This document shows, piece by piece, positions 1-64,000 of a stretch of DNA of 64,000 bases. Origin of the DNA: Blastopirellula sp. J2-11 (GTDB taxonomy: Bacteria > Planctomycetota > Planctomycetia > Pirellulales > Pirellulaceae). The notes below the pieces were generated by a model, which worked only from the letters and a program-made list of their open reading frames with translations, was not told the origin of the DNA and did not search any database. Both the position numbers and the translations under genes were made by a program. How positions within the stretch are numbered: position 1 is the first letter of the stretch; each line of letters begins with the position of its first letter. The stretch is taken from contig NZ_CP097384.1 in NCBI RefSeq assembly GCF_024584705.1, positions 682,001-746,000 of the forward strand. Reading direction: 5' to 3'.

Positions 1-2
1 CT

Positions 3-263
3 GGCGCAGTCATGCTGATGCCAAAAGCACCCATGTACGAAAATTACTTTCCTGCGACCGGGGAAAGTCAAATCGGGGCTCCCCGGCAAGTCGCGACGAC
101 CCAGCCGAAAGCGGTAGCCCAAGCGATGCGCCAAGCTGCGGACAATCCGCTCTGGCCGAGTATCGCTCGAACGAACTCGCCGCATTATTTCGCTGCGAGT
201 TTCGGAATCAAAAATATCGGTCGAGCGGGACATTCGCGCTACCGGCAAAAGAGTTCCAACTGA
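3..263 (+). CDS. Possible C-terminal end of a hypothetical protein cut by the window start
   Basis: An open frame runs from the window edge to a TGA at 261-263 with no internal stop. The visible part is rich in Ala, Pro, Asn and Gln and has no motif I recognise. It could be the tail of a gene that begins outside the window, since the frame is open at base 3 and the ATGs at 12 and 18 have no ribosome binding site. It converges on the cytosine methyltransferase gene and overlaps its 3' end by 25 bases, which is a mild argument against it. It could equally be non-coding. Confidence 0.3.
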   Translation, partial: GAVMLMPKAPMYENYFPATGESQIGAPRQVATTQPKAVAQAMRQAADNPLWPSIARTNSPHYFAASFGIKNIGRAGHSRYRQKSSN

Positions 264-1396
264 CGCGGGGAGATACATTCGGCCGCCAGACGGTTCAGAT
301 AGTTCTCGCCGATCCAGGTCAGCACGCTCGAACAGACGGCGTCGCCGAATCCAAATAACGCGTCGTTGTTCGATCCGCTGATCGTAAATTCGCCGGCGCC
401 CATCAGTCGAGCGCATTCACGCGGGGTCAACAGACGGACCGCATAGCGACCGTAGCCTGCTTTGAACAGGATCTGGCGTCCGCTGCCTCCTTTGGGCGTT
501 CGCAGGCAGCCGGCCAGCCCGTCGGTTCGCATCTCGGCCATCGAGCGCTTCTCACCATCGGCGGCGCGGCGGACGCGGCGAAAGACGGCTCCATACGTCC
601 AGCGGCGGCGAGCGATCATCGCATCGGCGTCCGCGCGATGACGCGGACTCATCTGGTTGAGCAAGTATTCGGCGCGTTCGTCAGACCACCAAGCCGGATC
701 GTCATCGGCCAGTTTCTCTAAGATGTCGGCCAGCTTCTGGGGACTCGCGGTTGGCGGAGCAGGCAAGCTGGCGCAGCTCCAGATGATCTCGGGATGGCGC
801 TGGATGAAATCGACCAGGCTCGGCGGGCGAAGCGGCGAAGGGGTCAACAGCTCAGGTGCGATCGTCTCGTCATCATCGACCGCTTTGGCGATCACAAACA
901 GGCGTAGACGGCTTTGCGGCGTGAACCATTTGGCGTCAAGCATGACCGGGTCGACGCGATAGCCGAGTTCGTTCAGCGCGGTCAGCACCGCGGCGAAGTC
1001 GGCGCCTCCGTGCGAGTTGAGCAGCCCTGGGACGTTTTCAAGCAGTACGAGCGGCGGCCGGCGGCCGCCAAGTCGCTTGAGTATGTCAAAGAAGCCCCAG
1101 AACGCCGAAGACTGAGCGCCTTTTAGGCCTTTGCGTCCTCCGGCCAGCGAGAGATCGGTGCAGGGGAATGAGGCCGTTGCGAGCGTTACGTCAGGGATCG
1201 TCGCCGCATCCAATTGGTGGACGTCACCCAGCGCGAAAGCTTCGTCGGCTCCAAAGTGCGCTTCGTATTGGCGATGTTTGGCGGCGTCGATGTCATTGGC
1301 GAAGAGAACCTCCCAGTCGGCGCGCTCGAGTCCAAGACGGACGAGACCAATGCCGGCGAAGAATTCGGCGAACGTGCGCGGCGCTGGTGCGGACAT
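239..1396 (-). CDS. DNA (cytosine-5-)-methyltransferase, Dcm/C5-MTase family
   Basis: Transfers a methyl group from S-adenosylmethionine to carbon 5 of cytosine in a specific DNA site. The 385-residue product has the family motifs in order: motif I FAGIG (13-17), motif IV FPCTDLSLAG with the catalytic cysteine at residue 79, motif VI ENVPGL (120-125), motif VIII QSRLRLF near residue 161, and motifs IX/X with RLLTPRECARLMG and a late GNAV-like GDAV. The region between VIII and IX is the target recognition domain, so the target sequence cannot be read off. Length is normal. No restriction endonuclease or mismatch nuclease gene lies beside it on the visible side; the next gene upstream (1521-2009) does not look like a nuclease. 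It is probably a solitary methyltransferase or the visible half of a system continuing left. Family sure, role open. Confidence 0.93.
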   Translation of the reverse strand: MSAPAPRTFAEFFAGIGLVRLGLERADWEVLFANDIDAAKHRQYEAHFGADEAFALGDVHQLDAATIPDVTLATASFPCTDLSLAGGRKGLKGAQSSAFWGFFDILKRLGGRRPPLVLLENVPGLLNSHGGADFAAVLTALNELGYRVDPVMLDAKWFTPQSRLRLFVIAKAVDDDETIAPELLTPSPLRPPSLVDFIQRHPEIIWSCASLPAPPTASPQKLADILEKLADDDPAWWSDERAEYLLNQMSPRHRADADAMIARRRWTYGAVFRRVRRAADGEKRSMAEMRTDGLAGCLRTPKGGSGRQILFKAGYGRYAVRLLTPRECARLMGAGEFTISGSNNDALFGFGDAVCSSVLTWIGENYLNRLAAECISPRQLELFCR

Positions 1397-1520
1397 AATC
1401 GACTTCCGATGTCAAAGCGAAGCAAGAGGCCGCATTATCGCCGAGATCCGCGAAATGCTCAATCGTCCGCCAGCAGGGAAGGCTGACGTTTTATCCTCCA
1501 CAGATGGAGCGGGAACCGCG

Positions 1521-2009
1521 CTATCCTTTGCTGCCGGAGTAGATCTCGGCGTATTCAATCACCCAGACATCGATGTAATTGGTGAATGCGTCGATGTCGG
1601 CTTCCCCCAATTTCTCGAAGTAGTTGCGATTGAAGGTCTCTTTGTTGCGTATCGCGCCTTTGGCGGTCAGCTCAAGGACGTGAACGGACGAATAAGGACG
1701 AATCGTCATTTCCAGCCGGCTATACAAACTGCGGCGTTTGCCGCCGGTCAAGTCAAGGTCGTCGCGATAACAAGCGGCGCCCCAACCTCGTTCGCCAAAG
1801 ATCGTCTCGGTTTGAAAACCAGGAAAATGATTGGGCAACGTGCTGACGCACTTTTCGATGTAGTCCGAGAGTTGCAGGCGCAATTTGCTGTGCAGTTCGC
1901 GACATTCTTCTTCGCTCAGCGTTTGAGCGCGGAGCGCTTCGGTGCGAGCGGAGCTCCGTTTTTCGCCTCGTTGGATCGCTTTTTTCAGGCGGTCTTCAAA
2001 ATCGTTCAT
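1521..2009 (-). CDS. Hypothetical protein, 162 aa
   Basis: I do not recognise a family. The product starts with a charged, probably helical segment (1-55, many Arg, Lys and Glu) and continues into a mixed alpha/beta region with aromatic residues. There is no signal peptide and no membrane segment, so a cytoplasmic location is likely. It lies 124 bases upstream of the cytosine methyltransferase gene and about 130 bases downstream of tex, all on the minus strand, so cotranscription is possible but not shown. The ATG at 2009 is the first start in the frame. Codon use matches the neighbours and the frame shows ordinary protein-like composition, which is why I keep it. Confidence 0.6.
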   Translation of the reverse strand: MNDFEDRLKKAIQRGEKRSSARTEALRAQTLSEEECRELHSKLRLQLSDYIEKCVSTLPNHFPGFQTETIFGERGWGAACYRDDLDLTGGKRRSLYSRLEMTIRPYSSVHVLELTAKGAIRNKETFNRNYFEKLGEADIDAFTNYIDVWVIEYAEIYSGSKG

Positions 2010-2141
2010 GAATCTTCGTATCGCGCTAGGCGATGTGGAGGGAGCGAAGGGGAAATCGCAAAACGTTCCGCTGCGCTGCGAACAACAAGGCGATTGGCAT
2101 GACGGTTCTCGAGAAATGCCGTCATTGGGAGCCGAGCGGGA

Positions 2142-5100
2142 CTATTTCCCTTTCGGCTTCTTCTTCTCTTTTTCTTCTTTTTGACTTTGATTCAGGAACT
2201 GAGCGAGGTCGCCGAACGAGCGAAGCGGCTCTTTACCTTCTTTCATCGCTTCGGAGATCGGCTTCTTCGGCGTCGGTTTCGATTTGGCGACGAACGTCTT
2301 CGACTTCGGTTTTCCATGGGCCGCATGTTGCGATTTGTTCCCCTGGCGATTTTTGTCGCGCGGAGGTCGCTTGGCCCGTTCTGGGCGATCAACCCGCTTC
2401 TTTTCGTCGGCGGCCGGAACTGGCTTTTCGGTGCCGGGCTCAATCGCCGTCAGCGAAACGCGGCGACGATCTTTGTCGATTTCGACCACCCAAACCGTGA
2501 TGACATCGCCGACGCTGACAACTTCGTGCGGGTCGCTCACGTAGCGGTTCGCCAAGCGGCTGATGTGGACCATGCCGCTGTCGTGCAAGCCGATGTCGAC
2601 AAAGGCGCCAAAGTCGACCACATTCAGGACGGTGCCGGAGAGTTCCATGCCGGGACGCAGGTCTTCCAGCTTCATGATGCCGCGACGGAAGAGCGGCGGC
2701 GGGAAATCGGCTCGCGGGTCACGACCAGGCCGCGACAGCGAATTCAAAATGTCCCGCGTCAAGTGTTCGCCCACTTCCAACTCGGCGGCGAACTCAGGGG
2801 CCGAGACGCCAGCGATCTTCTTCACCAGTTCAGCATGCGCGGCCGAAGGAACTTCGCTCTTGACCGGCGTCGGCGGCGTGACGACTTCCGGAGCGACCGT
2901 CTCGGCAGGAGCCGGCGTTTCGACCGGAGCCGCGGCGGCGGCTTCTTCCGCAACAGTGGGCTCGGCTGCTGCGGTCGCCGGAGCTTCTGCAACCGGCGTT
3001 TCAGGAACAGCCGGCGTTTCGACGGTGGGTTCTTCGGCAGCAGGCTCGGCAACCGGAACAGGAGCCGGCGTCACCACTTCGACAGGTTTTACCGTGCGAA
3101 CCTGATCGATGGTTGCGTCGAGCTTCGCCAACACCTTTTCGGCGACTTCGTAGCTTTCGGGGTGAATCCAAGTTGCGTCGAGCGGGTTTTCCCCATCCCG
3201 AATTTTGAGGAACCCGGCCGCTTGCACGAAGGCCGAATCGCCAAAGCCGGCGACCTTTTTGAAGTCTTCACGCGACGTGAAGGGACCGTTTTGGCGACGG
3301 TATTCATAGAGCCGACGCGCGGTCAGTTGATTGAGGCCAGAGACGTAGCTCAGCAGCGCTGGACTGGCTTGATTGACGTCGACCCCGACGTAGTTCACGC
3401 AGGACTCGACGACGTTATCCAGCGTCTCTTTCAAATGCTTCGACTTGACGTCATGCTGATAGAGGCCGACGCCGATGTTCGACGGGTTGATCTTCACCAG
3501 TTCTGACAGCGGGTCGAGTAAACGGCGACCAATGCTGATCGTACCGCGGACAGTCGCGTCGAAATCGGGGAACTCTTCACGCCCCAGTTCGCTGGTCGAA
3601 TAGACCGAAGCGCCCGCTTCGTTCACGATCACGTAAACGACTTCGCGATCGGTAATGTCTTTCGAGATGATCGACGCGACCAGGTTTTCGGTCTCGCGAC
3701 AAGCAGTGCCGTTACCGATCGCGACGATGTCGACGGCATGTTGCCGGATCATCTCGATCAAACGCTGGCGACCGCGAGCGACGCGATCTTCGGGGCCGAT
3801 CAAGTGAATGACCCCCTGTTCGAGGATCGATCCAAATTGATCCAGCGTCACCAGCTTGCAACCACTACGGAAGCCGGGATCGATCGCCATGACGCGGCGG
3901 TTGGAAACCGGAGGTTGCAGCAGCAGCTTGCGCAGGTTGCAGGCGAAGACGTCCACCGCATGCTCTTCGGCATGTTCGGTCAGTTCGCGGCGAATTTCTC
4001 GTTCCAGGCTCGGCAGCATCAGTCGCTGCAAGCCGTCACGCAAACAGGGTTTCAAAAAGTCGGTTTGCGCGTGGCCGGCGGGAATCGCGGTCTCTTCCGC
4101 TAACGCGTAAAGACGATCCCAGTCGCATTCAATTTTGACGCGAATAAAACGGGTGCGATCACCGCGATTAATCGCCAGCACGCGATGGTGCGGAATCTTC
4201 GAGATCGGTTCACGATAGTCGTAGTAGTCTTTGAACGCTTTCTCTTTTTTGCTCCGTTCGCGATCCTTTTGCTTGCGACGCTTATCACGGCGTTGCTCTT
4301 GCAACGCGCGGCGTTTGGGATCGATCGTTGCGGCAGGCGCCGGAGCAGGAGTCGCTACTTGTTCACCGGCGGTTTCGCTGGGCTCTGCGGGGCTGACTTC
4401 CGGGGCGACGGACTCTGCCGTGTTTGACTCTGCCGTGCTCGACTGAGCGCTGTTTGACTCAGCGGTATCTGACGGTTCGTCGGTGTTGGGGGGAGGGGGC
4501 TCGGTCGAGACGGCCGTTTCCGCCGCAAGCGTTTCTGATCCGTTGTCCGAATCTTCGTCGTCGTGGTGATCTTTCTCGTCAGGCGCATCGGCCGACTGCT
4601 CGATACGAAGCGTGACCAGCGTGCCGGTCTTCCACATCAGTTTGCGGAGCCGACCGCGGAGAATCGCATTTTCTGCAAATTCTTCCGCTAAGATGTGACG
4701 CACGCCCTGCAGGACGGCGGCGACATCGGGGAGGTCATTTTCGGCGCTGACAAAAGCAGCCGCACGCGCCGGGAGATCGGCGGCGGCTTCATTGCCGTCC
4801 ATCACTTCGTCGGCCAGCGGCTCTAGACCGCGTTGTCGCGCTTGCGTGGCCAGCGACTGCTTTTTGGGCTTGAAGGGAAGATAGAGATCTTCCAGCAGCT
4901 TGGTGGTTGGCGCCTTCTGGATCTTGTCGGCCAGCTTTTCGGTCAGCTTGCCTTGCGATTCGATCGATTTGAGAATCGTCTGCTTGCGCTCTTCAAGCTG
5001 ACGAAGCGCGGCCGATCGAGCTTGGATCTTGCGGATCTGCTCTTCGTCCAAGCCGCCGGTTTCATCTTTTCGATATCGCGTAATGAAGGGAACCGTGTTC

Positions 5101-5198
5101 CCATCATCCAACAATTCGACGGTTCTTTGAACTTGATCGACCGGCAGCCCCAGTTCGCGAGCCACGATGCTGAGGTCGGACGAGACTGTGATTTCCAT
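2142..5198 (-). CDS. tex: Tex-type transcription accessory protein with S1 RNA-binding domain, enlarged
   Basis: Tex proteins bind nucleic acid and are linked to transcription; family knowledge gives the order Tex N-terminal helical domain, YqgF/RuvC-like fold, helix-hairpin-helix pair and C-terminal S1 domain, all present here. The YqgF-like part begins near the VMAIDPGFRSGCK segment, the HhH region near TARRLYEYRR and the S1 domain at LRPGMELSGTVLNVVDFGAF. At about 1018 residues it is some 240 longer than E. coli Tex. The extra length is an acidic Ser/Thr/Glu-rich plus Lys/Arg-rich insert around residues 210-330, a Pro/Ala/Glu/Val-rich linker before the S1 domain, and a basic Lys/Arg/Pro tail. 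I chose the ATG at 5198; a TTG at 5207 in the same frame is the alternative. No partner gene is apparent. Confidence 0.93.
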   Translation of the reverse strand: MEITVSSDLSIVARELGLPVDQVQRTVELLDDGNTVPFITRYRKDETGGLDEEQIRKIQARSAALRQLEERKQTILKSIESQGKLTEKLADKIQKAPTTKLLEDLYLPFKPKKQSLATQARQRGLEPLADEVMDGNEAAADLPARAAAFVSAENDLPDVAAVLQGVRHILAEEFAENAILRGRLRKLMWKTGTLVTLRIEQSADAPDEKDHHDDEDSDNGSETLAAETAVSTEPPPPNTDEPSDTAESNSAQSSTAESNTAESVAPEVSPAEPSETAGEQVATPAPAPAATIDPKRRALQEQRRDKRRKQKDRERSKKEKAFKDYYDYREPISKIPHHRVLAINRGDRTRFIRVKIECDWDRLYALAEETAIPAGHAQTDFLKPCLRDGLQRLMLPSLEREIRRELTEHAEEHAVDVFACNLRKLLLQPPVSNRRVMAIDPGFRSGCKLVTLDQFGSILEQGVIHLIGPEDRVARGRQRLIEMIRQHAVDIVAIGNGTACRETENLVASIISKDITDREVVYVIVNEAGASVYSTSELGREEFPDFDATVRGTISIGRRLLDPLSELVKINPSNIGVGLYQHDVKSKHLKETLDNVVESCVNYVGVDVNQASPALLSYVSGLNQLTARRLYEYRRQNGPFTSREDFKKVAGFGDSAFVQAAGFLKIRDGENPLDATWIHPESYEVAEKVLAKLDATIDQVRTVKPVEVVTPAPVPVAEPAAEEPTVETPAVPETPVAEAPATAAAEPTVAEEAAAAAPVETPAPAETVAPEVVTPPTPVKSEVPSAAHAELVKKIAGVSAPEFAAELEVGEHLTRDILNSLSRPGRDPRADFPPPLFRRGIMKLEDLRPGMELSGTVLNVVDFGAFVDIGLHDSGMVHISRLANRYVSDPHEVVSVGDVITVWVVEIDKDRRRVSLTAIEPGTEKPVPAADEKKRVDRPERAKRPPRDKNRQGNKSQHAAHGKPKSKTFVAKSKPTPKKPISEAMKEGKEPLRSFGDLAQFLNQSQKEEKEKKKPKGK

Positions 5199-5610
5199 AT
5201 TCGCCAACAGGTATCAGGTGGGAGACGCGCGATTGCAAAAAATTAGGCAACGGCGCGAATCAAAGGCTTGCCAGAGCGGCATCTGCGCATGGGACGCCAG
5301 ACCGGCAATCTAGGGGCTACCGATTTTGTTGTCAAGGATTCACAAAGCGGCAAGGTCCAAGATTTAACACAGAATTCGCCTAGCCGGCTTCTTTTTACTC
5401 CGGACGTGGTGGTAGATATCCGTACTCTGGCGAACTTTAGCGATTGCGCGGGTGCGGCGATTGATCCGCCGTGATTGCGGAGCAGTTGCAGCGATTCTAG
5501 GCGATATATCAGCGGCATTCTGCCGAAATCGAATGGTAGACAGGGAGGTTGGCGCGGCGCGAGTCGCACTGGTTTTCCGATTCAAGCCGTCGTCGCTAGG
5601 ACTTTTTGCC
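5199..5610. other. Intergenic region between divergent tex and a small gene
   Basis: About 400 bases separate the start of tex (minus strand) from the small plus-strand gene at 5611. It must hold both promoters. I see no RNA gene, long repeat or convincing operator in it. Confidence 0.5.
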
Positions 5611-5943
5611 ATGGCACCGCATTTACGCGTTTATTTTGGTCCCGAAGACGAATTGACCCCATCTGACGGGAGCGATCTGGCTGAGATCGTCCTCGGCGAT
5701 TCCACGCGCACCGCTGCTTTGACCCCGCACGCCGGTTTGGCCAAGAGCGGCGCGGCCCAGCCCGCAGCTGCAGAGATTGCTGTCGGACTAGAGGAATTGC
5801 TGCAACTTCTGGACGATGCACGCCGCTGTGGGGTGACGATTCAAGACGAAGTGGAGCATGAGACCGTGATGGTCTCGCGGGATCTGTTTCGCGCCTTGCT
5901 AGCGTATCAGACGCTGCTGCAACCGCAGGCCTCTTCGCAATAA
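5611..5943 (+). CDS. Hypothetical protein, 110 aa
   Basis: Unrecognised small cytoplasmic protein. The first half is low in order-promoting residues, with Asp/Ser/Thr/Ala-rich sequence, and the second half looks helical and carries Glu-Glu-Leu-Leu and Arg-Arg-Cys segments. I set the start at the ATG at 5611 because the frame upstream is Arg-rich and shows no coding character. A clear rho-independent terminator follows within 30 bases, which supports a real transcription unit ending here. No signal peptide or membrane segment. Confidence 0.6.
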   Translation: MAPHLRVYFGPEDELTPSDGSDLAEIVLGDSTRTAALTPHAGLAKSGAAQPAAAEIAVGLEELLQLLDDARRCGVTIQDEVEHETVMVSRDLFRALLAYQTLLQPQASSQ

Positions 5944-5968
5944 CGCCGAAAGATTGCCGGCGTTTTTT
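5942..5968 (+). terminator. Rho-independent terminator after the 110-aa gene
   Basis: The arms AACGCCG (5942-5948) and CGGCGTT (5958-5964) enclose a 9-base loop and run into six T residues. It starts inside the stop codon region of the upstream gene. Confidence 0.8.
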
Positions 5969-6040
5969 CTCTCTTAGAAGCTGCTGCGCGTGCGTGAAGC
6001 GGCGTCTCTCCTGAGATCCAAGCAGTTGACCAAGAAATGC

Positions 6041-6073
6041 GACAAGCGTCGCTTGCTGCTGGCGACGCTTGTC
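6041..6073. repeat. Inverted repeat with perfect 12-bp arms
   Basis: GACAAGCGTCGC (6041-6052) is repeated inverted at 6062-6073 with a 9-base loop. It lies between the ends of two converging genes. There is no T-run on either side, so it is a strong hairpin rather than a textbook terminator; a second, smaller hairpin with CGGGCG/CGCCCG arms follows at 6091-6108. Together they probably close the minus-strand lipoprotein gene. Confidence 0.6.
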
Positions 6074-6118
6074 GTTGGCTTCGTTCTCTCCGGGCGCGTG
6101 GACGCCCGACGTTCACGA

Positions 6119-6367
6119 TTAATAGCCGATATCGTACGGATGCGGATTGAGGAAGTCGCGCGGGCCACGCGTCGTGTAGTAGGGGTAGGTGACTTCCGGA
6201 GAATAACCACCGGCTCCTCCACCGTAGCCGCCTTCACCGCCGCCAGCAGCAGGCGGAGCGCTGACGCTGGTCGGGTTTCTGCAGGGATTTGCGCCAATTT
6301 GATGGCAACCGACGCTTCCAACCGCCATGGCGGTCACTGCGGCGAGCAGCGCGATTCGTTTCATCAT
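6119..6367 (-). CDS. Small Gly/Pro/Tyr-rich lipoprotein
   Basis: The product begins MMKRIALLAAVTAMAVGSVGC, a short lipoprotein signal peptide ending in a cysteine, so it should be lipid-anchored after cleavage by signal peptidase II. The mature part is only about 60 residues, with a Gly/Tyr run in its middle and a Pro/Tyr-rich end. Such small low-complexity lipoproteins are frequent in planctomycetes, and no function is known to me. I chose the ATG pair at 6362-6367 because AAGGTAG sits just upstream; the longer upstream frame is only Arg/Pro. Hairpins at 6041-6108 follow it. Confidence 0.7.
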   Translation of the reverse strand: MMKRIALLAAVTAMAVGSVGCHQIGANPCRNPTSVSAPPAAGGGEGGYGGGAGGYSPEVTYPYYTTRGPRDFLNPHPYDIGY

Positions 6368-6553
6368 CTCTACCTTCTTGATTCGTGTAGGCCTGGGTCT
6401 GGGTCGTATTTGCAGCGCGGGCCGGCTCGGCGGGAGTCGACGGCGCAAAAGGCTCTCCCTCTGCTAAATCGGCGGTAGAAACGCGAATATTGAATAATTC
6501 GGTATCATCGGAATGACTAGCGGCAGCTAGCAGTGCAGCATCGCAAGCCAGAA

Positions 6554-7441
6554 TTACAGTCCGATTTGCGACCAGGACTGGGCTTGAGCGGTCGTTAGAT
6601 GGGACAGAATGCGGATTTCGACTTCGTCGAGATAGGCGGCGATTCGAAGTTCCAGTTCGGACTTGAACTCGCGATAGACGGTCCAGATTCGCTCAAAATG
6701 CGCGTTCGCTTCCAGCAGGATTTTTTGAATGTCACCGCGCTGCTGTTCGCTCAGGTCCATTGTTTTCCAATTTTCGGGAGTACTAAGCGCCGTGATCCGT
6801 TGCACGCGCAGCGGCATTGGGTCGCTGCGCAGTTGCTGAGCGAAGAGATGAAGCTGCTGTCCTTGGCTGGCCAAGACCTGCAGACCGTCATTGCGTGGAA
6901 CCGGCGGAGCCGCCGCGTATTGATTCCAATCGCGTGACATCGACGCGACGAGCGCGTTGAACGTCGGCTCTTCGGCGCCGGTCGCCGTCAGCAGTTGATC
7001 TTTGAACATCCCCAGCGAGACGCCAAAGGTGACCGCCGCGGCGACAAAGATAATCGCCGCCGCTCGTCGCCAAGCGGCGCGATGAAACTCGACCGCGGAG
7101 ATCTCACGAATAATGCGGACGCCGACGCGCAGTAAAGCTTTGGTGGGGTGAAGTTTTCGGTCGGGTGAAGGATTTTTGAAGCCGACGCTGGTGATTTGAA
7201 CCTCAAAAGCGCTATTGTTGAGAATCAGCTGGGCGATTTCGCCAAAGAGGAAGAATTCTTCCTCGTGCTCTGGATTTACCAACTGCAGACGCGTCTTGGC
7301 GACCTCGAGCTCGATCGCGAATCCGGCCATCGATTCATCGAGTAGGCGTACGCGGAACTCCTCGTTTCCGAGCACCAGACGTCCGCTTACGTTTTCCGGC
7401 ATTACCGGAAAGCGAATCGACGTTCGCCGCTCTGCGCCCAT
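6554..7441 (-). CDS. PilZ-domain membrane protein with C-terminal helical domain
   Basis: Residues 1-110 look like a PilZ domain: R6-x3-R10 in the N-terminal arm and D35-x-S37-x2-G40 match the two c-di-GMP contact motifs of that family. A single hydrophobic segment near residues 128-150 follows, then a helical region of about 140 residues rich in Gln, Leu and Glu whose LSEQQRGDIQKIL and LTTAQAQSW stretches resemble the helical-hairpin proteins of the Spy/CpxP type. The layout suggests a c-di-GMP sensor in the cytoplasm joined through the membrane to a periplasmic helical domain. Both the PilZ assignment and the topology are inference from motifs. The ATG at 7441 is the first start. It is divergent from the metallophosphoesterase gene. 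Confidence 0.7.
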   Translation of the reverse strand: MGAERRTSIRFPVMPENVSGRLVLGNEEFRVRLLDESMAGFAIELEVAKTRLQLVNPEHEEEFFLFGEIAQLILNNSAFEVQITSVGFKNPSPDRKLHPTKALLRVGVRIIREISAVEFHRAAWRRAAAIIFVAAAVTFGVSLGMFKDQLLTATGAEEPTFNALVASMSRDWNQYAAAPPVPRNDGLQVLASQGQQLHLFAQQLRSDPMPLRVQRITALSTPENWKTMDLSEQQRGDIQKILLEANAHFERIWTVYREFKSELELRIAAYLDEVEIRILSHLTTAQAQSWSQIGL

Positions 7442-7695
7442 ATTGATGAAGTCCGAAAAGATGAAGATGAGAAGTCGGCGGAATTCGCCTATCTGAAAGT
7501 TAAGCTAAAAACGGAGGGGAGGAGGAAAATTCACCGAATTCCTTGCGGGGGCCCTAATGCTTGGTCCTGGAAAAGCCGTTACAACCGTCATAGAACGCAT
7601 CGCGTTTGCCTGGAACGCATCAACTGGCAACAATTAGTAGTTGATCACGTGAAATTCACGTTTCCCTTTCTCGCGCGATTCCGCTAGTCGAAGAT

Positions 7696-8592
7696 ATGAC
7701 TGTAGAAACTTCTCTTGCTGACCAGGTCATCGCGCGCTATCAGAAAGCGGCGGAGATTAACCTCAGCAATCCCCACCGACGCGGCAATCTGATTTCGCTG
7801 CCTGCCGGAGATGGCGTCGCTGATGTGATGGTGACCGCCGATTTGCATGGTAATCGGCGTAACTTTCAGCGAATTTTGGAACTCGCCGCGCTAGAGCTCC
7901 ATCCTGAGCGACACCTGGTGCTGCAAGAGGTTTGTCACGGCGGCCCGACTTATCCGCAAGGGGGGGGCTGCATGTCGCACTTGATGTTGGAAGATGTCGC
8001 GCGACTAGTGAGCGAGTTTCCGTATCGCGTCCATTTCTTGCTGAGCAATCATGAACTGGCCGAAATGGTTGACTTCCCGATTCTGAAAGGGGGGAAGATG
8101 CTCAACTTGATGTTTCGCGCCGGCTTGCAAGAGATGTATGGCAATCGGACCGCGGATGTCCGCGACGCCTATCTGAATTTCCTCCGCAGTCTGCCGATCG
8201 GTGTGAAAGCTGGCGAACGCCTGTTGATTTGTCACAGCTTGCCCGAAAAGTGCGATCAAAACCCCTTTGATCCGGCGGTGTTTGATCGTCCGCTCGTCGA
8301 TGAAGATCTGGCCTGTCAGGGAGATGTCGGTCGCCTGGTTTGGGGACGCGACTTTCGCCAAGCGAACGCAGATGCGTTCGCTCAGCAGACTGGCGCTCAA
8401 TATTTTCTGACCGGACATGAGCCGTCGACCGACGGATTTCAGACGCCCAACTCGCGGCAGGTGATTCTCGATTGCTGCTGCCAAAACGGTTGTTACGCGA
8501 TCGTTCCGGTGGATGATCAGATCAGCTATGGCAAGCTGCTGGCCGAAGTCCAGCGTCTCCATAAGCCGACGCCTGAATCGTACGGCATGTAA
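7696..8592 (+). CDS. Calcineurin-like metallophosphoesterase
   Basis: The 298-residue product has the metal-binding blocks of the metallophosphatase fold: ADLHGNRRN near residue 50 (variant of GDxHG), LLSNHELAEM near 115 (variant of GNHE), ICHSLP near 178 and LTGHEPS near 238. These supply Asp, His and Asn ligands for a dimetal centre. The substrate cannot be told; serine/threonine phosphatases and diadenosine tetraphosphatases share this pattern. A Gly-Gly-Gly-Cys loop around residue 92 is unusual. The protein has no signal peptide. It starts at the ATG at 7696 and is followed after 10 bases by a small membrane protein gene, so the two are likely cotranscribed. Confidence 0.85.
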   Translation: MTVETSLADQVIARYQKAAEINLSNPHRRGNLISLPAGDGVADVMVTADLHGNRRNFQRILELAALELHPERHLVLQEVCHGGPTYPQGGGCMSHLMLEDVARLVSEFPYRVHFLLSNHELAEMVDFPILKGGKMLNLMFRAGLQEMYGNRTADVRDAYLNFLRSLPIGVKAGERLLICHSLPEKCDQNPFDPAVFDRPLVDEDLACQGDVGRLVWGRDFRQANADAFAQQTGAQYFLTGHEPSTDGFQTPNSRQVILDCCCQNGCYAIVPVDDQISYGKLLAEVQRLHKPTPESYGM

Positions 8593-8602
8593 GGAATCGA
8601 CC

Positions 8603-9154
8603 ATGTCCGATCTGCGATCAAGCGAGCCAGATTCGCCACGGCGCATGCAGGGCCGATTTCAAGCTTTGAATTTGAGCGGCAAATATGTCGCGAGAGCGAT
8701 CGCCGCGCTGGTTGCCTTTGCGACGTTTGTCACCGTTGGTTTGATCATCGCACTGACCAGTCTTTATCAAAGCGGTGGAAATCCCTGGGGCGCGGCCTTG
8801 ATCATCGGCAGTTTCGCCGCCGTGATCAGCGTTCCGTTCGGCATGTTGTTGGGCGCGGTTGTCGCTCAATTTCTGGGACTGTCGAAGATGAAATTCGATT
8901 GGATGCCGCGGTTTACTATCGCCGGTTTGATGTTCGCCACGTTCCTCTGTTGCGCCGTCGCGACCCTGGCGTACTATGCGATCAACGTCGCCAGCGATAC
9001 TTTGCCGCGGCGGTATCTTTTTATCGTCGTCTCGCTCGCGATGCCGCCGTTGTTGTTGATAGTCGTCAGCGTTGGTCGCATAGTGTTGCGTTGGCTTCAT
9101 CGTCACAACCATCCCTACAATGCGGAAGTGATTGACGACGACGTCGAGATGTAA
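8603..9154 (+). CDS. Hypothetical membrane protein, four predicted helices
   Basis: A 183-residue protein with a charged N-terminus and four hydrophobic segments, roughly at residues 28-50, 62-85, 103-125 and 138-158, and an acidic C-terminal tail that ends in a run of Asp and Glu. I do not recognise a family. It begins 10 bases after the metallophosphoesterase stop codon with GGAATC upstream, so it is probably the second gene of that operon. Possible roles, such as membrane partner of the phosphatase, are only inference from position. Confidence 0.7.
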   Translation: MSDLRSSEPDSPRRMQGRFQALNLSGKYVARAIAALVAFATFVTVGLIIALTSLYQSGGNPWGAALIIGSFAAVISVPFGMLLGAVVAQFLGLSKMKFDWMPRFTIAGLMFATFLCCAVATLAYYAINVASDTLPRRYLFIVVSLAMPPLLLIVVSVGRIVLRWLHRHNHPYNAEVIDDDVEM

Positions 9155-9222
9155 TCCTGTTGATCGCAGCGTAAGATGACGACTTTCGCTTGCCTGGCCT
9201 TCTTGCCGCGAAGTTTCCCGCC

Positions 9223-10914
9223 ATGACTTGGTTGCGTATCGCTATTTTTGTCGTTGCGTTGGTGCTCTTCCCGCAAAACGCGGTTCTGGCTCAACATCCG
9301 TTGACCGACGCCAAAGACTTGCGCTGGATCAATTATCTCGCTGCGGAATATCCTGCCCAAATTGAGCGCGTCGTGGTTGACGCCGATCATGTTCAGGTGA
9401 TTGGAAAGTTGACGACGAAGCTTGCGCTGTCGCTGTCGCTGGTTGAACTCGGGCCGCAGCACGACTCGACGTTGATTCCCGCTGACGGGCGACGATTTCC
9501 GCTGCAACCGACGGAAGCAGGCAATTTTTCGATCCAGCTTCCGCGGTTCGCCGCCCAGCGCGATCGCATTTATGCGAAGTGGGTGGTGGTAGAAACGGCG
9601 ACCGATAAGCAGTGCAGTCGCGCTCACGCCGCGGACGACGTTGCCGCCGCCGCACGGCATCCCGATTTGCCGCGACTTTTTCCGGCCAATAAGAAAGGGC
9701 TCAACGGCATCGGCTTGGTGCATGACCTGAATGACTTTGTCGACTTGGGCGTGAAGAACCTGGCGATCAATGTAAATCTTGGTTCGCTGGTGCGCCTTGC
9801 AGGAACGCCTGACTGCGAGTCGATTGAGTATGGAGACGTTCGATTAGCGATCTGGCGACCAGCGCTGGAGCAATTGGATGAACTGTTGGGTTTCGCGAGT
9901 CGACACGAGATCGTCGCGTCGGCGATTATCCTGGTTCCACGTCTGGATCGCGCTGATCCGCTTGGAAAGCTGTTGACGCATCCCGGCGCCGACGGCGGTC
10001 ACTACAGCCTGGCCAATGTGGTTGAAGAGGAAGGCTGCGACGCCTATGCCGCGGTGATGCGTTTTCTGGCGGCGCGGTATTGCCGACCTGACGCCAAGTA
10101 TGGCCGGATCACGCATTGGATTATTCACAACGAAGTGGACGCGGCGCCAGAGTGGACCAGCGCCGGACCGTTGTCGCCGTTGGGCTATGCCGAACAATAT
10201 GCACGCTCGTTACGGATCGCTTACTACTCGGCGCGAGCGTTTGACCCACACGCCCAGGTCTTCGCGTCGCTGACGCACTGCTGGAACGAGCCGCATCAAC
10301 CGAGCCCGCGTTACTATCGTGCGCGCGAGCTCCTCGATCTGCTGATCGGTCTTGGCGCCGCCGAGGGAGACTTCTCGTGGGGAGTCGCGTTTCATCCGTA
10401 TCCGCAAGATCTGGGGAACGCGCGAACCTGGCTCGACGCCCAAGCGATCGCCAGCGACGATTCTCCGCTGGTGACGTTTAAAAACATCGAAGTGCTCGAC
10501 CGTTGGGTTCGGCGTCCTGAAAATCGTTCTCAAGGAGCTCCGCGAACGGTCTTGCTCTCCGAGCAAGGATTCCACTCGCCGGACTACAGTGCAGCGTCGC
10601 AAGCCGTTCAGGCGGCCGCCCTGGCTTACGCATGGAAGAAGATCGAGCGCCTCGAGACGATCGAAGCGATGCATTACCATCGCTGGATCGACCATGAGAA
10701 AGAAGGTGGATTAAAGTTGGGGTTATGGACCGTGCGAGCCGGCACGATCACCAGCGCCGGCGAAAAGAAGCAAGCCTGGCGCGTCTTTCAAGCCTTGGCG
10801 ACGCCGCAGCAAGCGGCGGCGATTCAATTTGCGTTGCCGATTATCGGGATCGACGATTGGAGCGAGATTGTGAGCGCCGCTAGCAGCACAGAAAATAGTG
10901 GCTCCGGCGAATGA
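9223..10914 (+). CDS. Secreted DUF5722-type protein, glycoside-hydrolase-like
   Basis: The product starts with a classical signal peptide (MTWLRIAIFVVALVLFPQNA..) and is therefore exported. The mature 540 residues resemble the DUF5722 family of planctomycetes and related bacteria, which is thought to adopt a TIM-barrel like glycoside hydrolases; the HWIIHNEVDAAPEW segment, with an Asn-Glu pair, is placed like an acid/base residue of such barrels, and LLSEQGFHSPD later in the chain could offer the second carboxylate. The reaction is unknown. I prefer the ATG at 9223 over a TTG at 9190 because it opens the signal peptide directly. It converges with the UPF0316 gene, 18 bases away. Confidence 0.75.
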   Translation: MTWLRIAIFVVALVLFPQNAVLAQHPLTDAKDLRWINYLAAEYPAQIERVVVDADHVQVIGKLTTKLALSLSLVELGPQHDSTLIPADGRRFPLQPTEAGNFSIQLPRFAAQRDRIYAKWVVVETATDKQCSRAHAADDVAAAARHPDLPRLFPANKKGLNGIGLVHDLNDFVDLGVKNLAINVNLGSLVRLAGTPDCESIEYGDVRLAIWRPALEQLDELLGFASRHEIVASAIILVPRLDRADPLGKLLTHPGADGGHYSLANVVEEEGCDAYAAVMRFLAARYCRPDAKYGRITHWIIHNEVDAAPEWTSAGPLSPLGYAEQYARSLRIAYYSARAFDPHAQVFASLTHCWNEPHQPSPRYYRARELLDLLIGLGAAEGDFSWGVAFHPYPQDLGNARTWLDAQAIASDDSPLVTFKNIEVLDRWVRRPENRSQGAPRTVLLSEQGFHSPDYSAASQAVQAAALAYAWKKIERLETIEAMHYHRWIDHEKEGGLKLGLWTVRAGTITSAGEKKQAWRVFQALATPQQAAAIQFALPIIGIDDWSEIVSAASSTENSGSGE

Positions 10915-10932
10915 AATTCGACCTGAAGCAGG

Positions 10933-11532
10933 TTATTTCATTTTCAAAAACGCTCGCCAGCCGGTGCGATGGGGCAGCGGAACGTTGAGCCCTTCGTTGT
11001 GCGAATGGACAGGCTCCACCGTATAGAAAATCGTGGGGTCGCTTGCTGTCGCGATCTTGAGGAGGCGTTTCAGCTTGCGGCGGCGGCAATTCATATAGAT
11101 CAACAGCACCGGCCCGTCTCGTCCTTCGCCGGTGAACGTTGTGACTCGCTGCCCCGCTTCACGCAACGCTTTGGCGGCTTTCGGCCCGTCATGCGGCGAA
11201 ATCATCCGCACGACGACATGTCCCATCGCCAGCATCCGTTCGAGTCGAATACCGACCGCGTTACCTGCGGCAAAACCGCCAGCATAGGCAAAGAGCAGCA
11301 CCGGGTTTTCGCCGATTCCGGTAATGACTTGCGAGATCGCAATCGTCCAGACCAGCACCTCAAAAAAGCCGAGGACCACGGACAAACCGAGACGTCCCTG
11401 CACGACCGAAATCGTGCGCAGCGTACCGATCGACACATCGACAATGCGCGTGCAAAAAATGAAGATGGCGACGACCCAAACTGGTTGGTCGACGAGAAAC
11501 TGCATAAAAGGCTCAGACGTCAGGCGTTGCAT
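10933..11532 (-). CDS. UPF0316 / DUF2179-type membrane protein
   Basis: Three to four hydrophobic segments occupy the first ~95 residues, followed by a cytoplasmic C-terminal domain of about 85 residues containing GEGRDGPVLLIYMNCRRRKL. This matches the UPF0316 arrangement (DUF5698 membrane part plus DUF2179 domain), where function is not established. The start is uncertain: ATG at 11532, ATG at 11505 or a TTG at 11637 share the frame. UPF0316 proteins usually begin just before the first membrane helix, which favours 11532 or 11505. No operon partner is evident; a sulfatase gene is divergent from it 300 bases away. Confidence 0.8.
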   Translation of the reverse strand: MQRLTSEPFMQFLVDQPVWVVAIFIFCTRIVDVSIGTLRTISVVQGRLGLSVVLGFFEVLVWTIAISQVITGIGENPVLLFAYAGGFAAGNAVGIRLERMLAMGHVVVRMISPHDGPKAAKALREAGQRVTTFTGEGRDGPVLLIYMNCRRRKLKRLLKIATASDPTIFYTVEPVHSHNEGLNVPLPHRTGWRAFLKMK

Positions 11533-11839
11533 GTGGGGGTGGAAAGCGAGATTGTCGCGAACATCAACTAGCGCGCTAACCCCATTGCCTGAATTTGTGG
11601 GGTTTAATCTGTTTTTCCACTCACTGGACTGCGCCAATGTTCATAAACGGGGCTGATTTGCCCCCAGGCCAGCCCCCCGGATTGCAGCGGATTGGCGGTT
11701 TCCCGTTGAATTGCGAAGGAAGACGGCGGCCAATTGCGTGCAAGATTGTGAAATCGCGAACCGTGACGCGCTTTAATCGGACGTCACGACGTGTTATTGT
11801 GAATTTCCCGCCTATTGTTACCTTCCTGGGAGTGTTCGC

Positions 11840-13249
11840 GTGATTTCTCGTATTGTTTCGTTTGCATTTCTCATGCTGCTCAGCTGGACCGCGGCTGCGG
11901 TCGCGGCTCCGCGCAATGTGGTGTTGTTTGTTACCGACGACCAGGGAAAAGATGCTGGCTGCTACGGCAACCCGGTCATCCAAACTCCCAACCTCGACGC
12001 GTTGGCCGCGGACGGCACGGTCTATGATCACGCCTATGCGACCACTGCGAGTTGCAGCGCCAGTCGCAGCGTTATCCTGACCGGCATTTTTAATCACGCC
12101 AACGGTCACTATGGACACGAGCACTCCTACCATCACTTTCGTTCTTACGACAACGTCAAAAGCTTGCCGGTTTATTTGGAAGCGGCCGGTTATCGAACCG
12201 CACGAATCGGCAAGTATCATGTCGCGCCGGAGGAGGTCTACCACTTTCAGCACGCGCTGAAGGGGAACAGTCGCAACGCCGTCGAGATGGCGAACAACTC
12301 GGCCGACTTTATCGGTGAGGATAGCGACAAGCCGTTCTTTCTCTACATCTGCACGTCGGATCCGCATCGCGGCGGCGGCGTGGTGGAAAGCGATCCTTAT
12401 AAGCCCGACGCGTTCGGCAACAAGCCGAAAGGTTACCCCGGCGTCGAGACGGTCACCTATGATCCCAACGACGTGATCGTTCCTTCTTTCTTGCCAGATA
12501 CGCCGACGTGTCGCGCCGAGTTGGCCCAATACTATCAATCGGTTTCCCGCATCGATCAGGGACTGGGGCGTTTGGTCGAAATCTTGAAAGAGAAGGGAGT
12601 CTATGACGACACGTTGATCCTCTACATCTCGGATCATGGCATCGCTTTTCCCGGTGGAAAAACGACAACGTACGAGCCGGGGCTCAACTCTCCTTGCATT
12701 GTTCGCAATCCCTACAACAAAAAACGGGGATTGCGTTGCGAAGCGATGGTGAGCTGGGTCGATCTCACGCCGACGATCGTCGATTTCGCCAATGCGACGC
12801 CGAAGAAAAACAAGATGCAGGGACGATCGTTCCTGAAGACGCTTGATCAAGAAAATCCCGCAGGCTGGGACGAGATCTACGCGTCGCACACGTTCCACGA
12901 GATCACGATGTACTATCCGATGCGAGTCGTTCGCAGCGGCAACTACAAATTAATTTGGAACATCGCGCATGGACTGCCGTATCCCTTCGCATCGGACTTG
13001 TGGGCGGCGCCGACGTTTCAAGACATCTACAAACAAGGTCCGGACGCTTACTATGGACAACGGACGGTGAAGGACTATATCCATCGCCCAGCCTTTGAGC
13101 TGTTTGATCTCTCGTCCGACCCCTACGAATCGCACAATCTGGCCGACGTTGAAAAGTACTCCGACGTTAAAAAGGAAATGCAAGAGAAGCTGAAAGCATT
13201 TCAGAAGCGGACCGCGGATCCCTGGATCTCGAAGTGGGACTACGAATAG
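11840..13249 (+). CDS. Secreted sulfatase, N-sulfoglucosamine sulfohydrolase-like
   Basis: A 469-residue arylsulfatase-family enzyme that would cleave sulfate esters or N-sulfates, probably from polysaccharides. It has a signal peptide (1-22) when read from the GTG at 11840. Metal ligands Asp33 and Asp34 sit in FVTDDQG, and the formylglycine site is C72-S-A-S-R76, where Cys72 must be oxidised to formylglycine by a maturase not encoded in this window. The Pro of the common C-x-P-x-R core is Ala here, a variant accepted by anaerobic-type maturases. The YISDHGIAFPGGK segment gives the later Asp-His metal ligands. Sulfatases are expanded in planctomycetes. A strong terminator follows. Confidence 0.92.
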   Translation: MISRIVSFAFLMLLSWTAAAVAAPRNVVLFVTDDQGKDAGCYGNPVIQTPNLDALAADGTVYDHAYATTASCSASRSVILTGIFNHANGHYGHEHSYHHFRSYDNVKSLPVYLEAAGYRTARIGKYHVAPEEVYHFQHALKGNSRNAVEMANNSADFIGEDSDKPFFLYICTSDPHRGGGVVESDPYKPDAFGNKPKGYPGVETVTYDPNDVIVPSFLPDTPTCRAELAQYYQSVSRIDQGLGRLVEILKEKGVYDDTLILYISDHGIAFPGGKTTTYEPGLNSPCIVRNPYNKKRGLRCEAMVSWVDLTPTIVDFANATPKKNKMQGRSFLKTLDQENPAGWDEIYASHTFHEITMYYPMRVVRSGNYKLIWNIAHGLPYPFASDLWAAPTFQDIYKQGPDAYYGQRTVKDYIHRPAFELFDLSSDPYESHNLADVEKYSDVKKEMQEKLKAFQKRTADPWISKWDYE

Positions 13250-13274
13250 CAGTCGCGTCACGAGCGATCTCTGG

Positions 13275-13303
13275 AGAACGCCCTGATTGGGCGTTCTTTT
13301 TTT
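13275..13303 (+). terminator. Rho-independent terminator after the sulfatase gene
   Basis: AGAACGCCC (13275-13283) pairs with GGGCGTTCT (13289-13297) across a 5-base loop and is followed by a run of T residues. This is one of the clearest terminators in the window. Confidence 0.9.
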
Positions 13304-13443
13304 GTGCGCGGCGGCAATTTAGAGATTCCTCCCCCGGAGGGTTCCTTGGTTCCGCTGCCGATCCGACCTACAATACAGGGTCGTTTGAGCCAATCCGGGA
13401 ACCATCATGAATTTGCCGACCGAACCGTCAAAACTTGCGCTGC

Positions 13444-14526
13444 ATGCCTATCGAAAGTGCGGTCATGCTCAGTAGTATCCATGACGACGCCGCCGTGGAA
13501 GCGGTGCGCAAGCGATTAGGGCTCGACCCGCATCGCCTGCGCCGGCTGCGTACGCGGCTGCTGAAGCTGCAAGGTTCGGACGAAGCGGCGCTGCAGGAAT
13601 TGCCGGATGCGGCTCGTCGCGCGTTTGCCGCCGAGATCCGTTTTCATGAACTGACGCTCGACCAGCGTTTCGATTCGCAACTGGACGGCGCTTCGAAGTT
13701 ACTGTTTCGCACTGATGATGGAATGCTGCTGGAGTCGGTCATCTTGCGGGTCGCCACAGGACGCACGGCGCTCTGCGTTTCGTCGCAGGTCGGCTGCGCG
13801 GCGAATTGCGATTTTTGTGCGACCGGCAAAATGGGGATCGCCCGCAGTCTTTCGGCGTCCCAGATTTTAGACCAGGTCGTGCAGGCCAATCAGTTGCTGC
13901 AGCCGGAAGGCCGCAAGATCCGCAACATCGTCTTCATGGGGATGGGCGAGCCGTTCCACAATACGTCGGCGGTTCATGAAACGCTGGAAAAGCTGATCTC
14001 CCCTCACGGATTTGATCAATCGCCCCGACGAACGTTGGTTTCGACGGTTGGCTTGCCTAAGGCGATGATCGAGTTCGCCCGCAAGTTTCCGAAGGTGAAT
14101 CTTGCGCTCAGCTTACATAGCGCGATCCAGTCGCGCCGCACCGAGATCATCCCTCTAGCGGCCAAATTCGATCTGCAAGAATTGCGAGCCGCGCTCGATC
14201 AGGTCGCCGCCGTCCAGCAGCAGTCGATCATGATCGAGTATCTCATGTTGCGGGGGATCAATGATGGCCCAGAAGATCGCGCGGCGCTAGCCGACTATCT
14301 TCGCGGCTTGCCGGTGCACATCAATCTGATTCCCTACAACCGCGTTGATGCGGCGCCTCATCTAGAGGGAACGTCGAAAGAAGACCGCGAAGCGTTTGGC
14401 GCCGCGCTGCGCGCCGAAGGCTATACCGTGACGATTCGCTATTCTCTTGGCGCCGACGTCGACGCCGCCTGCGGACAACTCGTGCGGCGAGAGAATCGGC
14501 GAATTGCGGCCGCCGCCGCACAATAA
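13444..14526 (+). CDS. rlmN: RlmN-type radical SAM 23S rRNA (adenine-C2) methyltransferase
   Basis: Radical SAM enzyme of the RlmN/Cfr family, which methylates C2 of adenine in 23S rRNA and, in RlmN, tRNA. The cluster motif CxxxCxxC is in QVGCAANCDFCATGKMG; the preceding conserved Cys in LCVSSQ is present, and the C-terminal Cys that carries the methyl group lies in GADVDAACGQL, as in E. coli RlmN. The MGMGEPF block and the LAISLHA-like LALSLHSA block are also present. The N-terminal accessory domain is short and divergent. Start is uncertain: ATG at 13444 or 13465, or TTG at 13435. Planctomycetes often carry several family copies, so the exact target is inferred. Confidence 0.87.
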   Translation: MPIESAVMLSSIHDDAAVEAVRKRLGLDPHRLRRLRTRLLKLQGSDEAALQELPDAARRAFAAEIRFHELTLDQRFDSQLDGASKLLFRTDDGMLLESVILRVATGRTALCVSSQVGCAANCDFCATGKMGIARSLSASQILDQVVQANQLLQPEGRKIRNIVFMGMGEPFHNTSAVHETLEKLISPHGFDQSPRRTLVSTVGLPKAMIEFARKFPKVNLALSLHSAIQSRRTEIIPLAAKFDLQELRAALDQVAAVQQQSIMIEYLMLRGINDGPEDRAALADYLRGLPVHINLIPYNRVDAAPHLEGTSKEDREAFGAALRAEGYTVTIRYSLGADVDAACGQLVRRENRRIAAAAAQ

Positions 14527-14559
14527 TCGACTTGCGACGATAGTGAAGGAAACCGACCG

Positions 14560-15207
14560 ATGCAGTACGCGTGGACTTATCCGATTTATTTGATTGCTCA
14601 CAGCGGCGGATACGCTTCGATCGTGGATCCCCAAGATGACTCGCAGCAGTTGCTAGTCGCGGTGACGACTGAAGAGAAGGCGTTGGAGTTCATGCAGAAT
14701 TTCGGCATCCTGGGCGCTCCCCGACAATTGAACAACGATCGCGAATTCGCCTGGCTGCTGGAAAGCTTGCGGGAGCCTGTAACGCGGGTCTGTTTTGATC
14801 CCGATCCGCGTGAAGAAGCGGTGAACGCCGCCTGGTCGACGACGGTTAAGTCGCTGCTGAACGATCGGCTGGAAGTCGATTATTCACCGTGGAGTTATCC
14901 GGTTTATCTGCTGCGACTGGAGTCCGGTTTTAGTTCGATCGTCGGCGCCGATGCCGAGGGGAATGAGGTCGTCGTCCTTTGCCTGTTTTCCAACAGCCAG
15001 CTGGCCGAAGAGTATCTGGCCGCTTCGGGCGATTCTGGGGCCGTCGAATCAATCGATAACATGGCGTCTACGCGCGAACTGATGGAGTCGCTGCAAGCTG
15101 AAATCGCGGCCGTTGCCGTCGATCCAGAGGTGCGTGATTCGCAGCGCGTCGCGAGCCATTGCATCGGCCTTGAAATGCTACTGAACAAGTATCTGATTCA
15201 CGCCTGA
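14560..15207 (+). CDS. Hypothetical protein made of two copies of one ~100-residue domain
   Basis: I do not recognise the family. The 215-residue chain is an internal duplication: WTYPIYLIAHSGGYASIV at residues 5-22 is echoed by WSYPVYLLRLESGFSSIV near residue 111, and both are followed by a short acidic turn, a hydrophobic strand (LLVAVTTEE / VVVLCLFSN) and a helix ending in a Gly. Each half then continues with a Glu-Leu-x-x-Leu helix and an acidic VxFDP/VAVDP strand. No signal peptide or membrane segment. It starts 33 bases after rlmN and probably shares its transcript. The pattern suggests a small alpha/beta sensor or immunity-like fold, but that is speculation. Confidence 0.72.
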   Translation: MQYAWTYPIYLIAHSGGYASIVDPQDDSQQLLVAVTTEEKALEFMQNFGILGAPRQLNNDREFAWLLESLREPVTRVCFDPDPREEAVNAAWSTTVKSLLNDRLEVDYSPWSYPVYLLRLESGFSSIVGADAEGNEVVVLCLFSNSQLAEEYLAASGDSGAVESIDNMASTRELMESLQAEIAAVAVDPEVRDSQRVASHCIGLEMLLNKYLIHA

Positions 15208-15218
15208 ATTTAGGCGTG
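15199..15218 (+). repeat. Hairpin overlapping the stop codon of the duplicated-domain gene
   Basis: CACGCCT (15199-15205) and AGGCGTG (15212-15218) form perfect 7-bp arms around a 6-base loop that includes the stop codon. There is no T-run, so it may be a transcript-end stabiliser rather than a terminator. Confidence 0.5.
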
Positions 15219-15689
15219 CTAGTTGATTGCGCATTCGATTGCGAGTCAATTGAAATGCCAAAGTTTTCAATATAAATTCTTCCTGAAGGGGCTTTGCGGG
15301 TTAAAACGCCCTTCGCATGGCTATTTTTCGGTTTTGCGGGAAAATATCGGGCATCCGCACGTCAATAAACGCCCAGTTTCTAAGGCGGCAGATTCCTTCT
15401 TAAGTCCCAGCAGCGGCCTGCCATTTTCCGCAGCAATTTTTTTGGGCAGCATTTCGCGCTCTACGTACGATTTGTTTTGCGTTCTCCTCTCTCTTGCCGC
15501 AGCTAGCAGGCAAACAAACGCCAATCATGCTTCTGTCTGTTTTGTCATGATAACGCTCGTTCGCTGGGCGCCCCACAAATCAGCGAATGCCTGCCAAACC
15601 GACATTCGGTTTCCCACACGATTCCCCATCGTCGTCGGAGACCACGCGAAACCCAATCGCGACCTACACAGCACCAAGGGGCTGGAACG
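15219..15689. other. Gene-free stretch of about 470 bases
   Basis: An open frame crosses most of it, but its Cys/His/Ser/Phe-rich translation has no coding character and I do not accept it. I see no RNA gene, palindrome or repeat. It should contain the promoter of the following gene pair. Confidence 0.5.
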
Positions 15690-16226
15690 ATGTGGAACAG
15701 ACTGAAGCAAGTGACGCCGCAGACTTGGATTGCGGCAACCTGTTTGCTGCTGCTTGCAGCACCGATGTACGGAGAGCATGTGGTGCGAACGGCGCGTCGC
15801 ATCTCCCTAGTTCATGGCTATCAACAATCGTTGCCCGGATTTGCGGGCCGATATCAGTTGGATGTGGATGAAGCCTATCACTGGTGCGACGGTAGCGAGG
15901 GCCGCGTGCTGGTCTTTAGCCAAGTCGGAAGCGGCAATCAGCATCGCCAGGTCGTTTTGACCGACTTAGACTACGTTTCTCAGGGCGTCTACCGCCTGGA
16001 TGTCGTCGGCAAGCTCGCCGGCGTTTCTTTGATTCCACGTCTTCACCCGGTGGTGGAACTCGTCCTGGAAGATGGTCCGAATCACATTCATTCGGTCCAC
16101 TTTCGCCTGACTCCCCACGGAGTCGAACACGCCTACCGCGAGGAGCTCCCCGCTCCCGCCGAATTTGACCCCGCCTATGTTGTCGACGTCGTTACGGCGT
16201 CGTCCCCTCTCGATTTTTCGTCGTAA
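15690..16226 (+). CDS. Hypothetical membrane-anchored or secreted protein, member 1 of a tandem pair
   Basis: The N-terminus has a positively charged start and one hydrophobic segment (about 12-26), a signal peptide or anchor, then AAPMYGEHVVRTARR. The rest is a beta-rich domain of about 140 residues. The next gene encodes a protein with the same plan: membrane segment, x-Y-G-[ED] followed by R-R-x-[SC]-L-V-x-G-[YF]-Q, and a later VVLTD strand followed by a second sheet. The two are therefore paralogues arisen by duplication, 44 bases apart. I know no function for them. No cysteine pairs or catalytic motifs stand out. Confidence 0.65.
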   Translation: MWNRLKQVTPQTWIAATCLLLLAAPMYGEHVVRTARRISLVHGYQQSLPGFAGRYQLDVDEAYHWCDGSEGRVLVFSQVGSGNQHRQVVLTDLDYVSQGVYRLDVVGKLAGVSLIPRLHPVVELVLEDGPNHIHSVHFRLTPHGVEHAYREELPAPAEFDPAYVVDVVTASSPLDFSS

Positions 16227-16270
16227 GACTCCCGCCGCAGCGCAGACCTTCCGAACAGAGTTCACAGAAG

Positions 16271-16816
16271 ATGGCAATCAAAATGAACGAATCGAAATCG
16301 ACGCCTAATTGGATCACAACGCTGTTGACCGCCGTGATTCTGACCGTCCTGGCCTATCCGCTCTATGGTGATAACGCTCTCTGGCTGGTTCGCCGCACTT
16401 GCTTGGTCGAAGGGTTTCAACGCCCTGACGATCTATGGCATCAAGATTATGCGTTGGTCGCTGAGCGCGATGTCATCTTGAAAGGTGGCGGAGAACGCAA
16501 GATGTTGCTGTTCGCTTCCGAAGAAGATCAGACCAAGCCGGTCGAAGTCTCGAAGCGGCACGTTGTGGTTTTGACCGACTCGTCCTATCACGAATCGGCC
16601 AGCTTCAAAGTAGAGTTCAGTGGGCCGATTTTTCGTGCGACTGTCCTTCCTCATCGTGAGCCGATCTTTGAGGTCGTATGCCACGGCGAAGGGGGCGTCG
16701 GTCTGGTTTGTCAGCGATTTCTGCTGGGGCGCCAAGGGGTGAAGCAGATCTTCCCCGAGGTTCGCTCGCCCAACGATGCGATTACTTCGATTCCGGCGAT
16801 TCGCCCAGGCGCGTAA
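16271..16816 (+). CDS. Hypothetical membrane-anchored or secreted protein, member 2 of a tandem pair
   Basis: Paralogue of the gene just upstream. A hydrophobic segment at about residues 15-30 is followed by YPLYGDNALWLVRRTCLVEG, which lines up with the matching block of its neighbour. The C-terminal part is a beta-rich domain with the shared VVVLTD strand and an added pair of Cys residues (VVCHGEG and LVCQRF) that could form a disulfide outside the cytoplasm. The start is ATG at 16271; an ATG at 16283 is the alternative. Its 3' end overlaps the convergent gene 16782-17396 by 35 bases, which is unusual but both frames look coding. Confidence 0.65.
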   Translation: MAIKMNESKSTPNWITTLLTAVILTVLAYPLYGDNALWLVRRTCLVEGFQRPDDLWHQDYALVAERDVILKGGGERKMLLFASEEDQTKPVEVSKRHVVVLTDSSYHESASFKVEFSGPIFRATVLPHREPIFEVVCHGEGGVGLVCQRFLLGRQGVKQIFPEVRSPNDAITSIPAIRPGA

Positions 16817-17396
16817 GCGTCGCGCCGACATAACTTGCTCCGGTGCGTCCCTGTGGGGGCTCGCTGGTCAAGATCAACGTATTGCGATTGATCGCGGTCC
16901 AGACAAATCCTGTTAGTCGCTGATCATCCGGCTGCACGATTGTCAACGTTGGGCCATCGACCTTGTAGGCTCCTGCCAGGTTTAAGCGGGGGCGGACAAG
17001 CTTGAACTGATCGTTTTTGGCCTTCTTGATGGCGACCTGATGCTCGGCGCCCAGCGGCAGCGTCATCAGCCATTGCCCTGAATAGTCCACCGGTTCTTGC
17101 GGCGTCCAGTTAAGCGTGATCGATTTCTCCGTCTTCTCTTGCTTAGCGGGCTTGGCTTGTTTCGGCGGCTTCTGCGGTTGGACTACGACCTGCGGTTTAG
17201 CGGCCGGCGCATCCGCGCGATCGATCGCGGCGCTGTTTTTGTCGACTTGGGATTCGATCTGTTCCAAGCGTTGCTCTAGCTGACGAATCTGGGCGAGCAG
17301 TCCGTCAATCAATCCTTCGCCCGGCTCTGCGGCTCCGGCAGCGGTAGCCAGCATAAGCGTCGCCGCACAAAAAAGTGTGATCAGGTAGCGAAGCAT
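16782..17396 (-). CDS. Secreted hypothetical protein with coiled coil
   Basis: A signal peptide (1-22, ending AGAA) is followed by a short heptad-like coiled coil (about 28-60, LLAQIRQLEQRLEQIESQV), a Pro/Lys/Gln-rich linker, and a beta-rich domain of about 100 residues beginning at WTPQEPVDYSGQWLM. The order resembles small periplasmic or envelope-spanning proteins of planctomycetes, but no named family fits. The coiled coil may drive oligomerisation. It is convergent with, and overlaps, the second gene of the tandem pair. The next gene upstream on the same strand begins about 2 kb away. Confidence 0.7.
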   Translation of the reverse strand: MLRYLITLFCAATLMLATAAGAAEPGEGLIDGLLAQIRQLEQRLEQIESQVDKNSAAIDRADAPAAKPQVVVQPQKPPKQAKPAKQEKTEKSITLNWTPQEPVDYSGQWLMTLPLGAEHQVAIKKAKNDQFKLVRPRLNLAGAYKVDGPTLTIVQPDDQRLTGFVWTAINRNTLILTSEPPQGRTGASYVGATLTRLGESPESK

Positions 17397-17444
17397 GAGC
17401 GTGTTCCTTGAAGGTGCGTGTAATGCAGAGAATGGTCGGAATCG

Positions 17445-19337
17445 CTATTTATCGTAATCAGTCAACTCGCTTGGCGGAAACGCCGCTCGCAACGCGTTCA
17501 AAACCACGATCACATCAATCATCTCTTGCGATATCGCTCCCGCCACCGGAGGCAGCCAGCCGACGGACGCGACCACCATCCCGATCATGCTGAGCGCGAT
17601 TCCCCCCACGGCGCTTTGGAGAGCGATCGTGCGCATACGGCGACCGATATGGAGCAACTTGTCGACGGTTTCTAGCGAACTGTCGAGAACAACGACTCCG
17701 GCCGCTTCGGTGGTGACGTCGCTGTTTTGACCAAATGCGACGCCAACGGTCGCCGCCGCAAGAGCCGGAGCGTCATTGACGCCGTCTCCCACAAACAGGG
17801 TCGCAGAGCTGGCCGTTTCGCGTTGGACAAGCTCAAGCTTCTCTTCCGGAGTTTGGTTGAAATAGACCTCGTGGATACCGACTTGATCGGCCAAGAATCG
17901 GGCCTCTGATTCTCGGTCGCCGGTGACTAGCATCAGCTTGCTGATCTGATGTCGCCGTCCCAGGTGATCGATAAACCGCTTTCCCTCGCGGCGCGGCGCA
18001 TCGCGAAAGAAGTAGACCGCCGCTAACTTTTCATCGACCAGCACAACGCACTCCAGGCCTCCTTGTTGCTCCGGAAGCGTCGCCACCGTCTGTGCTTTGG
18101 CGAGTTGTTTGCGACTGGTGATCCGCACCTGGCGGTCGTGGACGTGACCGCGCATTCCTTGGCCAGGGCGTTCGCTGACCTGAGTAACGTCATAGGTCGC
18201 AACGGACGCCGCTTCCGCCGCTTTCTGGATCGCCGCCGCAAGCGGGTGCTTGGAGTAGCGTTCCAGGCTGGCGACCAACGCGAGCGTTTCCAGTGGATCG
18301 CATTCGGCCGAGTTCCACTGGTCATAGATGCGGGGCTCGCCATAGGTCAATGTCCCTGTCTTGTCGAAGATCACCGTGCGGCAACGATCGACCTGTTCAA
18401 GCACCGCCGGAAGACGAATGATGATTCCCATTTGAGCGGCGAGCGAAATCGAGCCGATGATCGCCACCGGAATCGCAATTAACAAAGGGCAGGGGGTCGC
18501 AACGACGATGACCGCGAGAAAACGAGTCGCATCGCCGCTGACGTACCAGGCCGCGCCAGCGATCGCCAGAGCAAGCGGCGTATAGTAGGCGCCCAATTGG
18601 TCCGCTAGTCGGCGCATGCGCGGACGCTGCTGTTCCGACTTGCGCATCACCTCCATGATTTTCGCATAGCGCGAGTCGACCGCTTGTCGTTCTGCCTGAA
18701 TCGTCAACGCTCCATCGCCGTTGACCGCGCCCGACATGACGCTGGTCCCTGGCGTTTTCGACATCAGGTAGGGTTCGCCGGTCAAATACGATTCGTCCAT
18801 GACGCTGTGTCCCTCGATCACGACTCCATCGACCGGGGAGACTTCGTGCGGCAAGATTACGACGATATCTCCCACGTCAATCGCGTCGACGGCGACATCC
18901 TCTAAAGCGGCGCCGTTGCGACGATGCGCGATCGAAGGAAGTCGTTTGGCCAGCGCTTGCAGGACAGCGGAAGCGCGGCCGACGGCGAACGACTCGAGCG
19001 CCTCGCCCCCCGAAAGCATCAGCACGACGATCGAGCCGGCCAAGTACTCGCCCAGCAGCGCTGATGCGATGATCGAAATACCTGCGAGCAAATCGGCGCC
19101 AAAATCGAAGTGAACAACTTTGTGAAGCAGTTCCAAGATCAGCGGAACGCCCCCGATTGCAAGCGTGATCCACAGCGGCAGGTTGAACGTGTCCGAAGCC
19201 GCATCGCTTCCAAACCGCAATAAGAGATGAACGGCGATTCCGACAATTGCGAGTAAAGCGATCGCTAATTGCCGCCGCCGCCAAAGCAGGCGCCAGAACG
19301 AGACTTGGGGCGCCGAGGAATTTGCTGGCGGATTCAT
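17445..19337 (-). CDS. P1B-type metal-transporting ATPase with TPCP motif, no N-terminal metal-binding domain
   Basis: Pumps a transition metal ion across the membrane using ATP. The 630-residue chain has the P-type blocks: TGEP at 186-189 (actuator), D325-KTGT (phosphorylated Asp), SKHPLAAAI (the HP locus of heavy-metal ATPases) near 370 and GDGVNDAPA near 545. The transmembrane metal motif is T281-P-C-P284 instead of CPC, the signature of the P1B-5 subgroup, some members of which export Ni or Fe(II). Unlike ZntA/CopA it lacks an N-terminal HMA domain and has an N-terminal pair of membrane helices. The substrate is inferred only. No metalloregulator gene is adjacent. Start is the ATG at 19337. 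Confidence 0.9.
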   Translation of the reverse strand: MNPPANSSAPQVSFWRLLWRRRQLAIALLAIVGIAVHLLLRFGSDAASDTFNLPLWITLAIGGVPLILELLHKVVHFDFGADLLAGISIIASALLGEYLAGSIVVLMLSGGEALESFAVGRASAVLQALAKRLPSIAHRRNGAALEDVAVDAIDVGDIVVILPHEVSPVDGVVIEGHSVMDESYLTGEPYLMSKTPGTSVMSGAVNGDGALTIQAERQAVDSRYAKIMEVMRKSEQQRPRMRRLADQLGAYYTPLALAIAGAAWYVSGDATRFLAVIVVATPCPLLIAIPVAIIGSISLAAQMGIIIRLPAVLEQVDRCRTVIFDKTGTLTYGEPRIYDQWNSAECDPLETLALVASLERYSKHPLAAAIQKAAEAASVATYDVTQVSERPGQGMRGHVHDRQVRITSRKQLAKAQTVATLPEQQGGLECVVLVDEKLAAVYFFRDAPRREGKRFIDHLGRRHQISKLMLVTGDRESEARFLADQVGIHEVYFNQTPEEKLELVQRETASSATLFVGDGVNDAPALAAATVGVAFGQNSDVTTEAAGVVVLDSSLETVDKLLHIGRRMRTIALQSAVGGIALSMIGMVVASVGWLPPVAGAISQEMIDVIVVLNALRAAFPPSELTDYDK

Positions 19338-19522
19338 ACAGACACGTCAAATCGAAGGATTTTTGGCAATGGATGCGTCAGTCTAGCGAATCACCTACGC
19401 TCAGGGGGACTTTCGTCTTCAAGCCGAGGGGAGAAAATCCCCCCCTTTTCGTTCGCATGCATAGCATGATCCGCTAGAATGCGGGAGTGTCGAACCTATC
19501 TCCTCTTTCTACTCGATACGTT

Positions 19523-21073
19523 ATGTCTCGTTTTCTGCTTGTTCACCTTGCGATCTCGTTTTTACTCGTTCCGACTGCAGTCGCGGTTGCCGAAGAGGCG
19601 CCTCCTGATCGTTCGGCTCTGATGACGGCTCGCATCGACCAGCGGCTGTTGGAGCGTCTGGCGTCAGAAGGAGTTGAGCCGGCGCCGAAGGCCGACGACG
19701 GCGAGTTTCTGCGCCGCGCCTCACTGGACCTCAGCGGCACAATCCCACCGGTGGCGATCACGCGCGATTATCTGGCCGATAGCTCGCCCGAGAAGCGGCG
19801 CCAATTGATCGATCGTTTGCTGGCTTCACCGGCGTTCGCGTCACACTTGGCCAGTACTTGGCGCGAGATCATCTTGAAGCCGACCGATGACTTTCAGCAG
19901 TTGCAAAATCAGTTTGCGCTGCAAGCCTGGCTGCGTGAGCAGTTTTTGGAAAATGCTCGGTACGATCGCATCGTCGAACAGTTCATTACCGCCAGCAGCG
20001 AGCAAGATGGTCCGGTTTACTTTTACGATGCGCTCGATTTGAAACCGGAGCAGTTGGCGGCTGAGACGTCGCGGATTTTTCTGGGGCTGCATATTCAATG
20101 CGCCGAATGTCACGATCACCCGTTCGATGACTGGAAACAGCAAGACTTTTGGGGCTACGCCGCCTTCTTTGCCCGGGTCGCCAAGCGGGATAGCGCGATG
20201 GGGCGAATCTCGTTGGTCGATCGAGAAGCGGGCGAAGTGAAGATTCCCGACTCGGAAGAAACCGTCGCGCCGCTTTATCCCGGCGGCAGCGCGCCCAGTG
20301 ATCGCTTTGGCGGCACCCGTCGGCAGAAACTGGCGGTCTGGATGGTTGCTCGCGACAATCCTTACACGGCCCGCCGCGCGGTGAACTGGGCGTGGGCGCA
20401 TCTGTTTGGTCGCGGTTTGGTGGAGCCGGTGGATGATCTTTCGCCGCTTAATGCGCCCAGCCATCCCGCGTTAATGGAGGAGTTGACGCAATATTTTATC
20501 GAATCGGGCTACGACCTGCGACAATTGTTGCGGACGCTGGCGATGACCGACGCCTACGCGCGCAGCAGTCAAAACGTTGCTGGTCAGCGTCCGGAACTCT
20601 TCGCCAGCATGGCGATCAAATCACTCTCGCCCGAGCAACTATACGACAGCGTTCTAAGACTAGGACTGATTCGTGAGACGGTCGGCGACCCGAGCAACCA
20701 GGCGCCGCAGTCTTTCAATCAATCGCAGCAACGACTTCAATTTGTCGCTCGGATGCGCACCGTTTCTCTGGACCGCACCGACTTTGAAACCGGAGCGCCG
20801 CAAGCGCTCGCGCTGATGAATGGCCCGCCGGTCTCGTTGGCGACGGCGCCAGAAACGAGCGGGTTTTTGAAGTCGTTGGAAGCTCCCTTTTTTAGCGATG
20901 AACAGCGTGTCGAGTTGATCGCATTGGCCGCCTACTCGCGACCGCCGACCGCGGAAGAGCGACAACGATTTAGCGAGTACCTGGCGACCGCTTCGCCCAA
21001 CGAAAAGAAGCAAGCGCTGGGCGATCTGTTGTGGGCGGTCGCCGCCAGCGCCGAGTTTATGCTCAATCATTAA
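19523..21073 (+). CDS. Secreted DUF1549/DUF1553 protein
   Basis: Planctomycete-type protein with a signal peptide (1-23), a DUF1549 domain (about 30-235) containing the C-x-x-C-H motif in IQCAECHDHPFDDW, and a C-terminal DUF1553 domain beginning with ARRAVNWAWAHLFGRGLVEP. The CxxCH motif could bind heme, but the family role is not established. At 516 residues it is shorter than many members, which often also carry an N-terminal cytochrome or lectin-like domain. It heads an operon: the DUF1501 gene begins 14 bases later. DUF1549/1553 and DUF1501 genes are almost always neighbours in these bacteria. Start ATG at 19523, which opens the signal peptide. Confidence 0.92.
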   Translation: MSRFLLVHLAISFLLVPTAVAVAEEAPPDRSALMTARIDQRLLERLASEGVEPAPKADDGEFLRRASLDLSGTIPPVAITRDYLADSSPEKRRQLIDRLLASPAFASHLASTWREIILKPTDDFQQLQNQFALQAWLREQFLENARYDRIVEQFITASSEQDGPVYFYDALDLKPEQLAAETSRIFLGLHIQCAECHDHPFDDWKQQDFWGYAAFFARVAKRDSAMGRISLVDREAGEVKIPDSEETVAPLYPGGSAPSDRFGGTRRQKLAVWMVARDNPYTARRAVNWAWAHLFGRGLVEPVDDLSPLNAPSHPALMEELTQYFIESGYDLRQLLRTLAMTDAYARSSQNVAGQRPELFASMAIKSLSPEQLYDSVLRLGLIRETVGDPSNQAPQSFNQSQQRLQFVARMRTVSLDRTDFETGAPQALALMNGPPVSLATAPETSGFLKSLEAPFFSDEQRVELIALAAYSRPPTAEERQRFSEYLATASPNEKKQALGDLLWAVAASAEFMLNH

Positions 21074-21087
21074 CGAGAGGATGGGTG

Positions 21088-22404
21088 ATGGCAGCGACCG
21101 ATCGACGACGATTTTTGCAGCAAGCGATGCTCGGCGCCGCGAGCTGTTCGTGGTTGCCTGCGTTGGTGCAAGCCGCTGCCGAGCAACCGGTCAAACGCCG
21201 CTGTATCGTGCTTTGGATGTCGGGCGGACCGAGCCAGATGGACACGTTTGATCTGAAGCCGGGTCATGCCAACGGCGGCGAGTACAAAGAGATCGAAACC
21301 AGCGTTCCCGGCCTCAAGTTCAGCGAGCATCTGCCGCAATTGGCCAAACAGGCCGATCGCTTGGCGATTTTGCGCGGCATGAGCACCAAGGAAGGAGATC
21401 ACATTCGGGGCTCTTATTTGATGCACACCGGAGAGCGTCCCGGCGGACCGCTCCGCTATCCGGCGATTGGAGCGTCACTGTCGAAAGCGTTGGGGGATCC
21501 GCAAGCCGATCTGCCAAACTTTGTTGCGGTCAATCCAAACGCTGCATTTAGTCAGGCGTCGATCGGCGGCGGTTTTCTCGGTCCAAAGTACGCCGCGACG
21601 ACGGTTGGCCAGCGCACGATGGTTGGTCCGGCCAACCCAACCGCCGATGCAACAGGGCCCGTGGATCTAGGGGTCGACTATTTGCAATTGCCCGGCGAGG
21701 TTTCGCCAGAGCGAGCCGAGGCGCGGATGAAGCTGTGGCGCGGCCAACAAGAGTCGTTTTTGGCGCTGCGCGATGCGGCGGCGCCCAAGTCGCACGATAC
21801 GGTTTTTCGCCGCGCAGTGCGGATGATGAATCCCGCAGCGGCGGCGGCGTTTGACCTGCACCAGGAAGAAGACGCCGTGCGTGAGTCGTATGGAAATGGC
21901 CGGTTCGGCCAAGGTTGCTTGATTGCCCGTCGTTTGATCGAACGTGGTGTGCCGTTTGTCGAAGTGACGCATGGCGCTGACGGGCTGGGATGGGATACGC
22001 ATCAAGCGAACTTTGCCGGCGTCAAAACGTTGTCGGCGGAACTCGATCAGGGGTGGTCAACTCTGATGCGTGAATTGGACGAGCGCGGCTTGCTCGATTC
22101 GACGACAATCCTCTGGATGGGAGAGTTTGGGCGAACTCCGCAGATCAACGCCAACGCAGGACGCGATCATTTTCCGGACGCTTGGAGCTGCGTCTTGGCC
22201 GGCGGAGGCATTGCCGGCGGTCAAGCATATGGCTCGACCAGCGAAGGGGGGCAGGAGGTGGTCGATGGGAAGACCGAAGTGCCCGATCTCATCGCGACGC
22301 TTTGTGCGGCGGTGGGAGTCGACCCGGCGACCGAGAACATTTCTCCTCTGTCGCGACCGATCAAGATCAGCGAGGGGGCGCCGATTCGTGCGTTGTTGTC
22401 GTAA
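21088..22404 (+). CDS. DUF1501 family protein, alkaline-phosphatase-like fold
   Basis: 438-residue protein with an Arg-rich N-terminus (TDRRRFLQQAML) followed by a hydrophobic stretch, resembling a Tat-type signal. The core matches DUF1501, related to the sulfatase/alkaline phosphatase superfamily: LWMSGGPSQMDTFDLKPG near residue 42, THGADGLGWDTHQANF near 300 and LWMGEFGRTPQ near 345, followed by GRDHFPDAWS. The Asp and His residues in these blocks likely bind metal. The substrate is unknown. It is paired with the DUF1549 gene upstream and overlaps the EF-hand gene downstream by 17 bases, so all three are translated from one message. Confidence 0.93.
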   Translation: MAATDRRRFLQQAMLGAASCSWLPALVQAAAEQPVKRRCIVLWMSGGPSQMDTFDLKPGHANGGEYKEIETSVPGLKFSEHLPQLAKQADRLAILRGMSTKEGDHIRGSYLMHTGERPGGPLRYPAIGASLSKALGDPQADLPNFVAVNPNAAFSQASIGGGFLGPKYAATTVGQRTMVGPANPTADATGPVDLGVDYLQLPGEVSPERAEARMKLWRGQQESFLALRDAAAPKSHDTVFRRAVRMMNPAAAAAFDLHQEEDAVRESYGNGRFGQGCLIARRLIERGVPFVEVTHGADGLGWDTHQANFAGVKTLSAELDQGWSTLMRELDERGLLDSTTILWMGEFGRTPQINANAGRDHFPDAWSCVLAGGGIAGGQAYGSTSEGGQEVVDGKTEVPDLIATLCAAVGVDPATENISPLSRPIKISEGAPIRALLS

Positions 22405-24142
22405 GCAATCGCTGTTGGCCTGTTTACTGCTGCTCGGTTTGAGTGCTTGTCGCCCTGCCGAAAAACAGGCGCCGTCGCCTGCGCCGTCCAATACGACGAC
22501 CGAGCAAATCGCACCGGACAAGACCGAAGAAGCGGTTGCAGCGTTGCCGCCAGCGGAAGAGATGCCGAAGGAAGCAGTTGTTGCTGAATTACCGACAGTG
22601 AAACGACCGACGCCGCAGAAGTTGCTGGTGATGGCCGATCGCCAGCCGCTGTTGCTGGAGGTCTTGCTTTGGATCGATGGTCGCCCGTTTGACGAAGCGT
22701 TGGCGGCCCTCTCTGACAAGGTGATCGGCATGGCCGATACCGATGGGGATGGTATCTCGACTTGGGACGAACTGGCCGATAACCCGCAGTTCAATCGAGG
22801 GCAACTCGGCAGTCTTTCCTTTGCAAAGCCGCAGGAACGTGTCCGGCTGATCAATCTGTACGACGTCAATCGCAATGGTCGCGTCGACGCCGACGAGACC
22901 CCGCGGTTGCTGACTCGCAATCGCGGCAAGGCCCGCGAGTTTTCGGTCGATCCTCGCGCATATTCCACGTTTCGTCGCAGTCGCGAGCAGTCAGACGTCT
23001 TGCGGGTGCTGGATCAAGATGGGGATCAGTGGCTATCCGCGGATGAAATGGAAGCGGCGGAAGTTTTGCTGCGTGCGCGTGACGCCGACGCCGATGGGAT
23101 CATCTCTGCCGCCGAACTGGCTCCCCCGCGCAGCCCGAGGATGGGAATGCCGAGCAGTACCGGCTGGCGCGGCGAACTAGGCGCGTTCGTGCTGGATGAA
23201 AATACCGCCTGGCCACAGGTTTTTCGTTCTTTGGAGACGATTTACAACTTTGGATCGGCGATCGAAATTGCGACCGTATTCGGCGAAAATTCGCCGCTGA
23301 GGATGATCGATGAAGATGAAGATGGTTATCTCGAGTTTCGTGAAGTCGCTCGCATCGCGCAGCTCCGACCGAGCGCCACGCTCGAAATTCGCTTTGGCGA
23401 GCGAGCCGAAGGAGAAGCGTTTTTGGCGCTGACAATCTCTCCCGACGCCGATTGCCGGTTGCAGGAGACGGCGTTTACGGCGAGCAAAGCCTTGGCCGAC
23501 GGAAATGGCCGACTATTGATTCATGCCGCCGACGACATCAATTCGCTGCAATCGAACAGCCAGGCCCAAAATCTACTGCAGGTCTATGATCGAGATAAGA
23601 ACGAGTATCTCGAGCAGGAAGAATTCCCCGATAACCTGGTGGAGCGGCTTACTTTCGCCGCAATTGACACCGACGAGAATGGCCAAGTGACGCTGGAGGA
23701 ATTGTCGACGGCCCTGGCGAATGTCGATCTGGTGAAGGCCTGTCAGATTCGGGTGCAGCGAATCGGCGAGATTGATCCCCTGTTCGCCCTCTTCGATGAG
23801 AACGGTGATGGGCGCCTGGCGACGCGGGAACTGCGTTTGGCGGCAAAAAAATTGAAGAAACTGGACGCCGATGGGGATCAAGTGGTTACGCTGGCTGAAT
23901 TCCCGGCCTTTGGTGGTCTCGTGATCTATCGGGGGGGAGATCGCGATGGAGCGGCGCTCCCTGCTCGCGAGGCTCAATCGCCGATCGAGGGGCGTCCCGA
24001 TTGGCACGCGGGAATGGATTTTAACGGCGACGGCGATATCAGTTGGCCCGAGTTTCTCGGGAATCGAACGCAATTCGAGGAGCTCGATCGAGACGGGGAC
24101 GGGCTGCTTTCGGTGGTTGAAGTGGGGAGCAAGTCGATCTAA
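22388..24142 (+). CDS. EF-hand array lipoprotein
   Basis: From the GTG at 22388 the chain begins with Arg/Lys and a hydrophobic run ending in LSAC (lipidated Cys21). After a Pro/Ala/Glu-rich linker it carries about eleven EF-hand-like loops of the DxDxDG type between residues ~117 and ~580, for example DTDGDGISTWDEL, DENGDGRLATREL, DFNGDGDISWPEF and DRDGDGLLSVVEV. Some are degenerate, such as DRDKNEYLEQEEF with Asn-Glu for the Asp-Gly. It should be a calcium-binding surface or periplasmic lipoprotein. The 17-base overlap with the DUF1501 gene argues for translational coupling and settles the start; an in-frame ATG at 22070 would lie deep inside DUF1501. Confidence 0.85.
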   Translation: MRCCRKQSLLACLLLLGLSACRPAEKQAPSPAPSNTTTEQIAPDKTEEAVAALPPAEEMPKEAVVAELPTVKRPTPQKLLVMADRQPLLLEVLLWIDGRPFDEALAALSDKVIGMADTDGDGISTWDELADNPQFNRGQLGSLSFAKPQERVRLINLYDVNRNGRVDADETPRLLTRNRGKAREFSVDPRAYSTFRRSREQSDVLRVLDQDGDQWLSADEMEAAEVLLRARDADADGIISAAELAPPRSPRMGMPSSTGWRGELGAFVLDENTAWPQVFRSLETIYNFGSAIEIATVFGENSPLRMIDEDEDGYLEFREVARIAQLRPSATLEIRFGERAEGEAFLALTISPDADCRLQETAFTASKALADGNGRLLIHAADDINSLQSNSQAQNLLQVYDRDKNEYLEQEEFPDNLVERLTFAAIDTDENGQVTLEELSTALANVDLVKACQIRVQRIGEIDPLFALFDENGDGRLATRELRLAAKKLKKLDADGDQVVTLAEFPAFGGLVIYRGGDRDGAALPAREAQSPIEGRPDWHAGMDFNGDGDISWPEFLGNRTQFEELDRDGDGLLSVVEVGSKSI

Positions 24143-24291
24143 ACTTTCCTTGCTTCTTGGGCAGCCCGTGGAGGACGCACACACGAGTTCTTCATGAAAT
24201 ATTCGCCGAGGATTTACGAGTTCTTGTCGTATTCTCCATGCACTATTGATTGGCGCACATCGATTTTCGCCGAATTTGCCGCAAAACGTTT

Positions 24292-24329
24292 TTAACGCTT
24301 GTTCACAGTTTATTCATCGAATCTTAACA
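24292..24329 (+). promoter_or_regulatory. PHO-box-like array of direct repeats upstream of pstS
   Basis: Four related hexamers sit on one face of the helix: TTAACG (24292), TTCACA (24302), TTCATC (24313) and TTAACA (24324), spaced 10, 11 and 11 bases. PhoB/PhoP-type regulators bind TT(A/C)ACA-like direct repeats with about 11-base periodicity. The last repeat ends 105 bases before the pstS start. Recognition as a PHO box is inference from spacing, sequence and the genes downstream. Confidence 0.6.
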
Positions 24330-24434
24330 GTCGTTGGTCATCATAGTCTGGCAGTGCTCGGCCTCTGCGGCGAATCGTAGTGTGGTCGGGGATTTCGAAG
24401 TATCTGTGACAATTTTCAGAGGGAAGCACCCACA

Positions 24435-25403
24435 ATGATCCGCTGCCGGAACTTCTTTTTGGTCGCCGCTTTGGCGCTGACCGCACCGCTTGCCGCTTCG
24501 GCGCAAGTTCAAGTCGACGAAAACCTGCCGTCTTACAAGCCGGTTCAGGGAGTCAACGGAAACATCAGCAGCATGGGTTCCGATACGATGAACAACCTGA
24601 TGACCTTGTGGGCGGAAGGTTTCCAGAAGTTCTACCCAGGCGTCACGATCGAAATCGAAGGCAAGGGTTCTTCGACCGCTCCGGCCGCGCTGACCAAAGG
24701 GACCGCGACGTTTGGCCCGATGAGCCGCCCGATGAAAGAAGATGAAATCGACGCCTTCGAAAAGGCCTATGGTTACAAGCCGACGCAGCTGGGCACTTCG
24801 ATCGACATGCTGGCGGTCTTCGTTCACAAAGACAACCCAATCAAGGGCTTGTCGTTGGAACAACTGGACGCCGTCTTTTCCAGCACTCGCAAGGGTGGCG
24901 GCAAAGCCGATATCACCACTTGGGGTCAGCTTGGTTTGGAAGGGGCTTGGGCCAATCGCGCGATCAGTCTGTATGGTCGTAACTCGGCCTCAGGCACCTA
25001 CGGCTACTTCAAAGAAAACGCGCTGTTCAAAGGGGATTACAAAACCTCGGTGAAAGAACAGCCGGGCAGCTCGGCGGTGATCCAAGGGGTCGCCAACGAT
25101 CAGGCTGGTATCGGCTATAGCGGCATCGGCTACAAAACCGCCGCCGTCCGCGTCGTGCCGCTGTCGAAGACGGGGACCGATTACGTCGAACCGTCGATGG
25201 AAACGGTCAGCAGCTACCCGTTGTCGCGCTTCCTGTATCTCAGCGTCAACCACAAGCCGGGCAGCCAGCTTGACCCGCTTCGTCTTGAGTTCATCAAGTA
25301 CATCTTCAGCAAAGAAGGTCAAGAAGCGGTTGTGAAAGATGGCTACTTGCCGCTCAACGCCAAAGTCGCGACGCGTCAACTTGAGATGATCCTCAAGAAG
25401 TAG
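24435..25403 (+). CDS. pstS: Phosphate ABC transporter substrate-binding protein PstS
   Basis: Periplasmic phosphate-binding protein of the high-affinity Pst system, 322 residues with a signal peptide (1-23, ending ASA). Phosphate-contacting segments are visible: SMGSDTMNNL near residue 46, EGKGSSTAPAAL near 75, PMSRPMK near 97 and YGRNSASGTYGYFKE near 183, the last two being hallmarks of PstS. It is the first gene of the phosphate operon, directly behind the putative PHO box. A terminator-like hairpin separates it from pstC, so it should be expressed above the permease genes. The SBP is of the type paired with the enlarged PstC/PstA proteins of marine bacteria. Confidence 0.95.
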   Translation: MIRCRNFFLVAALALTAPLAASAQVQVDENLPSYKPVQGVNGNISSMGSDTMNNLMTLWAEGFQKFYPGVTIEIEGKGSSTAPAALTKGTATFGPMSRPMKEDEIDAFEKAYGYKPTQLGTSIDMLAVFVHKDNPIKGLSLEQLDAVFSSTRKGGGKADITTWGQLGLEGAWANRAISLYGRNSASGTYGYFKENALFKGDYKTSVKEQPGSSAVIQGVANDQAGIGYSGIGYKTAAVRVVPLSKTGTDYVEPSMETVSSYPLSRFLYLSVNHKPGSQLDPLRLEFIKYIFSKEGQEAVVKDGYLPLNAKVATRQLEMILKK

Positions 25404-25426
25404 TCGCGCAGCTTGCGAATGTTTAC

Positions 25427-25466
25427 CGCGTCGCCCTTGCGCTATGCAGGGGTGACGCGTTTTTTC
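25427..25466 (+). terminator. Attenuator-like terminator between pstS and pstC
   Basis: CGCGTCGCCC (25427-25436) pairs with GGGGTGACGCG (25449-25459) with one bulge, followed by TTTTTTCTTTT. It lies in the 113-base gap inside the operon, so partial termination would yield more pstS than pstC message. Confidence 0.7.
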
Positions 25467-25516
25467 TTTTCCCGCGTCTCGATAGTAACGAGACTCTCGC
25501 CGGATTAGCCCACCCC

Positions 25517-28213
25517 ATGTCGCAAGACGATAAGAGTTTCTCCGGCCGCCGACGTCGCATGAAGACGCGTTGGACGGTCGCCGCCGCCGACGTACTGTCG
25601 GAGTTCGTGATTACCGTTGGCGGAATTGGTACGATCGTCGCCGTTTTGGCGGTGTTCGTTGTCCTGGTTGCGCGTGTCGCTCCACTAGGATTGCCTGCTT
25701 CTCTTTCGGGCGAAGTGACGCGTGAAACGCATTGGGGAGCAACCAAGCCGGTTCACCTGGCGGTCGATGAGTACCAATCGATCGGTTGGGTGTTGTTTGA
25801 TGACGGGCGCCTCGAAACGTTTCGCGTGGATAACGGTGAAAAACTTGGCGAGCGTCAGCTTTTCCAAGACAAACAACTCTCGGCCATTTCCACGTCGGTA
25901 GGACGTGGCGGTCTGCTGCTTGGTTTTCTGGATGGTTCGATTCAGTTTGCCGACATCCATTTTGCGACCACCTTTATCGACGTCGTCGACGCCCCCGAGC
26001 AATTTCATGGAATGAAGCCTGGCGAGCGAGCGACCTATCAGCCGGAAGAGAACGAGACCGGCGTCTTGGAGCTTACGTCGCAGGGACAGTATCGAGTGCA
26101 GTTGCTCGAATCGAGCGTGCTCGATCCGGTTCAGGTGACGGACAAAGCGATCTTGATGCTGGACCATGTGCCCGAAGCGGCTAGCGGCGGCAATCAGGTC
26201 AGCATCTCGAAAGACGATCGCAAGTACGTTTGCTTTGCGGCCGACGGCAAGTTGCGTTACGGCACGCTGAAGGAGGAAGAAGATTTTCTGACCGGCGATG
26301 TGACGCTGAAAAACGAAACGATCGAGTTGGAGATCGCCGACATTCAAGGCGAACGCCCGCAGTTTCTACTGCAAACCGCCCGCGGCAACGACATCTTGCT
26401 GGCTTGGAAGTCGGGCCAGATGGTCCGGTTTGTTCGCGAAAGCGCGGAGGATGGATCAGGCTATCATCTGAATCCGGCCGAGAAGGTCGACCTGCTTCCT
26501 GATACTGACGCACAGTTAACCGTCTGCGACTTTATCTTGGGACGCGAGACCGTTTTTGTCGGCGATAGCCAAGGGGGCGCAAGCGGCTGGTTTTTGGTTC
26601 GCGGCGCCGAGACGGAAGAACCAGAGTTGCAAGCCCGCAAAACCAGCGACGGTTTTACCCTGGCGCGCGTGCATGTGCTGCAACCGGCGCCTGGCGAGAA
26701 GATCAATTCAATGCGCGCGTCGGAACGTAGCCGCATGTTGGTCGTCGGTTACGAGTCGGGTCGTTTTCGCGTCTACCAAATGACGACCGAACGACTCGTG
26801 CTCGATCGCCATCTGCCGAAGGACGCTCCGGTAATCGGCGCGATGATCACGCCGAAAGATAACGGCTTGTTGGTCGAATCGGGCGAAGGAATATATCTTT
26901 GGGACTTTGATCCGCGACATCCTGAAATTACGGTTGCAGCGGCGATTATGCCGGTCTGGTACGAAGGTTATCCGAAGCCGCGTCAGATCTGGCAAAGCTC
27001 GTCGGCCGGCGTCGAACCAGAAATGAAATTGGGGCTCTACCCGCTGATCTCCGGTACGCTGAAGGCGACGTTCTACTCGATGTTGTTCGGCGCTCCGATC
27101 GCGCTGCTGGCGGCGATTTATACCAGCGAGTTCACGACGCACAAAGTTCGCGCCGTCGTCAAACCGACGGTCGAGATGATGGCGAGCCTGCCGAGCGTCG
27201 TTCTCGGATTTCTGGCGGCGATCGTGTTCGCTCCGATCGTGGAGTCGTTTTTGGCCTTCTTTTTAACGACGGTTGTCGTCGTGCCGCTCACCTTTATTTT
27301 GGCGGCCATGATGTGGCAATTGTTGCCGCGGCGGATCGGCTTGATCCTCGAGTCATGGCGTCTCTGGTTCATGGTTCCGGCGCTGCTGCTGGGACTGGCC
27401 GTTTCGTATCTGCTGGGACCGCTGGTCGAGCAGATCGCCTTCGACGGCAATGTGAAGCTGTGGCTTGACGGGCGGGGATCAGGCGTCGTCGGCTGGTTGA
27501 TGATGTTGTTACCGTTGGGCGGGATGTTCGCTTTCTTTTTGAACGGCGCCTTTATTAACCCTTATTTGCGAGCCAGGGCGCTGCAGTGGAATCGATCGCA
27601 GTTCGCCCTGTTAAGCCTGGTTAAATTCGCCGCGCTGGTGCTGCTGACGTTCGGCTTCGCCTGGTTGCTCTCGTCGGCGCTCTATTGGCTGCCGACGCTG
27701 TTTGGCGCTGAAGTCTGGGATCCGCGCGGCACGTTCATTGATAGTTACGCCCAGCGCAACTCGTTTGTCGTCGGCTTTGTGATGGGGTTTGCCGTGATTC
27801 CGATCATCTACACCATCGCGGATGACGCGTTGGCGACCGTGCCGAAACATCTTCGCTCAGCGTCGCTCGGCTGCGGAGCGACTCCCTGGCAAACGACCGT
27901 ACGCGTGGTGATTCCGACTGCAATGAGCGGGCTCTTCTCGGCATTGATGATCGGTTTGGGACGCGTGGTTGGCGAGACGATGATCGTGCTAATGGCCGGC
28001 GGCAACACGCCGGTGACCGATTGGAATATCTTTAGCGGCTTCCGGACGCTGAGCGCGACGATTGCGATTGAACTGCCGGAAGCGGTGGAGAACAGCACCC
28101 ACTTTCGCATGTTGTTTGCAGCGGCCTTGGTGCTGTTCGTCATCACCTTTTTGATTAATACCGCGGCCGAAATTGTGCGGCTGCGTTTCCGTAAACGAGC
28201 TTATCAACTATGA
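25517..28213 (+). CDS. pstC: Phosphate ABC transporter permease PstC with large beta-propeller-like domain
   Basis: Inner membrane permease of the Pst importer, 898 residues against about 320 in E. coli. A first membrane helix (about 30-58) is followed by a ~450-residue extracytoplasmic region of repeated strand-turn-strand units (for example SIGWVLFDDGRLETFRV and MLVVGYESGRFRVYQM) that looks like a WD40-type propeller. The permease domain begins near residue 510 and has the EAA-type loop LRSASLGCGATPWQTTVRVV followed by the final helices. Such enlarged PstC proteins are known from marine Gammaproteobacteria and planctomycetes. The stop codon overlaps the start of pstA by four bases (ATGA), so translation is coupled. 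Confidence 0.92.
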   Translation: MSQDDKSFSGRRRRMKTRWTVAAADVLSEFVITVGGIGTIVAVLAVFVVLVARVAPLGLPASLSGEVTRETHWGATKPVHLAVDEYQSIGWVLFDDGRLETFRVDNGEKLGERQLFQDKQLSAISTSVGRGGLLLGFLDGSIQFADIHFATTFIDVVDAPEQFHGMKPGERATYQPEENETGVLELTSQGQYRVQLLESSVLDPVQVTDKAILMLDHVPEAASGGNQVSISKDDRKYVCFAADGKLRYGTLKEEEDFLTGDVTLKNETIELEIADIQGERPQFLLQTARGNDILLAWKSGQMVRFVRESAEDGSGYHLNPAEKVDLLPDTDAQLTVCDFILGRETVFVGDSQGGASGWFLVRGAETEEPELQARKTSDGFTLARVHVLQPAPGEKINSMRASERSRMLVVGYESGRFRVYQMTTERLVLDRHLPKDAPVIGAMITPKDNGLLVESGEGIYLWDFDPRHPEITVAAAIMPVWYEGYPKPRQIWQSSSAGVEPEMKLGLYPLISGTLKATFYSMLFGAPIALLAAIYTSEFTTHKVRAVVKPTVEMMASLPSVVLGFLAAIVFAPIVESFLAFFLTTVVVVPLTFILAAMMWQLLPRRIGLILESWRLWFMVPALLLGLAVSYLLGPLVEQIAFDGNVKLWLDGRGSGVVGWLMMLLPLGGMFAFFLNGAFINPYLRARALQWNRSQFALLSLVKFAALVLLTFGFAWLLSSALYWLPTLFGAEVWDPRGTFIDSYAQRNSFVVGFVMGFAVIPIIYTIADDALATVPKHLRSASLGCGATPWQTTVRVVIPTAMSGLFSALMIGLGRVVGETMIVLMAGGNTPVTDWNIFSGFRTLSATIAIELPEAVENSTHFRMLFAAALVLFVITFLINTAAEIVRLRFRKRAYQL

Positions 28214-30750
28214 CCTCGCCTGCTGACAACGACGCTGCCGCCGCGCCGCGGGAGAAACGAGGGCACGTTTCCAAACCGGGCCTTTCGCTCCTCGCGCAGG
28301 GCGAGCCCATGGTCTGGCTAACCGGCGGTTCGCTGGCCCTTTGTTTACTGATGATCTTCGGCCTGCTGTCGCTGGTCATCTACAACGGCATGCGCACCTT
28401 CTGGCCGGGACAGCTCTACCAGGTCGAAACCGTCGACGGGGCGATCTACTTGGGGGAAGAGGCCGGCGTCGAAAAATTTGATCTGACCGAGCAATTGATC
28501 AACTCGTTTCCGCCCGAACTGGCGAAGGCCCGCGAGATCTCTCAGCAGAAGTTTGAAGCGGCGGGCAGCGTTCCGTTTGAAGTGGAGCGGCGCCAATATC
28601 GGACCGGCAACTTCGATATTATCTCCAACTTCGATCGCGAAGGAACGCACTACCATACCGTCACCGAATTTGAGATGGTCTCGCCCGAAGCGACGCTGCC
28701 CGAGTGGGCGATGGTGATCGAGCGGCTATCGTGGGGACGTTTCTACGGCATGCCGGTTGAGTTCAAGATGTCGTATCAGCGACCGATCTCGGCCGAAGAA
28801 GAACAACTAGCCGATATCGTCCAGCAACTGCAAAGCAACTCGTACCGCATCACGGACGCCGATCAAGCGGCGCAGCTCAAAGAAGCGCTCGCGCCGGTCG
28901 AAGCGGAGCTTACCAAGGTTCGGGCCGCGAATATTGACGCCTTCGTCGCTGAAAACAAATCGCTCGCCGGCGAGTTGCGGGCCAAATTGAAGTCGGGCGA
29001 AGAAAAGCCGCTGGCCGACGTGAAATCGGATGAGCAAAACGTCATAAGCATCGTTCAGGCGACTGTCGGACCGGAAGAAGCTTGGGACAAATTTAACGAG
29101 TTTCATGACGAAGTCATTAGTCGTTCTGCGCGTCGCAAAGAGATCGAAGAGTTTGAAGTTGGTGAAGTCAACAGCGAAGAAGAAACGGCGCGATTGGAAT
29201 TACGTGATGAAGAGATCGCCCATCCCGGCGTCTTTATCGTGGAGTTGGCGAATGAGTTAGCTCGGCTACAAGGGCAAGTCGCAGTTCTCGACGCGATCGG
29301 CGAAAAGAACCAGGCGGTATTGCGACAGATCGAAAAGCGATATGGCGCCGATTCGCCGCTGAGCAAGTTTGCTCAGAAAATCACGCAAGGTTTGGCGACC
29401 GACCTGGTCGAGCAGCAGACGCAACCGAAAACGCGGATCGCGGAGATCAAACAGTTGGTCAACGCGATGCCGGAATCAACGCAAGCGGCGGTCGAGAGTT
29501 TCCTCCGAATTCGCCAGGAATCGACCGAACGTACCGTCAAGCTGCAGGATCGTATTCGGCAACTCAACGACGAGAACGCGCGCTACGTGCTGCATATGCA
29601 GACCGCACAAAAGATCGACAAAGATATCCCGCTGTCAGAGATCGTCCGGGCCTTTCCCGCCAACCGACTGGGCATCGCTGGCAAGCTGGGAGTTTACATG
29701 TCGCGTTGGGGCGAGTTTCTGATGGATGACCCGCGCGAAGCGAACTCGGAAGGGGGCGTTTTTCCGGCGATCTGGGGAACCGTCGCGATGACGATGATCA
29801 TGTCGATCCTGGTCGTGCCGTTTGGCGTATTGGCCGCGCTTTATCTGCGCGAGTTCGCCAAGCCGGGGCCAATTGTCAGCGCCATTCGCATTAGCATCAA
29901 CAATCTTGCCGGCGTGCCGAGTATCGTTTTCGGCGTGTTCGGTTTCGCTTTTTTGATTGGCAACGTCGGGCGCTACATTGACGGTGGTCCAAAAAACGCC
30001 GACCTGCCGGTGATGTCGTCGGGAAGTTGGTATCTGTTGTTGGGCGTCTTAGCGGCGACTGCGTGCGGCGCTTTTATGATGTCGATGTATGCGGTTGGCA
30101 ATCGGCGTCAATTGACCGGCCGTCGCAATCAATGGCTCGGCAAATTCGCGCTGCTGTTGTGGGTCGCCGCGACGGTTGCATTTTTAGTCGCTTTGGCGAC
30201 CACGCCTGAATTCAACGGCTTTTTTACGTCGCATTTGCCCAACCCGGTGTTTGGCAAAGGTTGTTTGGCGTGGGCCAGCATTACGCTCGCGTTGTTGACG
30301 TTGCCGGTGGTGATCGTCGCGACCGAAGAGTCACTGGCCGCAGTCCCCAACTCGCTGCGGGAAGGCTCGTATGGATGCGGCGCCAGCAAATGGCAAACCA
30401 TCTGGCGAATCGTTCTGCCGCACGCATTACCGGGAATCATGACCGGCATGATTTTGGCCATGGCGCGCGGCGCCGGCGAAGTTGCGCCGCTGATGCTGGT
30501 CGGCGTATTAAAACTCGCGCCGGAATTGCCGGTTGATTTTACGCCGCCGTTTTTGCATTTTGATCGCAGTTTTATGCATCTTGGTTTTCACATCTACGAC
30601 CTTGGTTTTCAGAGTCAGAATAGTGAAGCCGCCAAGCCGATGGTTTACACCACGACATTGTTGTTGATCGGCGTGATCGCCTTATTGAACTTGTCGGCGA
30701 TTTGGCTTCGTGCTCGCTTGCGACGGCGATTCCAGCCGGGGCAGTTCTAA
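28210..30750 (+). CDS. pstA: Phosphate ABC transporter permease PstA with long coiled-coil insertion
   Basis: Partner permease of PstC, 846 residues against about 300 in E. coli. After one membrane helix (about 37-62) there is a ~430-residue extracytoplasmic insert, largely charged and helical from residue 200 to 470 (Glu, Lys, Gln and Arg-rich, for example LQDRIRQLNDENARYVLHM), which should form coiled coils. The permease domain starts near residue 505 and carries the EAA loop LREGSYGCGASKWQTIWRIV and MARGAGEVAPLMLVG, typical of PstA. The insert probably interacts with the propeller of PstC or with PstS, which is inference. ATG at 28210 overlaps the pstC stop. Confidence 0.92.
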   Translation: MTSPADNDAAAAPREKRGHVSKPGLSLLAQGEPMVWLTGGSLALCLLMIFGLLSLVIYNGMRTFWPGQLYQVETVDGAIYLGEEAGVEKFDLTEQLINSFPPELAKAREISQQKFEAAGSVPFEVERRQYRTGNFDIISNFDREGTHYHTVTEFEMVSPEATLPEWAMVIERLSWGRFYGMPVEFKMSYQRPISAEEEQLADIVQQLQSNSYRITDADQAAQLKEALAPVEAELTKVRAANIDAFVAENKSLAGELRAKLKSGEEKPLADVKSDEQNVISIVQATVGPEEAWDKFNEFHDEVISRSARRKEIEEFEVGEVNSEEETARLELRDEEIAHPGVFIVELANELARLQGQVAVLDAIGEKNQAVLRQIEKRYGADSPLSKFAQKITQGLATDLVEQQTQPKTRIAEIKQLVNAMPESTQAAVESFLRIRQESTERTVKLQDRIRQLNDENARYVLHMQTAQKIDKDIPLSEIVRAFPANRLGIAGKLGVYMSRWGEFLMDDPREANSEGGVFPAIWGTVAMTMIMSILVVPFGVLAALYLREFAKPGPIVSAIRISINNLAGVPSIVFGVFGFAFLIGNVGRYIDGGPKNADLPVMSSGSWYLLLGVLAATACGAFMMSMYAVGNRRQLTGRRNQWLGKFALLLWVAATVAFLVALATTPEFNGFFTSHLPNPVFGKGCLAWASITLALLTLPVVIVATEESLAAVPNSLREGSYGCGASKWQTIWRIVLPHALPGIMTGMILAMARGAGEVAPLMLVGVLKLAPELPVDFTPPFLHFDRSFMHLGFHIYDLGFQSQNSEAAKPMVYTTTLLLIGVIALLNLSAIWLRARLRRRFQPGQF

Positions 30751-30777
30751 CCAATCCAGCAGAGATCAGACGGCACG

Positions 30778-31692
30778 ATGACGACGCAACGCGAAATTGA
30801 GAATATCCCTCAGACGAGAAACAGCGTGAACGAGACTTCCCCTGCACAGCAGCCCGCCGAAGAGCGTCAGAACCGCTTGGAAATGATCGCCCAAGGGCAT
30901 GAGTTCGACTCGGTTATTCACGATTCGGTGAAACGCGAAGATTGCGTGCTTGAGATCAAAAACTTCAACCTGTGGTATGGCGAGAAGCAAGCGCTGTTCA
31001 ATGTCAACATGCCGGTTCCCAAGGGCCAAGTGACGGCGCTGGTGGGACCATCCGGTTGCGGCAAGTCGACGCTGTTGCGTTGCGTCAACCGGATGAACGA
31101 CTTGATCGATACCGTCCGCATCCAGGGAGACATCGTCCTCAACGGCGATTCAATCTGTGACGCCGGCGTCGATGTGATCGAACTGCGGAAGCGAATGGGA
31201 ATGGTTTTTCAAAAGCCGAATCCCTTTCCGATGAGCATTTTTGAAAACGTCGTCTACCCGCTGCGCATCGACGGCGAGCGAAATCGGGGAGTCCTGGAAG
31301 GGGTTTGCGAACATAGCCTCAAAGGCGCCGCGATCTGGGACGAAGTCAAAGATCGACTGCACGAGAGCGGGCTGAGTCTCTCTGGCGGACAGCAGCAGCG
31401 GTTGTGCATCGCGCGGGCGATCGCCAGCGAGCCGGAAGTGCTGTTGCTGGACGAACCATGCTCGGCGCTCGATCCGATCGCGACCAGCAAGATCGAAGAC
31501 TTGATTCGCGAACTGCGCGGCGAGTACTCGATCTTGATCGTGACGCACAACATGCAACAAGCGTCGCGGATCAGCGACTACACCGCGTTCATGTATCTAG
31601 GGCGTTTGGTTGAGTTCGGTCCGACCGTCGACATTTTCACCAATCCCAAACTGACCGAAACCAACGCCTACGTCACCGGCCGCTTCGGCTAA
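30778..31692 (+). CDS. pstB: Phosphate ABC transporter ATP-binding protein PstB
   Basis: ATPase subunit of the Pst importer. It has Walker [10 protein letters not shown], the Q-loop [17 protein letters not shown] typical of PstB, signature [16 protein letters not shown], Walker [14 protein letters not shown] and the switch His in IVTHNMQQ. The 304-residue chain has an N-terminal extension of about 50 charged residues compared with E. coli PstB (257), which might be trimmed if translation begins later, but the ATG at 30778 is the first start 27 bases behind pstA. An unfamiliar repeat protein follows rather than phoU directly. Confidence 0.96.
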
Positions 31693-31750
31693 CGGAACGT
31701 ATCCAATTTCCCATCACCGCCATTTACGTACGCACCGATTTCAGGGGAAC

Positions 31751-32932
31751 ATGATGTCTCGATTCATTGGCGCCTTCGTTTGTCTCGCTTTGATTTTCGG
31801 ATCGATCGTTCCGGCCGCCGCCGCTGAACGTCGATCGGAGGAGCATCAGCAGTTTGCCAAAGACTTCTGGAGCTACCTGAGCGGCAAGTACGAGAAGTGG
31901 GATGTCTTACCGCAGGCGCCTGCCGCGGCGCCGGCTCCGCAAGTCGCCGGCGAGTCCAAAGCGTACGCCAATCCCGTCGCCCTGCAAAACATCAACCAGC
32001 CCGGCTACGGATCGATTATCGTGGTCGAACATCTGCAAGATGGCGACATCATCGGCGTGACCGCGTGCTATCGAGCGAAAGCAGGAATCGATTCCAAGCA
32101 AAACGATTGGTATTGGCTCTACTATCTTCCCACAGGCGAAGTGGTGAAAACATCGGCCGACAAAGCCGCATTCGATAAGCCTGGCTACGTCACCTTTGAA
32201 GAGGATGGCCGCTTGTGGGTGTTTGGCCTGACGAACGCTAGTCTGGCCAACTTTTTGACTGCCGGCGAACCGGCGAAGCAAGTCATTCGCCCCGGCGTCG
32301 GTCCGTCAGGCATGACAGTGAAGTCGGATGAAATGGAAACGATTCTTGGCTATCTCGCCGCCAAGCCGGGGTTTGTTACGGCGATCGAAGATGGACGCGT
32401 CTGGGTTTTGCGTGAGGGGAGCGAAGCCGCCGACCAGTTTCTCACCGCAGGCGAGCCGGCCAAGCAGGTGATTCGACCAGGCGTAGGGCCGCTGGGAGTC
32501 ACTTTGAAATCGGACGACGCCGCAACGATCGCCGCATATCAATACGGAAAACCAGGCTTTGAAGCCGCCGTCGACGCCGATGGCCGCGTATGGGTCTTTC
32601 CGGCCGACGGAGACGCCTGGAAAGAGTTTCGTGAGCAAGGAGAACCGGCCGCCCACGTCACGAAAATTGGGGTCGGCCCGCAGCGCGAGACGCTCAAAAC
32701 GCGCGACGCCGGCGTGATCGAAGCCTATCTAGTCGCTCAGCCGGGTTACGTGACAAAGATTGTCGATGGCCGCTTGTGGGTATTGCGAGCCGATTGTGCC
32801 GAGCTGAAGGAATTCGCCGGCAACTCGGATCTCGCCAAGCATGTCACGAAGATAGGAGCGGGACCGCTGGGAATGACCGTCAAAAGTCCCGACGCTGAAA
32901 CGATTGATTCGTACATGCGGAACTTTCGCTAA
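31751..32932 (+). CDS. Secreted protein with four ~62-residue repeats, inside the pst operon
   Basis: Not a family I can name. A signal peptide (1-25) is followed by a domain (about 35-135) whose NDWYWLYYLPTGEVV and GVTACYRAK stretches resemble cytochrome P460-like folds, without a CxxCH. From residue 143 to 393 the chain is four tandem repeats. Each has KPG[FY]VT, a DGR[LV]WV[LF] strand, GEPAKQVIRPGVGP or a variant, and a [TV]LK[ST]xDxxxIxxY helix; repeats 1 and 2 are closest, 3 and 4 more diverged. It sits between pstB (58 bases) and phoU (52 bases), so it belongs to the phosphate operon. A role as periplasmic accessory of phosphate uptake is inference. Confidence 0.8.
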   Translation: MMSRFIGAFVCLALIFGSIVPAAAAERRSEEHQQFAKDFWSYLSGKYEKWDVLPQAPAAAPAPQVAGESKAYANPVALQNINQPGYGSIIVVEHLQDGDIIGVTACYRAKAGIDSKQNDWYWLYYLPTGEVVKTSADKAAFDKPGYVTFEEDGRLWVFGLTNASLANFLTAGEPAKQVIRPGVGPSGMTVKSDEMETILGYLAAKPGFVTAIEDGRVWVLREGSEAADQFLTAGEPAKQVIRPGVGPLGVTLKSDDAATIAAYQYGKPGFEAAVDADGRVWVFPADGDAWKEFREQGEPAAHVTKIGVGPQRETLKTRDAGVIEAYLVAQPGYVTKIVDGRLWVLRADCAELKEFAGNSDLAKHVTKIGAGPLGMTVKSPDAETIDSYMRNFR

Positions 32933-32984
32933 CGGCCAGCTTGACGCTCCCTGCGATCGCAACGCAAACAAGGATTGAAATTCA

Positions 32985-33653
32985 ATGTCGGTTCATTTTG
33001 AAAAGCAGATTGACCAGCTTCGCCGCCAATTGTTGACGCTCGGCTCGATGGTCGAAGATCACGTCATGTTGGCGATTCGAGCCGCCGAAGAGCAAAATCG
33101 TGACCTTGCCCAGGAAGCGGTCAATCGCGACGACGATGTTGACGCGATGCAAATGGCGATCGCGGAAGAGTCGCTGCACCTGGTGGCGCTGTTTCAACCG
33201 GTCGCCTCCGATCTGCGATTTGTGATCACGGTGCAAACCGTGATCAACGAACTTGAGCGAATCGGCGATCAGGCGCACGACATCGGCCAAGGGGTCCTGC
33301 GTCTGCTCGATTCGGGCGCCCATTTTGATCTGCCGCCGCTGTTGCAACAGTCGAAAGAAGCTTCGGTCGAGATGCTGCGGCAAAGTCTTGATGCGCTGCT
33401 GGATCGCGACGCGAGCAAAGCACGCGCGATCATCGCGGCCGACGATAAGGTCGATGAATTGCATCGCAGTATGTACGACTGGTTTAAGAACGGCGCTCGC
33501 CAGCGGCCTGATGATCTTGATTGGATGATGGAGATGCTGACGATTTCGCGGCACGTCGAACGGATCGCCGATCATGCGACGAACATCGCCGAAACGGTCG
33601 TCTACCTGGTCGAGGGTGAGTTGGTGCGCCGCGGCGGCGACCGAGCGCCTTAA
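32985..33653 (+). CDS. phoU: Phosphate transport regulator PhoU
   Basis: PhoU couples the Pst transporter to phosphate signalling and represses the phosphate regulon when phosphate is ample. The 222-residue product is all-helical with two PhoU repeats; the metal-binding E/DxxxD motifs are visible in INELERIGDQAHDIGQ (about 88-103) and SRHVERIADHATNIAETV (about 188-205). Length is normal. It is cotranscribed with pstSCAB and precedes a PhoB-like regulator, the usual order. No PhoR-type histidine kinase is present in the window. Start ATG at 32985. Confidence 0.95.
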   Translation: MSVHFEKQIDQLRRQLLTLGSMVEDHVMLAIRAAEEQNRDLAQEAVNRDDDVDAMQMAIAEESLHLVALFQPVASDLRFVITVQTVINELERIGDQAHDIGQGVLRLLDSGAHFDLPPLLQQSKEASVEMLRQSLDALLDRDASKARAIIAADDKVDELHRSMYDWFKNGARQRPDDLDWMMEMLTISRHVERIADHATNIAETVVYLVEGELVRRGGDRAP

Positions 33654-33719
33654 GAGCGCTGCTGGCGGCAGATTGTACATTTTCGTTCCTTCTGGTCACT
33701 CCATCGCAACGCCTTCACG

Positions 33720-34433
33720 ATGAACAACCGGCTTGTGCTCATTATCGGTCGTCCAGGCAGGCTCAGCGCCGCCTTGGCTGATAACTTGCGGCAATCGGGC
33801 TGCGAAGTGCGAACAGCTGTCGATTCGGAGGATGGTCTGGAGCAGGCGATCACCCATTCGCCTGATATTGTGTTGGTCGGCCATCATTCGCCAGAGTCGT
33901 TTGATATGTGCCGCCGCATCAGCAGTCGAATGCGGCCTGAGCAATTGCCGGCGTTTCTGGTGACGCCGGGCGTTGGTCAAACTGACGGTGTCGACGATGA
34001 GACGCAGTCGATCGATTCTCTGCTGGCGGAGACGCTGGCGCTCGACCTGTTGGCGCAAGGACTAAAGACGCTTCTCAGTCGGGCACGCCAGGCAGGGCAG
34101 GATGACGTGATCCTTGAGCAGCATGGATTGCGACTCGATCGAACTCGCTACACGGCCGAACTTCGGGGAGTATCGATCGGCGCGACGCCGACGGAATTTC
34201 GTTTACTTTGGACGCTGATGGCCAAGCCGGGCCATGTCTTTTCCCGGCATGATCTCTTTGACGCTAGTCGAACGGAGCACGAAGGAGAACCTTCGACGCA
34301 GTCTCGAGCGATCGATGTTCACATCAAAACCATCCGTCGAAAGCTGGCGGAACAAGCAAATCTTATAGAGACTATTCGGGGGGTGGGGTATCGGTTTCGA
34401 GAGCCCGTTTGGGGCGTCGCCCCATTTGAGTAG
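33720..34433 (+). CDS. PhoB/OmpR-type response regulator with degenerate receiver domain
   Basis: The C-terminal half (about 130-230) is an intact winged helix of the OmpR/PhoB type: ATPTEFRLLWTLMAKPG, SRAIDVHIKTIRRKL and IETIRGVGYRF are the positioning and recognition elements. The N-terminal half keeps the receiver fold (hydrophobic strands LVLIIG and DIVLVG) but not its chemistry: the usual acidic pair after strand 1 is Gly10-Arg11 and the phospho-acceptor Asp of strand 3 is Gly54; no switch Lys is evident. It cannot be phosphorylated in the usual way and may respond to protein contact, perhaps with PhoU. Position as last gene of the pst operon suggests it binds the PHO-box-like repeats. 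Length 237, normal. Confidence 0.88.
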   Translation: MNNRLVLIIGRPGRLSAALADNLRQSGCEVRTAVDSEDGLEQAITHSPDIVLVGHHSPESFDMCRRISSRMRPEQLPAFLVTPGVGQTDGVDDETQSIDSLLAETLALDLLAQGLKTLLSRARQAGQDDVILEQHGLRLDRTRYTAELRGVSIGATPTEFRLLWTLMAKPGHVFSRHDLFDASRTEHEGEPSTQSRAIDVHIKTIRRKLAEQANLIETIRGVGYRFREPVWGVAPFE

Positions 34434-34808
34434 AAAGTTATACGCTGTAAGTGCCGATATAGAAAGAGTTTTCGCGTTGTTTCGACTTAATGAAAAGTTG
34501 GTCGCTAGGTATTAAATTTTCTCAAGAGTCTCCTTGAACCGGGTGGAATAGTCGTTCTCCAAATGGGTAGGTTGCGTCGGGTCTTAACTTGGCGACAATA
34601 AGTTCCTGCGATCTTTCCCAGCTTCGCGGACGAGGGTTCTTTGGATCCCGAGTCTAAGAAGGGACGACGCCGCTAGCTCTGCTATCATACCGATAGCGAC
34701 CAGCGGTGATTCTGGCGTCAACGAAGATGCCAGCGTGTGTGAAACGGATTTCCACTGCCGCGGATTTTACGCTTCGCCACGACGGTTTCAGGAGGGACGA
34801 AGTTCGAC
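34434..34808. other. Intergenic region with a two-step hairpin
   Basis: 375 bases without a gene. It holds a hairpin at 34670-34706: outer arms CCGCT/AGCGG and inner arms GCTATC/GATAGC. It has no T-run and could be a structured leader of the small gene that follows. I see no other element. Confidence 0.4.
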
Positions 34809-35075
34809 ATGGTAGTTTGGAAATTGGCTGGTATGACCTTAGCCCAAAAACGAGATGAGCTGCGCCAGGAACTACGGACTCGCTTTATCGAGCCGGAAGA
34901 GTTCTGCGAGCTGGCTGTTTCAAGCCGCAAACTAGTACGCAGCGATGTCAGCGCCGCGTCGGTCAAAGGGCTCTATAGCCCTGATGACAATCTGTATTAC
35001 TTTGTTGAGGAAGAACGCCTTGACAACTTCCGTACTGCACGGGTCCTTGATAGCCAGCCGCTGCAGATCGCCTAA
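34809..35075 (+). CDS. Hypothetical protein, 88 aa
   Basis: Small soluble protein of unknown function. The first part is helical and charged (LAQKRDELRQELRTRF), the second has SPDDNLYYFVEEERL, typical of an ordinary globular chain. An AGGAGG stands about 13 bases before the ATG at 34809, the best Shine-Dalgarno sequence in this part of the window, and an alternative ATG at 34833 lies farther away. A bidirectional terminator at 35193 follows about 120 bases later. The frame has normal codon use, which is the reason to keep it. Confidence 0.6.
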   Translation: MVVWKLAGMTLAQKRDELRQELRTRFIEPEEFCELAVSSRKLVRSDVSAASVKGLYSPDDNLYYFVEEERLDNFRTARVLDSQPLQIA

Positions 35076-35192
35076 CGGCAGTTTGCAACTGGTTTGCTGC
35101 TTGCTTTCTGTCGTCGGCACTGTCGCTGAAGGGCCGTGTCGCAGCTATTTTTGTTGCTAGTGCAAGCTTCGATACGTTCTCATTGCAAAATA

Positions 35193-35235
35193 AAAAAAGC
35201 CGCACGGGACTTTGCCCGAGGCGGCTTTCCTTTTG
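35193..35235. terminator. Bidirectional terminator between the 88-aa gene and the symporter operon
   Basis: AAAGCCGC(A)CGGG pairs with CCCG(A)GGCGGCTTT around a short loop; a run of A stands on the left and T-rich sequence on the right, so it can end transcription from both strands. Confidence 0.85.
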
Positions 35236-35252
35236 CGCTTCTAGCGATCGAC

Positions 35253-37121
35253 TTACGGATTGTCGGCTTCGGCGTCGGTTTCGTCGAAGTGAGCCTCGGG
35301 AGCGTGCGAGCCTCGCGGGATTCGCACGTTGTCGACCAGTTGCTGAATCTCTTCCGGCGGCGCCGGAGTCAGCCGGCTGACGACCAACGTCACCACAAAG
35401 TTCAGCATGCAGCCCACGGCTCCAATCGACTCGGGCGAGATTCCGCCTTCGGTCCAATTGGCGAATATCGGCGTGATCAGCGGCTCGCTGAACAGGAACG
35501 GCAGGATCACGTTCGCCTTACAGGCCAAAATATAGCCGCCGGTGAAGACGATTCCGGTGATCATGCCGCAGATCGCTCCTTCGCGATTCGTCCGACGATC
35601 AAAGATCCCCAGGAAGATGATCGGGAAGAAGCTCGCCGCGGCTAGTCCGAATGCGAAAGCGACGACTTCGCCGATAAAACCAGGTTTGATGATCCCAAAG
35701 TATCCAGCGACGACGATGGCCCCCAAAATCATGATGCGACCGACAAGCAACCGCTTCGCTTCCGACGCGTGGGGGTCGACAAAGTGGATATACAAGTCGT
35801 GAGCCATCGAGCTGGAGATCACCAACAGCAGACCAGCGGCCGTACTTAACGCCGCCGCCAAACCGCCGGTCGCGACAATCGCGACGATCCAGCCTGGGAG
35901 GCCGGCGACTTCAGGAGTCGCCAGCACCAGGATATCTTTGTCGATGGTCGCTTCGGCGAAGGTGTCCCCATCTTTCTGGAGCGAGATCACGCCGTCTCCG
36001 TCTTTGTCATCAAAGACGATCAGGTCGGTGATTTGCCAAGAGTTGATCCAGTGGATCGGCGTCTCGGTTCCATCTTCACCGACCGCCGCCAAATGGTAGA
36101 TCTGCGTGCCGGTCTTTTCGCCGTCTTCGTTTTCGCCTTCGTCAATGCTGACGATCTTGGCGCCGTTAAGCGTGCTGAGCAGGTTGTAACGAGCGAACAG
36201 GGCCATCGTCGGCGCCGCCGTGTAAAGCAGCGCGATAAACAACAGCGCCCAACCGGCGCTAAACCGAGCTGCCCGGACGTTGGCGACCGTATAAAAGCGG
36301 ACGATCACGTGCGGCAAGCCGGCGGTGCCGGTCATCAGCGCGAACATCGTGAGAAAGACGTTCAATTGCGAGCGATTGGTGAACGGCTTCGTATAGGCCT
36401 CAAAACCAAGCTCGGCGTGCAGCGCATCGACCCGCTCGTGAATATCGCCGGTCATAAAGCCGATCTGCGGAACGTAATGTCCGGTCAGCATCTTCGATAG
36501 CGCGATCGAGGGAATCAAAAACGCCGCGATCAGGATGAAAAATTGGGCGACCTGCGTCCAGGTAATTCCCTTCATTCCTCCCAGCACGGCGAAGAAGGCG
36601 ACGATCACCATGCCGATCACGACCCCCACTTCGACCTGCACCGCCAGGAAGTGCGAGAAGACCAGTCCGACGCCGCGCATCTGTCCGGCGACGTAGGTGA
36701 TCGAAACGAAGACCGCACACAACGCCGCGACGACGCGAGCGGTCTCGCTGTAATAACGTTTGCCCACAAAGTCGGGCACCGTGTATTGGCCAAACTTGCG
36801 TAAATACGGAGCCAGCAGCAGCGCCAACAGCACGTAACCGCCGGTCCAGCCCAGCAGATAGACCGTGCCGTCATAGCCGCTGGCGGCGATCAGGCCGGTC
36901 ATTGAGAGGAACGACGCCGCACTCATCCAGTCGGCCGCCGTCGCAGCGCCGTTGGCGATCGCCGGCACTCCGCCGCCGGCGACATAAAACTCGCTGGTCT
37001 CTTTCACACGGCTTTTCCAGCCGATGTAGAGATAGATGAAAAACGTGATCGTGACAAAGATGTATGTCCAGACGGCGCCAGACAGCTCGACAAAGCCAAG
37101 CAGAGGGGGGAAGTCATACAT
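35253..37121 (-). CDS. Sodium:solute symporter, large subunit (VC_2705/ActP-like)
   Basis: 622-residue secondary transporter of the SSS family with about 13 membrane helices, closest in layout to the VC_2705-type subfamily, whose members pair with a small DUF4212 protein. The family motif region GGVPAIANGAATAADWMSAASFLSMTG and the later AAALSTAAGLLLVISSSMAHDLY are conserved. Between helices, at about residues 325-400, it carries an extracytoplasmic insert with acidic loops, including an EF-hand-like DDKDGDGVIS. Substrate is likely a small organic anion such as acetate, but this is not decided by sequence. The small subunit gene ends 8 bases upstream; both end at the bidirectional terminator. 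Confidence 0.92.
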   Translation of the reverse strand: MYDFPPLLGFVELSGAVWTYIFVTITFFIYLYIGWKSRVKETSEFYVAGGGVPAIANGAATAADWMSAASFLSMTGLIAASGYDGTVYLLGWTGGYVLLALLLAPYLRKFGQYTVPDFVGKRYYSETARVVAALCAVFVSITYVAGQMRGVGLVFSHFLAVQVEVGVVIGMVIVAFFAVLGGMKGITWTQVAQFFILIAAFLIPSIALSKMLTGHYVPQIGFMTGDIHERVDALHAELGFEAYTKPFTNRSQLNVFLTMFALMTGTAGLPHVIVRFYTVANVRAARFSAGWALLFIALLYTAAPTMALFARYNLLSTLNGAKIVSIDEGENEDGEKTGTQIYHLAAVGEDGTETPIHWINSWQITDLIVFDDKDGDGVISLQKDGDTFAEATIDKDILVLATPEVAGLPGWIVAIVATGGLAAALSTAAGLLLVISSSMAHDLYIHFVDPHASEAKRLLVGRIMILGAIVVAGYFGIIKPGFIGEVVAFAFGLAAASFFPIIFLGIFDRRTNREGAICGMITGIVFTGGYILACKANVILPFLFSEPLITPIFANWTEGGISPESIGAVGCMLNFVVTLVVSRLTPAPPEEIQQLVDNVRIPRGSHAPEAHFDETDAEADNP

Positions 37122-37129
37122 AGTGCGGC

Positions 37130-37417
37130 CTATTCCTTTACCCCGTACTTCTTATCGAGTTGATCCATGATCAACGCGTAAGCGAAGACCAGCACGACAA
37201 AGACGTACATCGCGCCTTGGTGGCCAAACCAGAAGCCCACCGGCAGACTGCCGATATGCCAGGCGTTTAGCTGCTCGACAAAGAAGACCGAACAGCCGAA
37301 AGAGACGACTGCCCAGATGATCATCATGATCACAATGACGACCAGATTGGCGCGCCAGTAAGCAATATTGGGGCGCGCAACAGCGGCCGGAGGTTGTTCA
37401 TCAGAGGGGGCTGACAT
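37130..37417 (-). CDS. Sodium:solute symporter, small subunit (DUF4212)
   Basis: A 95-residue membrane protein with two hydrophobic helices (about 25-45 and 65-85) and conserved blocks YWRANLVVI, WHIGSLPVGFWFGHQGAMYVF and YALIMDQLDKKYGV, which define DUF4212. It is found next to, and thought to work with, the large symporter subunit that follows 8 bases downstream. First gene of the pair; ATG at 37417. Confidence 0.93.
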   Translation of the reverse strand: MSAPSDEQPPAAVARPNIAYWRANLVVIVIMMIIWAVVSFGCSVFFVEQLNAWHIGSLPVGFWFGHQGAMYVFVVLVFAYALIMDQLDKKYGVKE

Positions 37418-37928
37418 GCGTAATCCTAAACGACAAGAAATTCAGAGACTTTTTGAATTTGCGCCGTCTAGGGGAATCGAAGAGCCGCCCTGTGTCAAGT
37501 AGCGGGGCCGTTTTCGGGCGAAAAGGGGTGAAGTGTTGCTGCAAGAAAGAATCAAAGGAAAGTGTTGGATAAGCGTCCTTACCTGATTGGTCTCTAGCAG
37601 CAACTCAGCTCCGTTCTAGCGTCACTTGTCCAATGATCGCCCAGATTGCGACGAACGCAATTCCGAGCCAAGCATGGAGAATATCGATAGGCATTGCGTC
37701 TCCAACCGTAGTGGTCAGCGTTAGCCCATCCGTGTCCGAACTTCACCCGTCCGTGGCAGAAGATGGTATCGACACGGACCGACTCGCTTTTCGCGAAAAA
37801 GATCGCGCGACGTTACAGCCGTGATAGCATGCGTGCCAAGACCAGGCGGCGACGGTTCTCCATCCGCTACAGCTTCTGCTCTGTGGGACGAGTCGTTTCG
37901 GTCGTAATGGATGTAGCGGACGACCGTT
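37418..37928. other. Gene-free stretch upstream of the symporter operon
   Basis: About 510 bases between the symporter start and the pgk terminator. Open frames in it have no coding character. I see no repeat or RNA gene. Confidence 0.45.
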
Positions 37929-37958
37929 AAAAAAGGACGCCCCCATCGGAGGCGTCCT
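37929..37958 (-). terminator. Rho-independent terminator of pgk
   Basis: Read on the minus strand, AGGACGCC and GGCGTCCT form an 8-bp stem with a 9-base loop followed by a run of T residues (the A-run at 37929-37934). It lies 30 bases past the pgk stop codon. Confidence 0.9.
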
Positions 37959-37987
37959 GCTTCGCGTTTTCGTGCCGCTGCGCTGAT

Positions 37988-39175
<1,188 letters not shown>

Positions 39176-39317
39176 AGAGCTTCTCTCGTAACGGGGGTGG
39201 AATCTTGGGGGGCGAATCAACGCCCTAGTTGCGCAATTTATCACTCGCGAAACCGCCACTTTACCCGCGCTCGCCAAGCGAGGAAAGCGGCCGCTGTTTG
39301 CGTGCAACTGGCAACGA

Positions 39318-39366
39318 AAAAAGCTCACCTAATGCGGGAAAAACTTCCCGCCTGCCGAGATTGCGG
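39318..39366 (+). repeat. Diverged direct repeat, copy 1
   Basis: A 49-base stretch that recurs at 40126-40174 with 38 of 49 identical positions and no gap. It spans a hairpin GCGGGAAAAACTTCCCGC in this copy, which is decayed in the other. Origin unknown; it may be the remnant of a mobile or duplicated sequence. Confidence 0.55.
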
Positions 39367-39409
39367 AATCCGTCTTGTCGACGGAATGCGGCAACCGTCA
39401 CAATAGCCC

Positions 39410-39490
39410 GAGTGCGTTTTGAAGTTGCGACTTTTCGAACCAAGCGAACACCAGCCAGAGGCGCAAGCCGATGGAATGCGGCAGGACATT
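39410..39490 (-). repeat. Decayed partial copy of the ACACTAGCCCG palindromic element
   Basis: On the minus strand this stretch reads CCGCATTCCATCGG.., CTTGCGCC, GCTGGTGTT, then GCTTGGTTCGAA and CAACTTCAAAACGC. It matches, with mismatches, the right arm and the right flank of the palindromic elements at 41155-41295 and 58585-58720. Only this half is recognisable. Confidence 0.5.
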
Positions 39491-39660
39491 TCGGATAGGA
39501 CCGGACCGCATCGCATTTTTTCGAGTCGAAACCTGGGACAGGACAGGCCCTCTGGTTTTTCGGATCAAAACCTTGGACTGGACCGGACTGCTGTTTTTTC
39601 GGATCGAAACCTTGGACTGGACCGCTGTTTTCTCGGACTGAAACCTTGGACCGGACTGCA
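39480..39660 (+). repeat. Short tandem repeat array
   Basis: Four imperfect units begin at 39521, 39560, 39599 and 39633 (spacing 39, 39 and 34). Each has TCGGATCGAAACCTTGGACT or a variant followed by GGACCG and a T-run. A further CTTGGACTGGACCG lies at about 39755, beyond the inverted repeat at 39667. Not coding; too irregular and too short for CRISPR. Confidence 0.75.
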
Positions 39661-39666
39661 CTATGG

Positions 39667-39723
39667 GAATGTCTAATCAAGATAGGACCAACAACATCGC
39701 TCGTCATTCTTGATTAGACATTC
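39667..39723. repeat. Inverted repeat with perfect 16-bp arms
   Basis: GAATGTCTAATCAAGA (39667-39682) returns inverted at 39708-39723 with a 25-base loop. It interrupts the tandem array, as the array motif resumes about 30 bases later. It may be a small insertion or a hairpin-forming element. Confidence 0.65.
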
Positions 39724-40125
39724 GTTCTTAGAAATTAGTCATTCACCCTCTCCTTGGACTGGACCGCACCACGTCGTTTTTTCTGGGGGGACCATCGGGT
39801 CTGATAGCGACCAAGAGATCTCTCCCACTGCGCGCAGCGCGATCGCAAGGTCGCCATGGTACGCGACCAGGAATTGGGAGCCGAGCGCGCAGCAACAAAC
39901 TTCCATCCCTGCTGTTTTTAGGAAGAGTGAAAGTGTTGGCGGCACGCCCGCAGTAATGTTTGCCGTTGCAAAATGTGTTACAAGATAGTAACGAAAGAGT
40001 GAATTTTTGTCAAGTCTTGATGCCAGACCAGAAGCAGCCGATCACTTGGTGTCACCGCTTTGAAGGCATGCTCTTCTCACGAAGACGCGATAAGAGCTCG
40101 GGCGCCGGTGCGTAATTCAAATCTC
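39724..40125. other. Gene-free part of the repeat island
   Basis: AT-richer sequence between repeat blocks. One more copy of the array core lies near 39755. I see no gene and no RNA gene. Confidence 0.4.
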
Positions 40126-40174
40126 AAAAAGCTTACCCAATCTGGGATAAACCTCTCACCTGCCGATATAGTGG
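40126..40174 (+). repeat. Diverged direct repeat, copy 2
   Basis: Second copy of the 49-base repeat at 39318-39366 (38 of 49 positions identical). It lies just upstream of the truncated frame at 40220. Confidence 0.55.
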
Positions 40175-40419
40175 AGGCGCACCGAGAATTTCCGTTCTTT
40201 GTTGAACCCCAGAACTCTGATGTCTCTCTCGCAGCAACCGCCGCTTCCGCCGGATGAAGAGGGAGAGAATTGGGAGCCAACGCAGCCTGTCGTGCCAGAG
40301 TCGTCGGCTTCGCCAGTTCGCTATTCCCGGGCGCGGTTGATCCTAGCCGTCGCGCTGGCTCCGCTTCCGCTATGGTTGATTGATCCGAAGCAATCGCTTA
40401 GCGGCGTCAGTGCGTGTAG

Positions 40420-40437
40420 GTCAGGCCTTGGCCTGAC
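40420..40437. repeat. GTCAGGCC palindrome, copy 1
   Basis: GTCAGGCC-TT-GGCCTGAC, with perfect 8-bp arms. It is the exact reverse complement of the core at 40454-40471. Confidence 0.8.
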
Positions 40438-40448
40438 GACGCGACGGT

Positions 40449-40476
40449 CAAAAGTCAGGCCAAGGCCTGACTTTTG
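40449..40476. repeat. GTCAGGCC palindrome, copy 2 with longer arms
   Basis: 13-bp perfect arms around a central AA; the core at 40454-40471 is the reverse complement of copy 1. The two copies are 11 bases apart (12 from core to extended arm start), so they can also pair with one another. Confidence 0.8.
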
Positions 40477-40502
40477 AAGTTGCGCAATTTCCCGGTTGGC
40501 CG

Positions 40503-40519
40503 CGATAGCTCCGCTATCG
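40503..40519. repeat. Small hairpin CGATAGC / GCTATCG
   Basis: Perfect 7-bp arms with a 3-base loop, 27 bases after the twin palindromes and part of the same repeat island. Confidence 0.5.
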
Positions 40520-40634
40520 GGGCGGCGCAGCCGTAAGAGGCATTGGTTCCTGGTAAGCAGTTCGAGGCCATTTCGCCATTTTAAACGGCGCGGCAACCAC
40601 CGCTGTCAGGTCCGACCACGGCTCGATGCCTCCT

Positions 40635-41261
40635 ACGGAACACTAGCCCGCCAGCGCCAGCGAGGGAATGCGGCTGGCCACTTCAAACCGTGTTAGGATC
40701 GCCCACCCTATTCCCTCGCTTGCGCAACGGGCTAGTGTTCTGTCAAACCGCTATTTTCGGCTTCCACGAAATCAGCCGCACGGCGTTAGCCGCGGTTTCT
40801 GTTACCAATTGTCTTTCGCAAATGAGTTCCCATCAGAAACCGGTGCTAACGCACTACGGCTAATAAAATCATGGCGCCTGAAAATTGTCGCGTGACGGAA
40901 CACTAGCCCGCCAGCGCCAGCGAGGGAATGCGGCTGGCCACTTCAAACCGTGTTAGGATCGCCCACCCTATTCCCTCGCTTGCGCAGCGGGCTAGTGTTC
41001 TGTCAAACCGCTATTTTCGGCTTCCACGAAATCAGCCGCACGGCGTTAGCCGCGGTTTCTGTCACTAATTGTCTTTCGCAAATGAGTTCCCACCAGAAAC
41101 CGGTGCTAACGCACTACGGCTAATAAGAACATGGCGCCCGAAAATTGTCGCGTGACGCAACACTAGCCCGCCAGCGCCAGCGAGGGAAATGCGGCTGGAT
41201 ACTTCAAACCGTGTTAGGATCGCCCGCCCTATTCCCTCGCTTGCGCTGGCGGGCTAGTGTT
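40635..41261. repeat. 260-bp tandem repeat, about 2.4 copies, built of two palindromic elements
   Basis: Copies start at 40635, 40895 and 41155 (period exactly 260); the third ends after about 107 bases. Copies 1 and 2 are nearly identical. Each unit contains element A (about 98 bases, ends ACACTAGCCCG and CGGGCTAGTGT, inner GCGAGGGAAT/ATTCCCTCGC) and element B, an imperfect palindrome whose inner arms are CGTTAGCCGCGGTTTCTG and CAGAAACCGGTGCTAACG (16 of 18 paired). No coding function. Near-identity shows recent tandem duplication. Confidence 0.92.
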
Positions 41262-41415
41262 TGCTTGGTTCGAAATAGCGCAATCTCAAAACTCGCGTAG
41301 CGGGCTAAGAAGCAAGACGCTCGGTCGTACGCCTTCGAAAGCAAAAAAGGTGCGTCCAGACGCACCTTGCCAACTCTTCTCCGCTTTCCGCTTTCCCGTT
41401 TCCGCTTTTCTTCCC

Positions 41416-41826
41416 TTACCCGCACTCGCGGCAATGTCCTTTGAGCAGCACTTCGGTGATGTCAGTGTAGGTCTTCTTATTGGTCGCTTTCAGCTTGATG
41501 TCGACATCATCCATGCAGGTCACTTTGCCGCAGGTGACGCACATAAAGTGAGGGTGTTCGGTCCCTTCGTCTTGTGATTCACCGCGGCGAAACTCAAATC
41601 GCCAGGTATGGTCGCCAACGTCGAAGCGAGAGAGGAGACCCGCTTCGGCCAGTTCGACCAGGCTGCGATAGATCGTCGATTTGTCGTAGCCGTGCGCGTC
41701 TAATTCTTCGGCGACTTCGGCGTGCGACAGCGGCGTGGTGGCGGACGAAAGATATTGCAGCACGCTCAAGCGACACGATGTTCCGCGCAGACCTGCGCCG
41801 CGGACCATCTCGCGAGCTTCGCTCAT
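41416..41826 (-). CDS. Fur-family metalloregulator
   Basis: Ferric-uptake-type repressor, 136 residues from the ATG at 41826 (a GTG at 41850 would add eight). The winged helix includes LSHAEVAEELDAHGYDKSTIYRSLVELAEAGL, and the dimerisation domain has HPHFMCVTCGKV and the C-terminal CREC, giving the two Cys-x-x-Cys pairs of the structural zinc site, with regulatory-site His in the FRRGE..EHPHF region. Gene order arsR-zntA-fur on one strand suggests a zinc role (Zur-like) rather than iron, but sequence alone cannot tell Fur from Zur or PerR. It begins 46-70 bases after zntA. Confidence 0.88.
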   Translation of the reverse strand: MSEAREMVRGAGLRGTSCRLSVLQYLSSATTPLSHAEVAEELDAHGYDKSTIYRSLVELAEAGLLSRFDVGDHTWRFEFRRGESQDEGTEHPHFMCVTCGKVTCMDDVDIKLKATNKKTYTDITEVLLKGHCRECG

Positions 41827-41895
41827 GGTGATTTCGGTGATCTTCGCCACGGTTGTCGTCCTTCTGATACTTCTCAATGGATAATCGTCGAATGT

Positions 41896-44112
41896 TTACT
41901 TTTGATTGGATTTGAGCAGCCGCAAACTGTTGGCGATCACGAGCAGCGAGACGCCGGTGTCGGCGATGATCGCCAGCCACAGGTTGGTCATACCGAAAAT
42001 CGCCAGCAGTACAAAAATGGCCTTCACGCAAAGCGCGAACGCGATGTTGAATTGAATCATCTGCAAAGTCCGCCGCGCCAGGCCGACCAGCCAGGGGAGC
42101 TTGTTGATCTCGTCGGACATCAGCGCGATGTCGGCCGTTTCGATCGCGGCGTCGGCGCCGATCGCCCCCATGGCGATGCCGACATCGGCGGCCGCGAGCG
42201 CTGGCCCGTCGTTAACGCCGTCGCCGATCATCGCGATCACCCCTACGCCGCGCAGCTGACGAACCGCGGCGATCTTGTCTTGCGGAAGTTGCTCGCCGCG
42301 CCAACTGTCAACGCCGACCTCGGCGGCCACTTGTTGGACCGCCGCGTTGTTGTCGCCGGAGATCACCGCGACATCTTTCACGCCCAGCTTGTGCAGTTGG
42401 GCGATCACGTCGGCGGCGCCGGCTCGAATTTGGTCGCCGAGCACGATCAGCCCGAGCAACTCTTGTTCTCTGCCGACCACGACCAGCGAACCAATTCCGA
42501 CGGAACTCGCGGCGGTTTGCAGTGGTTCCTGATCGTTGAGTCGCTCGCGCGCCATTGCAGGGCTGCCGACCCAAGCCGGCGCGCCATCGACGCCGCCGCT
42601 GGCGCCGCGGCCTGCGATCTCGACAAAGTCGTTCGGTTCGACCAGCGTCAGGCCGCGCTCTTTGGCTGCTTGAACAATTGCCGTCGCCAGGGGGTGATTG
42701 CTTTGTTGCTCGAGCGAAGCGGCGATTCGCAGCACTTCACTTTCGTCGTAGCCGTTTTGGGCGGCGACTTGCGTCACGGCAGGGACGCCGGTGGTGATCG
42801 TGCCGGTCTTATCCATCGCCAACACGTCGACGCGGCCGAAGGTTTCCAACGCCAGGCCTCCTTTGATCAGCACGCCGTTGCGCGCCGCGGCGGTCAAGCC
42901 GCAGATGATGCTGACCGGCGTCGCGATCACCAAAGCGCAAGGACACGCGATCACCAGCAAGATCAAGCCGTTGTAGAACCATTCGGTCGCCAGGGCCCAG
43001 GTCAACTCTTGGGTCATGCCCAATACCAGCGTCGGCAAAATCATCACCGCCGCGGCCAGGATCATCATCAACGGCGTGTAGTAAGCCGAGAATTTTTCGA
43101 CCCATTGTTGGCTGGGAGCGCGTTGTTTGTGCGCGTCGTCGATCATCTTGGCGATGCGATCGAGCATCGTGTCGCCGGCGGCGTGCGTCACTTCAAACTG
43201 AAACGACGAGCCGCCGTTGATCGTGCCGGCGTAGATTTCGTCGCCGACGTTCTTTTCGACAGGGATCGATTCGCCGGTGACCGGCGCTTGATTGATTGCC
43301 GGCGAACCGGAAGTGATCACGCCGTCCAACGGCGCTCGTTCGCCCGGTTTCACCAGGCAGATTTGTCCGACGTTGATTTCGGCGAGCGGTTTCTCTTTCC
43401 AGTCGTCGCTGCAACAGCGGACATGCGCCGTCGGCGGCGTTTGCGTCATCAGGTCCGAAATCGAGCGCCGCGCTCGGGCGATGCTCCATTGTTCCAGCAG
43501 TAGCGAGAGCGAAAACAGAAACGCGACCATCGCCGCTTCAAAAAAGTCGGTCAGCAGACATGCGCCGAGAATCGCAACGCACATCAAGACGTTCATATCG
43601 GCGCGAAAGTGTCGCGCCGACATCAGCGCCTTGGGAGCGACATACCAAGCGCCGCTGATTGCGCCGAGCAGATAGAGCGCGGCGACGATGTAAGAGGTAA
43701 AGGGAATCGCTTCGGCAGGAAATAGTTCTCCTTCCAACGCCGCCAATAAGCTGCCTGCGGTGACCGCATGCATGACAAATCCGGCGATGATAAAGAGGGC
43801 CGCCACCGCCGTGGCGATCTCTTTGCCGCGCGTCAGGCTCGCTTGTTGAACGTCGCTTTGTCCCCCTTTGCGAAACGGCTTGGCGGTCATCCCCAAGTTG
43901 ACGACGGCGTCGACCAGTTGCTCGTAGGTTAAATGGCGATCGTCATAGGCGACGTCCATTCGTCCGCTGAGGACGTCAAAGTCGAGTTGCTCGATCCCGG
44001 CGACCGGCTCGAGGCCGACGCGCAGTTGGCGCACTTCTTCGGCGCAGTCGAGTTCGGGGACATGCAGGCTGACCCGTTGGAGCGCGACGTCGGGGATTTG
44101 CTGCGTGCTCAT
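41896..44112 (-). CDS. zntA: Zn/Cd/Pb-exporting P1B-type ATPase, ZntA-like
   Basis: 738-residue metal pump. A degenerate HMA domain occupies the first 80 residues (VPELDCAEEVRQLRVGL; only one Cys of the usual CxxC). The transport motif is C-P-C in IACPCALVIATPVSI; phosphorylation site DKTGTITTG, HP locus SNHPLATAI and GDGVNDGPAL follow. The last helices contain the Lys (ALCVKAIF) and Asp (IIADTGVSLLVIANSLRLL) that mark the P1B-2 subgroup exporting Zn(II), Cd(II) and Pb(II). It overlaps its ArsR regulator gene by four bases, so it is translated from the same message and controlled by the operator at 44454-44494. Confidence 0.94.
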   Translation of the reverse strand: MSTQQIPDVALQRVSLHVPELDCAEEVRQLRVGLEPVAGIEQLDFDVLSGRMDVAYDDRHLTYEQLVDAVVNLGMTAKPFRKGGQSDVQQASLTRGKEIATAVAALFIIAGFVMHAVTAGSLLAALEGELFPAEAIPFTSYIVAALYLLGAISGAWYVAPKALMSARHFRADMNVLMCVAILGACLLTDFFEAAMVAFLFSLSLLLEQWSIARARRSISDLMTQTPPTAHVRCCSDDWKEKPLAEINVGQICLVKPGERAPLDGVITSGSPAINQAPVTGESIPVEKNVGDEIYAGTINGGSSFQFEVTHAAGDTMLDRIAKMIDDAHKQRAPSQQWVEKFSAYYTPLMMILAAAVMILPTLVLGMTQELTWALATEWFYNGLILLVIACPCALVIATPVSIICGLTAAARNGVLIKGGLALETFGRVDVLAMDKTGTITTGVPAVTQVAAQNGYDESEVLRIAASLEQQSNHPLATAIVQAAKERGLTLVEPNDFVEIAGRGASGGVDGAPAWVGSPAMARERLNDQEPLQTAASSVGIGSLVVVGREQELLGLIVLGDQIRAGAADVIAQLHKLGVKDVAVISGDNNAAVQQVAAEVGVDSWRGEQLPQDKIAAVRQLRGVGVIAMIGDGVNDGPALAAADVGIAMGAIGADAAIETADIALMSDEINKLPWLVGLARRTLQMIQFNIAFALCVKAIFVLLAIFGMTNLWLAIIADTGVSLLVIANSLRLLKSNQK

Positions 44113-44447
44113 GAGGATTCCTCGGCGTGCGCCAGCGCGTTGATCACCAAAGCGGCGATATGGTCGTCATCCAGTTGATAATAGACGTGTTTCCCTTCGC
44201 GGCGAGCGCGAACGATCCGCTCTTGCTTCAACCGCTTTAGACGCTGCGAAACGGCTGGCAAACTGTCGTTGACCAGCTCGGCCAATTGCGAAACGCACAA
44301 TTCACGATGAATTAATAATGCGGCCAGATGCAGCCGAGCCGGATCTCCCAACGCATGAAAGAGGGACGCGGCGCTGATGCGCGCCTGATCATCCTGGACC
44401 AAGTCCTCGGTATCTTCCGCGATATTTTCGTTGGGGAGGGTTGCCAT
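44109..44447 (-). CDS. ArsR/SmtB-family metal-sensing repressor
   Basis: 112-residue winged-helix repressor that leaves DNA on metal binding. It has LFHALGDPARLHLAALL and ELCVSQLAELVNDSLPAVSQRLKRL, the family DNA-binding helices, including the Cys of the ELCV motif. The C-terminal helix DDDHIAALVINALAHAEE supplies Asp, His, His and Glu in the alpha-5 pattern of zinc-responsive SmtB/CzrA types. It is the first gene of the arsR-zntA-fur operon and overlaps zntA by four bases. A palindromic operator lies directly upstream. Zinc or cadmium specificity is inferred. Confidence 0.93.
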   Translation of the reverse strand: MATLPNENIAEDTEDLVQDDQARISAASLFHALGDPARLHLAALLIHRELCVSQLAELVNDSLPAVSQRLKRLKQERIVRARREGKHVYYQLDDDHIAALVINALAHAEESS

Positions 44448-44453
44448 GCGCCG

Positions 44454-44494
44454 CCATAATTCAACAATTCATGAACTGTTTAAGTGAATTATGG
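44454..44494 (-). promoter_or_regulatory. Probable ArsR/SmtB operator
   Basis: Two nested palindromes lie 7-47 bases upstream of the arsR start. The inner one, AACAATTCATGAACTGTT (44463-44480), is a near-perfect 18-bp palindrome. The outer arms CCATAATTCA (44454) and TGAATTATGG (44485) are perfect. TGAA/TTCA cores of this kind are the known SmtB/CzrA-type operator pattern. Confidence 0.7.
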
Positions 44495-44611
44495 AACGAA
44501 AACGGCCCAGGTCAAACCCCGGGAACGAACGATTCGCACATTCGCTACGTTTTGATAAGCTGAGGGATTACTTGCACTCGAAGCGTTCACGAAGAAACGA
44601 GAGGATATCCG

Positions 44612-45892
44612 ATGTTGCGGAAGTTGAAGCGGAGCATGTGGTTGGGGAGCTTGATCCTAGCGCTGATGGCGATCAGTTGGCTGCCGGCGACACATGCCGA
44701 CGAAGCGGAAGCGCCGATCGCCCCCCCCACGGCCGCCGAAAAAGCGGCGGAAGAAAAGGTGGCCCCAACTGTCGAAACCAAGCCTGCAGCAGAGATGCCG
44801 GCCAAAGAAGAAGAGGCCGAAGAAGCGAAGCCGGCGCCTGTGCCGGGCGAAAAGTCGGCTGCGTTTGTCAAAAAGTTTGGTGAGTGGAAGACGCTGTTGG
44901 CCAAGCTGCGCGGCCTGCAGGAAGACTATCGCCTAGCCGATGAAGATGAGTTGGTCGCGATTCATAAAGAGTATGACGAGACCCTCGATCAAGGCGAAAA
45001 GATGATGGCCGAGATCAAGCAGTCTGCAGTCGCGGCGTTTGAAGAAGCGCCCGGCGTGAATAACGATGCGATCAACTTCATGATCTTGAGCGGTCATGAC
45101 GCGCAAAAGAAAGATAAGAACGACGAAGCGTATCGAATCGGTCGCTCGCTGATCGACAATGGGATTGAGAATGGCCCGATTTATTCGATGACGATTCGCT
45201 CTGCATTTGGCGCCGATCGGTTTGACGAAGCGGTCGAAGTGCTGGAAAAGGCGGCGGAGCTTAAGAAGACGACTGGCGACAAAGATTTTGCTCCTAGTGA
45301 AGAAGCCCTGGGCGAAGCGCGAGCTGCGACGGTCTATCGCGACTACTGGAAGAAAGAGCAAGAGATTCGCGCCCAAGAAGCGGAAGCGGATGACCTGCCG
45401 CGCGTTCGTCTGACGACCGAAAAGGGCGATATCGTAGTAGAGCTTTATGAGAACGAAGCGCCGCAAACGGTCGCCAATTTCATCTCCCTAGTGAAGAAAG
45501 GCTTCTACAACGGGCTCTCGTTTCATCGCGTGCTAGAAAACTTTATGGCCCAAGGGGGCGATCCCAAGGGAGATGGCACCGGCGGTCCCGGCTACAACAT
45601 TTTCTGTGAATGCTATAAGCCAAATTTTCGCCGTCACTTTAGCGGTACGCTGAGCATGGCGCACGCTGGACGAGATACCGGAGGGTCGCAATTCTTTCTC
45701 ACGTTCCGGCCGACGCCGGGGCTCGATGGCAAGCATACGGCGTTTGGCCGCGTGATCGAAGGGATGGACGTGTTGACCGATATTCAGCGTCGCGATCCCG
45801 AGGCGCTCGACGCGGCGACGCCGGACAAGATCATCAAGGCCGAAGTGATACGCGATCGAGGGCACGACTATAAGCCGACAATGGTGAAGTAG
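44612..45892 (+). CDS. Exported peptidyl-prolyl cis-trans isomerase, cyclophilin type
   Basis: Foldase that speeds proline isomerisation in the cell envelope. The signal peptide (1-29, ending THA) is followed by an Ala/Glu/Pro/Lys-rich low-complexity segment to about residue 85, a helical region of about 160 residues that resembles TPR-like packing, and a cyclophilin domain from residue 265. The domain keeps the active-site blocks FHRVLENFMAQGGDPKGDGTGGPGY, MAHAGRDTGGSQFFLTF and LDGKHTAFGRV. The bacterial variant lacks the Trp of human cyclophilin A. The ATG at 44612 has GAGAGGAT upstream. A strong terminator follows. Confidence 0.93.
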   Translation: MLRKLKRSMWLGSLILALMAISWLPATHADEAEAPIAPPTAAEKAAEEKVAPTVETKPAAEMPAKEEEAEEAKPAPVPGEKSAAFVKKFGEWKTLLAKLRGLQEDYRLADEDELVAIHKEYDETLDQGEKMMAEIKQSAVAAFEEAPGVNNDAINFMILSGHDAQKKDKNDEAYRIGRSLIDNGIENGPIYSMTIRSAFGADRFDEAVEVLEKAAELKKTTGDKDFAPSEEALGEARAATVYRDYWKKEQEIRAQEAEADDLPRVRLTTEKGDIVVELYENEAPQTVANFISLVKKGFYNGLSFHRVLENFMAQGGDPKGDGTGGPGYNIFCECYKPNFRRHFSGTLSMAHAGRDTGGSQFFLTFRPTPGLDGKHTAFGRVIEGMDVLTDIQRRDPEALDAATPDKIIKAEVIRDRGHDYKPTMVK

Positions 45893-45925
45893 TTTCCCTT
45901 AAAATTTGCTAGCATGACGAAAAGT

Positions 45926-45958
45926 GGCCGTAACAGAACCCTGTTGCGGCCTTTTTTT
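45926..45958 (+). terminator. Rho-independent terminator after the cyclophilin gene
   Basis: GGCCGTAACAG and CTGTTGCGGCC form an 11-bp stem with one G-T pair and a 4-base loop, followed by seven T residues. Confidence 0.9.
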
Positions 45959-46279
45959 GCATTTTTCGGGCATATTTTCCATTTCGTGCGCCAAAACGGT
46001 TGCCCTGAATCGATCTCATGGCGGTTTCATTTGTATCTTTTCAGCGTGCTTTGAGCTGAAATTGGGCATTTTTTGACATGGTCTAACCCATTGTGATTTC
46101 AGAGTTTGCGATCGATTTATGCGCGTAGTGGTCATATTGTTGCCGAAATTGTCAATCAGCACGCTTGACGCTACTTCGCGCGACGAATAGGTTCGTATGT
46201 CTGTTTTTAATTCTGCATCTGCCACAGTATTCATTTTAAAAATACTGATTGCCATATCCGTCCCGGTCGAACTTTTGCC
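45959..46279. other. AT-rich region upstream of the LysR gene
   Basis: About 320 bases, noticeably AT-richer than the surroundings. It should carry the LysR promoter. I see no repeat, RNA gene or credible frame. Confidence 0.45.
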
Positions 46280-47296
46280 ATGCACGTCAAATCGCTCAAA
46301 GTGTTTTGCGACGTCGTTGGGCAGCGTAGTTTTTCGCGGGCGGCAGACGAAAACGGCATCTCGCAGTCAGGCGCAAGTCAGGTGGTTCACCAACTGGAAG
46401 AGCGTCTGGGAGTGAAGCTTATCGACCGGTCGAAGCGCCCCTTGGTGCCGACTCCGGAAGGGGAGATGTACTATCACGGCTGCCGACAAATCGTGCGGCG
46501 GTACTATGCGTTAGAAGAGGACATTCGCACTTTCCATGAGGAAGTGGGAGGACGTGTCGCGGTGGCTTCGATCTATTCGGTCGGGCTCAGCCATATGAAC
46601 GATTGCGTGCAAGAGTTCCTCTCGAAGCATCCAAAAGCGAACGTGCGGCTGCAATACCAACATCCGCAGACGGTCGTACGAATGGTGGCGTCGGATCAGG
46701 TCGACTTTGGTCTGGTCAGTTACCCTCGGAATACGAAGGCGATCAAAGCGGTCGCTTGGCGCGAAGAACCGATGGCGTTGGTTTGCTCTCCGCAGCACGA
46801 ACTGGCGGGTCGTTCGTCGGTTTGGCTCGATGAGTTGGACGGGCTCGATTTTGTCGGCTTTGATTCTGAATTGCAGATCCGTCGCGAAATGGATCGCGCC
46901 TTATCGGCGCACGGCGCAGAAGCGCACGTCGTGATGGAGTTCGATAACATCGAAACCATCAAACGCGCCATTGAAATAAACGCCGGTATCAGCTTGCTGC
47001 CGACGTCAACGGTCGTCCGCGAAGTTCAATCAGGCACGCTTGTCTGCGTCGAACTGGAAGGTCGTCCGCTTGTGCGTCCGCTCGGCATTATCACGCGACA
47101 GGGAAAAGAGTTAGGCAAAACAGCCCGACGCTTTATCCAACTGCTGCACGATAAAGCGGAGTTAAGCGAAGCGGCGAAAGCGGCTCAAGTCGCTTCCGAA
47201 ACGGCTCCCCTCTTCGCCGAATCGGAAGACTATTCCGCTGCGGAAGATTCCGCGGTGGAAAGCGATATCGAACACGGAGTTTCGAGTCGCGCGTAG
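46280..47296 (+). CDS. LysR-family transcriptional regulator
   Basis: 338-residue activator/repressor with an N-terminal helix-turn-helix (KVFCDVVGQRSFSRAADENGISQSGASQVVHQLEERLGVKLIDRS split over residues 6-50) and a two-lobed ligand-binding domain; SVGLSHMNDCV and VDFGLVSYPR mark its first strands. The C-terminus extends about 35 acidic residues past the usual end. It lies 131 bases upstream of gltB in the same direction, so it may control glutamate synthase as GltC does in Bacillus, although GltC is divergently placed; this is inference. ATG at 46280. Confidence 0.9.
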   Translation: MHVKSLKVFCDVVGQRSFSRAADENGISQSGASQVVHQLEERLGVKLIDRSKRPLVPTPEGEMYYHGCRQIVRRYYALEEDIRTFHEEVGGRVAVASIYSVGLSHMNDCVQEFLSKHPKANVRLQYQHPQTVVRMVASDQVDFGLVSYPRNTKAIKAVAWREEPMALVCSPQHELAGRSSVWLDELDGLDFVGFDSELQIRREMDRALSAHGAEAHVVMEFDNIETIKRAIEINAGISLLPTSTVVREVQSGTLVCVELEGRPLVRPLGIITRQGKELGKTARRFIQLLHDKAELSEAAKAAQVASETAPLFAESEDYSAAEDSAVESDIEHGVSSRA

Positions 47297-47427
47297 GTTG
47301 CCGAGCGGGATGGACTCGGTCTGCGAATCTTTCGCGGTCGGGGTCTCTACCGACATGGCGCCTGGGGCCAAGGATGGCGCTTAAACGAACACGAAGTAGA
47401 TTGAGTTTTCAAACGAAGGTTGTAGGC

Positions 47428-52027
<4,600 letters not shown>

Positions 52028-52035
<8 letters not shown>

Positions 52036-53491
52036 GCCCACCGGATTTATGGAATACAAACGCGAAGTGGTCCCTTACCGGGACCCGCTGCTTCGCGTCC
52101 ACGATTACGATGAATTTCAAATTCATGTTGACGAGCAACACCTGAAAACGCAGGGCGCTCGTTGCATGGACTGCGGAGTGCCGTTTTGCCAAAGCGCAAC
52201 CGGTTGCCCTGTTGATAACCTGATTCCTGAGTGGAACGACCTGGTCTACAAGGGACGTTGGCGCGAGGCGCTCGATCGTCTCCACAAGACCAACAACTTC
52301 CCCGAGTTCACCGGTCGCGTCTGTCCCGCGCCTTGCGAAAACGCTTGCGTGCTCGGCATCACCAATCCGCCGGTCGCGATCAAGAACATTGAAGCGGCGA
52401 TTGTCGATCGTGGTTGGGAAGAAGGGTGGATCACCCCGAAACCGCCGACCAAACGAACCGGCAAAAAGGTCGCCGTCATCGGATCTGGTCCGGCCGGTAT
52501 GGCCGCCGCCGATCAGTTGAACAAAGCGGGCCATCAGGTCACCGTCTACGAGCGTGACGATCGTATCGGCGGGTTGCTCATGTACGGAATTCCGAACATG
52601 AAGCTCGAAAAAGAACGAGTCGTCGAGCGACGCGTCAACTTGATGAAGGCCGAGGGGATCGAGTTCGTCACCAACGCTCATATCGGCGTCAACGTCGAAA
52701 TGGCCGATCTCCGCAAAGATAACGACGCCGTCGTGTTGGCCGTCGGCGCGACCAAGCCGCGTGATCTGCCGATTCCGGGGCGCGATTTGAACGGCGCCTA
52801 TTTCGCCATGCAGTTTTTGAAGGCGAACACGAAGAGCCTGCTCGACTCGGAATTGAAAGATGGCAATTACATCTCGGCCGAGGGGAAAGATGTGATCGTC
52901 ATCGGCGGCGGCGACACCGGCACCGACTGTCTCGGCACGTCGATTCGACATGGTTGCAAAAGCGTCGTCAACTTCGAACTGTTGCCGCAGCCGCCTGCCG
53001 AACGAGCGCCGGAGAATCCTTGGCCGCAATGGGCGCGGATCTTCCGCGTTGACTACGGTCACCAGGAAGCGGAAGCGAAGTTCGGGCAAGACCCGCGCAC
53101 GTACTGTGTTCTCAGCAAAGAGTTTCTCGGCGACGGCAAGGGCAACTTGACCGGCATCCGTACGGTCAACGTCGAGTGGAAAAACGAGAACGGCCGCTGG
53201 AACATGCAGGAAGTTCCCGGCAGCGAAAAAGAATGGAAGGCCGATCTGATTCTGTTGGCGATGGGCTTCCTTGGCCCTGAAGAAACGTTGGTCGAAAAGC
53301 TGGGCATGGAAACCGACCAACGGTCGAATTTCAAAGCCGAGTACGGCCGTTTCGCAACCAGCATTGACGGCGTCTTCGCCGCCGGCGACTGTCGCCGCGG
53401 TCAAAGCCTGATCGTCTGGGCGATCAACGAAGGTCGCGGCGCCGCCCGCGAATGTGATCGCTACCTGATGGGGAAGACGGAACTTCCGTAA
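52028..53491 (+). CDS. gltD: Glutamate synthase small subunit
   Basis: NADPH-oxidising subunit that feeds electrons to GltB. 487 residues with two N-terminal 4Fe-4S groups ([19 protein letters not shown] and [12 protein letters not shown]), the FAD site [14 protein letters not shown] near residue 155, the second nucleotide site [11 protein letters not shown] near 300, and [20 protein letters not shown] at the end. Length and order are normal. Translation is coupled to gltB by an eight-base overlap. A bidirectional terminator follows. Confidence 0.97.
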
Positions 53492-53578
53492 CAAAGCATG
53501 GCGACCGACTCGCGCACGGGTCGGAAGCCGGCAATAGCCAAACGGCTACGGTGCGCTACGCTTGCCATGATTGGCAAT

Positions 53579-53614
53579 AAAAAAGGGAAGCTCTGATCAA
53601 GGGCTTCCCTTTTT
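53579..53614. terminator. Bidirectional terminator after gltD
   Basis: GGGAAGC (53585-53591) and GCTTCCC (53603-53609), flanked by an A-run on the left and a T-run on the right. It can end gltBD and the minus-strand gene 53634-53936. Confidence 0.9.
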
Positions 53615-53633
53615 GCTGCGCGGTGGGGGCCGG

Positions 53634-53936
53634 CTATTCTCCTGCAGCATTGGCCAAATGTTGATCTGCTTGCTGCTTCTTCATCAGCTGACCGGCGGCG
53701 GTCTTCTCTTTGGCGTCGCTCGATATCGACATAACCGGTTGGCAATTATTCACGATCAGACCGACCAATTCCAGCGATAAGGTGCGCAGCGCCTCCATCG
53801 GAAATCTCACTCTTGCCAAGCCGCTGTTCTCCTCACCTGATTCGGCGACCAACGCGAAGCGATCGGCAAACGCTTTCAGCAACGAGGAAGATAGATCACT
53901 GGACTTTGGGGCCGCAATCGAGTTGCGTCGAGCCAT
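53634..53936 (-). CDS. Hypothetical protein, 100 aa
   Basis: Unrecognised small protein with helical, Ala/Leu/Ser-rich sequence and no signal peptide or membrane segment. It ends 20 bases from the bidirectional terminator, which supports it. A plus-strand frame over the same bases (53710-54087) has poorer composition. ATG at 53936 is the first start. Confidence 0.5.
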   Translation of the reverse strand: MARRNSIAAPKSSDLSSSLLKAFADRFALVAESGEENSGLARVRFPMEALRTLSLELVGLIVNNCQPVMSISSDAKEKTAAGQLMKKQQADQHLANAAGE

Positions 53937-54141
53937 AGAAAATCCTCAAACGCCATGTTATTTGAGCGGTATAAATCTGCCGCAAATAGTGTTTGATTCT
54001 GCGGATTCATTTTATACAATCCTGTGTGGTCGGGATTTTTTTCTTTTCAAGATTATAAATTTGGTTGCGGCCAAGCTCTCGCGTTAAGCGCGAATCCTTT
54101 TCTTTTCCATCTCTTCTCCTCACGAATAGAGGCGTCTCCCC

Positions 54142-55092
54142 ATGAAAAACCGAACAGGTTTTACGCTGGTTGAACTGCTGGTGGTCATTGCGATCATCGG
54201 CGTCTTGATCGCTTTGTTACTACCGGCTGTGCAGCAAGCGCGCGAAGCGGCGCGGCGGATGAGTTGCACCAACAATTTGAAGCAATTGGGACTTGCGCTG
54301 CATAACTACCACGACGTCAACAAACGCTTGCCGATTGGCACGGGACAGGTCACCGCAGTTTGGCAAGGCACAGGCAATCATGGCAGTTGGTTGGTTCGGT
54401 TGTTACCCTTTGTCGAGCAGACGAATGTCTACGATCGACTTGATAAGTCTGATGTCGATCTCAGCACGACCGCCAATGGCGATCCGCTGTACCAGGTTGT
54501 GATCCGAGATTTCATCTGTCCTAGCGATGACCATGACGGCACTTGGACCGGCAGCCAAGGTTATCCGGCGACCCAAAAGCGGGCGGTGGCTAACTACTCG
54601 GCCAGCATGGGCAGTCAAAATAATTCACCTTGCGGCACCCACAATAATTTTTTTGGAACGGGCCCCGACGTGCGCAATGATGAAGACTTTGGCAACCTGG
54701 CGAAACTGTCAGGCGTGATTGGTCACCGGGCCGTGGCGGCGGCGTTCAAAGACATTACGGATGGCCTATCAAATACGATCGCACTCGGAGAAGTTCGGCC
54801 GAAATGTTCAAACCATGTCCGCCGCGGTTGGTTGGCTGCAAACAGTCTCTACACCGGCACTGGGATCGCGATCAATTTTAATACCTGCGAAGGGACGCCC
54901 GGTTCAGGGACAGGCTGCAATCAACATGTCAATCAATGGGGCGCTTCGCAAGGTTTTAAGTCGATTCATCCCGGCGGATGCAACTTCGTCTTTTGCGACG
55001 GTTCGGTTCACTTTGTGAGTGAGACGATCGACATGGTGAACTATCAGCGATTGGGGGATCGCCGCGACGGTCAGCCGCTCACCGAATTCTAA
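54142..55092 (+). CDS. DUF1559 prepilin-like protein
   Basis: Planctomycete protein with a type II secretion/pilin-like N-terminus: short basic leader, then GFTLVELLVVIAIIGVLIAL, where cleavage before Phe and N-methylation are expected. It continues with AARRMSCTNNLKQLGLALHNYHD and ends with the H-x9-DG block HPGGCNFVFCDGSVHF, both diagnostic of DUF1559. The family is expanded to dozens of copies in planctomycetes; function in a pseudopilus or secretion is inferred. A small lipoprotein gene follows 72 bases downstream, the usual arrangement. Confidence 0.95.
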   Translation: MKNRTGFTLVELLVVIAIIGVLIALLLPAVQQAREAARRMSCTNNLKQLGLALHNYHDVNKRLPIGTGQVTAVWQGTGNHGSWLVRLLPFVEQTNVYDRLDKSDVDLSTTANGDPLYQVVIRDFICPSDDHDGTWTGSQGYPATQKRAVANYSASMGSQNNSPCGTHNNFFGTGPDVRNDEDFGNLAKLSGVIGHRAVAAAFKDITDGLSNTIALGEVRPKCSNHVRRGWLAANSLYTGTGIAINFNTCEGTPGSGTGCNQHVNQWGASQGFKSIHPGGCNFVFCDGSVHFVSETIDMVNYQRLGDRRDGQPLTEF

Positions 55093-55164
55093 ACCGTAGC
55101 CATTTTGGACGAACCGTTAGCTATCATCTTTTTTTCTCTGCGACTGCGGAAGAGGACTGTGTCT

Positions 55165-55593
55165 ATGTCTCGTCTTGTAAGTTGGGTGAGTCGATGCCTA
55201 GCGCCGGCGATCCTACTGATTGCGGCGATTGGTTGCGGCCGAGGAAATCCGCTTGGATTGGTGCCGGTCAGCGGTCGAGTGACGTTGGATGGTGCGCCGC
55301 TGGCCGACGCGACCGTTTCGTTTATTCCAGAACAAGGTCGACCCGCTTCCGGAACGACCAATGCCGAAGGAAGGTTTGAGCTGACGACGCTCGATCCAGG
55401 CGATGGCGTCATGCCTGGCGATCATAAGGTGACCGTGATGAAATACGCCGATCACGACGCCGAGAAAAATCCTTACGCCAGGCTCGTCAGTTTGGTTCCG
55501 GTTCACTATGTGGAGTTGAAGACGACTCCGCTGACGGTCAGCGTCCCTAAGTCGGGCGACAGCAATGTTGAGATCACGTTAGCGAAGAAGTAG
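55165..55593 (+). CDS. Lipoprotein with carboxypeptidase-regulatory-like fold
   Basis: 142-residue protein with a lipoprotein signal (ending IAAIGC, lipidated Cys24) and a beta-sandwich of the carboxypeptidase-regulatory/transthyretin type: VSGRVTLDGAPLADATVSF and GTTNAEGRFELTT are its hallmark strands. Such small lipoproteins regularly follow DUF1559 genes in planctomycetes. ATG at 55165 is chosen because it opens the signal; AGAGGA lies upstream. The terminator at 55614 closes the pair. Confidence 0.85.
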   Translation: MSRLVSWVSRCLAPAILLIAAIGCGRGNPLGLVPVSGRVTLDGAPLADATVSFIPEQGRPASGTTNAEGRFELTTLDPGDGVMPGDHKVTVMKYADHDAEKNPYARLVSLVPVHYVELKTTPLTVSVPKSGDSNVEITLAKK

Positions 55594-55613
55594 CTCGGCA
55601 GTGAAGCAGGCAC

Positions 55614-55648
55614 AAAAAAAGGACGCCTGAGGGAAAAGGCGTCCTTTT
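55614..55648. terminator. Bidirectional terminator between lipoprotein and SDR genes
   Basis: GGACGCC (55621-55627) and GGCGTCC (55638-55644), with A-run before and T-run after. It serves the lipoprotein gene and the convergent dehydrogenase gene. Confidence 0.9.
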
Positions 55649-55675
55649 GCGGAGGATTGACTTAGGGGCCTTGGC

Positions 55676-56419
55676 TTACGCTTCGGCCAGGTTGGCTTCG
55701 ATAAAGTTCTTGGCGTAGCTTTCGTAGCCGCCGCCAAATTGTTTGGCCATCGAGTCGGGGAAGACGTGGAACTCGCCCTTCTTCAGCGCGTGGATGATGC
55801 CTTCGCTGACCACCGTCGGCGGTTCGGCGCCTTCGCTCATACCGGCGGCGTCGGCCATGTCGGTCGCGATCGGGCCAGGATGGACGCTGACGACGGCGGT
55901 TCCTTGGGCGCCCAGTTCTTCGCGCAGCGCCTGGGTGATCGAGTAGGAAGCGGCCTTCGATGCGGAGTAGGTCGCCGCGCTGAGGAAGGTCTTGATCGAG
56001 ACGACCGAGTTGAGTTGGACGAAGGCGCCCCCTCCATTTTTCTTCAGCACCGGGGCAAAGGCTTGGGCGACTCGCAATAGTCCATAGACGTTAACATCGA
56101 ACTCAAACTGCAGCGCGTCAGCCGCTTCGGGAGAAAGCGGAGTCTGCGACTTGTAGACGCCGGCGTTGTTGACCACCAGTTCTACGTCGCTCGCCGTTTG
56201 GGCCGCGGCGGTGATGGTCGCCGGCTTTTGCAGATCGACTTCGACCGGGATGACGCGATCGCCATATTGGGCGACCAGCGGATCGGCCGACTTCAGATCG
56301 CGAACCGCGGCGTACACCTTTTTGGCGCCGTGTGAGAGGAGCGATTCTACGATTGTTTTGCCAATTCCGCGGTTGGCGCCGGTGACCAAAGCAACTTTGC
56401 CGTTTACGTCGAAACTCAT
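55676..56419 (-). CDS. Short-chain dehydrogenase/reductase
   Basis: 247-residue NAD(P)-dependent oxidoreductase of the classical SDR type: TGANRGIG nucleotide loop at 14-21, NNAG near 88, the catalytic Ser near 138 (NSVVS), and YSASK (Tyr and Lys of the active site) near 151. HPGPIATDM follows as usual. The Arg after the glycine loop fits NADPH. The substrate is unknown. ATG at 56419; no operon partner is evident. Confidence 0.93.
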
Positions 56420-56606
56420 TGGACGGTTCCTTGTAATGAAAGGCGACGCGCTGGGCGTCGGTCGTGTTCCGTAGATTTTCCCGCCTGTCTGTCTTCTACG
56501 ATGCCGACCAAGGGGGATAGTTTCGCACGGAGGGAAAAAACTTTTCGTATCAACTGTTTTGCATTTTTCCCCGTTTCACAATCTGACCGTCGCTTTCCAT
56601 TCGGGG

Positions 56607-57272
56607 TTACCGGCGAACGCGGCCGGTCATCGGCACAAATTGTACGGGGGCGATTTTTTCGTGCTCGAACTGGTCGCTTCCTACTTTGCGAATGCATTGC
56701 AAGATCTGAGGAGCATCGCCCAGCGGCATGACCAGTCTTCCCCCGATGGCAAGCTGGTCGAGCAGCGGTGGAGGAACCTGGGGGGAAGCGGCGGCGATGA
56801 GAATCGCATCAAAGGGAGCGGCGCTCGGCCAACCAGCATAGCCATCTCCTTGTTTCAGATGAACGTTGCGATAGCCAAGTGTGCGCAGACGTTCGGCCGC
56901 AGAGTCGGCGAGTTCGCGCAAGATCTCCATCGCGTAGACCTCGGCGCCGATCTCGGCTAGCACCGCCGATTGATAGCCCGAACCGGCGCCCAGGTCGAGC
57001 ACGCGCGACTTTTCGTCGACGTGCGCCAACTGCGTCATCAGCGCAACAATATAAGGCTGCGAGATGGTTTGTCCCGCGGAGAGCGGGATCGCATTATCCT
57101 CATAGGCCAAATGCTGCGAGAGGCCAGGGACAAACTGATGACGCGGGACGCGACGCATCGCGGCCAAGACGGCTCGATCATGGATACCCCGCGGGCAAAG
57201 CTGCTGTTTGGCCATTTCGGCCCGCAGTTGGGCGAAGTTCGCTTCTTGTTGCGGCGAGAACGCCTGCGACAT
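56607..57272 (-). CDS. pcm: Protein-L-isoaspartate O-methyltransferase
   Basis: Repairs aged proteins by methylating isoaspartyl residues. 221 residues with the family motif FVPGLSQHLAYEDNAIPLSAGQTISQPYIVA split at residues 57-87, SAM site VLDLGAGSGYQSAVLAEIG, and the post-motif DAILIAAASPQVPPPLLDQL. ATG at 57272 has GGGAG 7 bases upstream. The upstream frame to 57398 lacks coding character. Divergent from the first purine nucleoside phosphorylase. Confidence 0.95.
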   Translation of the reverse strand: MSQAFSPQQEANFAQLRAEMAKQQLCPRGIHDRAVLAAMRRVPRHQFVPGLSQHLAYEDNAIPLSAGQTISQPYIVALMTQLAHVDEKSRVLDLGAGSGYQSAVLAEIGAEVYAMEILRELADSAAERLRTLGYRNVHLKQGDGYAGWPSAAPFDAILIAAASPQVPPPLLDQLAIGGRLVMPLGDAPQILQCIRKVGSDQFEHEKIAPVQFVPMTGRVRR

Positions 57273-57637
57273 TTTACATCTCCCTTTGGAATTAAGTTTA
57301 TGGCTGGTTGGGAGGAAAGGAAAATGGGAGGGGGCGACCAAGAGTAATCGCGAAAAGTTATTGAGAATATTTTCGAGAGATAGGAAACGAATACGCATCG
57401 CGCAGCGTCTTAATGCACGTTCCCTTGCGGAACCTTTCTTTTTGCCTGCTGCTGAGGGGGAGCAGTGCAGGTCGGTGTTGCTGCCCTTATGCCGATTTGC
57501 GGCTCCCCCTCAGATTTTCAGCGTCCCTCTCTGGGCGTTGGCGGTCTTCTGCACGCTACTTGTGGCGCGGTCGTCAATCCGCATAATCGTTGGCTGACAC
57601 CTACACGAATTTTTGCACGTCTTCCGAGGTATCGTCC
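57273..57637. other. Divergent promoter region with two competing hairpins
   Basis: 365 bases between pcm and the first phosphorylase gene. CTGAGGGGGAGC (57452-57463) can pair with GCTCCCCCTCAG (57502-57513) through a perfect 12-bp stem, or part of it can pair locally (57445-57453 with 57461-57471). The two folds exclude each other. No T-run follows. A leader-RNA switch is possible but unproven. Confidence 0.45.
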
Positions 57638-58471
57638 ATGCTCGACCTGTTCGACAAAATCGAAGAAGCGGTCGCCGCGATCCGCAAAAAATGGGACAAA
57701 GTCCCGACCGCCGGTATTATTTTGGGAACCGGGTTGGGCGGATTGGTCGAGGAAATCGAAGTCGAAGCGTCGCTCGAATATGAAGAGATTCCGCACTTTC
57801 CTTCGTCAACGGCCGTCAGCCATCGTGGACGTTTGGTTTGCGGCACGCTGAATGGACTGCCGGTGGTAGCGATGGAAGGCCGCTTCCACATGTACGAAGG
57901 GTACTCGCTGAAACAGATCACGCTGCCGGTCCGCGTGATGAAAGCGCTCGGCGCCGATCTGCTGGTTTGCTCCAATGCCTCCGGCGGGATGAATCCTTAT
58001 TTTCATTGCGGCGACATCATGGTGATCGAAGATCAAATCAATCTGCTGGGCGACAACCCGCTGATTGGGATCAACGACGATCGTCTGGGGCCCCGTTTTC
58101 CGGATATGTGCGAACCATACGATCTTTCGCTGGTTGATATGGCGCTGGAAATCGCGCGGCAAGAGAACATCGTCGCACACAAGGGAGTCTTTGTTGCGGT
58201 GGCCGGTCCGAATCTGGAAACGCGTGCCGAGTATCGTTTCCTGCGTCAGATCGGCGCCGATGCGGTTGGCATGTCGACCGTGCCGGAAGTGATCGTCGCA
58301 GTCCACTGCGGCATGAAAGTGATCGCGATGTCGATCATCACCGACCTCTGCTTGCCTGACGCGCTGAAGCCGGCGAATGTCGCCGATATTATCGCGACCG
58401 CCAACGAAGCCCAGCCCCGTTTGTGCACGTTGGTCAAAGGAGTGTTGGCCCGCGTTCAAGCCGGCGGTTAA
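57638..58471 (+). CDS. Purine nucleoside phosphorylase, Asp236 variant
   Basis: Trimeric-type phosphorylase that splits purine nucleosides with phosphate. 277 residues; phosphate-binding blocks GIILGTGLGGL, SNASGGMNPYF and the VGMSTVPEVIVA block are present, as is the purine-contacting Glu194 in ETRAEYR. At the second purine-contacting site, Asn in the human enzyme, it has Asp236 (IITDLCL). In human PNP the Asn-to-Asp change at this site favours 6-aminopurines such as adenosine. The next gene keeps Asn. ATG at 57638; the frame upstream has no coding character. A palindromic element and the paralogue follow. Confidence 0.93.
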   Translation: MLDLFDKIEEAVAAIRKKWDKVPTAGIILGTGLGGLVEEIEVEASLEYEEIPHFPSSTAVSHRGRLVCGTLNGLPVVAMEGRFHMYEGYSLKQITLPVRVMKALGADLLVCSNASGGMNPYFHCGDIMVIEDQINLLGDNPLIGINDDRLGPRFPDMCEPYDLSLVDMALEIARQENIVAHKGVFVAVAGPNLETRAEYRFLRQIGADAVGMSTVPEVIVAVHCGMKVIAMSIITDLCLPDALKPANVADIIATANEAQPRLCTLVKGVLARVQAGG

Positions 58472-58584
58472 TGTCGCGTATAACGATCCAAGCGGCGTCG
58501 GTTGTGAGAAACGCAGAAATAGCAAACGCCGAAACCACGGATGATGGACGGAACAACAGGGTCAGAATTCAACCGGAGACATTC

Positions 58585-58682
58585 ACACTAGCCCGCTGCG
58601 CGAGCGAGGGAATGCGGTTCGCCAATTCAATCCGAGTTGGAATTGCCTACCGCATTCCCTCGCTCGCGCAGCGGGCTAGTGT
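58585..58682. repeat. ACACTAGCCCG palindromic element with perfect 33-bp arms
   Basis: 98-base element between the two phosphorylase genes. Bases 58585-58617 and 58650-58682 are exact reverse complements; the inner 32 bases are also weakly palindromic. The ends ACACTAGCCCGC/GCGGGCTAGTGT match element A in the tandem array near 41 kb, and the right flank TGGTTCGACATAGTGCAAC.. matches the sequence after that array. No coding capacity, so any movement would need a transposase in trans. Confidence 0.9.
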
Positions 58683-58753
58683 CTCGATGGTTCGACATAG
58701 TGCAACTTAAAAACTCGCGCGTCAATAACGTAGGCTGAGGGAGAGGCCGGGAT

Positions 58754-59578
58754 TTGTTTCGACTGTCTGCTGAAGTGGAGGAAATCGCCGCCGCGGTCCG
58801 TCGCCGTTGGAATCGCCGTCCCAAAGCGGGCGTGATTCTCGGGACCGGATTGGGGAGTCTCACCGAAGGAATCGACGTCGAGGCGTCGATCGACTACGAC
58901 GACCTGCCGTACTTTCCTCAAACGACCGCGCTCAGCCATGCCGGTCGCTTAATCGGCGGCAAGTTGGCAGGCGTCGACGTCTTGGTGATGGAAGGTCGCT
59001 TTCATCTCTACGAGGGATACTCGCTCGACCAGATCACGCTGCCGGTTCGCGTGATGAAGGCGCTGGGCGCTGATCTGTTGGTCGTCAGCAACGCGTCGGG
59101 CGGGATGAATCCTTACTATGAGTCGGGCGACATCATGCTGATTGAAGATCACATCAACCTGATGTGGCGCAGTCCGCTGCAAGGGCACGCCGACGAAACG
59201 AAGCAGGCCGAACGCTTTCCCGACATGTCCTCTCCGTATGATCGCAACTTGCTAGAGCGAGCCGCCGAGATCGCGCGCCGTGAAGCGATTCGCGTTCATC
59301 AAGGGGTGTACGTCGCGATGAGCGGACCAAATTATGAGACCCGCGCCGAATATCGTTTTCTACGCAACATCGGCGGCGATGTCGTCGGCATGTCGACGGT
59401 GCCCGAGGTGATTGTCGCTCGGCAATGCGGTTTGCAGGTTCTGGCGCTGTCGACCGTGACCAACGTTTGTCTGCCGGACGATCTAGGACGCGTCGGCAAG
59501 TATGACGTGGTCAACGCAGCCAAAGGCGCCGAGCCGAAGCTGCGGCGGATCGTGCGGGAAGTGATTCGCGAAGCCTAA
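58754..59578 (+). CDS. Purine nucleoside phosphorylase, Asn237 variant
   Basis: Paralogue of the upstream phosphorylase: 274 residues, same blocks (GVILGTGLGSL, SNASGGMNPYY, Glu195 in ETRAEYR) and the canonical Asn237 (TVTNVCL) for 6-oxopurines such as inosine and guanosine. The start is a TTG at 58754: a stop at 58736-58738 precedes it in frame, there is no ATG near, GAGAGG lies upstream, and the alignment with the paralogue begins at exactly this residue. Convergent with the FAD oxidoreductase gene, 17 bases apart. Confidence 0.93.
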   Translation: MFRLSAEVEEIAAAVRRRWNRRPKAGVILGTGLGSLTEGIDVEASIDYDDLPYFPQTTALSHAGRLIGGKLAGVDVLVMEGRFHLYEGYSLDQITLPVRVMKALGADLLVVSNASGGMNPYYESGDIMLIEDHINLMWRSPLQGHADETKQAERFPDMSSPYDRNLLERAAEIARREAIRVHQGVYVAMSGPNYETRAEYRFLRNIGGDVVGMSTVPEVIVARQCGLQVLALSTVTNVCLPDDLGRVGKYDVVNAAKGAEPKLRRIVREVIREA

Positions 59579-59595
59579 GTTACGATCCGCGAAGA

Positions 59596-61176
59596 TTACT
59601 TCTTCGCTTCTTCGTGATACTCTTGCTCGGTGTTAACGTCCCAAACGTTGTTCTTTTCGGTCGAGCCTGCACAGATGTTGTCGACGGCGGTCATGGCCGC
59701 GAGCATCGAATGGTCTTGGTTGTTGTAGCGGTGCATCCCGTTGCGGCCGATCAGATACAAGTTGTCGAACTTGTCGACATACTCGCGAATCTCGTTAAAT
59801 CGATCGTAAGTGCCGAAGTAGGCGGGATAGGTTTTGGGGACGCGAATCACGGTCGCGTCGAGCACTTCGTTCTCGTCGATGATGTCGATTTTGGCGAGTT
59901 CCATTTTGCCGAGTTCCGCCATTTCTTCGTCCGACTTGTTCCAAAGATCGTCATTCTCGTAGCAGAAATACTCTAGCCCCATCCAGACCGTGTTTGGGTC
60001 GGCGACCAGGTATTTGCTCCAGTTGTTAAAAATCTGCAGACGGCCGATCAGCACGTCGCGTTCTTGGATGTAGATCCAGTTGTCGCGGACCAGTTGTTCA
60101 CCCTGCGGGGTGTTTTCTTTGATTTTCAGCTTGTTGACCAACATGCCGACGGTGATAAAGTCGCGAAATTGCAGCCCTTCGCTCACCTCTTTAACGTTGG
60201 CCGGAACTTCGCTGTCCATCGAGCGCATCAGTTCGTTGATCGGCATTGTCGAGAAGACATAGTCTCCGTCGATGCGGCGTTTTTCGCCTTGCTGGTTCAC
60301 CACCGTCACGCCGACGATTTTGTCTCCCTCGACGTGCAATTGATCGACCTTAGCGCCATGATGGAGTTCGCCGCCAAGTTCGACGATCTTCTTCGCACAG
60401 GTTTCCCACATTTGGCCCGGACCATGTTTGGGATAGAGGAACTGCTCGATCAGCGAGGTCTCGACCCCTTTCTGACTGACGTCCTTCTTCTTGAACGGTT
60501 TTTTTACCGCGTGCATGATCGCTTTGGTGATCGACAAACCCTTGATCCGTTGGGCGCCCCAAGCGGCGCTGATTTCGTCGCAGGGCACGCCCCAGACCTT
60601 CTCGGTATAGGATTTGAAGAAGGTCAGATAGAGCTCTTTGCCGAAGCGATTGATAAAGAACTGCTCGAGGTTCTGTTCGTTTTTAATCGGAAACAATCGC
60701 GCTTGCAGATAGCTCGTGCCGATCTTCGCCATGCGGACGGGACCGAGGTTGGTGATTGTTTCGGCGCTTAGCGAAATCGGATAGTCAAAAAATTTCCGCA
60801 GGAAGTAGATGCGGCTCTTGCGGGGACGAACCAGCATCACATCATCTACTTTATCGGGGTCGGCGCCTTTGCCGTTGCCGTTGTGCGAGATGTCGCGCGT
60901 TTGATTTTGGTACTTGATCGTGAAGCTCGCGTCGGCGCCTTCTTCGATCGGCAGCATATTGACCCACCAGTCCATCACGCGGTCCGACTTCGAGAAGAAG
61001 CGGTGTCCGCCGATGTCGATGCGATTCCCCTTGTAGTTGATCGTGCGCGAGATGCCGCCGACCATGTCCGACATTTCCAGGACGATCGGCTTGATCTTGG
61101 TCCGCGTCAGCAGTTCATAAGCGGCGGTTAAGCCGGCAGGTCCGGCGCCAATAATGATGGCTGTTTGGCGATCCAT
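59596..61176 (-). CDS. FAD-dependent oxidoreductase, amine oxidase/UDP-galactopyranose mutase-like
   Basis: 526-residue flavoprotein with an N-terminal Rossmann loop [15 protein letters not shown] and the family follow-up [27 protein letters not shown], the pattern of protoporphyrinogen oxidase, phytoene desaturase and UDP-galactopyranose mutase relatives. The C-terminal FAD-closing block [25 protein letters not shown] is present. Homologues often stand in cell-surface sugar loci, but no such genes are adjacent, so the substrate is open. ATG at 61176 is preferred over the TTG/ATG at 61227. Confidence 0.9.
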
Positions 61177-61322
61177 GGGGTAAGCCTGATCAATCGAAAG
61201 AAAGAAGGTGGGGACGTTTTGAAGCACTCTTTATTGTTCGCCGCTATAACGCGAACTCCGTAAAGAGTAGGTCAAATTCTCGTCGAGTCGCCCACGACTC
61301 TTCCTTACAATCGGCGCAAGCG

Positions 61323-61706
61323 TTATTCCCGCACAAAATGATCGCGGTCGATCACTTCCCACATATAGCCAGTTGGGTCCTGGAAAAAGAATCGCTCGAA
61401 CGGCGTTTCTCGAATCGGCGGGATCACCATGACGCCGGCCGCAGTCAGACGATCGCGAATCTCCGGCAACTCGGCGGCGGGAAAGAAAAAAGCGAAATGA
61501 CGCCCAAATTCCTTTTCAAACGGCGAGACCTCAAACCCTTCGATCTGCAGCACATGCATCTGCTGGTCCTGGCCGATGTCGAGCCAGATCGCCAGCACGT
61601 CGGTGTTGCCGGGAACGTTGAGCCGCTTCCAGCCGAAGATCTGCGTAAAGAACGACGCGGTCGTTTCGGCGTCGCGCGTCGCCAGCGTAAAGTGGGCCAG
61701 GCTCAT
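61323..61706 (-). CDS. VOC-family (glyoxalase-like) protein
   Basis: 127-residue protein of the vicinal oxygen chelate fold: HFTLATRDAETTASFFTQIFGWKRL at the N-terminus, and the paired block ERFFFQDPTGYMWEVIDRD at the C-terminus with the metal-ligand Glu. Members include glyoxalases, dioxygenases and resistance proteins; the reaction is undecided. Its start overlaps the end of the DJ-1/PfpI gene by four bases (ATGA), so they form an operon. Confidence 0.9.
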   Translation of the reverse strand: MSLAHFTLATRDAETTASFFTQIFGWKRLNVPGNTDVLAIWLDIGQDQQMHVLQIEGFEVSPFEKEFGRHFAFFFPAAELPEIRDRLTAAGVMVIPPIRETPFERFFFQDPTGYMWEVIDRDHFVRE

Positions 61707-62245
61707 TGCGCGGCGCCTGTCAAAACTTGCAAGATCCCCACGCAGAAGTCGGGCAAGTCGTCCGGCTTGCGGCTGGTGACATGATGTCGATCGATCACGA
61801 CCGACGCATCTTCCCAGATCGCGCCGGCGTTGATCAGGTCATCTTTGATCCCCGGCGAACCGGTGGTGCGCACGCCTTGATAAACGCCGGCCGAAATCGG
61901 CATCCACCCGCCGTGGCAAACGGCGGCGATCAGCTGTTGCTGTTGATCGAAATGGCGCAGGATCTCTTTCACCTTGTCGTCGCGGCGCAGCTTGTCGGGC
62001 ATGAACCCGCCGGGGCAGATCACGCCGTCAAATTGGCTGGGATCGACGTCAGCGATCGAAATGTCGCTTTTCGCCGGATAGCCATGCTTGCCGGCGTAGG
62101 TGACGCCCGCTTCGGGACCGGCCAAAACCGACTGTGCGCCAGCTTCGATCAGCCGCAGGTGGGGATACCACAGCTCCAGATCTTCGTAAATATCGCCGAC
62201 GAAAATGACGATCCGTTTGCCGGTCAGCGGCTTGCTTGCGTTCAT
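61703..62245 (-). CDS. DJ-1/PfpI-family protein
   Basis: 180-residue protein with the class I glutaminase-like fold: RIVIFVGDIYEDLELWYP at the N-terminus and the nucleophile elbow IAAVCHGGWMP with the reactive Cys. The E-D pair after strand 1 and the VDPSQFDGVICPGGFMP block fit the PfpI/YhbO subgroup, some of which act as deglycases or chaperones. The link with a glyoxalase-like neighbour suggests handling of reactive carbonyls, which is inference. ATG at 62245; an ATG at 62311 is possible. Confidence 0.92.
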   Translation of the reverse strand: MNASKPLTGKRIVIFVGDIYEDLELWYPHLRLIEAGAQSVLAGPEAGVTYAGKHGYPAKSDISIADVDPSQFDGVICPGGFMPDKLRRDDKVKEILRHFDQQQQLIAAVCHGGWMPISAGVYQGVRTTGSPGIKDDLINAGAIWEDASVVIDRHHVTSRKPDDLPDFCVGILQVLTGAAQ

Positions 62246-62395
62246 CGCATCCTCGGTCTGTTTTATCGCGGGAAAAGAACCTTTGTACCGCGCGAACAAT
62301 CGTCTGGCCATGCGTCGACTTGCACCACCTTTCGCGGCGCACTATTCTGCGGCGTGACGAGATTTTGCACCCCGATAAGAAGGAGCTAGGGCCCC

Positions 62396-63169
62396 ATGGA
62401 CCATGAAAACTCCGGCGGCGAAAAGCAGTGGCGCCCCGTGACCTCTATCCAACGCCGCGTTTTGGGCGTGTTAATCGAAAAAGCGAAGACGACCCCAGAC
62501 GCCTATCCGATGACGCTAAACGCGTTGACGACCGGTTGCAATCAAAAGAGCAACCGCGATCCGCAGATGAATCTGGACACCGACGATATCGAAGAAGCGC
62601 TCGAGCAACTACGAGAGCTGGGCGCCGTGGCCGAAGTGCACGGAGATGGCCGTGTCGTCAAGTTTCGTCATTACATGAAAGACTGGCTCCAATGCGAAGG
62701 GAACGAGCTGGCGATCATGGCCGAGCTGCTGCTCCGCGGCTCGCAAACGGTCGGCGAGCTCCGCGGACGCGCCGCCCGGATGGGGAAGATTCCGGACATG
62801 GGAACCTTGCAGCCGATCCTCCGTGGTCTGCAGGAGAAGGGATTGGTCGTCGCGCTGACGCCCGAAGGTCGCGGCCAGGTCGTCACGCACGGGCTCTTTC
62901 CTGAGCGCGAGATGGAAGATCAGCGGCGGCAATTTGGGGGCGGAGTCTCCGTTACCACGCCGTTGTCGCAGCGCCCCGTCGTGCAGGCGCATCCCGTCGG
63001 CCAGGGCGGCGCAACGACTGTGCCGTCCGCCAAGCCGCCGATCGAAGCGACGGACGGACCGAATGAGAGCCCGCTGGTCCGTGAGCTGCGGAAAGAGATT
63101 GAAGATCTTAAGGGAGAGATGGGGCGGATGAAGAAGGATATTGAGGACTTGTGGTCGAACTTGGGGTAG
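62396..63169 (+). CDS. YceH/DUF480-family protein with C-terminal tail
   Basis: 257-residue protein. Residues 12-185 match DUF480 (YceH, UPF0502), two winged-helix domains: RRVLGVLIEKAKTTPDAYPMTLNALTTGCNQKSNRDP is the hallmark block and ELLLRGSQTVGELRGRAARM begins the second wing. The family has no firm function; DNA binding is likely. An added Pro/Ala/Val linker and a short coiled coil (about 222-257) distinguish this member. The ATG has AAGGAG upstream. Confidence 0.92.
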   Translation: MDHENSGGEKQWRPVTSIQRRVLGVLIEKAKTTPDAYPMTLNALTTGCNQKSNRDPQMNLDTDDIEEALEQLRELGAVAEVHGDGRVVKFRHYMKDWLQCEGNELAIMAELLLRGSQTVGELRGRAARMGKIPDMGTLQPILRGLQEKGLVVALTPEGRGQVVTHGLFPEREMEDQRRQFGGGVSVTTPLSQRPVVQAHPVGQGGATTVPSAKPPIEATDGPNESPLVRELRKEIEDLKGEMGRMKKDIEDLWSNLG

Positions 63170-63180
63170 GGGAGTTCATT

Positions 63181-63786
63181 GTGGATGTGTCATCGCCGCG
63201 ACCTTCCTGGGTGATCAATCAAACGCTTCAATGGGAAGCGTTTGATTGTTGCGGCGACCAGACCCCTTTTCCATTTCGATGTTCCCGCTGCCGGCATCCT
63301 TTTGTGGTGTGCGCCGAATGTGACACGCTCTATTTGGATCTAAGTGATCTGTCAAAGCGAAGATCGGTGGCGGATGGCGCGATGGTCTGTACCGATTGTG
63401 ATCAGGTATTTGACTACGGCGTGCTGCGGTCGGCGGAGGCTCGCATTTCGTACGCCGAATGGAGCGAAGCCGGTTTGGACCATCTGTTAGTCGATCGATC
63501 GATTACCGAACTAGTGAGTTGGTTGGCGGATTCGGCGGAAGTCTTGAGGGACATGTTGCAGCGTGGCATGCAAAGTTCGGCGAAATGTCGCTTGATCGAT
63601 TTTCGTAACCTAGCCGAGTCGATCGAAGTACGCCTTTCCGATGCGACATACTACCGCGAGCAAGGCCGCCAATGGAAAGAGAATATTTCCGGTAACGACG
63701 CAGCGCGGCAATGTCAGAAGATTAACTCTGCAGTTGGGCGAGCCTACGCAATTCTGGGGATCACGGACGTGATGTTTCCGGTGTGA
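63181..63786 (+). CDS. Hypothetical zinc-ribbon protein
   Basis: 201 residues from the GTG at 63181 (GGGGAG 8 bases upstream); a GTG at 63151 would overlap yceH. The N-terminal part has Cys-x2-Cys knuckles in FRCSRCRHP, FVVCAECD and VCTDCDQVF, a likely zinc-binding unit. The rest is helical with Trp, Leu and Arg. No family is recognised. It starts 11 bases after yceH and ends at a strong terminator, so the two share a transcript. Confidence 0.7.
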   Translation: MDVSSPRPSWVINQTLQWEAFDCCGDQTPFPFRCSRCRHPFVVCAECDTLYLDLSDLSKRRSVADGAMVCTDCDQVFDYGVLRSAEARISYAEWSEAGLDHLLVDRSITELVSWLADSAEVLRDMLQRGMQSSAKCRLIDFRNLAESIEVRLSDATYYREQGRQWKENISGNDAARQCQKINSAVGRAYAILGITDVMFPV

Positions 63787-63792
63787 TCTCCA

Positions 63793-63840
63793 GACACAAA
63801 AACAGCCCCGCGTGATTGCACTCAGGGCTGTTTTTGTGTC
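63793..63840. terminator. Bidirectional terminator
   Basis: 16-bp perfect arms GACACAAAAACAGCCC (63793-63808) and their complement at 63825-63840 around a 16-base loop. The A/T-rich outer arm supplies the U-tract in both directions; it separates two converging genes. Confidence 0.85.
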
Positions 63841-63902
63841 GTTACCAGTAGCAGGAGCCACCGCTCGCAGGGGATTGCGCCGCACGTCTTTGCGAGTTTT
63901 TG

Positions 63903-64000
63903 TTAATCCAAATGAAAGTCGATCGTATTCGATCCTTCTTGAACGTTCGCAGTGAGCACGGTTTGTTTGGAGGAGCAATATTTCATCGGCAGCATTTCTC
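63903..64000 (-). CDS. C-terminus of a gene cut by the window end
   Basis: On the minus strand a frame enters from the right edge and ends at the TAA at 63903-63905. The last 31 residues (ending TIDFHLD) have ordinary protein composition with mixed hydrophobic and charged residues, and the bidirectional terminator follows, so a real gene end is likely. It is too short to assign a function. Confidence 0.5.
   Translation of the reverse strand, partial: EMLPMKYCSSKQTVLTANVQEGSNTIDFHLD

Follow-up and report, generated by a model that had tools for sequence, protein, structure and literature searches.

The locus analysed here raises the question of what a PhoB-like regulator does at the end of a run of pst genes once its receiver has lost the phosphorylation site. 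The window, that is, the whole stretch of 64,000 nucleotides that was analysed, belongs to a Blastopirellula genome of 6.43 Mb in a single contig. The gene in question, here called PsR (pseudo-receiver PhoB-like regulator), and the receiver codons discussed below lie as follows:

33720-34433, + strand: PsR, final gene of the pst gene run
33747-33752, + strand: codons for Gly10-Arg11, at the position of the acidic pair
33801-33803, + strand: codon for Cys28, in the alpha1-beta2 loop
33879-33881, + strand: codon (GGC) for Gly54, at the phospho-acceptor position

The open reading frame of PsR has exactly these limits, starts with ATG and encodes 237 amino acids. In an alignment with the PhoB-like regulators of relatives, residues 10-11 are Gly-Arg where Glu-Asp is normal and residue 54 is Gly where the phospho-Asp normally stands, in agreement with the preliminary description, which had placed both changes at the receiver active site. 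In addition, Glu104 replaces the switch Lys, which is Lys in 118/118 comparison rows (a set that includes a few non-PhoB OmpR-type regulators and from which seven duplicate PsR loci and identical comparison sequences were dropped), and Pro83 replaces the Ala that follows the switch Thr, with Thr82 itself retained in the window protein. Of the features by which a PhoB is recognised, namely phospho-Asp, acidic pair and switch Lys, PsR has none (G54, G10-R11, E104), and it agrees with the definition of a pseudo-receiver as a receiver-like domain without key catalytic residues (PMC12632262). The Pfam receiver model PF00072 scored 14.0 bits, under its cut-off of 30.2, while the winged helix model PF00486 reached 73.4 bits against a cut-off of 26.2, so that the OmpR/PhoB winged helix is intact, as had been claimed. 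The top NCBIfam match of PsR is TIGR02154 (PhoB) at 96 bits, far under the equivalog cut-off of 296.2, a threshold that the genome's own canonical PhoB likewise misses at 242.9 bits. PsR is thus almost certainly a pseudo-receiver, and the first proposal that it is not switchable by Asp phosphorylation in the usual way stands, since the active-site residues are gone.

An AlphaFold2 model of PsR built with 46 sequences (mean pLDDT 77, pTM 0.47) places beta3 at residues 50-53, and residue 54 is therefore the acceptor position. Neither Asp nor Glu is present at any of positions 52-56 of this predicted structure, and another Asp standing in at the acceptor site was accordingly rejected. When the model was searched with Foldseek, the top matches were full-length regulators of the OmpR/PhoB type, PhoP and RegX3 among them (E about 1e-12), with TM-scores of only about 0.4 across both domains.

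Losses of this kind could mean that PsR is a decaying, functionless PhoB duplicate. Its receiver is far from the family consensus, and the dN/dS of this receiver, 0.02-0.09 in six pairwise comparisons within the genus (NG86, dS 0.36-1.14; the ratios are rough because dS reaches 1.14), lies above the 0.007-0.023 of the canonical PhoB receiver, which is under tighter purifying selection. However, these values are far below 1, the frames are open in the members read and the place of the gene is conserved. Gly10, Arg11 and Gly54, whose conservation the preliminary description had proposed to check, are identical in 4/4 Blastopirellula genomes examined (protein identity 87-97%), which together with the low receiver dN/dS argues against sequence error as well as decay. 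A pseudogene was rejected on the dN/dS values, and decay is extremely improbable.

Profiles were searched in 199 genomes of the family, 296 genomes of the order and GTDB species contigs, and the Vgb-like neighbour described below served as a further query in 199 genomes. The resulting PsR clade of the Planctomycetota has at least 21 distinct members, since low scorers could be hidden among canonical PhoBs. It is present in 4/4 Blastopirellula genomes, has nine members in another genus of this family, g66, and eight single members, namely G004, G026, G128, G095, G036 (contig identical to L142), L117, G088 and G067. Identity between the sequences has fallen to about 30-46%, and PF00486 matches 18/18 members tested (E up to 1). 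Among the 21 members, 7 have Gly at the acceptor position, 10 have Ser and 4 have Asp (the last being G128, G095, L117 and L142/G036), and Gly54 was rejected as a clade-defining trait. Both acidic-pair residues are retained in 0/21 members and the switch Lys in 0/19 aligned members. On the tree, the 'no Asp' state requires 4 changes, 3 of which are forced by starred branches; given these repeated changes, the catalytic pair and the Lys were probably lost first and the Asp was lost repeatedly later. In full-length trees, the PsR members included (17, then 19, of the 21; the g66 rows G151 and G114 were absent from both) fell on one side of a single branch with values of 100/99 in both. The tree of the winged helix alone agrees on the clade without support (62/60) and does not resolve it, and the branches are long, so that a single origin, judged from these sequences, is likely but short of proof.

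One receiver residue is both new and nearly fixed in the PsR clade, namely Cys28 in the alpha1-beta2 loop, which is Cys in 19/19 aligned rows and in G067 and Ile in G088 (both of the latter read by eye), giving 20/21 members against 1/118 comparison rows. PsR could sense another signal in this way, with a ligand in the rebuilt receiver or a thiol/redox switch at Cys28 setting its DNA binding. The Ile of G088 counts against this reading, as does the apparent tolerance of a Cys at the equivalent of position 28 in other receiver families. HP1021, Cj1608 and Abu0127 are described as redox-regulated via a Cys in the alpha1-beta2 loop (PMC12632262), but the paper on HP1021 itself says that its reactive cysteines were not defined, and we consider a sensor of this kind distinctly improbable.

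Upstream of PsR, the window holds the following genes:

24435-25403, + strand: pstS-like gene for a phosphate-binding protein, assigned from its place, its sequence by eye and same-place homologues in relatives
25517-28213, + strand: pstC-like permease, 898 aa, named from gene order
28210-30750, + strand: pstA-like permease, 846 aa, named from gene order
30778-31692, + strand: pstB (TIGR00972, 397 bits, cut-off 343.2)
31751-32932, + strand: Vgb-like protein with repeats, in which a signal peptide is apparent by eye
32985-33653, + strand: phoU (TIGR02135, 179.9 bits, cut-off 130.25)

All of them lie on the same strand in the order listed, with PsR last, and the gene order, the strand and the short gaps make PsR very probably a member of the pst operon. 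Conservation of this arrangement is uneven. A same-strand pstB precedes the gene in 20/21 PsR members and 9/10 lineages, the exception being G095, in which PsR is adjoined only by the Vgb-like gene and pst genes were not detected nearby. phoU adjoins PsR in 14/21 members but in only 3/10 lineages, a count in which the contigs of L117 and L142/G036 end soon after the PsR gene, and PhoU as the constant partner of PsR was rejected. The Vgb-like gene is present at 15/21 PsR loci, and in G128 pstB is followed by the pseudo-receiver, then phoU and then the canonical phoB. The G095 locus is what would be expected if PsR were a diverged regulator of other genes that is merely located in the pst operon; the presence of pstB upstream in all other members, despite their divergence, speaks against it.

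Several further observations concern the neighbours of PsR. The Vgb-like protein has repeats of roughly 60-70 aa and reaches 20.9 bits with the Pfam model Vgb_lyase, below the cut-off of 50. Used as a query, it has matches in 36/199 family genomes (E up to 1e-6), and of the 7 high-scoring relatives inspected that are without an adjacent PsR, 5 have pstB directly upstream (not G073 and G126). The Pfam-recognised domain covers only residues 707-892 of the 898 in the PstC-like and residues 663-841 of the 846 in the PstA-like protein. In G007, a lone winged-helix ORF of 86 aa (L191:10625-10885, + strand) resembles the effector domain of the PsR clade; a receiver is absent in frame and pst genes were not detected nearby. 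This genome shares its genus (g5) with G095, whose PsR is likewise away from pst genes.

Downstream of PsR, a small orphan ORF is found in both genera (in the window 34809-35075, + strand, 88 aa), for which no Pfam match was obtained. It is preceded by a strikingly conserved leader (region 34600-35075, + strand; g66 loci such as L147:13595-14150), which we regard as a candidate cis-regulatory RNA. Across 9 genomes of g66 the leader has a mean identity of 84%, with compensatory changes in 9/72 predicted pairs, and in its predicted fold TTTCCTTCC pairs with GGAAGGAA, located before the start codon. Among Blastopirellula, 4 species are almost identical over about 100 nt in front of the orphan ORF. 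Rfam gave 0 matches at the gathering score for L147, L154 and L158, and RNA model R1 gave 0 matches at E 0.001 in 4 Blastopirellula genomes, with a single weak hit (E 0.38) at the corresponding position of L159. About 90 bp past the PsR stop codon, where the leader has its 5' end (L146-L154, e.g. L147:13604-13630), 7/9 g66 genomes retain the element TTAAGGTATCGTTAA, which is of the TTMAY type when read on the opposite strand; the other two, L146 and L153, have one base changed.

The preliminary description had seen no PhoR kinase in the window and had suggested that phosphate signalling might do without one. A phmmer search with the PhoR of the same genome as query (E up to 1e-5) found no PhoR-like ORF of at least 100 aa in the 64-kb window; phoU is present there, at 32985-33653. 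Elsewhere in the genome, phoR, whose product has 588 aa, forms an adjacent set with phoU and a canonical phoB (G000:C1, about 3.83 Mb), about 3.1 Mb from PsR. The absence of PhoR and PhoB from the genome was thus rejected, and with a normal phoR-phoU-phoB set in the same genome the bypass of PhoR is unsupported. Signalling via PhoU in place of PhoR, also suggested at first, is weakened by the few lineages in which phoU stands beside PsR. The canonical PhoB has the motifs VEDD, ILDLMLP and TKPFS. PhoR scores 385.4 bits with NF046044 (PnpS; cut-off 400) and 297.8 bits with TIGR02966 (PhoR; cut-off 334.2), under the cut-off in both cases, while the PhoU of this set scores above its NCBIfam cut-off.

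The three genes were found together in 4/4 genomes of the genus. The canonical PhoB sequence was read in these four, G171, G004, G128, G036 and G067; the other g66 genomes gave a second high-scoring match, and no clear second PhoB match was found by profile search in G026, which is 78% complete. The preliminary description had set against its reading a normal PhoBR pair combined with poor conservation of the gene, or another Asp at the acceptor site; what was found is a normal PhoBR pair, a well conserved gene and no alternative Asp. The genome of the window has two PhoU paralogues, one with pst (32985-33653) and one with phoR-phoB (L031:7632-8297), which may be compared with a report of several regulator families per genome (PMC13170248). 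Taken together, these results suggest that PsR is a second conserved PhoB-like switch, an adjuster of phosphate uptake and not a replacement of the usual signalling.

The DNA-binding half of PsR was compared with the canonical PhoB of the same genome, and two other OmpR-type regulators of this genome were compared with the same PhoB as a control:

34269-34301, + strand: residues 184-194, at the position of the PhoB activation loop; 0/8 identical to PhoB and three residues longer
34302-34346, + strand: residues 195-209, DNA recognition helix; 9/15 identical to PhoB, the two paralogues 8/15 each
34365-34400, + strand: residues 216-227, wing; 11/12 identical to PhoB, the two paralogues 5/12 and 8/12

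As the wings of the paralogues are only 5/12 and 8/12 identical, the wing of PsR is PhoB-like beyond the norm of the family. The recognition helix, in contrast, is non-discriminating, since the paralogues reach 8/15 each; it says little about shared targets, and its likeness was dropped as evidence of them after this control. Within the helix, Arg196 is common to PsR and PhoB and is Asn in both paralogues. In nine genomes, covering 9/21 members, PsR and the PhoB of its own genome are 67-100% identical in the wing, 53-73% in the recognition helix, 0-12% in the loop and 4-23% in the alpha4-beta5-alpha5 face. Other PhoBs retain 3-8 of the 8 activation-loop residues, and position 188 is Gly in 115/118 comparison rows against 1/19 PsR members.

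The alpha4-beta5-alpha5 face, at which OmpR/PhoB receivers dimerise, is 5/35 identical to PhoB in PsR and 16/35 and 15/35 in the control paralogues; it has therefore departed further than in unrelated paralogues. In the AlphaFold2 model the region lacks its usual elements and forms one helix of residues 98-124 (pLDDT about 52-65). Both results count against PsR as a partner that alters PhoB phosphorylation, and not DNA occupancy, by forming a heterodimer with PhoB or by occupying PhoR or PhoU. Comparable heterodimers are discussed for CmrR/CmrT and BldM/WhiI (PMC12632262; PMC12548384), and the order pstB-PsR-phoU-phoB in G128 would suit such a role, which we nevertheless hold to be very improbable.

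The same comparison bears on an activator that is independent of phosphorylation and, like ChxR, always competent, and that sustains or amplifies the induced pst expression by positive feedback. PsR keeps the PhoB-like wing, and several OmpR-type pseudo-receivers are described as dimeric or active without phosphorylation (PMC12632262). However, the PhoB activation loop is replaced, with the Gly at position 188 kept in so few members, and the canonical dimer face is lost as well, which makes this activator unlikely.

If PsR reads DNA as PhoB does, PhoB boxes should be its targets, and a candidate lies before the pst genes:

24292-24328, + strand: Pho-box-like array in front of pstS, made of four TTMAY units spaced by 10-11 bp and present in 4/4 genomes of the genus

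The units TTAAC, TTCAC, TTCAT and TTAAC start at 24292, 24302, 24313 and 24324, and the repeats that the preliminary description had noticed at 24292-24329 are thereby confirmed. When at most 1 mismatch was allowed, a search for three units with 11-bp spacing gave 1 match in the 64-kb window against 0.07 expected. This box is found without mismatch upstream of pstS in all four genomes of the genus, and the same type lies between phoR and phoU in the four (1 mismatch) and in G004 (0 mismatches); in G026 a box with 1 mismatch lies 87 bp before the pstS-like ORF. In g66, the sister genus, a search for the three-unit box at pstS found it in 0/9 genomes, and it was not found either at the phoR locus of the single g66 genome inspected there (L160). 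A regulator of other genes would account for this gap in g66 and for the recognition helix, in which 6/15 residues are changed and which is no more like PhoB than that of unrelated paralogues. In view of the lasting association with pstB, this reading is quite unlikely.

We tentatively favour the reading that PsR is a kinase-blind PhoB paralogue that is made with Pst, reads PhoB boxes and acts most likely as a feedback brake, although on the sequence evidence the whole of it falls somewhat short of an even chance. PhoR and phosphorylated PhoB would induce the pst operon via the boxes at 24292-24328, so that PsR would be made in proportion to Pst. With its PhoB-like wing and recognition helix, PsR would then bind the same boxes without phosphorylation and, lacking the PhoB activation loop, the phospho-switch and the normal dimer face, would occupy them without an activating contact, and this occupancy would damp or shut off the Pho response in the manner of an anti-activator. 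The feedback brake is favoured because the PhoB-like wing is kept, the switch, the dimer face and the loop are replaced, the protein is made together with the transporter and the box type is shared. That PsR binds the boxes of PhoB at all seems evenly balanced; should it bind them, it would somewhat more probably be a brake than an activator.

The effector domain of PhoB is reported to bind DNA constitutively once the receiver is removed, and PhoB to contact sigma70 (PMC4415409). A system may also exert its effect through the amount of constitutively active pseudo-receiver that its own operon produces (PMC12632262). In contrast, known pseudo-receivers such as ChxR activate (PMC3960148), which counts against a brake. 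The same holds for the loop, whose 0/8 is close to the values of distant paralogues (1/8 and 3/8), for the control on the recognition helix and for the lack of the three-unit box at pstS in g66. An extended form, in which the Pirellulaceae have dedicated activation-dead, kinase-blind PhoB paralogues that oppose phosphorylated PhoB at the same boxes, with the brake redox-gated by Cys28 and uptake limited by transporter synthesis and thiol state, would be highly improbable.

Pseudo-receivers with an OmpR output are well known, with 609 sequences, or 2% of the architecture, in a 2015 survey (PMC4395418). ChxR, HP1043, RitR and CmrT likewise have a degenerate receiver fused to a normal winged helix, and in RitR and HP1043 the second acidic residue has given way to a basic one (PMC4395418), as it has in PsR (Arg11). 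Unlike these proteins, the members of the PsR clade are PhoB paralogues that are encoded within runs of pst genes in Planctomycetota and whose acceptor is Gly or Ser (17/21) or still Asp (4/21), and in Blastopirellula PsR coexists with a complete phoR-phoU-phoB set. PsR resembles PhoB (TIGR02154) in its OmpR/PhoB architecture, pst neighbourhood and wing and differs from it in the absence of phospho-Asp, acidic pair and switch Lys and in the replaced activation loop and dimer face. The CmrRST system of Clostridioides difficile also makes a pseudo-receiver from an operon controlled by a canonical regulator of the same family (PMC12632262; PMC12548384), as PsR would be. In CmrRST, however, a single operon encodes the kinase, the canonical regulator and the pseudo-receiver, whereas PsR goes with the transporter and the kinase and regulator genes are 3.1 Mb away. 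For lacustrine Planctomycetes, PhoR-PhoB is mentioned in a genome paper (PMC6461901). Among the open-access titles and beginnings of abstracts listed, none was found on a pst-linked pseudo-receiver PhoB gene. What seems to be new here is the clade of pst-linked pseudo-receiver PhoB paralogues, pseudo-receivers themselves being already known.

A 2025 review describes the activation and inactivation of bacterial pseudo-receivers as a mystery (PMC12632262). In the PsR clade, nature has replicated such a case in many species; a canonical paralogue exists in the same cell and candidate sites precede two operons, so that phosphorylation, dimer face, activation loop and DNA reading can be tested separately. 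If PsR is indeed a feedback brake, it would add feedback at the level of transcription to Pho control.
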